Part shown: piece after piece, positions 1 to 43,153 of the stretch
How the letters are laid out: each line of letters starts with the position of its first letter
How positions within the stretch are numbered: position 1 is the first letter of the stretch
Assembly (NCBI GenBank): GCA_015065175.1
Contig: SVQV01000006.1
Location: 1-43,153, forward strand
Source: Oscillospiraceae bacterium
Lineage (GTDB): Bacteria; Bacillota; Clostridia; Oscillospirales; CAG-272
DNA length: 43,153 nt
Reading direction: 5' to 3'
The notes under the pieces: model-generated
The model's input: only the letters and a program-made list of their open reading frames with translations
Told to the model about the DNA's origin: nothing
The model's database searches: none
Translations under genes and position numbers: made by a program

Positions 1-553
1 CCAACGATGAAGATATCTGCTTCATATTCAGCTTTGTGTCAAGCTTGCCGTCAAGAGAATTGTCAAGCAAAAATTTGGCTGTTTTTTCTTCCGCGCTTTT
101 TGAACTGAACGAGCTTATTTTGTCATTTAAAAAGCGGATCTTATTTGACAAAAACCTTACGTAATTCAAAGCGATTTGCGGATATGTGCTTATCAGAGCT
201 TCCATTTGTTCCTGCGAAATAAACATTATGTCACAGTCTGACTTTGCAAATATTGCAGTAGGAAAAGCTTCGCTATCACCGAACAGCACCGAAGCGCCGA
301 AGGAGTCTCCCGCTTTCAGAGAAGATAAAAGAGTCTTTCTTGCAGCATCGGCACGGTAAACCTCGGCACGACCGTTGAGAATAAAGGCGATCGATCTTTC
401 AAAGCTTTCCGCGTCAAAAATTTTTTCTCCCTTACTGTACCTTGCAAGTGTGTATTCTGATTGCTTGAGAATTTTTCTTGCCTCACTGTTTGAGATACCT
501 TCGAATATGAAGGGTACATCAAGAAGCGCATTTTCATCTACCGTGTATTGCAT
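1..553 (-). CDS. Crp/Fnr-family transcriptional regulator, partial (3' end outside window)
   Basis: The reading frame on the minus strand starts at ATG 553 (SD AGGTG just upstream) and runs off the window edge after 184 codons, so the C-terminus is missing. Residues about 15-125 form a cyclic-nucleotide-binding-like beta-roll: a glycine-rich turn (LKAGDSFG) follows a typical INGRAEVYR-like strand (here ILNGRAEVYR). A long dimerisation helix follows, and the visible end (KLNMKQISSSL) fits the first helix of a winged helix-turn-helix. The family binds DNA as a dimer and senses a small molecule, redox or oxygen state. No Cys cluster for an Fe-S centre is visible in the part seen, so the effector is unknown. 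The gene stands alone, divergent from cdaA, and has its own promoter with a palindrome directly after the -10 box, suggesting autoregulation. Confidence 0.85.
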   Translation of the reverse strand, partial: MQYTVDENALLDVPFIFEGISNSEARKILKQSEYTLARYSKGEKIFDAESFERSIAFILNGRAEVYRADAARKTLLSSLKAGDSFGASVLFGDSEAFPTAIFAKSDCDIMFISQEQMEALISTYPQIALNYVRFLSNKIRFLNDKISSFSSKSAEEKTAKFLLDNSLDGKLDTKLNMKQISSSL

Positions 554-574
554 ATTCACCTCATTTTGAAAATA

Positions 575-620
575 TGTCTCATCTGAGACACATTATATCA
601 AAAAAACATTAAAAAGTCAA
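575..620 (-). promoter_or_regulatory. Promoter and palindromic operator of the Crp/Fnr gene
   Basis: Reading the minus strand, a -35 box TTGACT (615-620), a 17-bp spacer and a perfect -10 box TATAAT (592-597, preceded by TGA) are followed one base later by TGTCTCAGATGAGACA (575-590). This is a 7-bp perfect inverted repeat with a 2-bp centre, placed over the expected transcription start. The half-site spacing (TGTCT-N6-AGACA) is the same as for CRP/FNR sites (TGTGA-N6-TCACA). The promoter is read directly. That the palindrome is the operator of the adjacent regulator, and that binding there represses, is inference. Confidence 0.75.
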
Positions 621-690
621 TATGTAACCGAGCAAAAAAATAAAAATTTAAAAAAATTGTAAATATGTGAATAAAAGTAGTCAGAAAACC

Positions 691-719
691 TTGCAAAATA
701 AAAAGTAATATGCTATAAT
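691..719 (+). promoter_or_regulatory. Sigma-A-type promoter of cdaA
   Basis: TTGCAA (691-696), a 17-bp spacer and TATAAT (714-719) with an extended -10 TGC lie 85 bases before the cdaA start codon. The rest of 554-803 is AT-rich and shows no other gene. Confidence 0.75.
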
Positions 720-803
720 CTATATATAATAATTTTGAAGACAATAATTTCACAAAATTGCGGTAGCATTTTTGTTTTAACATATATTTTTGAGAGGTAA
801 ACT

Positions 804-1703
804 ATGATTTTACTGAACGCTCTTTTGAAAAATGGCTCGTTACCCTCGGCTTTTTGGTCATTTATAAAAATTCAGCTTATGAATATATCCTTTGTGGATA
901 TTATAGATATATTGGTTCTGTCATTTGTTCTTTATTTTGCAGTCAAATTTTTGCACGTCAGACGCGCTGGAAAGCTCATTTTCGGAGTTTCGCTCTGGAT
1001 AGCTTTTCTGGCGGTCAGCCGATTGGTCGGACTGTACGCCGTGAGCTATATTCTCAACTACTTTCTCCAGGCGGGAATTATAGCCATTGTTGTGCTTTTT
1101 CAGCCCGAGCTGCGCGAGCTTCTTGAAAAAATGGGCACTGAGCCTTTGAAGGGTATCAGAAGCTTTTCCGGAAGCAAGACGGACGAGAAGCCGATACTTG
1201 TGGATAATATTTGCGAAGCGGTAGTTGAGATGTCGCGAACAAAAACAGGAGCGCTTATCGTTATAGAGCGCAGTATGCCTGTCGGCGATATTATCCGTTC
1301 GGGTGTTGAGATGGACGCTAAAATTTCTCCTTATCTTTTGCGAAACATATTTTTTGACGGTTCTCCCTTGCATGACGGCGCGGTCGTTATCCGCGATATG
1401 AGAATAGCCTCTGCGGGATGCCTTTTGCCTCTTACAAGACGAGGCGATGTTGATCTCGACTTGGGCACCCGTCACCGCGCCGCAATAGGTATGAGTGAGG
1501 TCAGCGACGCCGTTATCATAGTTGTTTCGGAGGAGACGGGAACTATATCGGTCGCTTGTGAAAATGATTTTACAAGAAACTTTACAAATCAGACTCTCAG
1601 TGCTAAGCTTACACAGCTTCTTTCAAGCGTTATCGCAGAGTCTTCGTCTAAGTCGTCGAGACACGGCAGACACAGCCGCGCATCTTCCTCAAAAAAGGTA
1701 TGA
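804..1703 (+). CDS. cdaA: Diadenylate cyclase CdaA (c-di-AMP synthase)
   Basis: CdaA condenses two ATP into cyclic di-AMP at the membrane, a second messenger controlling potassium, osmotic and cell-wall homeostasis in Firmicutes. The 299-residue protein has three hydrophobic segments in residues 30-100 followed by a DisA_N/DAC domain. The signature motifs are visible: DGA at 191-193 (in SPLHDGAVVI) and RHR at 223-225 (in GTRHRAAIG). The last 20 residues are rich in Ser, Arg and Lys and probably disordered. The start ATG has a GAGAGG ribosome binding site. A YbbR protein follows, as in the Bacillus cdaA-cdaR-glmM operon, but glmM is not next here. Function assignment is firm. Confidence 0.96.
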   Translation: MILLNALLKNGSLPSAFWSFIKIQLMNISFVDIIDILVLSFVLYFAVKFLHVRRAGKLIFGVSLWIAFLAVSRLVGLYAVSYILNYFLQAGIIAIVVLFQPELRELLEKMGTEPLKGIRSFSGSKTDEKPILVDNICEAVVEMSRTKTGALIVIERSMPVGDIIRSGVEMDAKISPYLLRNIFFDGSPLHDGAVVIRDMRIASAGCLLPLTRRGDVDLDLGTRHRAAIGMSEVSDAVIIVVSEETGTISVACENDFTRNFTNQTLSAKLTQLLSSVIAESSSKSSRHGRHSRASSSKKV

Positions 1704-1728
1704 AAATGAATAATTGATGGTGTTATAT

Positions 1729-2451
1729 ATGAAATTCAAATTAGATAGAGATAAAATAAATAAAATTATACCGTTTCTTGTCTGTGTAGTGATAGCATTC
1801 CTGATATGGACGTTTGTTATGTATATACAGCCTCAGAAATATGTGCACGAGTTCCGCGATGTTCCCGTATATATACAGGATATTCCGTCGCACTTTGAGG
1901 ATTGTGAGATAAAGCTCGGTAAGGATAAGGTTTCCGCTGAATTTTACGGTACAAATATAGCTCTCGCAAAATGTGAAAGCGGTAATATGTACGGACTTGT
2001 ACATATAGCTAATTTTGCCGAGCCGGGAAGCTATGAGGCGGATGTTGTCTTTTATTATCCTACGGGCGCTGCGCTCGACTGCCTTGACACTGTGAAAGTT
2101 CCTGTAACTATAATAGCTCCGGAGGTCCATTCGAAGTATTTTGCAAAAATCCCCGTAAAGCTTGAGTACAAAGGCGAAAGCACAGCTTTGATTCTTAAAA
2201 AATACGATATATCTCCCGTTCAGGCTTATGTCGATGCCGTACTTGCTTCGGTAAACGAGGAGCTTCTTTCCTTGCCTCAGGACAAGGTGGTTGCATATTT
2301 CGATATTTCCGACTTGAACATAATAGGAACGGGAATATATAATTCGGTGAAGCTGAAATTCGTGTGCGAGGATGTAGAGATTTTTGATGATGCGGGAATT
2401 TATGTTTCTGTTCAGGTTACCGAAAAAGAAGCAGAAAAAATCGTTAACTGA
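1729..2451 (+). CDS. YbbR-domain membrane-anchored protein (CdaR-like)
   Basis: The N-terminus (MKFKLDRDKIN) is followed by one transmembrane helix (about residues 13-33), and the rest is predicted outside the membrane. The extracytoplasmic part shows beta-strand repeats typical of YbbR domains, with VPVYIQDIP at the first and KIPVKLEYKG and VKLKFVCEDV further on. In Firmicutes CdaR binds CdaA and modulates c-di-AMP synthesis. The protein has about 240 residues and probably two repeats, against 3-4 in Bacillus CdaR. The start is uncertain: ATG 1729 has a GATGGTG-like SD, while ATG 1717 and TTG 1714 are in frame just upstream. It lies 25 bases after cdaA and is surely cotranscribed. Confidence 0.85.
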   Translation: MKFKLDRDKINKIIPFLVCVVIAFLIWTFVMYIQPQKYVHEFRDVPVYIQDIPSHFEDCEIKLGKDKVSAEFYGTNIALAKCESGNMYGLVHIANFAEPGSYEADVVFYYPTGAALDCLDTVKVPVTIIAPEVHSKYFAKIPVKLEYKGESTALILKKYDISPVQAYVDAVLASVNEELLSLPQDKVVAYFDISDLNIIGTGIYNSVKLKFVCEDVEIFDDAGIYVSVQVTEKEAEKIVN

Positions 2452-2460
2452 TTGATGCTA

Positions 2461-2503
2461 AGCAGTCCGGCGGGTGTCAAGCTCGCTCGGGCTCGCTTTT
2501 TTT
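2461..2503 (+). terminator. Intrinsic terminator after cdaA-ybbR
   Basis: A hairpin can be drawn from 2461-2474 against 2482-2497 with loop 2475-2481 and single-base bulges at 2487 and 2494 (one G-U per arm). It is followed by a T run to 2503. It sits 10 bases after the YbbR stop codon and separates this operon from the flavoprotein gene. Confidence 0.6.
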
Positions 2504-2532
2504 AGAATGTTTGTTACGGACGGTAATGATAA

Positions 2533-4149
2533 ATGAAAAGAAAAACATATATACTGAAAGAAATAAAGCTCTCGCTCGATAAGAGCAGTGAAGCTGCCAT
2601 ATCCTTCGCAAAGAAGAAAATAAAAGCGCTTAATCTTTTTTCAAAAGAAACAGAATTTTTCATATACCGTCGCTCTGTGGATGCGAGGAAAAAAGACGCT
2701 ATAAAGCTTGTTTATGCGGTAGCGATAAGCGGTAACTGGACCGAGTCTGAGGAAGATAAGCTAAAGCAAAACGGCCTTTCGCTTTTGTCGGAACAAAAGC
2801 CGCTCATCGAATACGGAAGCGAAGAATTGAAGGCGCGTCCTTTGATAGTCGGCTCCGGACCTGCGGGGATGTATGCCGCATTGCTTTTAGCCGAAAACGG
2901 CTATAAGCCTATACTCATTGAAAGAGGGGCGTCTGTATCCGAAAGAGCAATGCAGATAGAAGGCTTTTCTTCTTCACGTATTCTTGACGAGAATTCCAAT
3001 ATACAGTTCGGCGCGGGCGGCGCGGGGACCTTTTCGGACGGTAAATTAGTCACCCGTATAAATGACCCATATTCCGCATATGTGATAGAGCGATTCATCG
3101 AATTCGGCGCTCCCGAAAGCATCAGATATTTGGCTAAGCCGCATATAGGTACAGATTATTTGCAGGGGATAGTAGATAAAATTCTTAATAAAGTAGTTGC
3201 TCTTGGCGGAGAGGTTTTGTATCATACCTGCTTTGAAGGCGTGAAAAAGCTCTCGGACGGAAGCTTGTTTGTGAAAACAAACAAAGGTGATATATCTTGC
3301 GGTCCTTTGGTGCTGGCGATAGGACATAGCGCGAGAGACACCTATGGGACTTTAATTTCTTCGGGATTTTCGCTTGAAGCGAAGCCATTTTCGGTAGGAG
3401 TAAGAATAGAGCATCTGAGAAAGAATATAGATGAGGCGATGTATGGCGATTACGCTTCTCATCCCGCATTGAGCAGTGCCGAGTACTCTCTTTCCGCAGA
3501 TACCGACAAGAGAGGTGTATATACCTTCTGTATGTGTCCCGGAGGACAGGTCGTTGCCGCCGCAAGTGAAAACGGCGGTGTAGTGGTTAACGGAATGAGC
3601 AATCACGCGCGAGACGGTATGAATTCCAATTCAGCCGTAGCAGTCTCTGTTTTTCGTGAGGATTACGGAAACACGCCCATGAAGGCTATCGAGTTTCAGC
3701 GTAAGATAGAGCGCGCGGCATTTTCATCAGGCGGAAATAATTATAATGCGCCTATATGTACCGTAGGAGACTTTTTAAATTCAAAATTCGGCAGTGAGCC
3801 TACCGCTGTAATGCCTACATATATGGACGGCAAGGGCTGTACACTTTCGAAATTGGACGACTTTTTGCCGAGCTTTGTCTGTGAATCATTGAGAAACGGA
3901 CTGCTCAGCTTTGACAAAAAACTCAAGGGCTTTGCATCCGATAGTGCCGTACTTACAGGTGCGGAAACAAGGACATCTTCGCCTATAAGAATTTTGAGAA
4001 ATGAAGCACGGCTTGCGCTTGGCGAGGATTTGATATATCCCTGCGGAGAGGGCGCAGGATATGCGGGTGGAATTACAAGCGCGTCGCTTGACGGTATTCA
4101 TACGGCGCAGGCGATAATGAAAAGATATAAGCCGTATGAACTGATATAA
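2533..4149 (+). CDS. FAD-dependent dehydrogenase of the COG2509 family, substrate unknown
   Basis: The 538-residue protein has an N-terminal ferredoxin-like domain (about 1-95) and then a dinucleotide-binding Rossmann fold: GSGPAG at 107-112 and the acidic end of beta-2 at E130 (ILIERG). Later blocks include the glycine-rich QFGAGGAGTFSDGKL, GVRIEH and the C-terminal CGEGAGYAGGITSA that closes the FAD site. This is the pattern of the widespread uncharacterised FAD-dependent dehydrogenases seen in anaerobes. The reaction is not known. The start ATG 2533 has only a weak SD. It is followed by an RseC-like redox-associated membrane protein 17 bases downstream, which is suggestive of an electron-transfer role but unproven. 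Confidence 0.85.
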   Translation: MKRKTYILKEIKLSLDKSSEAAISFAKKKIKALNLFSKETEFFIYRRSVDARKKDAIKLVYAVAISGNWTESEEDKLKQNGLSLLSEQKPLIEYGSEELKARPLIVGSGPAGMYAALLLAENGYKPILIERGASVSERAMQIEGFSSSRILDENSNIQFGAGGAGTFSDGKLVTRINDPYSAYVIERFIEFGAPESIRYLAKPHIGTDYLQGIVDKILNKVVALGGEVLYHTCFEGVKKLSDGSLFVKTNKGDISCGPLVLAIGHSARDTYGTLISSGFSLEAKPFSVGVRIEHLRKNIDEAMYGDYASHPALSSAEYSLSADTDKRGVYTFCMCPGGQVVAAASENGGVVVNGMSNHARDGMNSNSAVAVSVFREDYGNTPMKAIEFQRKIERAAFSSGGNNYNAPICTVGDFLNSKFGSEPTAVMPTYMDGKGCTLSKLDDFLPSFVCESLRNGLLSFDKKLKGFASDSAVLTGAETRTSSPIRILRNEARLALGEDLIYPCGEGAGYAGGITSASLDGIHTAQAIMKRYKPYELI

Positions 4150-4166
4150 AAAAAGAGAGGCATTCC

Positions 4167-4601
4167 ATGAAACAGATAGGAACTGTAATTGAAGCAAAAA
4201 ATGACATAGCGCTTGTAGAGGTTATAAGAATGTCTGCTTGTGAGGGATGCCATAAGAGCGCAGAGGGATGTGCGGTCTGCTCGGTTGTCGGCGGCAAAAA
4301 GACACACACTCTTTATGCAAAAAATAAAGTTAACGCAAAGACGGGCGACAGGGTGGAGCTTTCCGCTTCAAGCGGCAAAATGCTGTTTTATGCTTTCTCT
4401 GTTTTCGTGCTTCCTGTCATTTCCGCTATCGCGTTATATCTCTTGTCGTCTCTTGCTTTTGACGGATTTTATCCGTATCTTTTTGCCCTGTTGGGTGTAG
4501 TGGCGGTTTTTGCCGTTTTAGCATTTATGAACCGAAAAGCAGAGAAGAATATCGACACCGAGATCGTTAAAATCGTAAATAATATGGGGGGCAATGAATA
4601 A
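4167..4601 (+). CDS. RseC/MucC-family (SoxR-reducing system) membrane protein
   Basis: The 144-residue protein begins with a small beta domain carrying four cysteines in two CxxC pairs (C25/C28 and C35/C38), followed by two transmembrane helices (about 72-93 and 101-121). This is the RseC architecture. In proteobacteria RseC belongs to the Rsx electron-transfer complex that keeps SoxR reduced. In Clostridia related proteins occur with Rnf complexes or alone, and no rnf genes are visible here. The start has a good GAGAGG SD. The cysteine cluster probably binds an Fe-S centre, which is inference. Confidence 0.8.
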   Translation: MKQIGTVIEAKNDIALVEVIRMSACEGCHKSAEGCAVCSVVGGKKTHTLYAKNKVNAKTGDRVELSASSGKMLFYAFSVFVLPVISAIALYLLSSLAFDGFYPYLFALLGVVAVFAVLAFMNRKAEKNIDTEIVKIVNNMGGNE

Positions 4602-4627
4602 ATTTTTTCATTGCAGAAATTATATAA

Positions 4628-6835
4628 ATGTCAAATAAAATTAATGTGAACAAGGAAAAAAAGTGGATCATCAAAAGCGATGAAAGCAAAAGCTTTGTTG
4701 ATGACATCAAAAAACTATCGGAAGAATTGAATGTCGATTTTATAATCGCGCAGCTTCTTTATAACCGTGGCTACAAGACCTCGTTTGATGCAAAAGCCTT
4801 TTTGAATAGCGAGAACGAGTTCTTTTTCGACCCCTTCACACTCAACGATATTGAGAAGGGCGTTGAGAGAATAAAAAAGGCAATAGACTCGAATGAAAAG
4901 ATTACCGTATACGGAGATTATGACGTAGACGGTGTCACTTCTGTATGTACTATGTGTCTTTATCTGCGCTCTAAGGGCGCTAATGTTGATTATTACATAC
5001 CTAACCGTTGCGGAGAAGGCTACGGTGTTTCCTGCTCGGCTATCGAAAATCTTTCCAAGGAAGGCACAACTTTGATAGTTACCGTAGATACGGGCATCAC
5101 AGCAAATGAAGAAGTGGAATTTGCCGCCTCTCTCGGAGTCGATATCGTAATAACCGATCACCACGAATGCCGCGACTTGCTTCCGGATGCCGTAGCGGTA
5201 ATCAATCCTCACCGCCCGGATTCAAAGTATCCCTTCTGTGAGCTTGCGGGAGTGGGAGTGGTATTTAAAGTAATATGCGCATATGAGATAGCAGTTGAGA
5301 AGCTGGACTCACAGGCTGCTGTTATGAAAATTTGCAGAGAATATGCGGATCTTATTGCCATCGGTACCATAGCTGACGTTATGCCTATAAAGTATGAAAA
5401 CCGCTTGATAGTAAAAGGCGGACTGAACATTATAGAAAACCGTCCGCGCCTCGGTCTTAAAGCTCTTTTTAACGTGATATCCGACCGCTCGGATTATAAG
5501 TCCGGTTCATCTAAAAAGCACTCAAAGCATACCAAGATAACATCGGGCTACATAGGATATACGATAGCACCCCGCTTGAATGCGGCAGGAAGAATAAGAA
5601 GCGCGTCTCTTGCGGCAGAGCTTTTTCTTACCGATGACGAGAAGTATGCGGAGAAGCTTGCGCTTGAGCTTTGCGAGGCGAATTTAGAGCGTCAGAACGA
5701 AGAAAACAGTATAATGAAGCAGGCGTATGCTAAAATCGACGAGGAACACGATTTCGCTCATGATAAGGTGATCGTTCTGGATGCTGACGATTGGCATCAC
5801 GGTGTTATAGGAATAGTTGCTTCAAGAATAACCGAGAAGTACGGTTTGCCGAGCATACTCCTTTCCTTTGACGGATGCGATCCCAATATGCACCGTGACG
5901 ATGATATAGCAAAAGGCTCGGGCAGAAGCATAAAGGGAATGAATCTTGTCGACGCCCTTGTCAACAGTAAGGATTTCCTCGTTAAATACGGAGGACACGA
6001 GCTTGCCGCAGGACTCAGCGTTACACGAGGTCAGCTTGAGGGCTTCAAGAGACAGATAAACGCTTATGCGAGCGAAATGCTTGACGAAGAGGCAACAGTT
6101 CCTACGTTTGAAGCCGACTGTGAAATAGATTTCTCGTCTGTTACTCTTGATATGGCGGAGAAGGTTCAGCAGCTTGAGCCGTTTGGTGTTGAAAATCCCG
6201 TCCCTGTCTTTGTGCTGCGCTCTGCCGTAGTTGTCGAGTGCGTGCCTATGAGCGGAGGAAAGCATACACGAATAACTCTCGGCGGCGGAAGGAACAAGAC
6301 TTATACAGCCATCTTCTTCTCGCATAGCCCTGCGCAGCTTAATCTGTTCGTCGGCGACATTGTTGACGTTATGTTCAATCTTGATATCAATGAGTGGGCA
6401 GACAGAAAGAACGTACAGCTCATTTTGAAGGATATAAGACCGTCAGAGGAAGCCAAAAAAATCGAAATAAACGATAAACAGCGCTTTGACGAGATATGGA
6501 ACGGCGCAAGATTTTCTCCCGAGGAGAATATAGTTCCCACACGTGACGATTTTGCAGTTGTATATAATCTCGTTCGCGCTTCGGTACGTTCGGGTGTTGA
6601 CAGTCTGAGTCATAAATCTATACTTTCAAGTCTTTCTAAGCTTTCGAGTAACAACAGTATAAATTACGTAAAACTGAAATTTATAATCAGAATATTACAG
6701 GAGCTTAATCTTCTTGGAATAGAAGAGGTAAGCGACGAGCTTTATCATTTTAAGCTTCACTTTACCAAAACAAAAACCGATTTGGAAAAATCAAATTTGC
6801 TCAGACGCTTGCGTTTGCAGCAAAAACAAGCTTGA
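4628..6835 (+). CDS. recJ: Single-stranded-DNA-specific 5'-3' exonuclease RecJ
   Basis: RecJ degrades single-stranded DNA 5' to 3' in recombination and mismatch/base excision repair. The DHH phosphoesterase motifs are intact: GDYDVDG (D107, D109, D111 for metal binding), the DTG of VTVDTG, and TDHH at 186-189. The DHHA1 substrate-binding motif GGHELAAG is in the middle, with an OB-fold-like region after it. Residues about 625-735 form an extra C-terminal domain of mixed helices. Length 735 fits Firmicutes RecJ, which is longer than the E. coli protein. No clear SD precedes ATG 4628, so the exact start is less certain. It is followed by rel 7 bases later. Confidence 0.95.
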   Translation: MSNKINVNKEKKWIIKSDESKSFVDDIKKLSEELNVDFIIAQLLYNRGYKTSFDAKAFLNSENEFFFDPFTLNDIEKGVERIKKAIDSNEKITVYGDYDVDGVTSVCTMCLYLRSKGANVDYYIPNRCGEGYGVSCSAIENLSKEGTTLIVTVDTGITANEEVEFAASLGVDIVITDHHECRDLLPDAVAVINPHRPDSKYPFCELAGVGVVFKVICAYEIAVEKLDSQAAVMKICREYADLIAIGTIADVMPIKYENRLIVKGGLNIIENRPRLGLKALFNVISDRSDYKSGSSKKHSKHTKITSGYIGYTIAPRLNAAGRIRSASLAAELFLTDDEKYAEKLALELCEANLERQNEENSIMKQAYAKIDEEHDFAHDKVIVLDADDWHHGVIGIVASRITEKYGLPSILLSFDGCDPNMHRDDDIAKGSGRSIKGMNLVDALVNSKDFLVKYGGHELAAGLSVTRGQLEGFKRQINAYASEMLDEEATVPTFEADCEIDFSSVTLDMAEKVQQLEPFGVENPVPVFVLRSAVVVECVPMSGGKHTRITLGGGRNKTYTAIFFSHSPAQLNLFVGDIVDVMFNLDINEWADRKNVQLILKDIRPSEEAKKIEINDKQRFDEIWNGARFSPEENIVPTRDDFAVVYNLVRASVRSGVDSLSHKSILSSLSKLSSNNSINYVKLKFIIRILQELNLLGIEEVSDELYHFKLHFTKTKTDLEKSNLLRRLRLQQKQA

Positions 6836-6842
6836 GGAAAAT

Positions 6843-9044
6843 ATGAACGGATTTAAAGATTTGCTCGACACCTTAGAAAGTAAGGGCAAAAAATACGATA
6901 TAGATAAAATAAAAAGCGCATACGAATATGCAGATATGCTTCACGCGGGGCAAAAAAGACAAAGCGGTGAGGCATATATATCTCATCCTATAGCCGTAGC
7001 GCAAATAGTGGCGTCTCTCGGTCTTGACACCGACTCTATATGCGCCGCGCTTTTGCACGATACTGTGGAGGATTGTGCCGACAAGACCGACCTTCAGGAA
7101 ATTAAAAAGCGCTTTGGTGAGGATGTCGCGCTTATAGTTGACGGACTTACCAAAATAGTATATATGCAGCTTGAGGACAAGGAAGAAGCACATATAGAAA
7201 ACATAAGAAAAATGCTCCTCGCAATGTCGAAGGACATTCGTGTTATCTTCATAAAGCTCTGCGACCGCTTGCATAATATGCGCACGCTTTCCGCAAAAAA
7301 CGATGAGAAAAGACGTGTAATAGCATTAGAGACAATGTATCTCTACGCTCCTCTCGCACACCGTCTCGGTATGCAGAAGATAAAGCACGAGCTTGAAAAT
7401 TTAGGCCTTATGTACCTCGATCCCATAGGCTATGAAGAAGTCACAAAAAGTATCGAAAGAAAGTTTGGCCTTACCTCTGACTTTATCGAAAACGCAAAAG
7501 AACAGATATCTCAAAAGTTGAACGAAAACAATATAAAATTCGAGCTTTCCGGAAGAGTAAAAAGCGTTTACAGCCTGTATAGAAAGATGTACGATCAAAA
7601 CAAAAATTTTGATGATATCTTCGATTTTTACGCTCTGAGAGTCATTGTAAATACAGAGCTTGAATGCTATACGGTTCTTGGCTTGATACATGAGCTTTTC
7701 CATTCTGTTCCGGGAAGATTCAAGGATTATATATCAACCCCCAAGCCGAATATGTATCAATCCTTGCACACGACTGTCATCAGCCGTCACGGTATTCCGT
7801 TTGAGGTGCAGATAAGGACCTTCAGTATGCACGAGATAGCCGAATACGGTATAGCGGCGCATTGGAAATATAAATCGGGAGAAAAGGCAAGCGAGGAATT
7901 GGACGAAAAGATCCGTTGGGTCTCTCAGATGGTTGAGAATGATGAAAATATGCATGACCCAGACGAATTTATGCGCTCCTTCAAGACCGATATATTCCGT
8001 GACGAAACATTCGTATTTACACCTAAAGGAGATGTTGTATCTCTGCCTCTCGGCGCTACAGTCATAGACTTTGCCTATGCTATTCATACGCAGGTCGGAA
8101 ATAAGATGACAGGCGCGAGAATAAACGGAACCATAGTTCCTATCGACAGAGTGCCTCAGATGGGAGATGTCGTTGAGATCATCACTTCATCGTCGTCAAA
8201 GGGACCGAGCCGAGACTGGATGAAGATAGTAAAGACATCCGAGGCTCGAAACAAAATACGTCAATGGTATAAGAAAGAAAAACGCGCAGAGAATATTGCG
8301 GTCGGAAAACAGGAAATAGAGCGCGAGGTAAAGCATTACGGCAGAAGCTATACCGACGAGGAATTCAAGCAGATAGTCGCAAATGTTGCCGCGCGTGTCG
8401 GTATTGGAGACACAGACGACTTTTATAATGCGATAGGCTACGGAGGAATGAGCGTCAGCCGCCTGTCCGTCAGACTTCGCGATGAGTTTGACAGAATTGT
8501 AAAAGCGCCTGTTTCTGACAGTGTTGATGAGATCAAGGTCTCACAAAGACCTGTGAGCTTCAAGAACAGTAACGGAATAGTAGTAGACGGAGATGTTGAC
8601 TGCCAGGTCAAATTTGCGCGTTGCTGCAATCCTTTGCCCGGTGATGATGTAATAGGCTTTATCACAAAGGGCTACGGAATTTCAATACATCAGAAAAGCT
8701 GTCCCAATGCGATAGCGGGAATATCTAATCCCGAGCAGAAGGACAGATGGATAAAGGCAAGCTGGGAAAATGAGTTTGTCACACGCTCGGGCAACGATAT
8801 TTATGAAGCTAACTTACAGCTCAATGTTGAAAACCGTATAGGAATTCTTGCGGATATTTCCACCACTCTTGCCGAAATGAAGGTCTCTATTCTGGGCATT
8901 TCAACACAGATGAAGGACGCAGGCTCCAGTGCGCTTATCCAGCTTACTGTAGGCTGTAAGAACGTAAGCCATTATAAATCCATAGTTTCGAGACTTAAGG
9001 CTATACCCGCCGTCTATGACGTAACAAGAGGATTTACTAATTAA
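6843..9044 (+). CDS. rel: Bifunctional (p)ppGpp synthetase/hydrolase Rel (RelA/SpoT)
   Basis: Rel makes and degrades the stringent-response alarmone (p)ppGpp. The N-terminal HD hydrolase domain is intact (H48, then HDTVED at 72-77). The synthetase domain carries RVKSVYSLYRKM, YQSLHT and the QIRTFSMHEIAEYGIAAHW stretch. A TGS domain (FVFTPKGDVVSLPLGAT) lies near residues 390-450, a Cys-containing conserved region (ARCCNPLPGDDVIG) near 600, and an ACT/RRM domain at the C-terminus. Both catalytic halves look active. Length 733 is usual. ATG 6843 follows the recJ stop with GAGG as SD. recJ-rel-dtd order is common in Firmicutes. Confidence 0.97.
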   Translation: MNGFKDLLDTLESKGKKYDIDKIKSAYEYADMLHAGQKRQSGEAYISHPIAVAQIVASLGLDTDSICAALLHDTVEDCADKTDLQEIKKRFGEDVALIVDGLTKIVYMQLEDKEEAHIENIRKMLLAMSKDIRVIFIKLCDRLHNMRTLSAKNDEKRRVIALETMYLYAPLAHRLGMQKIKHELENLGLMYLDPIGYEEVTKSIERKFGLTSDFIENAKEQISQKLNENNIKFELSGRVKSVYSLYRKMYDQNKNFDDIFDFYALRVIVNTELECYTVLGLIHELFHSVPGRFKDYISTPKPNMYQSLHTTVISRHGIPFEVQIRTFSMHEIAEYGIAAHWKYKSGEKASEELDEKIRWVSQMVENDENMHDPDEFMRSFKTDIFRDETFVFTPKGDVVSLPLGATVIDFAYAIHTQVGNKMTGARINGTIVPIDRVPQMGDVVEIITSSSSKGPSRDWMKIVKTSEARNKIRQWYKKEKRAENIAVGKQEIEREVKHYGRSYTDEEFKQIVANVAARVGIGDTDDFYNAIGYGGMSVSRLSVRLRDEFDRIVKAPVSDSVDEIKVSQRPVSFKNSNGIVVDGDVDCQVKFARCCNPLPGDDVIGFITKGYGISIHQKSCPNAIAGISNPEQKDRWIKASWENEFVTRSGNDIYEANLQLNVENRIGILADISTTLAEMKVSILGISTQMKDAGSSALIQLTVGCKNVSHYKSIVSRLKAIPAVYDVTRGFTN

Positions 9045-9063
9045 TTAAAATTTAGGAGTTTTT

Positions 9064-9528
9064 ATGATAGCTGTATTACAAAGGGTATTAAAGGCTACCG
9101 TTTATGCGGATCATGAGTTCAGCGGAAAGGCTGACAAGGGGCTTTTTATCCTTTTGGGAGTTGAAAAGGGCGATACCGAAAACGACGCTTTTTTACTTGC
9201 GGAAAAAATTTCAAAGCTACGTATTTTTTCCGATGAAAACGATAAAATGAATTTGTCGGTCAAGGATATTGACGGGGAAGTGCTGGTAGTATCCAATTTT
9301 ACCTTAAATGCGAATTATGCTCACGGAAACCGCCCCGACTTTCTTAATGCCGCGTCTCCCGATGAGGCAGACAAATTGTACGAGCATTTTGTCTCTCTTA
9401 TGAAAGAGAGAGTCCGTCATGTAGGAACGGGAAAATTCGGCGCCTATATGCAGATAGATATGTCGGCAGACGGACCTATTACCATAGTTATGGATTCCGC
9501 AAAGCTCAAAAAGGGGAAAGCACAATGA
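9064..9528 (+). CDS. dtd: D-aminoacyl-tRNA deacylase
   Basis: Dtd hydrolyses D-amino acids and glycine from mischarged tRNA. The 154-residue protein matches the family along its length (AVLQRV start, GLFILLGVEKGD, GKFGAYMQI and GPIT). Two signature motifs deviate: the usual SQFT reads SNFT (residues 77-80), and the usual NxGPxT reads ADGPIT (135-140), keeping the Gly-Pro pair needed for chiral proofreading. These look like lineage variants rather than decay because the rest is well kept. SD TAGGAG. Its stop overlaps the hemZ start (ATGA), so the two are translationally coupled. Confidence 0.93.
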   Translation: MIAVLQRVLKATVYADHEFSGKADKGLFILLGVEKGDTENDAFLLAEKISKLRIFSDENDKMNLSVKDIDGEVLVVSNFTLNANYAHGNRPDFLNAASPDEADKLYEHFVSLMKERVRHVGTGKFGAYMQIDMSADGPITIVMDSAKLKKGKAQ

Positions 9529-11048
9529 TCTTGAGAATTGAGGGCGATATAAACCGTTATTATGTGCAGACCCTGTGCCTTCTCTTTTTCAAGGGGGCAA
9601 AGTTTTCTCAGGACGAGCAGCCGGGGCCCGATGTGGTAGAAGCAGATGTTTCTGTATACACAGGTGAGGATAATCTCGTTTATTCACATGCCAAGTTTCA
9701 GCTCGGAGATAAAATTGCCGAGGGTGACGGAATAGCCGATCCCTCTCAGGTAGTGAACTGTACCCCTATGCGCCTAAATAAGCTTGCGGTGGGAAGGGCG
9801 GTCTTTGAAGCGGGAAAGCAGTTCTGCTCCTGCATTACTCCATGGGGAATACTTACAGGTGTAAGACCGTCGAAGGTAGCAAGCGAGTTTTTGCTCAGCG
9901 GTAACGGAGTGCGTAGCACAAGACAAATATTACGGGATGAGTATTTTGTAAATCCCAAAAAAGCGGCACTTGCCGTTTCGGTTGCCGCTACAGAGCTTAA
10001 ACTCACAAGAAAGCTGCCGAAAAATTTGTGCAGTGTCTATATTTCTATCCCGTTCTGCCCCACAAGATGCGCTTATTGCTCCTTTGTATCATATACCTCG
10101 GAAAGACTTCTTTCACTGATAGACGATTATTTGAAAATGCTGTATCTTGATATAGACAATATATTTTCAATAATACGTCAGCTCGGCTTAAAGGTCGCTA
10201 CCGTCTATATAGGAGGCGGAACCCCTACAGTGCTTTCTCCTGTTCAGCTTGAGGCATTATTGAGAAGGATAAGCGAAAATATAGATACAGGCGCGCTTAT
10301 GGAATATACAGTGGAGGCAGGCCGTCCCGATACCATAACCGAGGAAAAATTGAGAATAATTAAGGATTACGGTGCAAGCCGTATAAGTGTCAACACACAG
10401 ACCTTGAACGATGATATTTTAAAGGCAATAGGCAGACGGCATACAGTTGAGGATTTCTACCGAGCATATGATATTGCGAGAAAGGTAGATGTGGGAGACA
10501 TCAATGTAGATTTAATTGCGGGATTGCCCAACGATAGCTTTGCGAGCTTTTCAAATTCGGTCGATAAAATAATATCGCTTGCGCCCGAAAATTTGACAGT
10601 ACATACATTTTCCGTGAAAAACTCGGCAGACCTGAAAAAGAACAGTGAAGGAATATACGATATTTCAGAGGACACCGCTTCAAAATGTGTTGAATATTCG
10701 CAGATAAAAACTAAGCTTGCAGGCTATAAGCCTTATTATATGTACCGCCAGAAGAACACCGTCGGTAATCTTGAAAACGTAGGATACTGCCTTGACGGAA
10801 AAGCGGGAATGTACAATATTTTTATGATGGAAGAACTGCACAGTATTTTTTCCGTCGGTGCAGGCGCTGTAACGAAATTGGTTGATTTTAAACGCCCGAC
10901 AGAGGGCAGCTCTAAAATCAGAAGAATATTTACCCCTAAATATCCATATGAATATTTAAGGGATGCCGAAAAAATTCGTTTGGGAGATGCAGAAAGCGGT
11001 GTTCCGCCGCTCTTTGAAAGAATAGCGGATTTTTATTTGAAAGGATGA
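9525..11048 (+). CDS. hemZ: HemZ-type coproporphyrinogen III oxidase-like radical SAM protein
   Basis: This radical SAM protein has the 4Fe-4S/SAM motif CPTRCAYC (C178, C182, C185), followed by the glycine-rich GGGTPT and a VEAGRPDTI block found in the HemN/HemW/HemZ group. The long N-terminal extension (about 165 residues) before the radical SAM core is characteristic of HemZ. HemZ is named for anaerobic coproporphyrinogen III dehydrogenation, but its activity is poorly established, and no haem-synthesis gene lies nearby. Length 507 is normal for HemZ. ATG 9525 overlaps the dtd stop by four bases. Confidence 0.85.
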   Translation: MILRIEGDINRYYVQTLCLLFFKGAKFSQDEQPGPDVVEADVSVYTGEDNLVYSHAKFQLGDKIAEGDGIADPSQVVNCTPMRLNKLAVGRAVFEAGKQFCSCITPWGILTGVRPSKVASEFLLSGNGVRSTRQILRDEYFVNPKKAALAVSVAATELKLTRKLPKNLCSVYISIPFCPTRCAYCSFVSYTSERLLSLIDDYLKMLYLDIDNIFSIIRQLGLKVATVYIGGGTPTVLSPVQLEALLRRISENIDTGALMEYTVEAGRPDTITEEKLRIIKDYGASRISVNTQTLNDDILKAIGRRHTVEDFYRAYDIARKVDVGDINVDLIAGLPNDSFASFSNSVDKIISLAPENLTVHTFSVKNSADLKKNSEGIYDISEDTASKCVEYSQIKTKLAGYKPYYMYRQKNTVGNLENVGYCLDGKAGMYNIFMMEELHSIFSVGAGAVTKLVDFKRPTEGSSKIRRIFTPKYPYEYLRDAEKIRLGDAESGVPPLFERIADFYLKG

Positions 11049-11054
11049 TTTTTT

Positions 11055-11963
11055 ATGTTGAATGCAAGAACTTCTTTTTCGGGAGAAGAGGACAAAAGAG
11101 CCTATGTTGCGGAATGTGAAAAGAAATTCGAGCATGCGCTCGATTGTGCGGTGGAGAAGATAATATCTGCCGAAAGCAACCGCATTATCACGCTCTCGGG
11201 TCCTTCCTGCTCCGGAAAAACAACTACTGCAAACAAAATTGTCTCTGAATTTGAAGAAAGAGGCAAAAGAGTTCACGTAATTTCAATAGACGATTTTTAT
11301 TATGACAGAGACTATCTGATAAAACAGGCAGAGAAGAACGGAACAAATCTGGATTTCGATTCTGCCGAAACTATCGACCTTGATGAGCTTGAAATGACGA
11401 TAGAATCTATTTTTTGCGAGGACTCGGTAAAAATTCCCGTTTTCGATTTCAAATCGGGAAAAAGAATAAAAGAAAAGGAATTTATTCTCGACGACAAGGA
11501 TATTTTTGTTTTTGAGGGTATACAGGCAGTATATCCCGAGGTCACACGCCTTTTTAAAGCGCATCCGTATTTCAGCGTTTTTGCATATGTGTGCGAGGAC
11601 TTGAAGGTCGGAGATCATATATATGAGAAGAATACGGTAAGATTTTTCAGACGGCTTGTAAGAGACTATAATTTCAGAAACGCTACTCCCGAATTTACCT
11701 TTAAGCTTTGGGAGAGCGTAAGGCAAAACGAGGAACGCAACATACTTCCTTTTGCAGATGATTGCGACGTGCTTCTGAATTCTTTGATGCCCTATGAAAT
11801 AAATATGCTGAAGCCATACCTCGTGCCGCTTCTGTCCGAGATCGCGGAAAGCTCGGTACATTTCGCATACGCATCCGAAATGCTCGAAAAGCTCGAAGCG
11901 CTTGAGGTGATATCAAGAGAATATATTCCTTCAAACTCCGTATACAGAGAATTTCTCGGATAA
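11055..11963 (+). CDS. Uridine kinase/phosphoribulokinase-family nucleoside kinase
   Basis: A P-loop (GPSCSGKT, residues 49-56) is followed by the VISIDDFYYDRD segment typical of uridine kinases, an FDSAETID block, and FVFEGIQAVYP. The last matches the EGI motif of the family. The C-terminal half carries RRLVRDYNFRNATPE, with conserved arginines of the lid. With 302 residues it is longer than classical Udk (about 210) and lacks the TGS domain of the 550-residue uridine kinase-like proteins. The substrate may not be uridine. ATG 11055 follows hemZ by 6 bases with AGGA as SD. Confidence 0.8.
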   Translation: MLNARTSFSGEEDKRAYVAECEKKFEHALDCAVEKIISAESNRIITLSGPSCSGKTTTANKIVSEFEERGKRVHVISIDDFYYDRDYLIKQAEKNGTNLDFDSAETIDLDELEMTIESIFCEDSVKIPVFDFKSGKRIKEKEFILDDKDIFVFEGIQAVYPEVTRLFKAHPYFSVFAYVCEDLKVGDHIYEKNTVRFFRRLVRDYNFRNATPEFTFKLWESVRQNEERNILPFADDCDVLLNSLMPYEINMLKPYLVPLLSEIAESSVHFAYASEMLEKLEALEVISREYIPSNSVYREFLG

Positions 11964-11998
11964 TACTTAAATACGGAAAATAAAACTATCTTATCCGA
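11956..11998 (+). repeat. 8-bp perfect inverted repeat around the kinase stop codon
   Basis: TCGGATAA (11956-11963, containing the stop codon) is repeated inverted as TTATCCGA (11991-11998), ending next to the GGGG ribosome binding site of the flippase gene. A hairpin with a 27-base loop could form in the mRNA. No T run follows, so it is not a terminator. Possible translational control is speculative. Confidence 0.4.
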
Positions 11999-12008
11999 AA
12001 GGGGTATT

Positions 12009-13652
12009 ATGAAGCAAAACGATCTCCCGTCCACAAAGGAAAAAACAGAAAGAAAGCTATTGCTTTCGGGAGTCTTGGTGCTCGCACTTGCGAACATCTT
12101 GGGAAAAATATTCGGATTTTTATATAAAGTACCGCTCAATTCTATTTTAGGGGATGAGATGGCAAATGTCAATTCAGCATATGCCGTATATACCACGCTA
12201 TATATGATATCTACTGCGGGAATTCCTGTTGCCGTCTCTGTTCTTATCTCGGAAAGCCGTGCGCGCGGAAGCAAGAGAAATGTTCTTGGAATATACAATG
12301 TCTCGATGACCGCACTGTCTCTTATAGGATTTGTCGGTACCTTGATAATGATTTTTACGGCAGGCCCTATTTCACGCAACAACTCGGACGGGGATTCCTT
12401 TCTCTGTCTTTGCGCGATAGCGCCTGCTTTGCTTTTTATCGCAATATCAAGCGTTTACAGGGGTTATTTTCAAGGCTTTGGCATAATGACTCCAACGGCA
12501 GTTTCTCAGATAATAGAATCCTTCGGCAAACTGATAATAGGGTTCGGAGCGGCATATATCTCTATGACTGTCTATAACAAGAGCGCTTCTGCTGCGGCTG
12601 CGTTTTCTATCATTGGCGTGACTGTCGGTATAGCTATAGGAACTCTGTATCTTTTCTTTGCTAAAATATATTACGAAAAGAAAGGGCTTCTTTCTTTTTC
12701 TTGCCAAATTGACAAGGATGAAAAAGAAAATACAAAAGCGCTTCTTCATAAAATTCTTAAAATAGCATTGCCTATTGCATTGACATCGGCTGTTCTGAGC
12801 TTCGCTTCTCTTATTGATGCTCAGCTTATGCGCCCGTTGCTTGCGGATTTTTATAATGATGCCGAGTATGCAAAGGCACTTTACTCGGATTATTCAACAG
12901 GCGCCGTAACTATGTTCAATATGCCGATAATTCTTATCTCACCTATCGCTTGTACGATAGTGCCCTTTATTTCTTCCGCTATGGCGAAAGGGAAAAGGGA
13001 AGAAGCAAATACCCTTATGAGCTCTTCCTTGCGAATGACGTCCATAATTGCTATGCCATGTGCTTTAGGACTTTCGGCGCTTGCTTCTCCTATTCTGGAG
13101 CTTGTGTTCAGAGGGGACTCGGATATGGCGCTCCATTCCGGAAAACTACTCTCCTTGCTTGCTCTGTCAGTTTTCCTCGTCGGTATGCTATCCTTTACCA
13201 ACGCAATTTTGCAGGCAAACCATCTTGAGAAAAAACCTATTATTTCGATGCTTTTCGGAATTGCCGTAAAATTAGCCGCCTCATTTTTCTTTATAGGAAG
13301 GTTTGGAGAAATAGGCGCTCCTATAAGTACTTTCATGTTCTATCTCACTGTAGTTGTATTTAACTTTATATTTGTCATAAAGGATATAGGTATAAGACCG
13401 AGTATTACAGACGCGTTTTTGAGACCGCTTATCGCATCACTCCTTTGCGCCGTTTCCGCGCTCGGAATTTATAAGCTCATATTCGAAAAGGCAGGGCTTA
13501 CGCTTTCGGTTATGGTATCTATCGGTCTTGCGATAGTAGTTTATATTATTGCGGTGTTCCTCTTTAAGTGCATCAAAGAAGAGGATATTATCCTCTTGCC
13601 GCACGGTACTTCCATAGTAAAAGCTCTGAAAAAAACAAAGCTGATAAGGTGA
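12009..13652 (+). CDS. YabM/SpoVB-like polysaccharide (lipid-linked precursor) flippase
   Basis: The 547-residue protein is almost entirely hydrophobic, with about 14 transmembrane helices. It begins with the family-typical segment LANILGKIFGFLYKVPL, followed by INSVYAVY-like (here NVNSAYAVYTTLY) and GIPVAVSVLISE. These place it in the polysaccharide biosynthesis/MOP exporter group that includes SpoVB, YabM and YtgP. Members flip lipid-linked cell-wall or polysaccharide precursors; SpoVB is needed for spore cortex. Its place next to the RqcP-YabP-YabQ-DivIC genes matches YabM of Bacillus, where yabM lies in the same neighbourhood. Start ATG 12009 has a GGGG SD. Confidence 0.85.
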   Translation: MKQNDLPSTKEKTERKLLLSGVLVLALANILGKIFGFLYKVPLNSILGDEMANVNSAYAVYTTLYMISTAGIPVAVSVLISESRARGSKRNVLGIYNVSMTALSLIGFVGTLIMIFTAGPISRNNSDGDSFLCLCAIAPALLFIAISSVYRGYFQGFGIMTPTAVSQIIESFGKLIIGFGAAYISMTVYNKSASAAAAFSIIGVTVGIAIGTLYLFFAKIYYEKKGLLSFSCQIDKDEKENTKALLHKILKIALPIALTSAVLSFASLIDAQLMRPLLADFYNDAEYAKALYSDYSTGAVTMFNMPIILISPIACTIVPFISSAMAKGKREEANTLMSSSLRMTSIIAMPCALGLSALASPILELVFRGDSDMALHSGKLLSLLALSVFLVGMLSFTNAILQANHLEKKPIISMLFGIAVKLAASFFFIGRFGEIGAPISTFMFYLTVVVFNFIFVIKDIGIRPSITDAFLRPLIASLLCAVSALGIYKLIFEKAGLTLSVMVSIGLAIVVYIIAVFLFKCIKEEDIILLPHGTSIVKALKKTKLIR

Positions 13653-13936
13653 TGTTTTTAAAAAGGCGCGCCTGTTTTTGCATAAAAGTAACACGCATAC
13701 AGAAAGCGCTTACATTGGTCGTTGATGCTTTTGATGATAAGTAATTGAAAAACCGTGAAAAAGATTGTTAAAACGCAAACAAAAAACCATTTTTTGTCAA
13801 GAAAAGTGCGTGTTAATGGGTAAATTAGCCAAAAAAATTAAAAAAAGTTAAGATATTTCATAAAAACTATTGAAAATATCAAAAAACAGTGCTATAATAT
13901 GTTCATAAAATCTTTTAAAAAGAAAGGTGTAAAAAA
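13653..13936. other. Intergenic region upstream of HU with a cre-like site and inverted repeat
   Basis: These 284 bases hold no convincing gene. AGAAAGCGCTTACA (13701-13714) fits the CcpA catabolite-response consensus TGWNANCGNTNWCA at all but one position on either strand. TAACACGCA (13689-13697) is repeated inverted as TGCGTGTTA (13807-13815), enclosing the cre-like site. An AT-only hairpin lies at 13779-13797. The HU promoter is at the end. A short unrecognised RNA in this stretch cannot be excluded. Confidence 0.4.
13870..13898 (+). promoter_or_regulatory. Promoter of the HU gene
   Basis: TTGAAA (13870-13875), a 17-bp spacer and TATAAT (13893-13898) with extended -10 TGC. It gives a leader of about 30 bases before the HU start codon, with a strong AGAAAGGTG ribosome binding site, as expected for an abundant protein. 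Confidence 0.8.
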
Positions 13937-14212
13937 ATGAACAAGACTCAGTTGATCGATGTAGTTGCAAAAGAGACAAATTTGAAGAAGAAGGATGCAG
14001 AGGCTGCTGTAGGCGCAACACTTGCGGCAATCGCAGATGCGCTCGCTGACGGTGATAAGGTTCAGCTTATCGGATTCGGTACATTTGAAGTTAAAGAAAG
14101 AGCTGCAAGAGAGGGTCACAACCCCTTCACAGGCGAGAAGATCAAGATCGCTGCTTCCAAGCATGTTTCCTTCTCCGCAAGCAAGGCACTTAAAGACAAC
14201 CTCAACAAATAA
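13937..14212 (+). CDS. hup: HU-family DNA-binding protein
   Basis: This 91-residue nucleoid protein has the full HU pattern: [11 protein letters not shown] start, a helical dimerisation body, the [23 protein letters not shown]-binding arm and the closing FSASKALKD helix. HU bends and compacts DNA without strong sequence specificity. The codons are the most biased of the window, fitting high expression from the strong promoter just upstream. The stop codon overlaps the RqcP start by one base (TAATG), so the two are coupled. In Bacillus the corresponding neighbour upstream of yabO is yabN, and HU takes that place here. Confidence 0.97.
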
Positions 14213-14454
14213 TGCGCTTAGACAAATATCTGAAGGTATCCAGAATTATTAAGCGCCGTACTGTAGCTAATGACGCGTGTGACGCATCTCATGTTACGGT
14301 TAACGGGAAGCCTGCCAAAGCGTCATATGATGTCAAGGAAAATGATATTATAGAGGTCAGCTTTGGCTCGCGTTCCGTTAAAGTGCGTGTGCTTGCCATT
14401 AAGGAAAGCACTAAAAAAGCGGATGCCGAAGAGATGTACGAAGTTATCTCTTAA
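14212..14454 (+). CDS. rqcP: RqcP (YabO), S4-domain ribosome quality-control factor
   Basis: The 80-residue protein is a near full-length match to YabO/Rqc[18 protein letters not shown] start, S4 RNA-binding fold to about residue 60, [20 protein letters not shown], and the [13 protein letters not shown] tail. RqcP works with RqcH on stalled 50S subunits to add C-terminal alanine tails to truncated nascent chains. The start codon overlaps the HU stop. An intrinsic terminator follows directly, so HU and RqcP form a short transcription unit separate from the sporulation genes. Confidence 0.93.
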
Positions 14455-14470
14455 GTTCTAATATCCAAGT

Positions 14471-14504
14471 AATATATGCAGAGTTCTCTGCATATATTTT
14501 TTTT
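14471..14504 (+). terminator. Strong intrinsic terminator between rqcP and yabP
   Basis: AATATATGCAGAG (14471-14483) pairs perfectly with CTCTGCATATATT (14486-14498), with only TT between, and a run of T follows to 14504. It begins 16 bases after the rqcP stop. Only 28 bases remain before the yabP start codon, so yabP needs read-through or a promoter that overlaps this element. Confidence 0.9.
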
Positions 14505-14532
14505 ACGGCAAAAAGAATTTTTGGAGGATATT

Positions 14533-14817
14533 ATGGAAAACAATTTACAGAACGAAAGCAAGAAGCACAACATTATTATGAATAATGCGTCCGAGCTTTT
14601 TATTGAAGGTGTCAATGAAGTGTTGAATTTTGACGAGACTCTTATTTCGATTATTACCCCTCTCGGAGAACTGAGCATTGAAGGAAACGAGCTGCGCATT
14701 ACAAAATATCTTATGCATAGCGGGGAGATGTGTGTTCTCGGCAAAATTACAGCGCTCATATATTCGCAAGTCAAGCCTGAGACTAAAAAGGGACTTTTTT
14801 CTAAGCTGTCGAGGTAA
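14533..14817 (+). CDS. yabP: Sporulation protein YabP
   Basis: A 94-residue YabP/YqfC-family protein. After an acidic N-terminus it shows the family core NNASELFIEGVNEVLNFDE, then a LGELSIEGNELRI strand pair (the family has a Gly-x-Leu-x-Ile-x-Gly-x-x-Leu pattern here) and GEMCVLGKITALIY. In Bacillus yabP is a sporulation gene of the mother cell, and its biochemical role is not known. ATG 14533 is chosen because TGGAGG (14522-14527) is ideally spaced; in-frame codons upstream fall inside the terminator. It is followed by yabQ and divIC as in Bacillus. Confidence 0.87.
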   Translation: MENNLQNESKKHNIIMNNASELFIEGVNEVLNFDETLISIITPLGELSIEGNELRITKYLMHSGEMCVLGKITALIYSQVKPETKKGLFSKLSR

Positions 14818-14821
14818 AGCT

Positions 14822-15475
14822 ATGTATGTTTCAATGTCTGAGCTTTCGAAAATGTTTTTGTATTCAATATTGCTTGGCTTTTTTCTCGGAGCTGTCTATG
14901 ACCTTGTAAGACTTTCCAGAATAGCTGTGGGAATTAAATACGACACAAGCGAAAGCTCCAAATACGCTTTCGGAAAATATGCGCTTATAGGACGCTTTTT
15001 TCATCTTGAAGAAAAAAAGGCAACTCATAAAAAAGAATTCTTTTTGTCTTCTTTTATATTTTTGGGCGACATAGTTTTTTGCCTTTTTTCTTCGGTTGCG
15101 ATAGCTATATTCATATATCATTTCAATAACGGTGAATTCAGAGCCTTCGTTCTGTTCGGTGCAATACTCGGCTTTCTTACATATTATTTCACTCTTGGGA
15201 AAATAGTTATATATCTGTCCGAAAGAATTGTTTTTGTATTCAAGCTCGCCTCTCTTTATATCCTTTTCTTCATTTTCTTTCCTTTTCATTTCCTTTTTTG
15301 CAAAATAAGTCGTATAATTTGGATAATAATTCAAAAAAACATCTTGATTATCAGAAAACTATATGATATAATGTATATAAGCTTTTATTCAAAAAGATGT
15401 AAAAGAGAAATTTTGTCTCAGGCATCGTTTGGATTTCTTGCGGAATATTTAAAAGCAAAGGGAGGTAAAATATGA
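14822..15475 (+). CDS. yabQ: Spore cortex protein YabQ
   Basis: This hydrophobic protein of 217 residues has an N-terminal helix (LSKMFLYSILLGFFLGAVYD) that matches the YabQ signature (a membrane helix ending in G-x-x-Y-D), followed by three or more further transmembrane segments and a basic C-terminus. YabQ is required for spore cortex formation in Bacillus. An in-frame upstream extension to 14678 overlaps yabP and is not believed. ATG 14822 has GAGGT (14811-14815) inside the yabP stop region. Its last four bases overlap the divIC start (ATGA). Confidence 0.87.
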   Translation: MYVSMSELSKMFLYSILLGFFLGAVYDLVRLSRIAVGIKYDTSESSKYAFGKYALIGRFFHLEEKKATHKKEFFLSSFIFLGDIVFCLFSSVAIAIFIYHFNNGEFRAFVLFGAILGFLTYYFTLGKIVIYLSERIVFVFKLASLYILFFIFFPFHFLFCKISRIIWIIIQKNILIIRKLYDIMYISFYSKRCKREILSQASFGFLAEYLKAKGGKI

Positions 15476-15753
15476 AAAACAGGCGATACGGAAATTTATC
15501 ACTCAAAATGGCAGTTGCTTGTTTTGTGGTTTTTGCCCTCCTTGCAGTAGCCGCTATGCAGATGAAATTCAACGATGTCAAGGATAAGCACAAGAAGCTG
15601 CAACAAGAAATAGCGCTTCTTGAGGAGTCGGTAAATGACTTGGAAAATCAGCTTGCCTTGCCTTTTGACGATGAGTATGTCGAGCAGGTGGCGAGAGAAA
15701 AGCTCGGCTTGTGCTATCCCGATGAAGTTATAATAGAAAGTAATTTAAACTGA
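15472..15753 (+). CDS. divIC: DivIC/FtsB-like septum formation initiator
   Basis: A 93-residue bitopic protein with a short basic cytoplasmic N-terminus, one transmembrane helix (about 11-30), a coiled coil (about 34-62) and an extracytoplasmic end with DDEYVEQVAREKLGLCYPDE. The last part is the FtsB/DivIC signature, where Arg-Glu-Lys-Leu-Gly is usual. It forms the FtsL-DivIC-FtsQ/DivIB complex that activates septal peptidoglycan synthesis. The gene order yabP-yabQ-divIC is the same as in Bacillus. A terminator follows immediately. Confidence 0.92.
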   Translation: MKNRRYGNLSLKMAVACFVVFALLAVAAMQMKFNDVKDKHKKLQQEIALLEESVNDLENQLALPFDDEYVEQVAREKLGLCYPDEVIIESNLN

Positions 15754-15755
15754 TT

Positions 15756-15791
15756 ACCGCATTTTGCATTATCCGCAGATGCGGTTTTTTT
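15756..15791 (+). terminator. Intrinsic terminator after divIC
   Basis: ACCGCAT (15756-15762) pairs with ATGCGGT (15779-15785), with a 16-base loop, and a seven-T run follows. An alternative shorter CCGC/GCGG hairpin at 15773-15784 is possible. It begins right after the divIC stop and isolates the glycogen cluster. Confidence 0.7.
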
Positions 15792-15794
15792 CTT

Positions 15795-15839
15795 TTTAAA
15801 GCTTTTTCAGGTATTAAAATCTGCTTTAAAGCTTATAAT
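15795..15839 (+). promoter_or_regulatory. Putative control region of the glycogen cluster
   Basis: TTTAAAGCTT occurs twice, at 15795-15804 and 15825-15834, exactly 30 bp (about three helical turns) apart. The second copy is inside a perfect 10-bp palindrome (GCTTTAAAGC, 15823-15832) and abuts a TATAAT (15834-15839). A good -35 at the right distance is missing (GTATTA at 15811), as in promoters that need an activator or another sigma factor. The role is inference. Confidence 0.35.
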
Positions 15840-15867
15840 AAAACATAAAGCAGATAGGGGAGAAGCT

Positions 15868-17754
15868 ATGAAAAAAGAAAAGAATGATTTTGCAGAATAC
15901 CTTTTTCACGAAGGCACAAATTGCAGAAGCTATGAATACCTCGGCTGTCATTTTGAAGAAGCTAAAGAGGGCTCATATAAATATGTTTTTCGCACCTGGG
16001 CACCTAATGCGCTCCATGTAGAGTTGGTGGGAGACAGCTTCGGTTGGGAAAACGGAGTATATCTTGAAAGAGTTTCAGATAAAGGTATATGGGAAGTATA
16101 TGTGGAGACAGAGAACTCCCTTGAAAATACACGCTACAAATTTAAAATATGGACAGATTTTACTTATACCTACAAGGGTGACCCTTATGCCTTTTATTCG
16201 GAGGGCGGCAGAAGCGGAGCTTCAATTGTCTGTCATAAAAGTAAATTTGATTGGCAGGATGAAGCGTGGCTTGAAATGCGGCGGCAAAATATAAGCAGAG
16301 ACGGACATTATCTGCCTGTTCCCATAAATATATACGAGCTTCATTTCGGTTCTTTTGTACGTAAGCCGAACGGTGAATACATTTCCTATTCCGAAATGGC
16401 TGATATCCTTATTCCGTATGTGAAGTATATGGGATATACGCATATAGAATTGATGCCTATTGCAGAGCATCCCTATGACGGCTCATGGGGGTATCAGATA
16501 TGCGCTTTTTATGCTCCTACCTCGCGCTTCGGCTCGCCTGATGATTTTCGCCTGTTTATCTCACGTATGCACAGGGCGGGCATCGGTGTGATACTCGACT
16601 GGGTTCCCGCTCATTTTCCTAAGGATGAGTGGGGCTTATACGAGTTTGACGGCAGACCGCTTTATGAGTATCAGGGAAGCGACAGAATGGAGTCGAAGTC
16701 CTGGGGAACACGCTTTTTTGACCTTGGCAGAGAAGAGGTGCAGAGCTTTCTTGTATCAAACGCAATATATTGGTTTTCCGAATTTCACATAGACGGATTG
16801 CGGGTAGATGCGGTGGCATCGATGCTCTATCTCGATTATGACAGAATGCCGTGGGAATGGATACCCAACATATACGGAGGAAAGGAAAATCTTGAGGCGG
16901 TCGCCTTCTTGCAAAAACTGAACAGTAAGGTCTTTGAGCTTTTTCCTGATGTTCTTATGATAGCCGAGGAATCTACCGCTTGGCATGCCGTCACCAGACC
17001 AACGTCAGACGGAGGGCTTGGCTTTAATTTGAAGTGGAATATGGGATGGGCAAACGACTTTTTTCATTATATCTCGCTTGATCCCATATACAGAAAGTAT
17101 CATCACAATGCCTTGAACTTTCCTATAATGTACGCATTTTCGGAAAACTATGTTCTTCCTATTTCTCATGATGAGGTCGTTTACGGAAAAGCATCCTTCA
17201 TAGGAAAATTTTTCGGCAGCTACGATGATAAATTCAGACAGTTCAGAGCAGCACTCGTTTTTATGATGACCTTCCCGGGCAAAAAAATGATCTTCATGGG
17301 CAACGAGTTCGCTCAGTTTTCGGAATGGAATTATGCGCATAGTCTTGAATGGTTTATGCTTGACTTCGACACACATTACAATGCGCGCGAGTTCGTTGCG
17401 GCACTTAACCGCTTTTATCTATGCTCACACGCCCTGTGGGAGCTGGATTTTGAGAACGAGGGCTTTGAATGGATATATCCCGATGAAAATGAAGGTAATT
17501 TTTTGGCTTACAGGCGGTTTTCTTCATCGGGTGAGGAGTTGATATGTCTCGTCAGCTTTTCGGGTACGGATAACAAAAATATAAGAGTCAGAGTAAACGG
17601 GGACTGCTCTTACCGTTATGTTTTTGAAACAAATAACATTCACTTTGCGCAAGGTGATTTGTTAAAGCTCAATTCAGATGAATACGGCACATATATAGAA
17701 ACAGACCTGCCTTCAATGTCTGCTATAATCATAAGAAGAGAAGAAAAAATATAG
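15868..17754 (+). CDS. glgB: 1,4-alpha-glucan branching enzyme
   Basis: GlgB creates alpha-1,6 branches in glycogen. Residues about 30-120 form one CBM48 domain, followed by the GH13 barrel. The motifs are visible: DWVPAHF (region I), the nucleophile D314 in GLRVDAVASM, the acid E367 in AEEST, and HD at 434-435 in PISHDEVVYG. The conserved HPYDGSWGYQ block of branching enzymes (201-210) is also present. Length 628 lacks the extra N-terminal N1 domain of the E. coli enzyme (728). SD GGGGAG. It is the first gene of a glgB-glgC-glgA-glgP-GH13 run. Confidence 0.96.
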   Translation: MKKEKNDFAEYLFHEGTNCRSYEYLGCHFEEAKEGSYKYVFRTWAPNALHVELVGDSFGWENGVYLERVSDKGIWEVYVETENSLENTRYKFKIWTDFTYTYKGDPYAFYSEGGRSGASIVCHKSKFDWQDEAWLEMRRQNISRDGHYLPVPINIYELHFGSFVRKPNGEYISYSEMADILIPYVKYMGYTHIELMPIAEHPYDGSWGYQICAFYAPTSRFGSPDDFRLFISRMHRAGIGVILDWVPAHFPKDEWGLYEFDGRPLYEYQGSDRMESKSWGTRFFDLGREEVQSFLVSNAIYWFSEFHIDGLRVDAVASMLYLDYDRMPWEWIPNIYGGKENLEAVAFLQKLNSKVFELFPDVLMIAEESTAWHAVTRPTSDGGLGFNLKWNMGWANDFFHYISLDPIYRKYHHNALNFPIMYAFSENYVLPISHDEVVYGKASFIGKFFGSYDDKFRQFRAALVFMMTFPGKKMIFMGNEFAQFSEWNYAHSLEWFMLDFDTHYNAREFVAALNRFYLCSHALWELDFENEGFEWIYPDENEGNFLAYRRFSSSGEELICLVSFSGTDNKNIRVRVNGDCSYRYVFETNNIHFAQGDLLKLNSDEYGTYIETDLPSMSAIIIRREEKI

Positions 17755-17824
17755 GATGAAAGCTATGCATTATTCCTTCCGTTTTTTCATATATTTATTT
17801 TGAATAATATAAAATGGAGGAGAA

Positions 17825-18979
17825 ATGCTTTACTATAAAAAGGAAATAATAGCTATGCTGCTCGCAGGAGGACAGGGAAGCCGCTTGTATGATTTAACAA
17901 AGCAGACCGCCAAGCCGGCGGTGAGCTTTGGCGGAAAATACAGGATAATCGACTTTCCTCTTTCCAATTGCATAAATTCGGGAATAGATACGGTAGGCGT
18001 CTTGACACAGTATCAGCCACTTGCTCTGAATGAATATGTGGGGAACGGCGCCCCTTGGGGTCTTGACCGTTCGAGAGGCGGCTTGAGCGTTCTTCCGCCC
18101 TATCAGGACAATGCACATTCCGATTGGTACAAGGGAACGGCAAACGCTATATATCAGAATATAAATTTTATAAAAAAATACAATCCCGAATATGTTTTAA
18201 TACTTTCGGGAGATCATATTTATAAAATGAATTATGCTGATATGCTGTCATCACACAAAAGGAATAATGCAGTCTGCACGGTGGCGACCGTTACAGTGCC
18301 AAAAGAAGAAGCGAGTCGATTCGGTATTTGTAATACAAGCCCCGACGGAAGCATATGTGAGTTTGAAGAAAAACCTAAAAGACCGAAAAACAATCAAGCT
18401 TCAATGGGTATTTACATATTCAATACAAAAACCTTGATTGAATATTTGGAAAAGGATGAGGAGGATGTGACATCCGCAAATGATTTTGGGAAAAATATCA
18501 TTCCGGCCCTGCTAAAGAATAAAGAGGCTGTTTTTGCATATAAGTTCAGGGGATATTGGAAGGACGTCGGAACGATAAAGAGCCTCTGGGAAGCGAATAT
18601 GGACCTCTTGGGAGACAGAAATCTGCTCAATTTTTCCGACAGGGACTTCAGGATATATTCGAGAAATATGGCGCGACCTCCGCTTTTCATCGGAGAGAAA
18701 GCGAAAATAGTAAGCTCTATGATATCCGAGGGCGGAAGAATAAACGGAACCGTCGTTAATTCCGTGCTTTCGGGAGGCGTTACCGTAGAAGAGGACGCCG
18801 AGATCTATAATTCCGTAATTATGTCCGATGTCACAGTAAAAAAAGGCGCAAAGATTTATTATGCCGTCATTGACAGTGATTCTTGCGTAGGATGCAATTG
18901 TATTGTAGGAGATAAAAATGCCGATAAGAACAGTATAGTAGTTTTGCCAAAGGACAGTAATATAGAAGGCGCAGTGTGA
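17825..18979 (+). CDS. glgC: Glucose-1-phosphate adenylyltransferase (ADP-glucose pyrophosphorylase)
   Basis: GlgC makes ADP-glucose, the glycogen precursor, from glucose-1-phosphate and ATP. The nucleotide-binding loop [10 protein letters not shown] (12-21), the conserved [20 protein letters not shown] block, the catalytic D130 in [11 protein letters not shown], and the glucose-1-phosphate lysine K183 in EEKPK are all intact. A left-handed beta-helix C-terminus with hexapeptide repeats follows. Many Clostridia carry a second regulatory paralogue, GlgD, next to glgC. Here none is found and glgA follows directly, so the enzyme may be homomeric. SD TGGAGGAG. Confidence 0.96.
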
Positions 18980-18992
18980 TAATAAAATATTT

Positions 18993-19011
18993 GGCGGTAT
19001 TGTATATCGCC
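18993..19011 (+). other. Short hairpin between glgC and glgA
   Basis: GGCGGTAT (18993-19000) pairs with ATATCGCC (19004-19011) with one G-U pair and a 3-base loop. No T run follows. It could be an mRNA processing or stability element between the two genes. The remaining intergenic bases show nothing else. Confidence 0.4.
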
Positions 19012-19073
19012 CTATATTAAATTAAAAGCGTTCAGGACAAGCGCTTCAGCTTAATAAATTGGGAGAGATTCTT

Positions 19074-20501
19074 ATGAAAATTATGTATGTTGCGAGCGAA
19101 GCCGCGCCCTTTGCGGCAAGCGGAGGACTCGGTGATGTTATGGGCGCATTGCCCGCCGCAGTTAAAAAAACGGACAAAGAGAGCGAGATATCGGTAATTC
19201 TTCCGCTATACAGTGTCATTGAAGATGAGTACAGAGAAAAAATGAAAAAGGTCTCTGAATTCAATTTTTATCTTTCATGGAGATTTGTATATTGCGGAAT
19301 ATATCAACTGAAACATAATAATGTTCAGTACTTTTTCGTAGATAACGAGTATTATTTCAAGCGTAAATTTATTTACGGAGATTTTGATGACGGCGAGAGA
19401 TTTGCCTATTTTTCCTGTGCTGTCATAGAATTTATGCTTCATAGCGGTAACATACCCGATATATTGCATGCGAACGATTGGCAAAGTGCTTTGTCGGTAA
19501 TATATTTAAAAACAAAGTATAAGGACAACGAGAGCTTGCAGAATATAAAGACCGTCTTTACTATTCATAATATTGAATATCAGGGCAAGTACGGTATGAA
19601 TATTTTGGGAGACGTGTTTTCTCTTGATGATAAATATAAAAGCATACTTGAATTTAACGGAGAAATAAATCTTTTAAAGGGCGCTATTGTGTGCGCTGAC
19701 AAGCTGACAACGGTAAGCCCGACCTATGCAAAGGAGCTGAAGGAAAGCTATTTCGCATTCGGACTTGAAAATATAATAAATATGTACAGTGATAAGATGT
19801 GCGGAATTATTAACGGAATAGATGAAAAATACTTTTCTCCGTCAAATTCCGAGGAGCTTTTAAAGTCATATAATTCTGTCACCTACAAGAAAGGCAAGGC
19901 AGAGAACAAGCTTGCATTGCAAAAGGATATGGGCCTTGAGCAGAACGAGAGGATACCTTTAATAGCAATGGTAACGCGCCTGACAAAAGCAAAGGGCATA
20001 GAGCTTGTCTTGCACGTGCTTGATGAGCTTCTATGTGAAAATGTTCAGTTTGTTATTTTGGGTACGGGAGAAAGGGAGTATGAGGATATACTCTCCGATG
20101 TTTGCGGTCGTTATGAAAAGAAAGCAAGGGCAATAATAAAATTTGACAGAGCCTTATCAAAAAGACTTTATGCTTCGTCGGATATTTTTCTTATGCCTTC
20201 AAAAAGCGAGCCATGCGGACTTGCGCAGATGGTGGCATGCAGATACGGCTCTCTGCCTGTAGTGCGCGCAGTCGGCGGACTCTATGATACAATAATTCCG
20301 CATGGCGAAGAAAATTCAAACGGCTTCGTATTCGAAAATTTCAATGCGCACGAAATGCTTTTTAAAATCAAAGAGGCTATTTCCTTATACGAAAACGAAA
20401 AGGAGTGGAGCGCTTTGGTTAAAAGAGCGATGAAAAGCGATTTTACATGGAAGCCTTCTGCCGAAAAATATATGGATATTTACCGTGAATTGAATTCTTA
20501 A
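19074..20501 (+). CDS. glgA: Glycogen synthase (ADP-glucose dependent, GT5)
   Basis: GlgA extends alpha-1,4-glucan from ADP-glucose. The 475-residue protein has the GT5 N-terminal Rossmann domain (VASEAAPF, SGGLGDV), the HANDWQ block and the C-terminal SEPCGLAQ motif with catalytic E379. At position 15 the KxGGL motif, whose lysine contacts ADP-glucose in E. coli, reads AASGGL, so Lys15 is Ala in exact register. ATG 19074 has GGGAGAG as SD; an in-frame TTG at 19059 is ignored. Everything else supports an active synthase. Confidence 0.94.
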   Translation: MKIMYVASEAAPFAASGGLGDVMGALPAAVKKTDKESEISVILPLYSVIEDEYREKMKKVSEFNFYLSWRFVYCGIYQLKHNNVQYFFVDNEYYFKRKFIYGDFDDGERFAYFSCAVIEFMLHSGNIPDILHANDWQSALSVIYLKTKYKDNESLQNIKTVFTIHNIEYQGKYGMNILGDVFSLDDKYKSILEFNGEINLLKGAIVCADKLTTVSPTYAKELKESYFAFGLENIINMYSDKMCGIINGIDEKYFSPSNSEELLKSYNSVTYKKGKAENKLALQKDMGLEQNERIPLIAMVTRLTKAKGIELVLHVLDELLCENVQFVILGTGEREYEDILSDVCGRYEKKARAIIKFDRALSKRLYASSDIFLMPSKSEPCGLAQMVACRYGSLPVVRAVGGLYDTIIPHGEENSNGFVFENFNAHEMLFKIKEAISLYENEKEWSALVKRAMKSDFTWKPSAEKYMDIYRELNS

Positions 20502-20519
20502 TAGAAAGAAAAGAGAACT

Positions 20520-22994
20520 ATGAATAATAAACCGAGTAAAAACGATATGAAAGAAAGAAGAAAGAAAACAGTAGTTTCCTCAGAGGAATTGCGAAAAAAA
20601 ATAGAAAACAAGCTTTTTTCGAGAGGTGTTACATCTCCCGAGAAGGCAACGGCTGAGCAATTGTATCACGCAACCGTTTATGCGATGAAGGATATAATAA
20701 GCAAAAACAGAAGCGCCTTCAAAAAAAGAATAGCGGCATCCGAAGGGAAAAAGGTATGCTATCTGTGTATGGAATTCCTTATAGGACGCTCATTAAAGAA
20801 CAATGCGATAAACCTCGGTATTTATGAAGACCTGTGTGAGATATTAAAGGGATACGGACATACCTTTGATGAGGTATTTTCCTGTGAGGCAGACCCGGGG
20901 CTTGGTAACGGCGGTCTCGGACGTCTGGCGGCTTGCTTTATGGACTCACTCTCCAGTCTTGATTATGCGGCAGACGGATATTCCTTATGTTATGAAAACG
21001 GGCTTTTTCGTCAGAGACTTGTGGACGGAGAACAGGTAGAAATTCCGGATACATGGCTTAAGGACGGAGGTGCCTGGCTATATCCGCATCCCGAAAAAAG
21101 CGTCTCCGTTCGATTTGGCGGACGGATAGAAGAAGTCTGGGAAAACGGCTCTATGAAGGTGTTACACACCGAATATGACGAGGTGAGAGCCGTCCCGTGT
21201 GATTATATGGTCGTAGGCGCGCAGACCGATGCGACAAATATAATACGCTTGTGGCGGGCGAAGGAAAGCTATACCGCAACAAAGGGCTATTCTTCGCAGG
21301 GTAATTATATAAAAGCAATGCAGGAAAAAATGAATGCGGAGGAAATAACAAGACAGCTATATCCACCCGACAATCACGATGAAGGTAAGCTCTTGCGTTT
21401 GACACAGCAATATTTTCTTGTTTCTGCCTCGTTACAAAGTATAATAAATGATTATTTTTATACAAACGGATCGCTCTCTAATTTCGAAAACAAGATAGCT
21501 ATCCATATAAATGACACTCATCCCGCGCTTTGTATTCCCGAGCTTATGCGAATACTTATGGATATATATTCGTATAGCTGGGAGGATGCGTGGAGTGTTG
21601 TTACAAGGTCTGTGACATACACAAACCATACAGTAATGCCCGAGGCGCTTGAATGTTGGCGCATAGATCTCTTCAAAATGAAGCTTCCGAGAATATTTTC
21701 GATAGTTTCGGAGATAAACGAAAGGTTTTGCGCAGACCTCTGGAAGCTGTATCCGGGAGACTGGGACAGAATTTCAAGAATGGCTATAGTTTCGGGCGGT
21801 CAGATAAAAATGGCTAATCTGAGTGTGGTAGGCGCTCATACAGTGAACGGTGTTTCCAAGCTTCACAGTGAGATTTTGAAGAAAAGCGTATTTAAGGATT
21901 TTTACAAGAAAAGTCAGTGGAAATTCACAAATGTTACAAACGGAGTCTTTCACAGAAGATGGCTTCAGTCGGCTAATCCGCTTTTGTGCGAGCTTTTAGA
22001 CGAATATATAGGAGACGGATATATAAATGACCCAAGTGAGCTTGGAAGGCTTGAAGCCTTTGTAAATGAAGGTCAGGTATTGGATAAGCTTGCCGATGTG
22101 AAGCATAAAAACAAAGAACGGTTTGCAGAATACGCCGAGAAAAAAACAGGCAGAATAATTGACCCGAATTCTCTTTATGACGTGCAGATAAAAAGAATGC
22201 ATGAATATAAGCGTCAGCTTTTGAATGCTCTGAAAATCATTTCTATATATAATGACATCTGCGAGGATCCGAATTCGGATATCACACCTCAAACATTCAT
22301 TTTCGGCGCAAAGGCGGCGCCCGGATATTATATGGCAAAGCAGCTCATAAAGCTGATATATTTTATAGGAAAAGAGCTTGAAGGCAATCCTCTGTCAAAG
22401 GACAGAATAAAAGTAGTTTTTATGGAGGATTACAATGTCAGTATGGCTGAGATGCTTATTCCTGCCGCCGATATAAGCGAGCAGATATCCCTTGCGGGAA
22501 AAGAGGCAAGCGGAACCGGTAATATGAAGCTTATGATGAACGGCGCATTGACATTAGGTACGTTAGACGGGGCGAACGTAGAAATCTTCGATGCGGTATC
22601 CGAAGAAAACATTTATATTTTCGGCTTGAACACCGCGGAAGTGGAGGAGCTGTGGAGAAACGGCTACGATGCGCGTGAGTATTACAGAGCCTCCGAAAAG
22701 CTTCGCCTCGCAGTTGACAGACTTTATTATAATCTGGGCGGAGAAAACTTTTCTCATATAGCAGATTATCTGATAAACAGCTCAAATAACGTTTCCGACC
22801 CATATATGTGCTTAGCTGATTTCGATTCTTACCGATATAAATACGCTATGGCGTTAAAGGACTACTCAGACAAAAAGGAATGGAACAAAAAATCTCTCAT
22901 AAATATAGCGCGTTCGGGAATTTTTGCATCAGATGTGAGTATAAAAGCGTATGCCGACAGAATATGGCATATAAAGCCTATAGGAAAAGAGTAA
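20520..22994 (+). CDS. glgP: Glycogen/starch/alpha-glucan phosphorylase
   Basis: GlgP releases glucose-1-phosphate from glycogen with phosphate. The 824-residue protein is a GT35 enzyme with the pyridoxal-phosphate motif EASGTGNMK, in which the Schiff-base lysine is K670. Other blocks are GNGGLGRLAACFMDS, QDNHDEG-like (here PPDNHDEGK) and RMHEYKRQLLN. It follows glgA by 18 bases and has an AAAGAGA SD. Having synthesis and breakdown genes in one cluster suggests glycogen turnover, with the product joining glycolysis through the phosphoglucomutase at 32551. Confidence 0.96.
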   Translation: MNNKPSKNDMKERRKKTVVSSEELRKKIENKLFSRGVTSPEKATAEQLYHATVYAMKDIISKNRSAFKKRIAASEGKKVCYLCMEFLIGRSLKNNAINLGIYEDLCEILKGYGHTFDEVFSCEADPGLGNGGLGRLAACFMDSLSSLDYAADGYSLCYENGLFRQRLVDGEQVEIPDTWLKDGGAWLYPHPEKSVSVRFGGRIEEVWENGSMKVLHTEYDEVRAVPCDYMVVGAQTDATNIIRLWRAKESYTATKGYSSQGNYIKAMQEKMNAEEITRQLYPPDNHDEGKLLRLTQQYFLVSASLQSIINDYFYTNGSLSNFENKIAIHINDTHPALCIPELMRILMDIYSYSWEDAWSVVTRSVTYTNHTVMPEALECWRIDLFKMKLPRIFSIVSEINERFCADLWKLYPGDWDRISRMAIVSGGQIKMANLSVVGAHTVNGVSKLHSEILKKSVFKDFYKKSQWKFTNVTNGVFHRRWLQSANPLLCELLDEYIGDGYINDPSELGRLEAFVNEGQVLDKLADVKHKNKERFAEYAEKKTGRIIDPNSLYDVQIKRMHEYKRQLLNALKIISIYNDICEDPNSDITPQTFIFGAKAAPGYYMAKQLIKLIYFIGKELEGNPLSKDRIKVVFMEDYNVSMAEMLIPAADISEQISLAGKEASGTGNMKLMMNGALTLGTLDGANVEIFDAVSEENIYIFGLNTAEVEELWRNGYDAREYYRASEKLRLAVDRLYYNLGGENFSHIADYLINSSNNVSDPYMCLADFDSYRYKYAMALKDYSDKKEWNKKSLINIARSGIFASDVSIKAYADRIWHIKPIGKE

Positions 22995-22998
22995 TTTA

Positions 22999-24921
22999 AT
23001 GGATTTCAGAATAAAAAAAGAAGCCTGCCTCTCTTGTGCGGGACAATGTCAATTTTCTTTATACGGAAAAAAGAGCGCATTTACGACCGCTTTTAATTCA
23101 GGCGACAAGCTGTTATTCAGAGGATATATTCCGCGTCAGATAGGAACGCTTTCGGCTAAGCTCTCTATCATTAAGGATGATGATAAATCAAAAAAGGAAA
23201 TTCCGCTTGAATGGAAAAAAAGCGAAGGCGTGTCCGATGTTTATGAAACAACATTTTCGGCAAAAGAAAAGGGGTTGTTTTTCTACCGCATAGAGCTTAA
23301 AGGAATTTTAGGTGATATCTGTACCCGAAAAAGAGGATATTACGGAGAAATGTATTTCGAGTCTTTAGAAGAAAGCTCTCCGTTTGATTTTCAGTTGACG
23401 GTATCGGATTTTAAATATCCCGAGCCTCTTTGGCTGAAGGGCGGTATAATATACCATATTTTCGTTGACAGGTTTTGCCGAAAGGGAGATCTGGCAATAA
23501 AGAAAAATGCTCTTTTGAATGAGGATTGGGACAACGGAACCCCCGAATATCCCGAGTATTTCGGAGGACACCTCGAAAATAATGTTTTCTTCGGAGGCAA
23601 CCTTTACGGAATAACAGAGAAGCTTGATTATATATCCTCGTTGGGAGTAAACTGCATATATCTGAGTCCCGTATTTGAAGCCTATTCAAACCATAAATAC
23701 GATACCGGCGACTATATGAAAATAGATGAAATGTTCGGCGGTGAGGAGGCTTTTGTCGAGCTTCTGAAAAAGGCTGAAGAAAAAAATATAGGTATCATCC
23801 TCGACGGTGTTTTTAATCACACAGGTGCGGACAGTATCTATTTTAATAAGTACGGAAGCTATGACAGTGTAGGCGCTTATCAGTCGAAGAAGTCACCGTA
23901 TTATTACTGGTATACCTTTGATAAGTTCCCGAGCGAATACAAGTCATGGTGGGGAATAGATATACTTCCCAAGCTAAACTTAAATCATAACAAATGCAGA
24001 GATTATTTCGTGGCAGAAGGCGGAGTAATAGATTATTATTCACGTATGGGGATATCGGGAATGAGGCTTGATGTCGCAGATGAGTTGGACGATGAATTTA
24101 TTAAAAGAATAAAGGATGCTCTTGCAAATAATAAAAAGGATTCCGTCCTTTACGGAGAGGTGTGGGAGGATGCGTCTAATAAGATAGCATACGAAAAACG
24201 CAAGCAGTATTATCTCGGAGACGAGTTGGACGGTGTTATGAATTATCCCTTGAGAAAGGGAATAATCGAATATATAAGATACGCAAACACCGAAGCGCTC
24301 CGTTATGCGCTTTGTGAGGTGATGCCGAACTGTCCCAAAAGAATTCTCGAGCTGCAAATGAATTTGTTAAGCACTCACGATACGGAAAGAATATTGACCG
24401 CACTCGCGGCCCCATCTTCCGAGGGGAAAACTCCCGAAGAACTTTCGAAATTCAAATTGCCGCAGGCAGAATATGAAAGAGGCATCAGACTTCTTAAAAT
24501 CGCTTATATCATACTCGCTACCTTGCCGGGCATTCCCGTAATATTTTACGGCGATGAGGCAGGGCTTCAGGGCTACGGAGATCCCTTCAACAGAATGCCT
24601 TTTCCTTGGAAAAATATTAACGAAGAATTACTTTCCTTTTACAGAAGGATAGGCAAAATAAGAAGAAGCGAAGCTCTCTATAAAAGCTCGGAGCTTGAGC
24701 TGATATGTCTTAATAATGAACGCTTGATTTTCAAGAGAATTGGAAGAAAATATTCGGCAGTAACAATTATTAACCGAGCAGAAAGTGCTTGCAGAATTGA
24801 GTTTGATCAAGAAGCTAAGCTGCTTTTCGGCGGCAGACTTGACGGCAATTCAATAGAAATTTCGGGAGAAAGCGGCTGTATAGTAAAGGTGCCGTTATCC
24901 TCGGATATGAAAATTATATAA
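22999..24921 (+). CDS. GH13 alpha-glucan hydrolase, neopullulanase/cyclomaltodextrinase-like
   Basis: The 640-residue protein has an N-terminal beta-sandwich (about 1-125, CBM34-like) and a GH13 barrel. Region I is DGVFNHTG (D269), the nucleophile is D358 in GMRLDVADE, the acid E387 lies in LYGEVWED, and HD is at 460-461 in STHDTER. The PLWLKGGIIYHIFVDRF and FFGGNLYGI blocks are typical of intracellular neopullulanase/maltogenic-type enzymes. No signal peptide is present, so it probably trims limit dextrins from glycogen or imported maltodextrin. It starts 4 bases after glgP and ends the cluster. The exact specificity is not readable. Confidence 0.9.
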   Translation: MDFRIKKEACLSCAGQCQFSLYGKKSAFTTAFNSGDKLLFRGYIPRQIGTLSAKLSIIKDDDKSKKEIPLEWKKSEGVSDVYETTFSAKEKGLFFYRIELKGILGDICTRKRGYYGEMYFESLEESSPFDFQLTVSDFKYPEPLWLKGGIIYHIFVDRFCRKGDLAIKKNALLNEDWDNGTPEYPEYFGGHLENNVFFGGNLYGITEKLDYISSLGVNCIYLSPVFEAYSNHKYDTGDYMKIDEMFGGEEAFVELLKKAEEKNIGIILDGVFNHTGADSIYFNKYGSYDSVGAYQSKKSPYYYWYTFDKFPSEYKSWWGIDILPKLNLNHNKCRDYFVAEGGVIDYYSRMGISGMRLDVADELDDEFIKRIKDALANNKKDSVLYGEVWEDASNKIAYEKRKQYYLGDELDGVMNYPLRKGIIEYIRYANTEALRYALCEVMPNCPKRILELQMNLLSTHDTERILTALAAPSSEGKTPEELSKFKLPQAEYERGIRLLKIAYIILATLPGIPVIFYGDEAGLQGYGDPFNRMPFPWKNINEELLSFYRRIGKIRRSEALYKSSELELICLNNERLIFKRIGRKYSAVTIINRAESACRIEFDQEAKLLFGGRLDGNSIEISGESGCIVKVPLSSDMKII

Positions 24922-24976
24922 AAAACTGCTTCACGGGAGATAAGCTTTATATCTCGCTTGTGAAGCAGTGTTTTTT
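24921..24976. terminator. Bidirectional terminator between the glycogen cluster and pflA
   Basis: ACTGCTTCAC (24925-24934) pairs with GTGAAGCAGT (24960-24969), with an inner GAGATA/TATCTC stem. An A run precedes (24921-24925) and a T run follows (24971-24976), so it can stop transcription from both sides. The last gene of each converging unit ends at or within it: the pflA stop codon lies in the T run. Confidence 0.88.
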
Positions 24977-25676
24977 ATTTCAGAAATGAATTCAGGTATT
25001 CCATTTTCGCCCTTGAAGGCTCGTCTGTATCTTTAAGCGGAAAGTCTATGCCCATGTTGTCATACTTGCTCTGACAGATTTTTTTAAACGGTAAAAGCTC
25101 GGTCTTGACAACACACTTGTGGGAAAGAGCGATTTCTTTCAGCTTCAAAATGTTTTCTTCTGTGTCATTAAGTGTAGGAATAATTACTTGTCTTAAGGTC
25201 GTTTTTATGTTTTTTTCTTCAAGAAGCTCAAGAAAATCCAAGGCAGAAGAAAGAGAACAACCTGCATTTTCATTGTATGAAATATCGTTTGTGTATTTTA
25301 TATCAAGTAAAACATAGTCAACGACAGACAAGAGCTTTTCGACAGAAGGATTTAATAGGCTGCCCGATGTATCGAGACAGGTGTTTATCCTTTCCTCTTT
25401 GCAAAGAGAGAATAACTCATATGCAAATTCGGGCTGTAAAAGCGGCTCGCCGCCCGAAAGTGTAATTCCTCCGTTTTCACCGAAATACTCGCGAAAGCGC
25501 AGAACCTTTTCGAGTACCTGCTCGGGAGTATATTCCTTGCCGTCATTTACTTTCCATGTATCAGGATTATGACAGCATTTACAGCGTAAATTACAGCCTT
25601 GCAAAAATACTACAAATCTGACACCCGGACCGTCTACAGTTCCCAAGCTTTGAAAAGAATGAATACGTCCCGTCAT
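24975..25676 (-). CDS. pflA: Pyruvate formate-lyase-activating enzyme
   Basis: PflA is the radical SAM enzyme that installs the glycyl radical on PflB. The cluster motif CNLRCKCC supplies C28, C32 and C35 (the CxxxCxxC type), preceded by the family signature [22 protein letters not shown] follows the TLSGG strand. Length 233 is usual. Its ATG overlaps the pflB stop by four bases (ATGA), so the two are translationally coupled. Lysine- and aspartate-rich C-terminus as in clostridial members. Confidence 0.96.
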
Positions 25677-27904
25677 AGTGCCTCGTGGAAGGTACGGCTG
25701 ATAACCTCTCTCTGCTGCTCGCGTGAGAGCTTGTTGAAGTTTACCGCATAACCGGAAACACGGATAGTGAGATTGGGATATTCTTCGGGGTTTTCGTATG
25801 CCCTCATAAGAGTTTCTCTGTTCAATACGTTTACGTTGATATGGTGAGCATTTTTCGCAAAATATCCGTCGAGAATGCTAACGAGATTATCAACTCGCTC
25901 CTCTTCGCTCTTTCCAAGCGCGTCGGGAGTTATAGAGAATGTGTTTGAAATTCCGTCGCGGCAGTCCTCATAGCTGAGCTTAGCTACCGAGTTAAGAGAT
26001 GCGAGCGCTCCGTTTTCTTCACGGTTGTGCATAGGATTAGCTCCGGGAGCAAAGGGCTCGGATGCCTTTCTTCCGTCGGGAGTAGAGCCCGTATTTTTTC
26101 CGTACATAACATTAGATGTGATAGTTAAAACAGAGAGCGTGTGCTTTGCGTTGCGGTATGTAGGAGTTTTGCGAAGCTCTGTTATAAACAGGTGAGTAAG
26201 CTCCTTGGCCAGAAGGTCAACTCTGTCATCGTCGTTTCCGAATTTTGGGAAGTCTCCTGAGGTTTCGAAGTCTGTAATGAATCCGTTATCGTCCTTTATA
26301 GGAGAAACCTTGGCATACTTAATTGCGCTGAGCGAGTCGGCGACTACAGAAAGTCCCGCAATTCCAAAAGCCATAAGACGCTCGACATCTGTATCGTGAA
26401 GCGCCATCTGTATTTTTTCATACGCATATTTATCATGCATATAGTGGATCACGTTCATCGTGTTTACATACAGATGAGACAACCACGAAATGTATATTTT
26501 GTATCTCTCAAATACAGTGTCAAAGTCTAATTTCTTCGCGTCAAGCACAGGCATTTGAGGTCCTATATGAATATCTGTCGTGGTATCATATCCGCCGTTT
26601 ATGGCTATAAGCAGAAGCTTTGCCAGGTTGCAGCGTGCGCCGAAGAATTGCATCTGCTTGCCTATAGTCATAGCTGAAACGCAGCAGGCTATAGCATAGT
26701 CGTCTCCGTGATGTGGGCGCATAATATCATCGTTTTCGTACTGTATGGAGTCTGTATCTGCCGAAACCTTGGCACAGAATTTCTTGAAGCCCTCAGGGAG
26801 CTGCTGAGACCAGAGAATAGTAAGATTAGGCTCGGGGGAGGAGCCCAATGTGTAAAGCGTGTTGAGAATACGGAAGCTGCTCTTTGTTACAAGCGTTCTT
26901 CCGTCATTTCCCATTCCTCCTACAGCTTCGGTTATCCACATGGGATCTCCGCCGAAAAGCTCATTGTATTCGGGTGTACGGAGATGGCGCGCGAGACGGA
27001 GCTTGATAACGAAATCATCAAGTATCTCCTGCGCCGTTTCTTCGGTGAGTATTCCGTTTTCAATATCACGCTCTATGTAAATATCGAAGAATGTGGCTAC
27101 ACGTCCGAGCGACATAGCCGCGCCGTTTTGCTCTTTTATAGCGGCGAGATAAGCAAAATAAGTCCACTGAACAGCCTCTTTCGCGTTCTTTGCGGGAGCG
27201 CTTATATCAAAGCCGTACATAGCTGCCATTTCCTTAAGATAACCCAAGAATAATATCTGGCGGAAAAGCTCCTCGCTCTGCTTTATGTTATCTGCTGTGA
27301 ATTCGCCCTTGTCAAGTGACGCCTTGTCCTTCTTTTTTTCTTCTACAAGTCTGTCTATACCGTAAAGCGCAACTCTGCGGTAGTCGCCTATAATTCTTCC
27401 TCGTCCGTATGCGTCGGGCAGGCCTGTGATAACATGACATCTGCGTGCGAGGCGCATCTCCTCGCTGTATGTGCGGAAAACGCCGTCATTGTGTGTTGTG
27501 CGGTAGCGGAATTCTTCCTCTATTTTGTCGCCGAGCTTGTATCCGTATGCGGCGCATGCCTGACGCGCCATTCTTATTCCGCCAAATGGATTTACGCCTC
27601 TTTTCAAAGGGCTGTCGGTCTGCAATCCGACGATTATCTCATTATCCTTATCAACATATCCGGGCGCATAGCTTGTAAGGGAAGTGACAGTCTCGGTGTC
27701 GATATCCAAAACACCGCCGTTTTTGCGCTCGGCTTTAAAAAGCTCGTTTACCTTTTGCATTATATTTTTGGTGCGTTCGGTAGCCGAACATAGAAAAGAG
27801 CCGTCGCCTTTATATTCCTTGTAGTTTGTCTGGATAAAATCACGTACATTGATCTCATTCTGCCAAACACCCGGATTGAAGCCATTCCAGTTTTCGTGTG
27901 TCAT
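25673..27904 (-). CDS. pflB: Formate C-acetyltransferase (pyruvate formate-lyase)
   Basis: PflB splits pyruvate with CoA into acetyl-CoA and formate in anaerobic fermentation. The adjacent catalytic cysteines C407-C408 lie in AIACCVSAM, and the glycyl radical site is G718 in RVSGYAVNF. Length 743 agrees with E. coli PflB (760). The start ATG 27904 has an ideal AGGAGG. The 5' leader carries a ZTP riboswitch and terminator, so expression depends on ZTP, i.e. on 10-formyl-tetrahydrofolate shortage, since formate feeds that pool. pflA follows directly. Confidence 0.97.
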
Positions 27905-27942
27905 TATATATCCTCCTGAAATTCATAATAGTCCTTGTAATC

Positions 27943-27982
27943 AAAAAGGGCAAAACAGCTTCTTTACAAAACTGTTTTGCCC
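27943..27982 (-). terminator. Riboswitch-controlled terminator before pflB
   Basis: On the minus strand GGGCAAAACAG (27982-27972) pairs perfectly with CTGTTTTGCCC (27958-27948), followed by a five-T run (27947-27943). Its 5' arm shares bases with the conserved CTGGGC end of the ZTP aptamer, so folding of the aptamer and the terminator should exclude each other, an ON-switch arrangement. Confidence 0.88.
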
Positions 27983-28046
27983 AGACGGTCGGCTGATAAC
28001 TTTGCATTCCCCTGCGGTGATCCGCATTATCCGTCAGTTATGCAAA
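27978..28046 (-). ncRNA. ZTP riboswitch (pfl motif) upstream of pflB
   Basis: The minus strand carries the full aptamer order: P1 arm TTTGCAT (28046-28040), ACTGACGG (the conserved GACUGGCG-like bulge), a P2 hairpin TGCGG-ATCA-CCGCA, GGGGA, the second P1 arm ATGCAAA, a linker, and CCGTCTGGGC (27988-27979), which matches the conserved CCGNCUGGGC. ZTP binding lets transcription continue through the overlapping terminator. The motif was originally named after this gene association. I identify it by consensus recall and pairing, not by a covariance search. Confidence 0.9.
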
Positions 28047-28068
28047 GACAACTTATTATTACAGTTAT

Positions 28069-28097
28069 ATTATATAAAATCTTTTTTTGTTTGTCAA
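28069..28097 (-). promoter_or_regulatory. Promoter of the pflB-pflA operon
   Basis: On the minus strand TTGACA (28097-28092), a 17-bp spacer and TATAAT (28074-28069) are both consensus. Transcription should begin near 28062 and run into the ZTP riboswitch. This -10 lacks the TGn extension seen in most other promoters here. Confidence 0.85.
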
Positions 28098-28124
28098 TAG
28101 CTAAATTATAAATTTTATATAATT

Positions 28125-28901
28125 TTAAATTCTGTCCTGCTTTTTGCTTATAACCTTGTCTTTTAACCGTTTAATTCTTTCATATTCATTTTTCCACAAG
28201 CGCTTCAGCTGCTTTTTATGACCGCATAGCTTCTCGGGGCAGCTTTTACAGGAAAGGCACTCGTTTGTAGAAGCATAAAAACGCTTGGGGTGAAGTCTGT
28301 AAGTGATTTCCCAACGCACGAGCAGAATAATTGACATAGCGAGCAGTGAATACGTGAAAAACGAAGGCAGAAACAAAAAGGGGGTAAACATCATAGCGTA
28401 ATCCCAATTATATATTCTGCAAGCGGCGCAACACTTATTCTTGAGCATCCAGCTTTGAAAGGGGCAGAAGAACAAAATGCATATCATATCGCAAACAGAA
28501 TAGAAAAGAGCTATAAGTATCAGAACTTCCTTTTCTATTATTCCTGTATAATATAAAATCGCAATTCCTCCGTTGAGTGCTGCCCAGAATGCAATTACCG
28601 ATAACGTACGCCACCATTGATGCTCTTCTGTGATGCTTTCACACTCGGTAGGAGTATAATTTTTCTTGAACTGCTTTTGGCAGCCCATGCTTTCATATTT
28701 TGAAGGGAAGAACCGAAGTACCATTTCGAGAGCAAAATCGATCCAGATAATTCCCAGAATAACCGGTGCCCATTTTTCCAGAGCATGAAGCTTGATGAAA
28801 ATAAAGTTAGTGATGGCGGTTAAAAAAAGTATTGAGCGAAATATAAGCTTGAAATAGTGTATAGCGGAAATCCTTGATATACTTATCCCTTTAATGCGCA
28901 T
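28125..28901 (-). CDS. Uncharacterised polytopic membrane protein with conserved-looking cysteine motifs
   Basis: I do not recognise a named family with a known function, although similar proteins are common in Clostridia as far as I recall. The 258-residue protein (from ATG 28901) has about five transmembrane helices (about 18-36, 46-64, 99-119, 123-146, 169-196). A loop CPFQSWMLKNKCCAACRIYNW carries C146, C157, C158 and C161. A cytoplasmic-type basic tail carries CxxCxxCxxxxC (C215, C218, C221, C226) and then a Lys/Arg-rich coiled segment. The cysteines suggest metal or Fe-S binding. An in-frame ATG at 28952 overlaps htpG. The real start has no clear SD. It lies 16 bases after htpG and is probably cotranscribed with it. 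Confidence 0.65.
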   Translation of the reverse strand: MRIKGISISRISAIHYFKLIFRSILFLTAITNFIFIKLHALEKWAPVILGIIWIDFALEMVLRFFPSKYESMGCQKQFKKNYTPTECESITEEHQWWRTLSVIAFWAALNGGIAILYYTGIIEKEVLILIALFYSVCDMICILFFCPFQSWMLKNKCCAACRIYNWDYAMMFTPFLFLPSFFTYSLLAMSIILLVRWEITYRLHPKRFYASTNECLSCKSCPEKLCGHKKQLKRLWKNEYERIKRLKDKVISKKQDRI

Positions 28902-28917
28902 AATCACAGTACAGGTA

Positions 28918-30813
28918 TTATTCAACCATAAGCTCACACACAAGCGAAGCAAGCTCGGAAGGATCGTTTAAAGAAAGACCGCTTATGAGTCGCGCGTTAG
29001 AATAGATAATTTTACTGTATTTTGCAAGCTTATCTTTATCCTCGGAGTAAAGAGATTTGAGCTTTTCGGAAATAGGATGATTGAGGTTAAGCTCAAGAAC
29101 AAGCTCTGCCTTTATCTGATTTTCTTCCGCCCCGGGCATTCTGTTAAGTGTTTTTTCCATAGTTACCGATATTTCACCTTCACTCGAAAGGGTAGCAGGG
29201 TGATTTCCGAGAGTGGAGGAAAATCTTACGCTGTGAAGGCTTTCGCCGATGCTTTCCTTTATAAAGTCGAGCATTTCCTTAGAGGCTTCGTTTTCCTTTT
29301 TAAGAGCTTCCTTTTCCTCGTCTGTTGAAATATCGAGGTTTTCCTTGCATACGTTAAGGAACTCCTTATCCTCGTATGTGTGGAGTATCTGTAATGCGAA
29401 TTCGTCAACATCCTCTGTAAGATACAAAACCTCATATCCGCGCGAAATTACGGATTCTACCTGAGGGAGCAGAGAAATCTTTTCTATACTGTCGCCTGTC
29501 GCGAAATATATCTTCTTCTGTTCCTCTGTCATATTGGATACGTATTCGTGCAGAGTTACGAGCTTTTTCTCTTTTGAGGACTTAAACATGAGCAGATCCT
29601 GCAAAACAGATTTATGCATACCGTAATCACTGTAAAGACCCCACTTTAGCTGTGTGCCGAAAGCAGTGTAGAATTTCTCATATCCCTCACGGTCGGAGTC
29701 AAGCATCTTCTTAAGCTCTGCCGCTATCTTCTTTTCTACCGATTTTGCGATAGCCTTGAGCTGTCTGTCCTGCTGAAGCATTTCACGGGAAATATTTAGC
29801 GAGAGATCAGACGAATCAACGAGACCGTGAACGAAGCTGAAATAATCAGGAAGCAGATCCTTACATTTTTCCATTATCATAACGCCGCTTGAATATAACT
29901 GCAAGCCCTTTTCGAAATTCTTGCTGTAATAGTCAAAGGGGGCGTGAGAGGGAATAAAGAGCATAGCCTCAAAGCTTACGCCGCCCTCTGCTTTTTGGCG
30001 GATGGTTTTCAATGGTGCTTCATAATCATAGTATTTTTCTTTATAGAAATTAGCGTATTCTTCTTCCGTGACCTCGGAGTCGGGCTTCTTCCAGAGAGGA
30101 ATCATGCTGTTGAGAGTCTCGTCCTCTGTTACCTTTTCATACTCGTCCTTTGAGCCTTCTTTAAGCTGCTCGTTTTCGGTAAGCATACGGATAGGATATC
30201 TTATATAGTCGCTGTATTTCTTGATAAGCATGCGGAGCTTGTATTCCTCAAGAAATTCACTGTACTTTTCATCTTCGGTGTCTGCCTTGATATAAAGTGT
30301 TATAACAGTGCCTTCCTCTGCCTTTTCGCAAGGGGAGATTGTATAGCCGTCAGCACCCTCGGATTCCCAGACATATGCCTCATCCGCACCGTGAGCGCGG
30401 CTCTCGACGGTTATTTTGTCAGAAACCATAAAAGCGGAGTAGAAGCCGACACCAAACTGTCCTATTATATCTATTTCTTCTTTATCCTTGTTTTCGGGAT
30501 TGTTCTTGAAGTCAAAGGATCCGCTCTTTGCAATAACGCCTAAATTATTGTCAAGCTCATCCTTCGTCATTCCGCATCCGTTGTCGGTTATCTTGAGAGT
30601 TCTTGTCTCTTTGTCCGGGGTAAGACGTATCTCATAATCGTTTCTCGATTTGTTTGAAGTGCCGTCTGTAAGAGAAGCAAAATAGCTCTTGTCTATTGCA
30701 TCGCTTGCGTTTGATATAAGCTCACGAAGAAAGATCTCCTTGTTTGTATAAATGGAGTTGACCATCATATCGAGAAGCTTTTTGGATTCTGTTTTGAATT
30801 GTTTTTTAGCCAT
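28918..30813 (-). CDS. htpG: Molecular chaperone HtpG (bacterial Hsp90)
   Basis: HtpG is an ATP-dependent dimeric chaperone. The 631-residue protein starts with the N-terminal ATPase signature NKEIFLRELISNASDAIDK and has GCGMT and GQFGVGFYSAFMV for nucleotide and lid contacts. The middle domain carries the SREMLQQDR segment. The C-terminal dimerisation domain is complete. A CIRCE element sits on the promoter, so HrcA probably represses it until heat or protein stress. In Bacillus subtilis htpG is not under HrcA, so this differs. A Cys-rich membrane protein follows in the same direction. Confidence 0.97.
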   Translation of the reverse strand: MAKKQFKTESKKLLDMMVNSIYTNKEIFLRELISNASDAIDKSYFASLTDGTSNKSRNDYEIRLTPDKETRTLKITDNGCGMTKDELDNNLGVIAKSGSFDFKNNPENKDKEEIDIIGQFGVGFYSAFMVSDKITVESRAHGADEAYVWESEGADGYTISPCEKAEEGTVITLYIKADTEDEKYSEFLEEYKLRMLIKKYSDYIRYPIRMLTENEQLKEGSKDEYEKVTEDETLNSMIPLWKKPDSEVTEEEYANFYKEKYYDYEAPLKTIRQKAEGGVSFEAMLFIPSHAPFDYYSKNFEKGLQLYSSGVMIMEKCKDLLPDYFSFVHGLVDSSDLSLNISREMLQQDRQLKAIAKSVEKKIAAELKKMLDSDREGYEKFYTAFGTQLKWGLYSDYGMHKSVLQDLLMFKSSKEKKLVTLHEYVSNMTEEQKKIYFATGDSIEKISLLPQVESVISRGYEVLYLTEDVDEFALQILHTYEDKEFLNVCKENLDISTDEEKEALKKENEASKEMLDFIKESIGESLHSVRFSSTLGNHPATLSSEGEISVTMEKTLNRMPGAEENQIKAELVLELNLNHPISEKLKSLYSEDKDKLAKYSKIIYSNARLISGLSLNDPSELASLVCELMVE

Positions 30814-30856
30814 TTTTTTGTACCTCTTGAAATACTGTTATTGATTTGATGGTTAT

Positions 30857-30899
30857 ATTATAGCACTTGGTTTTAGCACTGTCAATAGCAGAGTGCTAA
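30857..30899 (-). promoter_or_regulatory. CIRCE operator overlapping the htpG promoter
   Basis: TTAGCACTG-N9-GAGTGCTAA (30873-30899) matches the 9-9-9 CIRCE consensus with one mismatch. Read on the minus strand, the -35 box TTGACA (30885-30880) lies inside CIRCE, followed by a 17-bp spacer and TATAAT (30862-30857) with extended -10 TGC. HrcA binding would therefore cover the -35 region. The operator identification is from consensus; hrcA itself is not in the window. Confidence 0.92.
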
Positions 30900-30934
30900 T
30901 TTTTTGTGTTTTTTATATTAACGCATTATATATA

Positions 30935-30969
30935 ACAAAACAGAGCCTTTGTCAGACAAAAGCTCTGTT
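30935..30969 (-). terminator. Terminator of tRNA-Leu
   Basis: On the minus strand a 14-bp stem (30969-30956 with 30952-30939, one G-U pair) and a 3-base loop are followed by a T-rich tail. It begins 4 bases after the encoded CCA end and ends before the htpG promoter. Confidence 0.8.
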
Positions 30970-30972
30970 CGT

Positions 30973-31059
30973 TGGTGCCGGTGATCGGGGTCGAACCGAT
31001 ACGGTATCGCTACCACTGGATTTTGAGTCCAGCACGTCTGCCAATTCCATCACACCGGC
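30973..31059 (-). tRNA. tRNA-Leu (anticodon CAA)
   Basis: A class II tRNA with long variable arm on the minus strand. The acceptor stem GCCGGTG pairs with CACCGGC, the D-arm carries GGAATTGGCAGAC, the anticodon stem CTGGA/TCCAG holds the loop CTCAAAA (anticodon CAA, reads UUG), and the T-arm has GGTTCGACCCC-type sequence. Discriminator A and CCA are encoded. Its own promoter is TTGATT (31111-31106), 17-bp spacer, TATAAT (31088-31083) with extended TGC, and the terminator follows at 30935-30969. Confidence 0.96.
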
Positions 31060-31082
31060 ATATACTGTTTTGCAACGTTGAA

Positions 31083-31111
31083 ATTATAGCATATTAAAAA
31101 ACAAAAATCAA
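31083..31111 (-). promoter_or_regulatory. Promoter of tRNA-Leu
   Basis: On the minus strand TTGATT (31111-31106), a 17-bp spacer and TATAAT (31088-31083), preceded by TGC. It is divergent from the promoter of the gene at 31296. The rest of 31112-31226 is A/T homopolymer-rich with no gene. Confidence 0.8.
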
Positions 31112-31226
31112 GCCTTTTTTCAAAAAAAATATAAAAAAATTTTTAGTATTCGTGTTATAATTACGTTTTTTTATTGAAAAACAGCCTGAAAAATTAAAAT
31201 CCTTCAATAAAAATGAAGAAAAAATA

Positions 31227-31255
31227 TTGATATACCCAAAAAAATATTGTATAAT
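31227..31255 (+). promoter_or_regulatory. Promoter of the prephenate-dehydratase-like gene
   Basis: TTGATA (31227-31232), a 17-bp spacer and TATAAT (31250-31255). The start codon follows about 40 bases later. Confidence 0.75.
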
Positions 31256-31295
31256 ATATTATTATAATAATTTATGATGTTCGGAGATTTATATT

Positions 31296-32258
31296 GTGTC
31301 AGAGAAAAGCTGGATGGATTATAAAATGAAGAACGATAATATGCAGTCGGTTAAGGCTGAAAAAAACGCAGAAATTCTTTCCGCGCAGGCTTCAAAGCTT
31401 TCTTCTGAATTTGAAAAGAGGCTGGCACATCTGTCGGAGCTTTCGTCATACTTAAATATTTCTGATGTTACCGATGATCCGAACGAATATCTTACTCTGG
31501 TCTTTAAAGAGCTGTATTCTTACGGAAATAAATTTAATTTTCATTCCGAGCTTCTGTCCGAGAATAAAAGGACGGTTTCCGAGGGCTTGAATTCTCTATA
31601 TGACTTTGATCGCGCGGTTTTGGCGGAAAATGTAGTAAAGAAATGGGAAGAAGCGAACGGTGAGGCTATGGATATAATGCTTCTGTTAAACGGCTCCGAG
31701 TTTTCAGGGGGACGCATTTCCTATGTAAAAAACCGATATTCCGACAAGGCGTTCGACATTCTTTCACCTTGTGTCGATGACAGTAAATTTCTGTATGCTC
31801 AGAATTTCCAATCAGTCTGCGAGGACATAACTCACGGCTTTTCGGAATACGGGATATTACCGCTCTCGGATATGCATGGCGGAATAGAAACAGTAAACAG
31901 ATTGCTTTCTGTCTATGAGCTTAAGATATGTGCCGTATGTGATATAATTACTCAGGATGATAATACAACACGCTTTGCTTTGGTCTCCGACAGGCTCTGT
32001 GTAAATTTAGAAGCGGAAAACAGATATTTTTCTTTTTCCTTCAATTCGGAGGAGCCTTATAAAATGCGCTCTGTTCTTTACGCCGCCGAGCTGTACGGAC
32101 TGTCCCTTTACGGTATGAAGGTCACTCCGTCTTATTCGGGCAGCTCGAATTATAAATTCACGTTCAGGGAGAACAGCGGAGACTTGGTTGCTTTATTTGT
32201 TTACTTAAAGCTTTTTTTACCTCAGTTTTTAATTAACGGAATTTATTTTGAAATTTAA
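31296..32258 (+). CDS. Degenerate prephenate-dehydratase/ACT-like protein, probably non-catalytic
   Basis: The 320-residue protein resembles a truncated P-protein. Residues about 140-218 align with the first lobe of prephenate dehydratase (RISYVKNRYSDKAF for the VxYxGPxGxYSxxA start; YGILPLSDMHGGIETVNRLL for the VPIENSxxGSV block). TRF (225-227) keeps the conserved dehydratase motif. Residues 243-320 look like the ACT regulatory domain (VLYAAELYGLSLYGMK). But the roughly 85-residue second lobe is absent, ENS is replaced by SDM, and the ACT GAL and ESRP motifs are lost. The helical N-terminus (about 20-90) could be a decayed chorismate mutase. Start GTG 31296 has GGAG. The assignment rests on remembered family motifs. 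Confidence 0.6.
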   Translation: MSEKSWMDYKMKNDNMQSVKAEKNAEILSAQASKLSSEFEKRLAHLSELSSYLNISDVTDDPNEYLTLVFKELYSYGNKFNFHSELLSENKRTVSEGLNSLYDFDRAVLAENVVKKWEEANGEAMDIMLLLNGSEFSGGRISYVKNRYSDKAFDILSPCVDDSKFLYAQNFQSVCEDITHGFSEYGILPLSDMHGGIETVNRLLSVYELKICAVCDIITQDDNTTRFALVSDRLCVNLEAENRYFSFSFNSEEPYKMRSVLYAAELYGLSLYGMKVTPSYSGSSNYKFTFRENSGDLVALFVYLKLFLPQFLINGIYFEI

Positions 32259-32277
32259 ATGAAAGGGACATATTTGT

Positions 32278-32538
32278 ATGATAAAGGAATTAAAATATAA
32301 AACAAGGGGCACTTGCTCACGTGAAATAGATGTAACCCTTGACGGAGACGTAATAGTTGACGTAAAGTTCGTTGCGGGTTGCTCGGGAAACACCTCAGGC
32401 GTTTCCGCACTTGTTCGCGGGATGAAAGCAGAGGATGCAATAAAAAGACTGAAGGGAATAAAATGCGGATTTAAAAACACATCCTGTCCCGATCAGCTCG
32501 CTATCGCATTGGAGCAGTGCTTGAAATCAGATTCTTAA
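32278..32538 (+). CDS. TSCPD-domain protein (TIGR03905 type)
   Basis: A short 86-residue protein containing NTSCPDQLA, the signature that names the TSCPD domain, which also occurs at the C-terminus of some class II ribonucleotide reductases. Cysteines C13, C35, C63 and C70 suggest a metal or Fe-S site. The free-standing family is widespread in Clostridia, and its function is not established. It has an adequate SD (AAAGGGA) and follows the preceding gene by 19 bases. Confidence 0.88.
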   Translation: MIKELKYKTRGTCSREIDVTLDGDVIVDVKFVAGCSGNTSGVSALVRGMKAEDAIKRLKGIKCGFKNTSCPDQLAIALEQCLKSDS

Positions 32539-32550
32539 TAGGAGATTTTC

Positions 32551-34272
32551 ATGAATTATACACAAGAATATGAAAGATGGTTAAATTCTCCCGTTTTATC
32601 AAAAGCAGAAAAAGATGAACTCTTGAACATCAAGGACGAAGAAACAAAGGAACTTTGCTTCGGATCTTCTATGAAATTCGGGACGGCAGGACTCCGTTCT
32701 ACCATGAATTTAGGTCCCGCCTGTATGAATGTCTATACAGTCGCGCAGACGACACAGGGAATAGCCGAGCTTATAAAGACGGAAAACGGAGCGGAACGCG
32801 GAGTTGCCATAGCTTATGACAGCCGTAATAACTCCGAGCTTTTTGCGCATACATGCGCAGAGGTGCTTGCCGCCAACAAAATTAAAGTGTATGTGTTCGA
32901 TGATATCCGTCCGACCCCCGAGCTTTCCTTTGCGGTAAGAGAGCTTTCCTGTATAGCGGGAATAAATATCACAGCTTCTCATAACCCGAAGGAATATAAC
33001 GGTTATAAAGCATATTGGGAGGACGGAGCGCAGATATCTCCCGAGCAGGCAAAGACGGTCAGCTCGGCATCCGAAAAAATAGATGTTCTGGGCGGAGCCT
33101 CTAAAATTGACTTCGCCTACGGAGTAAAAAGCGGAATAATTCAAATTCTTGGAAAAGAATTTGACGATAAATACCTCTCCGCCGTCATGTCTACATCCAT
33201 AAACAGAGAGCTTTTTGAAAAAGCGGGCGACGAGCTGAAAATAGTTTATACGCCCCTTCACGGCGCAGGGCGAACTCTTGTTCCCGAGGTCTTGCGCAGA
33301 GTCGGACTTAAGCATATTTATACGGTGGATGCGCAGATGAACGCCGACGGCAATTTTCCTACAGTGAAAAAGCCCAACCCCGAATATGCCGATGTTTTTG
33401 CGCTTGGAATTGAAATAGCGGAAAAAGAGGGAAGCGACCTCGTTATAGCTACCGACCCCGACGCCGACAGAGTAGGCGTTATGAGCAGAACAAAGTCGGG
33501 TGCTTTCGAGACTATAAGCGGTAACCAAATGGGTGCGCTTTTGCTTGATTACGTTATAAGCGCAAGACGTGAAAAGGAAGCTCTTAAAAAAGGCGCATAT
33601 GCCGTAAAATCTATCGTTTCCACCGATATGGCTTCAAAAATTGCAGAGGTCAACGGAATAAAGCTTCACGACGTACTTACAGGTTTTAAATATATCGGCG
33701 AGGTAATAAAGAATTATGAAACCGATAAAAAAGAAGGCGAGTTCATCTTCGGCTTTGAGGAGAGCTACGGATATCTTTTCGGAAGCTATGCAAGAGACAA
33801 GGATGCTGTCGGCGCCACTATGATGATATGTGAAATGACCGCATATTATAAAACGAAGAATATGACGCTTTCGGATGCGCTCGAAGCACTCTATTCAAAA
33901 TACGGCTTGTACGGAGAAGAGATGACCGATATTTATATGGAAGGTCTCGACGGAATAGAGCGCAGAAGGAAAACAATGCAGGCATTAAGAGATGAGCCGC
34001 CTGTGGACATAGGAAACAGCAAGGTCATATCTATAGGAGATTATGACGAGGGATACGTTCATTTTCTCGATGACGGCAGAAAAGAACCCACAGGGCTTAT
34101 AAAGAGCGACGTTTTGTATTACACTCTTGAAAACGGTGACAAGGTCATTGTACGTCCGTCGGGTACCGAGCCTAAGATAAAAATATACTTCCTTGCTCAC
34201 GGCGACGATAAAGTGCTGCTTGAAGAAAAGATACAGGCATATAAAAAGGATGCAGAGGGCTTTGCAAAATAA
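32551..34272 (+). CDS. pgcA: Phosphoglucomutase/phosphomannomutase family phospho-sugar mutase
   Basis: The enzyme interconverts glucose-1-phosphate and glucose-6-phosphate (alpha-D-phosphohexomutase superfamily). The phosphoserine is S143 in ITASHNP, the metal site is DPDADRVG, KFGTAGLR is at the start of the fold, and RPSGTEPKIK is the C-terminal phosphate-binding motif. Length 573 matches the long PgcA type rather than the 450-residue GlmM. It would connect glycogen made or broken by the glg cluster to glycolysis. SD AGGAG. The gene follows the TSCPD protein by 12 bases. Confidence 0.93.
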   Translation: MNYTQEYERWLNSPVLSKAEKDELLNIKDEETKELCFGSSMKFGTAGLRSTMNLGPACMNVYTVAQTTQGIAELIKTENGAERGVAIAYDSRNNSELFAHTCAEVLAANKIKVYVFDDIRPTPELSFAVRELSCIAGINITASHNPKEYNGYKAYWEDGAQISPEQAKTVSSASEKIDVLGGASKIDFAYGVKSGIIQILGKEFDDKYLSAVMSTSINRELFEKAGDELKIVYTPLHGAGRTLVPEVLRRVGLKHIYTVDAQMNADGNFPTVKKPNPEYADVFALGIEIAEKEGSDLVIATDPDADRVGVMSRTKSGAFETISGNQMGALLLDYVISARREKEALKKGAYAVKSIVSTDMASKIAEVNGIKLHDVLTGFKYIGEVIKNYETDKKEGEFIFGFEESYGYLFGSYARDKDAVGATMMICEMTAYYKTKNMTLSDALEALYSKYGLYGEEMTDIYMEGLDGIERRRKTMQALRDEPPVDIGNSKVISIGDYDEGYVHFLDDGRKEPTGLIKSDVLYYTLENGDKVIVRPSGTEPKIKIYFLAHGDDKVLLEEKIQAYKKDAEGFAK

Positions 34273-34310
34273 AAAAGCCCATAAAAAAGAAAGGATAATA
34301 GGTTAAAAAC

Positions 34311-36125
34311 GTGACCGAAAGACAGAAGCATACCAGAAATTTCTGCATTATTGCGCATATAGACCACGGAAAATCCACGCTTGCGGACAGAATACTCGAA
34401 AAGACGAGCGCAGTGGAAAAAAGAGATATGGAGGAACAGCTTTTAGATAATATGGACCTCGAGCGTGAAAGAGGCATAACCATAAAGGCAAGAGCTGTAA
34501 CGCTTTCATATAACAGTGAAAGCGGAGAAGAGTATTATTTTAATCTGATAGACACTCCCGGACACGTGGACTTTGGATACGAGGTTTCAAGATCGCTTAA
34601 GGCATGTGAAGGCGCTATTCTCGTAGTAGATGCGACACAGGGCGTAGAGGCGCAGACACTCGCCAATGCATATCTAGCTATAGAAAACGATCTGGAAATA
34701 TTACCCGTAATAAATAAAATAGACCTTCCTTCAGCAGATCCCGACAGAGTGACCTCCGAAATTGAGGATATTATAGGAATCCCCGCAGAGGGCTGCCCGA
34801 GAATTTCCGCAAAGGTCGGTCTCAATATCGAGGACGTGCTGAAAAAAATAGTTACAGACATTCCCGAGCCCAAGGGAGACGAAAAAGCACCGCTCAAGTG
34901 CCTTATCTTTGATTCTCATTATGACAGCTATCTCGGTGTAGTTGTATATGTACGTGTTTTTGACGGCGAGCTTAAAGCAGGTGACAGCATCAAGCTTATG
35001 AGCACAGGCGCTTGTTTTGATGTTGTTGAGGTAGGAACTATGAGCGCTTTCGGAATGAAAAAGACAGAAAAGCTTTCAGCGGGTGATGTAGGATATATTA
35101 CGGCAAGCATAAAGACCGTAGGGGATACACGTGTCGGAGATACTATAACATCGGTAGAAAACGGAGCGGAGGAAGCATTGCCCGGATACCGAGAGGTTCG
35201 TCCTATGGTTTATGCGGGAATCTATCCCGCCGACGGCGCGAGATACGGAGACCTGCGTGATGCGCTTGAAAAATTACAGCTGAACGATGCCTCTCTCGTC
35301 TTTGAACCCGAGACCTCTATCGCGCTCGGCTTCGGCTTCAGATGCGGTTTTTTGGGACTTCTTCATATGGAAATTATCGAGGAGCGCTTAGAGAGGGAAT
35401 TTAACCTTGACCTGATCACGACAGCTCCGAGCGTTATCTACAGAATAGCAAAGAGAGACGGAAGTGAAGAATATATTGATAATCCTTCGAATTATCCCTC
35501 TCCCGACGAGATAGACCGTTCATATGAGCCTATAGTTAAAGCGAACATAATAACTCCTACTGACTTTATAGGTGGGCTTATGGATCTCTGCCAGGAGCGC
35601 CGAGGCGATTTCATTGATATGAAGTATATAGACACGGCAAGAGTAGAGCTTCATTATTATCTTCCCTTGAATGAGATAATATACGATTTCTTCGATGCGC
35701 TTAAGAGCCGCAGTAAAGGATACGCTTCTCTCGATTATGAATTTCACGAATACAGAGAAAGCAAGCTTGTTAAGCTTGATTTCTTGCTCAACGGAGAAAT
35801 GGTGGACGCCCTTTCCTTTATTCTTCATGAGGAGAAGGCATACGGCAGAGCGAGAAAAATAGCGGAGCGGCTTAAGGATAACATACCGAGACAGCTCTTT
35901 GAAATACCGATACAGGCGGCAATAGGCTCAAAAATTATAGCGAGAGAGACTGTCAAAGCGATGCGCAAGGACGTGCTTGCGAAGTGCTACGGCGGTGATA
36001 TCACGCGTAAGAAAAAGCTTCTTGAGAAACAGAAGGAAGGTAAAAAGAAGATGCGCCGTCTCGGTAGCGTCGAGGTTTCTCCCGAGGCATTTATGGCGGT
36101 GCTTAAGCTCGACGATGATGAATAA
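34311..36125 (+). CDS. lepA: Elongation factor 4 (LepA)
   Basis: LepA is a ribosome-dependent GTPase related to EF-G that helps remodel or back-translocate ribosomes under stress. G1 is AHIDHGKS (15-22), G3 DTPGH, G4 NKID. The C-terminal LepA-specific domain ([20 protein letters not shown] and [16 protein letters not shown]) is complete. Length 604 is standard. The start is GTG 34311 with a modest SD (AGG about 8 bases upstream). lepA-hemW order is conserved in Firmicutes, and the two genes overlap by 8 bases here. Confidence 0.97.
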
Positions 36126-37254
36126 AGAGAGTATAGGGCTTTATATTCACATTCCTTTCTGTATCAAAAAATGTAATTATTGCGATTTCTGCTCCTTCGA
36201 TGATTTGAAAGCGGAGGAGAGGGATATGTATGTATCCGCACTCTGCAATGAGCTTGCGCGCGAGTCTGAAGAATTACACGGAAGAACGGTCGATACTGTC
36301 TTTTTCGGAGGCGGAACTCCGTCGCTTCTGAATGAAAATCAATTTGAGAATATTTTTTCAGTAATAGGGAAGTATTATAAGCGTACAGAAAGCGCAGAGA
36401 TTTCCGCTGAAATAAATCCCGCTACGGCATCTGCGGAAAAACTGCGTTTTATGCATAACTTGGGTATAAACCGTTTAAGCATCGGTATGCAGTCCTTGAA
36501 CGAAAACGAGCTTTCCGCACTCGGAAGAGCTCATACCGTAAGAGATTTTTATAATTGCTATGAAAGCGCAAGAAATGCCGGCTTTGACAACATAAATGCA
36601 GATGTGATGTACGGCATTCCCGAACAAACACTGTCCTCCTTCGAAAAAACTCTTGATATTACTCTTTCTCTCGGATGTGAGCATATATCCGCATATTCTT
36701 TGAAAATAGAAGAAGGAACTCCGTTTTTTAAAAATAAAGCTTCTTTAGTCCTTCCCGATGAGGACAGTGAATACGCTATGTACCTTATGTGCGCCGAGAA
36801 ATTGGAGCAAGCGGGATATTTCCATTATGAAATATCCAATTATGCCAAGGCAGGACGCGAATGCCGTCACAATCTCAGATATTGGCAGGAGCGTGAATAT
36901 ATCGGCGCAGGAGCTTCCGCTTATTCCTATTTCAAAAATAAAAGATACGGAAACACAAGAAACATTGCCGACTATATTTCAAATTCGGGTATATGCGAAA
37001 AGGTAAATGTCGAGACTATAGGTGAGCGTGAACGGGAATACGAATATATTATGCTCGCATTGAGGCTTGGTCGCGGAATAGATGATAATGAGTTCAAAAA
37101 GCTTTTCGGTAGCTCTTTCTTTGATAAATATGAAGATAAGGTCAATCTCTTTGCAAACAGCGAGTATGCCGAAAGATCGGGAACAAGCTTTCATCTTACA
37201 GACAAGGGAATGTATGTGAGTAATTCTATTATATATGAATTTCTCGAAAATTAA
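36118..37254 (+). CDS. hemW: Radical SAM haem chaperone HemW
   Basis: A HemN-like radical SAM protein with C15, C19 and C22 in CIKKCNYC, followed by GGGTPSLL and the EINPATA and RLSIGMQS blocks of the HemW/HemN group. HemW inserts haem into respiratory proteins in some bacteria; its job in fermentative anaerobes is unclear. The start is placed at ATG 36118 (or 36115), overlapping the lepA end, because the family begins 10-15 residues before the Cys motif. A long in-frame upstream extension to 35977 lies inside lepA. About 378 residues, normal length. Confidence 0.9.
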
Positions 37255-37275
37255 CAAAAACAAATAAATATTCTA

Positions 37276-37304
37276 TTGACAATTGCATTTATATTTGATA
37301 CAAT
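37276..37304 (+). promoter_or_regulatory. Promoter of the DUF1292 gene
   Basis: TTGACA (37276-37281), a 17-bp spacer and TACAAT (37299-37304) with a TGA extension. It lies 46 bases before the start codon, so the DUF1292 gene is not dependent on the lepA-hemW operon. Confidence 0.75.
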
Positions 37305-37350
37305 ATTACCGTAATAATAAAAGGAAATGCTGAAAAGCAAAGGTGACATT

Positions 37351-37635
37351 ATGGACGAAATTTTGGTTGGCGATATATACACTCTTACAGATGATGAATC
37401 GGGCGAAGAAAAGGACTATGAGGTAATTGGAGTTGCCGATATTGATGACAATTCTTACGTAGCTCTCGTTTTAGCCGAAGAGGACGCAGAGGAATATATG
37501 ATACTTAAGGTCGATATGGATGGCGATGAGCGTATTCTCGTTACCGTTGATGACGATGATGAGTGGGAAAAGGTAGCTGAATATTTTGATAACGAGCTCT
37601 TTTCCGATATCGATTACGACGAGGACGGAGAATAA
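37351..37635 (+). CDS. DUF1292-domain acidic protein (YrzB-like)
   Basis: A 94-residue, extremely acidic protein (TLTDDESGEEKDYEVIG start; VDDDDEWEKVAEYFD end) of the DUF1292 family. No function is known. ATG 37351 is chosen over 37327 because AGGTGA sits at 37341-37346. It often lies near ruvX in Firmicutes, but here it precedes a structured RNA. Confidence 0.87.
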   Translation: MDEILVGDIYTLTDDESGEEKDYEVIGVADIDDNSYVALVLAEEDAEEYMILKVDMDGDERILVTVDDDDEWEKVAEYFDNELFSDIDYDEDGE

Positions 37636-37644
37636 TTCAGAACT

Positions 37645-37850
37645 TCTTCCTGCTTAGTGCGTGATAGGGTGAGTTTTGGGCCTACAATTATGATAATGGA
37701 GCCCGAACTTCCGTTGCGGGTATGCAGGCCTCCCGAATAGGTCCGAATTTTCCGACCTATATCGGACGTTGGAAGCACAAAACAATGGAGAGGGCACCAC
37801 CCTGCACCGCAGGGCTAAAATTCTTGCTCTACACGGCTCGGCGGGTTTAC
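37645..37850 (+). ncRNA. Structured non-coding RNA, 6S-like
   Basis: The bases fold into a rod with a central bubble. A long-range closing helix pairs CCTGC (37649-37653) with GCGGG (37841-37845), CGTG (37660-37663) with CACG (37832-37835), TAGGGTGAG (37665-37673) with CTTGCTCTA (37823-37831), and TTTTGG with CTAAAA (37815-37820). A strong CCCTGC-ACC-GCAGGG hairpin (37800-37814) lies in the 3' side. CTTCC/GGAAG and an ATAGGTC/GACCTAT hairpin (37737-37760) form the tip. About 200 nt plus terminator is the 6S RNA size and shape. I find no promoter directly before it, so it may be cotranscribed with DUF1292 and processed. Identity as 6S is by architecture only. Confidence 0.5.
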
Positions 37851-37873
37851 ATTTTAATTGAATAAGAATTTTC

Positions 37874-37907
37874 AAAAAGAGGTATAATTTTAATATATCT
37901 CTTTTTT
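37874..37907 (+). terminator. Terminator of the structured RNA
   Basis: AAAAAGAGGTATA (37874-37886) pairs with TATATCTCTTTTT (37894-37906, one G-U pair) with a 7-base loop. A T run is included in the 3' arm and continues to 37907. It ends the DUF1292/ncRNA unit. The bases 37908-37944 contain nothing recognisable. Confidence 0.8.
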
Positions 37908-37944
37908 GTTTTATATTTATTTACATTTAATGTTTCAGAAACCA

Positions 37945-37973
37945 TTGACAATTAAATTCAAAATATGTATAAT
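37945..37973 (+). promoter_or_regulatory. Promoter of the SGNH hydrolase gene
   Basis: Consensus TTGACA (37945-37950), a 17-bp spacer and TATAAT (37968-37973), 35 bases upstream of the start codon. Confidence 0.8.
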
Positions 37974-38008
37974 GGTATTGAAAACCATATGATACGGAGG
38001 TCGGAGCT

Positions 38009-38710
38009 GTGAGCCTTGTGAAAAGCATAAAAATATTGGGGGATTCCATTTTGAAGGGGGTCCAGCTCAATAAAGAAAATAACAGGTACTGCATAGATAA
38101 TAATATAGATATAAATGCTATAAGCGATAAGTATTCCTTGGAGATAGAAAATCTTTCAAGATTCGGATATACTATAACTGCGGGAGAAAGACTCTTGAAT
38201 CAGCGTATGGAAAAGGGAATGACCTGTGATGCCGTAGTAATGGATTACGGCGGAAACGATTGCGATTTCAAGTGGAAGGAAATTTCGGACGATCCCTCTG
38301 CCTTGCATATGCCGAATACGGAAATAGGTGTTTTTGAGGCGACCTATCGCAGAATAATAGCTTTTTTGAAAGGCAAGGGTATAACGCCCATTCTTACGAC
38401 CTTGCCGCCGATAGATCCTCAGAAGTATTTCAATTGGTTCTGCTCGGATAAGCTCAACAAAGAGAACATCCTCTCCTGGCTTGGCGGCGTAAATACGATA
38501 TACAGATATCAAGAAAACTATTCGCGCTGTATAGAAAAAATTGCTGCGGATACCAATACGGATTTTGTTGATCTGAGAGGCGCTTTTCTCGCTAACAGAC
38601 GTATAGACGACCTGCTTTGTGAGGATGGGATACACCCCAATACAAACGGACAAAAGGTAATAGAAAGGGCATTTATGGATTTTGCCGACCGCAAGTTAGT
38701 GAAAGCCTGA
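38009..38710 (+). CDS. SGNH/GDSL-family hydrolase
   Basis: An esterase-type hydrolase of 233 residues. Block I has nucleophile S13 in ILGDSILKG, block III is YGGNDCDF (N83), and block V is DGIHPN (D206, H209). The block II glycine is probably in LSRFGYT (residue 53). No signal peptide is visible, so it acts in the cytoplasm. The substrate (acyl ester, lipid or carbohydrate acetyl group) is not readable. Start is GTG 38009 with a GGAGG SD. It stands alone with its own promoter. Confidence 0.85.
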   Translation: MSLVKSIKILGDSILKGVQLNKENNRYCIDNNIDINAISDKYSLEIENLSRFGYTITAGERLLNQRMEKGMTCDAVVMDYGGNDCDFKWKEISDDPSALHMPNTEIGVFEATYRRIIAFLKGKGITPILTTLPPIDPQKYFNWFCSDKLNKENILSWLGGVNTIYRYQENYSRCIEKIAADTNTDFVDLRGAFLANRRIDDLLCEDGIHPNTNGQKVIERAFMDFADRKLVKA

Positions 38711-38729
38711 AAATAAAAATAAAATCCTA

Positions 38730-38758
38730 TTGCCAAATATCAAAAAATATGCTAAAAT
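38730..38758 (+). promoter_or_regulatory. Promoter of the DUF1294 gene
   Basis: TTGCCA (38730-38735), a 17-bp spacer and TAAAAT (38753-38758) with TGC extension. Confidence 0.65.
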
Positions 38759-38796
38759 ATAAATAATTCCATATTAAAAAGATACAGGAGAAGCTT

Positions 38797-39081
38797 ATGA
38801 CTGTTTGGCAAAAGGCAATTATAATATATTTTTTGGCTATATCACTCTTTTCTGTCATATTCACAATATATGATAAAAGGGCATCGGTAAAGCGCCCCGA
38901 CCGCAGAGTACCCGAGGCTAAGCTTATTCTGCTTTCCTTGCTCGGAGGCTCGCTTGCGATGTACATAACGATGCAGAGTATAAGACATAAAACCAAGCAT
39001 ATAAAATTTATGCTCGGCATTCCGCTTATAATGATTTTGCAGATAGCTGCGGTCTATCTTGTGTTTTGTCTTACACTTTAA
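38797..39081 (+). CDS. DUF1294 small membrane protein
   Basis: A 94-residue protein with three hydrophobic segments (about 6-24, 44-58, 69-92) and the loop YDKRASVKRPDRRVPEAKL. This carries the DK-x-A and R-x-x-E features of DUF1294. Function is unknown. It is a single-gene unit with a weak sigma-A-type promoter and an AGGAG SD. Confidence 0.88.
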   Translation: MTVWQKAIIIYFLAISLFSVIFTIYDKRASVKRPDRRVPEAKLILLSLLGGSLAMYITMQSIRHKTKHIKFMLGIPLIMILQIAAVYLVFCLTL

Positions 39082-39111
39082 AATGTTTTTTTGATAAAAC
39101 TTAAAAATCTA

Positions 39112-39140
39112 TTGACAAAAACAAAAAACAATGGTAAAAT
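39112..39140 (+). promoter_or_regulatory. Promoter of the glycerol-3-phosphate dehydrogenase-like operon
   Basis: Consensus TTGACA (39112-39117), a 17-bp spacer and TAAAAT (39135-39140) with TGG extension. The leader is about 90 bases long and contains the hairpin at 39176-39192. Confidence 0.75.
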
Positions 39141-39175
39141 ATAAGCGATACAGAGATTTGGAGACGTGTCGAAAT

Positions 39176-39197
39176 ACGGATTTGTTATCCGTGTTTT
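39176..39197 (+). promoter_or_regulatory. Leader hairpin with T-rich tail before the oxidoreductase operon
   Basis: ACGGAT (39176-39181) pairs with ATCCGT (39187-39192) around a 5-base loop, followed by GTTTT. It could be a weak terminator or attenuator. Bacillus glpD is controlled by antitermination at a leader terminator (GlpP), but no GlpP gene is visible here, so the parallel is inference. Confidence 0.4.
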
Positions 39198-39236
39198 CGG
39201 TGCGCTCTTTTTCTTTTTGAGGAGGATTTATAAAAT

Positions 39237-40676
39237 ATGTATGATGCAGTGGTAATAGGCGGCGGTGTAGTCGGCGGAATGATAGCGCGTGAGCTTTCAA
39301 GATACGACATAAGCGTGTGCATTCTCGAAGCGGAAAATGATGTTGCTATGGGTGCAACAAGAGCAAATTCGGGAATAGTGCATGCAGGCTTCGATGCTAA
39401 ATTCGGCTCTTTGAAGGCGAAGCTTAACGTAAAAGGCTCTAAAATGATGCCGAAGGTCGTTTCAGAGCTTGGCGTAAAATATGTAAATAACGGTTCACTT
39501 GTAATAGGCTTTTCGGAGGACGACAGAGCAGACCTTGAAGCACTTCTTGAAAACGGAAATAAAAACGGAGTCGAAGGACTCCGCATACTCGAAAAGGAAG
39601 AGCTTCATGAAAAAGAGCCCAACCTTTCACAAAATGCGTATTTGGCACTGTATGCACCTACAGGCGCAATAGTTTCTCCGTATGAGCTGGCGATTGCCGC
39701 AATAGGAAATGCGATGGATAACGGCGCAGAGCTGAAATTAGGCTTCAAAGTCAAGAAGATAGAAAAACAGAAGGAAGGCTTTAAGATATATTCCGATAAT
39801 GAGTGCGTTGACGCTAAAATAGTAATTAACGCGGCAGGACTTTATTCCGATGTTATTGCTTCCATGGTAGGAGACAATTCTGTAAAGATAACTCCACGAC
39901 GCGGAGAATATATGCTTCTCGATAAGCAGTGCGCAAACCTCGTTTCCTGTACAGTGTTCAGAAAGCCCAACAAAATGGGCAAAGGAATTCTGGTTTCTCC
40001 CACTGCTGACGGCAATATAATTTTAGGTCCTACCTCTGAAAATATAGAGGATAAAGAGGACAAGACTACAACAGCGGCAGGTCTTAAGAAGGTCGCTACA
40101 GAATGTCTTGAAAATCTTTCCTCTGTACCGCTCAACAATGTAATAACCTCATTTACAGGCTTGCGCGCGGTCGGAAATTCGGGCGACTTTATAATCAATT
40201 CAAGCGTTGACGGATTTTACAATGCGGCAGGCATAGAGTCCCCCGGTCTCAGTGCTTCTCCCGCAATAGCCGAATATATAGTGGATATGATAAAAGAGAA
40301 GTATCCTATGACTAAAAAGTCGGATTTTAATCCTATAAGAGAATCTATGTTCGCATTCCGTGAAGCGAGCATTGAAGAAAAAAATAAAATGATAGAAAAG
40401 GACAGCTCCTACGGAAAGATAGTTTGCAGATGCGAAAAGATTACCGAGGGAGAGATATTGAGAGCCTTACACCAGAATCCTAAGGCGACAGACCTTGACG
40501 GTGTTAAGCGCCGCACAAGAGCGCAGGCGGGCCGTTGTCAGGGCGGCTTCTGCTCCTCGTATATAGTTGAGCTTATAGCGAAGGAAAACGGAATTGAGTT
40601 TGAAGACGTCACAAAATTCGGCGGAAAGTCTTATATAAATTACGGAAAAACAAAAGGAGCGAAGGGCAATGACTGA
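39237..40676 (+). CDS. NAD(P)/FAD-dependent oxidoreductase, GlpA-like with C-terminal BFD domain
   Basis: The 479-residue protein has an N-terminal FAD-binding GGGVVG (8-13), a DAO-type body (GATRANSGIVHAGFD, GLYSDVIASM and TGLRAVGNSGDF), and a C-terminal BFD-like [2Fe-2S] domain. In this, C397, C399, C434 and C439 lie in VCRCE and RCQGGFC. This layout is that of the anaerobic glycerol-3-phosphate dehydrogenase large subunit or L-2-hydroxyglutarate oxidase-like relatives. Strong GAGGAGG SD. With the next two genes it forms the common Firmicutes oxidoreductase/oxidoreductase/DUF1667 operon. The substrate is inferred to be glycerol-3-phosphate. Confidence 0.85.
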   Translation: MYDAVVIGGGVVGGMIARELSRYDISVCILEAENDVAMGATRANSGIVHAGFDAKFGSLKAKLNVKGSKMMPKVVSELGVKYVNNGSLVIGFSEDDRADLEALLENGNKNGVEGLRILEKEELHEKEPNLSQNAYLALYAPTGAIVSPYELAIAAIGNAMDNGAELKLGFKVKKIEKQKEGFKIYSDNECVDAKIVINAAGLYSDVIASMVGDNSVKITPRRGEYMLLDKQCANLVSCTVFRKPNKMGKGILVSPTADGNIILGPTSENIEDKEDKTTTAAGLKKVATECLENLSSVPLNNVITSFTGLRAVGNSGDFIINSSVDGFYNAAGIESPGLSASPAIAEYIVDMIKEKYPMTKKSDFNPIRESMFAFREASIEEKNKMIEKDSSYGKIVCRCEKITEGEILRALHQNPKATDLDGVKRRTRAQAGRCQGGFCSSYIVELIAKENGIEFEDVTKFGGKSYINYGKTKGAKGND

Positions 40677-41910
40677 TTTGGTTATAATCGGAGGCGGACC
40701 TGCGGGAATGAGTGCGGCAATTGCGGCATATAAGAGCGGTCTCAGAGATATTCTTATACTTGAAAGAGATTCTGCCCTTGGCGGAATACTTCAGCAGTGC
40801 ATACATAACGGCTTCGGTCTCCATAAGTTTGGCGAGGAGCTGACAGGTCCCGAATATGCCTGGAAATATGAGCGGCAGATTCACGAGCTTAAAATTCCTT
40901 ATAAATTAAATACAATGGTTCTGGATGTAAGCGATGATAAAGTTATAACCGCCACCAATACCGAAGAAGGAATTTTTCAGATCAAGGCGAAAGCAATAAT
41001 TCTTGCAATGGGATGCAGAGAGCGCCCGAGAGGCGCTTTGAATATAGCAGGCTCAAGACCTGCGGGTATCTACAGTGCGGGAACTGCGCAGAAATATGTC
41101 AACATCAAAGGATATATGCCCGGAAAAGAAGTAGTTATTCTCGGGTCTGGCGATATCGGCTTGATAATGGCGAGAAGAATGACCCTCGAGGGCGCGAACG
41201 TTAAAGCGGTCTGCGAGATAATGCCTTATTCGGGAGGTCTGCCGAGAAATATAAGACAGTGCCTCGATGACTTCAACATTCCCTTGAAGCTCAGCCATAC
41301 AGTTACACAGGTTCACGGAAAAGAAAGAGTAGAGGGCGTCACTATTTCTCAGGTTGATGAAAAGAGAAACGTTATTGCGGGAACCGAGGAATATATTCCC
41401 TGTGACACGCTTCTTCTTTCAGTCGGCTTGATTCCCGAAAACGAGCTTACAAAAACGGCGGGAATAGACCTTGACAGAGTTACGGGCGGCGCCTATACCG
41501 ACCAGAACAGACAGACCTCGGTAGAAGGAATTTTCGCTTGCGGTAACGTTTTGCACGTGCATGACTTAGTAGACTATGTTTCAGAAGAAGCGGAAATCGC
41601 AGGAAAAAGCGCGGCAGAATACATACAAAACGGCGCTTCCAAGGATGTAAGTATCAAAATAAACACAGACGGAAAAATAAGATATACAGTGCCTCAGCTT
41701 GTAACACAGAAAAAGGATGTTTCTGTTTTCTTCAGAGTAGGAAATGTTTACGATAACGTAGTACTGAAGGTTAAGAACAGTGCAAGCGAGGTCGTATATT
41801 CCAAAAAAATGCTGAAAGCAGTGCCTGCGACAATGGAAAGCGTGACAATAAAAGCACAGGCGCTTGAAGGCACAGACGAGCTTTTCTTTGAATTGGAGGA
41901 AAACAAATGA
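40669..41910 (+). CDS. NAD(P)/FAD-dependent oxidoreductase, second subunit (GlpB-like operon partner)
   Basis: A 413-residue pyridine-nucleotide-disulphide-type flavoprotein. FAD motif GGGPAG (8-13), GGILQQCIHNGFG near residue 40, an AMGCRERPRG segment, and a second dinucleotide motif VVILGSGDIGLIMARRM. Residues about 300-400 form a C-terminal domain. It starts 8 bases before the end of the previous gene and ends overlapping the DUF1667 gene. It probably passes electrons between NAD(P)H and the GlpA-like subunit; the direction is not known. Confidence 0.83.
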   Translation: MTDLVIIGGGPAGMSAAIAAYKSGLRDILILERDSALGGILQQCIHNGFGLHKFGEELTGPEYAWKYERQIHELKIPYKLNTMVLDVSDDKVITATNTEEGIFQIKAKAIILAMGCRERPRGALNIAGSRPAGIYSAGTAQKYVNIKGYMPGKEVVILGSGDIGLIMARRMTLEGANVKAVCEIMPYSGGLPRNIRQCLDDFNIPLKLSHTVTQVHGKERVEGVTISQVDEKRNVIAGTEEYIPCDTLLLSVGLIPENELTKTAGIDLDRVTGGAYTDQNRQTSVEGIFACGNVLHVHDLVDYVSEEAEIAGKSAAEYIQNGASKDVSIKINTDGKIRYTVPQLVTQKKDVSVFFRVGNVYDNVVLKVKNSASEVVYSKKMLKAVPATMESVTIKAQALEGTDELFFELEENK

Positions 41911-42263
41911 CACACGAATTGATTTGTATTATATGCCCCAAGGGCTGCCCTTTGACGGTTGAAACCGATGAAAGCGGAAAGGTCTTGTCTGTCAGCGGTA
42001 ATACCTGTAAAAGAGGAGAGACATACGGACATACTGAGATAAGCAATCCTATGAGAACGGTTACTTCTACCGTTCTTTGCGATGACGGCAGTGTAATAGC
42101 GGTAAAGACGGACGCTCCCATTCAGAAGAGCGAAATGTTCAGATGTATGGAAGAAATCAATAAAATAGTCGCAAAAACACCTGTCTCTGTCGGGGATATA
42201 TTAAAAGAAAATGTTTGCGGAGCAAACATAATCGCTACAGCAAATAGCAAAAAATCGAATTAA
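41907..42263 (+). CDS. DUF1667 Cys-rich protein, third subunit of the operon
   Basis: A 118-residue protein with C7, C10, C14 and C34 near the N-terminus (CIICPKGC and NTCKRG), a likely Fe-S cluster site, then VTSTV and a helical C-terminus. DUF1667 proteins almost always follow the two flavoproteins above and are presumed to be the electron-carrying subunit. The start overlaps the preceding stop (ATGA). Confidence 0.87.
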   Translation: MTHELICIICPKGCPLTVETDESGKVLSVSGNTCKRGETYGHTEISNPMRTVTSTVLCDDGSVIAVKTDAPIQKSEMFRCMEEINKIVAKTPVSVGDILKENVCGANIIATANSKKSN

Positions 42264-42282
42264 ATCAAAGGCAGAACACGAT

Positions 42283-43092
42283 ATGGAAAATACAGTATAT
42301 AACAAGAAGCTGTTTCTTCTTGATATGGACGGAACGCTTTATCTTGACAACGATCTGTTCGAAGGTGTTCACGAATTTCTCGCATACATCAAAGAAATAG
42401 GCGGAAGATATCTTTTCTTCACTAACAACTCATCAAAAAACGTGAGTAAATATGTTGAGAAGCTGAACAGACTCGGCATTTCAGCCACGAGCGACGACTT
42501 TATTACATCAACCGAAGCGACTGTCTTTTATTTAAAAAAGAAAAACCATAAGCTCATATATCCTATGGGTACCGCATCCTTTTGCGAGGCGCTTGTCAGT
42601 GCGGGACTTCCCATAACCGACAAATATGACGAGAACACCGACTGTGTTTGTCTCGCATATGACTCGGAGCTTACCTATTCCAAGCTTCAGATAGTTTCGA
42701 AGCTGCTTACTCTTTTTGACGTTGATTATATAGCGACAAATCCCGATTACGTTTGCCCAACCGACTTCGGATATGTCCCCGACTGCGGCTCGTTTGCCGA
42801 TATGCTCTATAACGCGACAAAGAAAAGACCCTTCTTCATAGGTAAGCCCAATACACTTATGGTAGAGCTTGCTATAGAAAAAACAGGCTACAAAAAGGAA
42901 GAAGCCGTAATGATAGGCGATAGAATCTATACAGATATTGCCTGTGGTGTAAATTCTGGCATCGGCTCCTTGCTCGTCTGGAGCGGAGAAGCGACTCCCA
43001 AGGACTTAGAGGAAAGCCCTGTAAAGCCCGACTTTATATACAACAATGTAAACGAGCTTTATCTTGATCTGAAAAAACACAGAGCCTTATAA
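42283..43092 (+). CDS. HAD-IIA family phosphatase (NagD-like)
   Basis: The 269-residue protein has the HAD motifs: D14 and D16 in LLDMDGTLY, T47 in FFTNNSSKN, K in GKPNTLM, and the acidic GDRIYTDI. A type IIA cap lies between, as in NagD, AraL, PGP and the glycerol-3-phosphate phosphatases. It follows the DUF1667 gene by 19 bases and probably belongs to the operon. Given the neighbours, a role as glycerol-3-phosphate or phosphoglycolate phosphatase is plausible but not shown. A terminator follows. Confidence 0.9.
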   Translation: MENTVYNKKLFLLDMDGTLYLDNDLFEGVHEFLAYIKEIGGRYLFFTNNSSKNVSKYVEKLNRLGISATSDDFITSTEATVFYLKKKNHKLIYPMGTASFCEALVSAGLPITDKYDENTDCVCLAYDSELTYSKLQIVSKLLTLFDVDYIATNPDYVCPTDFGYVPDCGSFADMLYNATKKRPFFIGKPNTLMVELAIEKTGYKKEEAVMIGDRIYTDIACGVNSGIGSLLVWSGEATPKDLEESPVKPDFIYNNVNELYLDLKKHRAL

Positions 43093-43096
43093 TCGC

Positions 43097-43134
43097 AAAA
43101 TGCCGAGAGCATCAAAAGTGACTCTCGGCATTTT
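43097..43134 (+). terminator. Intrinsic terminator at the window end
   Basis: AAAATGCCGAGAG (43097-43109) pairs perfectly with CTCTCGGCATTTT (43122-43134) across a 12-base loop, with a T-rich tail. It starts 4 bases after the HAD stop codon. Confidence 0.9.
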
Positions 43135-43153
43135 ATTTTTATTCCTTTAGCAA

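Follow-up and report, generated by a model that had tools for sequence, protein, structure and literature searches.

The window, by which we mean the whole 43,153-nucleotide stretch of DNA analysed, carries an intact frame whose product resembles a P-protein (PheA; AroQ chorismate mutase, prephenate dehydratase (PDT) and ACT domains) with its middle missing, and we questioned whether such a gene is a decaying enzyme, a single-genome oddity, or a protein retained for a different role. Here, gene X denotes this frame (31296..32258, plus strand) and its homologues. The reading we prefer, at a probability of roughly 0.55, is that a duplicated P-protein lost lobe 2 of its PDT domain and now acts as a non-catalytic regulator or scaffold. 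Taken by its parts, P-protein origin together with pseudoenzyme status is highly probable, and the regulator or scaffold role is tentative, at somewhat under even odds. The features of the locus are:

28918..30813, minus strand: htpG (Hsp90), divergent from gene X and of another class than the htpG preceding X in relatives
30857-30885, minus strand: 12/12 match to a sigma-70-type promoter, with TG before the -10, directly 5' of htpG
30973..31059, minus strand: tRNA-Leu (CAA), 5' of gene X, from tRNA prediction in the window
31227..31255, plus strand: promoter-like site TTGATA-17-TATAAT, 11/12 matches (consensus match only)
31283..31286, plus strand: ribosome-binding-like GGAG, 9 bases 5' of the GTG of gene X, read from the sequence
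31296..32258, plus strand: gene X, very probably a P-protein-derived pseudoenzyme lacking lobe 2; 320 aa, GTG start, intact frame
31296..31691, plus strand: three-helix N-terminal domain, residues 1-132 (modelled helices 3-51, 62-74 and 88-121)
31707..32000, plus strand: PDT subdomain 1, including the TRF strand that returns to it, residues 138-235, from profile matches and predicted fold
31866..31874, plus strand: SDM where PDT has its ENS motif, residues 191-193
31950..31955, plus strand: site where PDT subdomain 2 is absent, residues 219/220, from alignment (the exact place shifts by a few residues)
31968..31976, plus strand: TRF triplet, residues 225-227
32013..32255, plus strand: ACT domain without intact GAL and ESRP motifs, residues 240-320
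32278..32538, plus strand: TSCPD domain protein (TIGR03905; 109 bits against a cut-off of 67.7)
32551..34272, plus strand: phosphohexomutase gene, called pgm here (NCBIfam matches all under their cut-offs)

Domain architecture and the absent PDT lobe

Gene X encodes a helical N-terminal domain, PDT subdomain 1, the TRF strand and an ACT domain in that order, with no PDT subdomain 2. This subdomain comprises 79-84 residues in 24 P-proteins, compared with 0 residues in 70 of 71 aligned X homologues and 3 in the other one. Identical full sequences were removed from these 71 rows, a few of which still repeat a gene with a different start, and the part used for trees differs in 93 of the 95 rows (71 X and 24 P-proteins). 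Chance or a frameshift as the cause of the loss was rejected, as none of the 71 sequences has the lobe.

Scanned by itself, the window protein matched the PDT profile PF00800 with 18.8 bits (E 0.0015; under the curated cut-off of 25.2), gave an NCBIfam PDT match at E 0.12, and found no match in a sequence search against solved structures. Profile A1, built from 26 relatives, matched the solved structures 2qmx (E 2.5e-5) and 3mwb (E 1.9e-4), the latter alignment spanning both sides of the gap through two stretches that are each weak alone; 11 of the 26 members gave a PDT match at E up to 1 when scanned one by one. In profile comparisons, a single large gap interrupted the alignment of window residues 17-320 to 24 P-proteins from the order (E 5.3e-16), and a comparison with 36 P-proteins reached E 1.9e-20. 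Homology to P-proteins and the clean absence of one lobe are thus computationally established, and the predicted fold of X is that of PDT minus one lobe. Mean identity among the 71 X sequences was 32% in the PDT lobe, 25% in the ACT domain and 18% in the N-terminal domain.

The N-terminal domain is probably a degenerate AroQ chorismate-mutase domain. We grade this origin as likely because full-length profile alignments with P-proteins run through the domain, yet the domain alone was not significant against chorismate mutase (E 0.035), and its alignment columns are therefore uncertain. P-proteins of five class genomes (G452, G609, G503, G607, G546) matched profile A5 from positions 6-19 to positions 213-215. 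No stand-alone chorismate mutase was among the structure matches listed for X, which is no argument against an AroQ origin. At the other end, the model predicts the beta-alpha-beta-beta-alpha-beta fold of an ACT domain, with a tail that keeps its Gly in 68 and its Tyr in 63 of the 71 X sequences.

Catalytic residues and the genuine P-protein

Residues were counted for the 71 X sequences against the 24 P-proteins in one alignment. At the places of R11, R28, K39, D48, R51, E52, S84 and Q88, which we take to be the chorismate-mutase catalytic residues (E. coli), the window protein has A, R, L, gap, gap, gap, D and L (columns uncertain). Across the 71 X, and with the same uncertainty of columns, Arg occupies the R28 place in 55 and the R11 place in eight, Asp the D48 place in 22, and Asp or Glu the S84 place in 64 (Ser in two); at the K39, R51, E52 and Q88 places, the P-protein residue was not among the six listed states of X. 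Within PDT lobe 2, the places of S208 and Q215 (E. coli numbering), presumably the conserved residues of that lobe, are gaps in 71 of 71 X, against Gln in 24/24 and Ser/Thr in 24/24 P-proteins. The ENS place holds Glu in 48, Asn in 19 and Ser in 21 of the 71 X, and the TRF place Thr in 25, Arg in 20 and Phe in 27, the full TRF being present in the window protein. Of the phenylalanine-binding motifs, GAL has P and M for its G and L in the window protein (Gly in 9 and Leu in 43 of 71 X), and ESRP reads K-V-T-P (Glu in 4, Ser in 25 and Pro in 35). Residues specific to X are instead conserved in the loop corresponding to GxxG of P-proteins, namely Tyr143, Asn146 and Asp150, which differ in 12, 21 and 16 of the 71 sequences, respectively. 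Roles of TRF, GALV and ESRP are stated for the family in the available part of one report (PMC10845154), and those of TRF and ESRP also in another (PMC11980547), the accessible portion of which describes how mutation of the TRF Thr abolished activity of one studied PDT.

As most catalytic and phenylalanine-binding residues are gone, the X protein is very probably a pseudoenzyme, and we infer from its sequence that it has lost the formation of prephenate and phenylpyruvate. These results uphold most of the initial annotation, which had described a first lobe, TRF and ACT-like tail retained around an absent second lobe of about 85 residues (PDT is matched on both sides of the gap), SDM in place of ENS, loss of the GAL and ESRP motifs, and a resulting pseudoenzyme. 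An unrelated fold, and close homologues with both the second lobe and ENS, had been named as findings that would speak against it: the fold predicted is the PDT fold without one lobe, and none of the 71 sequences has the second lobe, some of them keeping ENS.

A separate complete pheA, which the initial annotation proposed to look for, does accompany X in most cases. Full PDT was found in 95 of the 108 genomes bearing X (see below), while 12 had none (including G338, G355 and G376, at 94-96% completeness) and the window genome's own copy is cut by a contig end. Among other genomes searched in the genus, 18 of 22 had a full PDT, the four without being 63-72% complete. No association was detected between the presence of X and that of PDT (p 0.41). 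One assembly (G338, with X at C9:44263-44877), 96% complete, gave neither an Hsp90 nor a full PDT match. In the window's genome, a C-terminal P-protein piece of 133 residues lies at a contig start (C124, L001:1-402), followed by frames that by eye are aroB- and aroC-like. Contamination is an unlikely source for the piece, given its 62-64% identity to the P-proteins of seven congeners; it reads TKF and RSRN, where twelve congeners have TRF and eleven of them RSRP. Of 12 P-proteins examined from the window's genus, 11 make up a separate type, and the one from G009 clusters with the type found in other genera (L180-L203 as against L125-L138). Given this separate type, the genus may have exchanged its pheA in addition to its htpG.

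The further suggestion that X is a regulatory remnant of aromatic amino acid metabolism was not substantiated, because its neighbours (htpG, the TSCPD protein, the sugar phosphomutase and lepA, or nad and ruv genes) are not aro genes, its phenylalanine-binding motifs are not kept as motifs, and 12 assemblies with X, not counting that of the window, gave no full PDT match. Descent is the sole link between X and phenylalanine synthesis.

Distribution, clade and gene order

Among the matches listed for profile A1, X was present in 108 of 146 genomes of the window's GTDB family, and some A1 match in 123 of 146. The figure of 108 comes from manual reading, in which genomes were set aside if their sole listed match covered just lobe 1 within a longer frame resembling a P-protein; the weakest match kept had E 1e-10 over 84 positions (G378). 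A search with the single window protein matched 26 of 59 genomes (its own included), each in its genus. We rejected a single-genome oddity, as X is found in many genomes of the family. Beyond the family, the matches listed for 270 genomes of the order's other families (295 less 25 of the family) included no full-length X, only partial matches (best E 4.4e-10), and those listed at E up to 1e-9 for the 244 other genomes among 245 of the class, some of them order-mates, included none either; both searches are samples, which a very diverged X could escape. The listed class matches end at profile positions 208-215 and lie mostly in frames of 380-420 aa, like genuine P-proteins.

In quickly built trees, where some branches are long, the X sequences group as a single clade (SH-aLRT 100), so a single origin is the simple reading. 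X also evolves faster than the genuine enzyme: across 12 genomes of the genus with both genes, mean pairwise identity was 28.4% for X and 50.3% for the P-protein, the latter lowered by the inclusion of G009 with its other P-protein type, and X identity was below P-protein identity in 66 of 66 pairs. Such fast change could also mean weak constraint.

In the window, the TSCPD gene starts 19 bases 3' of gene X and probably shares its transcript, and the phosphohexomutase gene, lepA and hemW follow in that order. In 24 named loci, all from Clostridia and Oscillospiraceae MAGs (21 with ruminant-gut names), the TSCPD and phosphomutase genes lie 3' of X in 24 of 24, lepA in 23 (the contig ends in the remaining one), and tRNA-Leu(CAA) lies upstream in 23. 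By PF00183 score, the 130 genomes bearing Hsp90 fall into two htpG classes, 18 with the canonical class, that of the window, and 112 with a divergent one. An htpG of the divergent class precedes X on the same strand in 77 of the 108 genomes (defined as a matched part within 2.5 kb upstream of the X match); all 77 upstream copies belong to this class, and none of the 18 canonical-class genomes has this arrangement. In three loci compared (L113, L114, L121), the htpG and X frames overlap by 1-4 bases. Hsp90 is present and not so placed in 24 of the 108 genomes, two of which (one being the window) have it on the same contig and the opposite strand, and seven assemblies with X gave no Hsp90 match. 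Co-occurrence of X and Hsp90 had an odds ratio of 4.5 (Fisher p 0.006, uncorrected for kinship or incomplete assemblies).

Conversely, 29 genomes have Hsp90 and no counted X. No diverged X was found behind htpG by profile match at E 0.01 in the 20 of these 29 loci searched, where nine neighbouring proteins read by eye as biotin-ligase, diacylglycerol-kinase-like, sugar-transferase and other types. On the tree, the htpG-adjacent state requires 11 changes (24 of 71 rows labelled adjacent), and within the genus htpG adjoins X in 8 of 25 loci (L003-L027). Among 32 loci with long flanks, 12 of them chosen because htpG is not adjacent, ruv genes lie beside X in seven (L109, L111, L160, L163-L165, L167), and in five of these X sits between nadC and ruvC. 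The link to htpG is thus strong as gene order and not obligatory. One locus (L080) has the order tRNA-Leu, htpG, X, and the window's layout may be this order after the loss of htpG.

Possible roles and relation to known proteins

In the preferred reading, a P-protein would have been duplicated in the ancestor of one Clostridia family, PDT subdomain 2 would have been lost from the duplicate as a unit, and its catalytic and phenylalanine-binding residues would have been lost next. X may still dimerise through its helical and ACT domains and serve, without catalysis, as a regulator or scaffold whose binding target would be a partner protein or some ligand that is not phenylalanine. The move of conservation to Tyr143, Asn146 and Asp150, and the retention by the model of both domains capable of pairing, fit such a dimeric role. 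We count against it that the window protein and 25 of 71 X retain the TRF Thr, and that some mutase, GAL and ESRP residues survive.

Low identity between species and the in-frame stops listed in 3 of 108 matches (G059, G424, G416) could point to a decaying pseudogene or an assembly artefact. However, the other 105 homologues have no stop in the matched stretch, which agrees with the earlier view that this intact frame is not simply decaying, and the stop in G059 looks like the gene's own end, as its frame finishes right after the tail motif (L114). Absence of the lobe in every sequence from many genera, the conserved signature residues and the constant TSCPD and phosphomutase genes 3' of X also argue against decay, which we consider extremely unlikely. 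The signature residues in the former GxxG loop would also suit a newly gained site, for catalysis or for a ligand, on the exposed lobe-1 face, and PDT-type proteins can use other substrates, as the available part of the GqqA report describes (PMC8192741); with 12 to 21 of 71 sequences differing at each position, a new site is unlikely.

Two alternatives invoke a partner protein. X could work specifically with HtpG and be translated from a shared message, serving perhaps as a client adaptor or as a regulator of the HtpG cycle, as the same-strand linkage to a single htpG class, the short frame overlaps and the co-occurrence (albeit with no kinship correction) would suggest. This is nevertheless unlikely, as X persists in the 24 genomes with a non-adjacent Hsp90 and the seven with no Hsp90 match, is uncounted in 29 genomes with Hsp90, lies by nadC and ruvC in some genera, and in the window faces away from an htpG of the other class. 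It is also improbable that X regulates the genuine P-protein as one of its subunits, adjusting phenylalanine synthesis by pairing through the helical domain or the ACT domain. Its descent, the modelled retention of both pairing-capable domains and the 95 genomes with full PDT would fit; however, X and PDT are not associated, the 12 assemblies without full PDT include nearly complete ones, no aro linkage was seen at X loci, and X is kept in a genus with mostly another P-protein type. A more elaborate possibility, quite improbable in our estimate, is an operon-encoded Hsp90 partner whose ACT domain reads a small molecule while the exposed lobe-1 face or helical domain tunes HtpG, with later lineages that exchanged or lost htpG keeping X for other clients; if true, it would tie amino-acid state to proteostasis. 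Should the htpG linkage be functional at all, it would point to a previously unrecognized partner of bacterial Hsp90.

Returning to the reading of X as a P-protein duplicate without lobe 2, we regard X as a pseudoenzyme that adds a new variant to a known enzyme family rather than as a novel type of system. It shares with the P-protein its domain order, a collinear full-length profile match and the Gly and Tyr of the ACT tail, but differs in lacking PDT subdomain 2 and most catalytic and phenylalanine-binding residues, in its poorly conserved helical domain and in its faster evolution. The best Foldseek match of an X homologue model (E 2e-10) was 7ALZ, the proteolysed form of GqqA from Komagataeibacter europaeus, which lacks residues 86-170 and thus comprises lobe 1 and ACT only; according to the accessible portion of that report (PMC8192741), this loss was a crystallisation accident and the whole protein is active, whereas the loss in X is encoded in the gene. 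A Streptococcus mutans entry titled prephenate dehydratase (4LUB) has part of its chain not modelled. Truncated soybean arogenate dehydratases (GmADT13B and GmADT12D) also miss parts, but these are C-terminal (ACT and the end of the catalytic domain) in the available text of PMC10845154, and X has lost the middle lobe. A literature search of titles and abstract openings, with few subscription papers, returned no lobe-less PDT paralogue and no PDT relative tied to htpG.

X is a naturally occurring and long-retained example in which a two-lobed binding-protein fold is cut to one lobe and the regulatory ACT domain stays, and a good test of how an enzyme changes into a non-enzymatic protein. It is also an annotation trap: several X homologues exceed the PF00800 cut-off through the first half of the profile alone (for example G363, with 37.8 bits over positions 9-77) and could be called prephenate dehydratase, and such half-profile calls would introduce errors into phenylalanine-synthesis models for these Clostridia.
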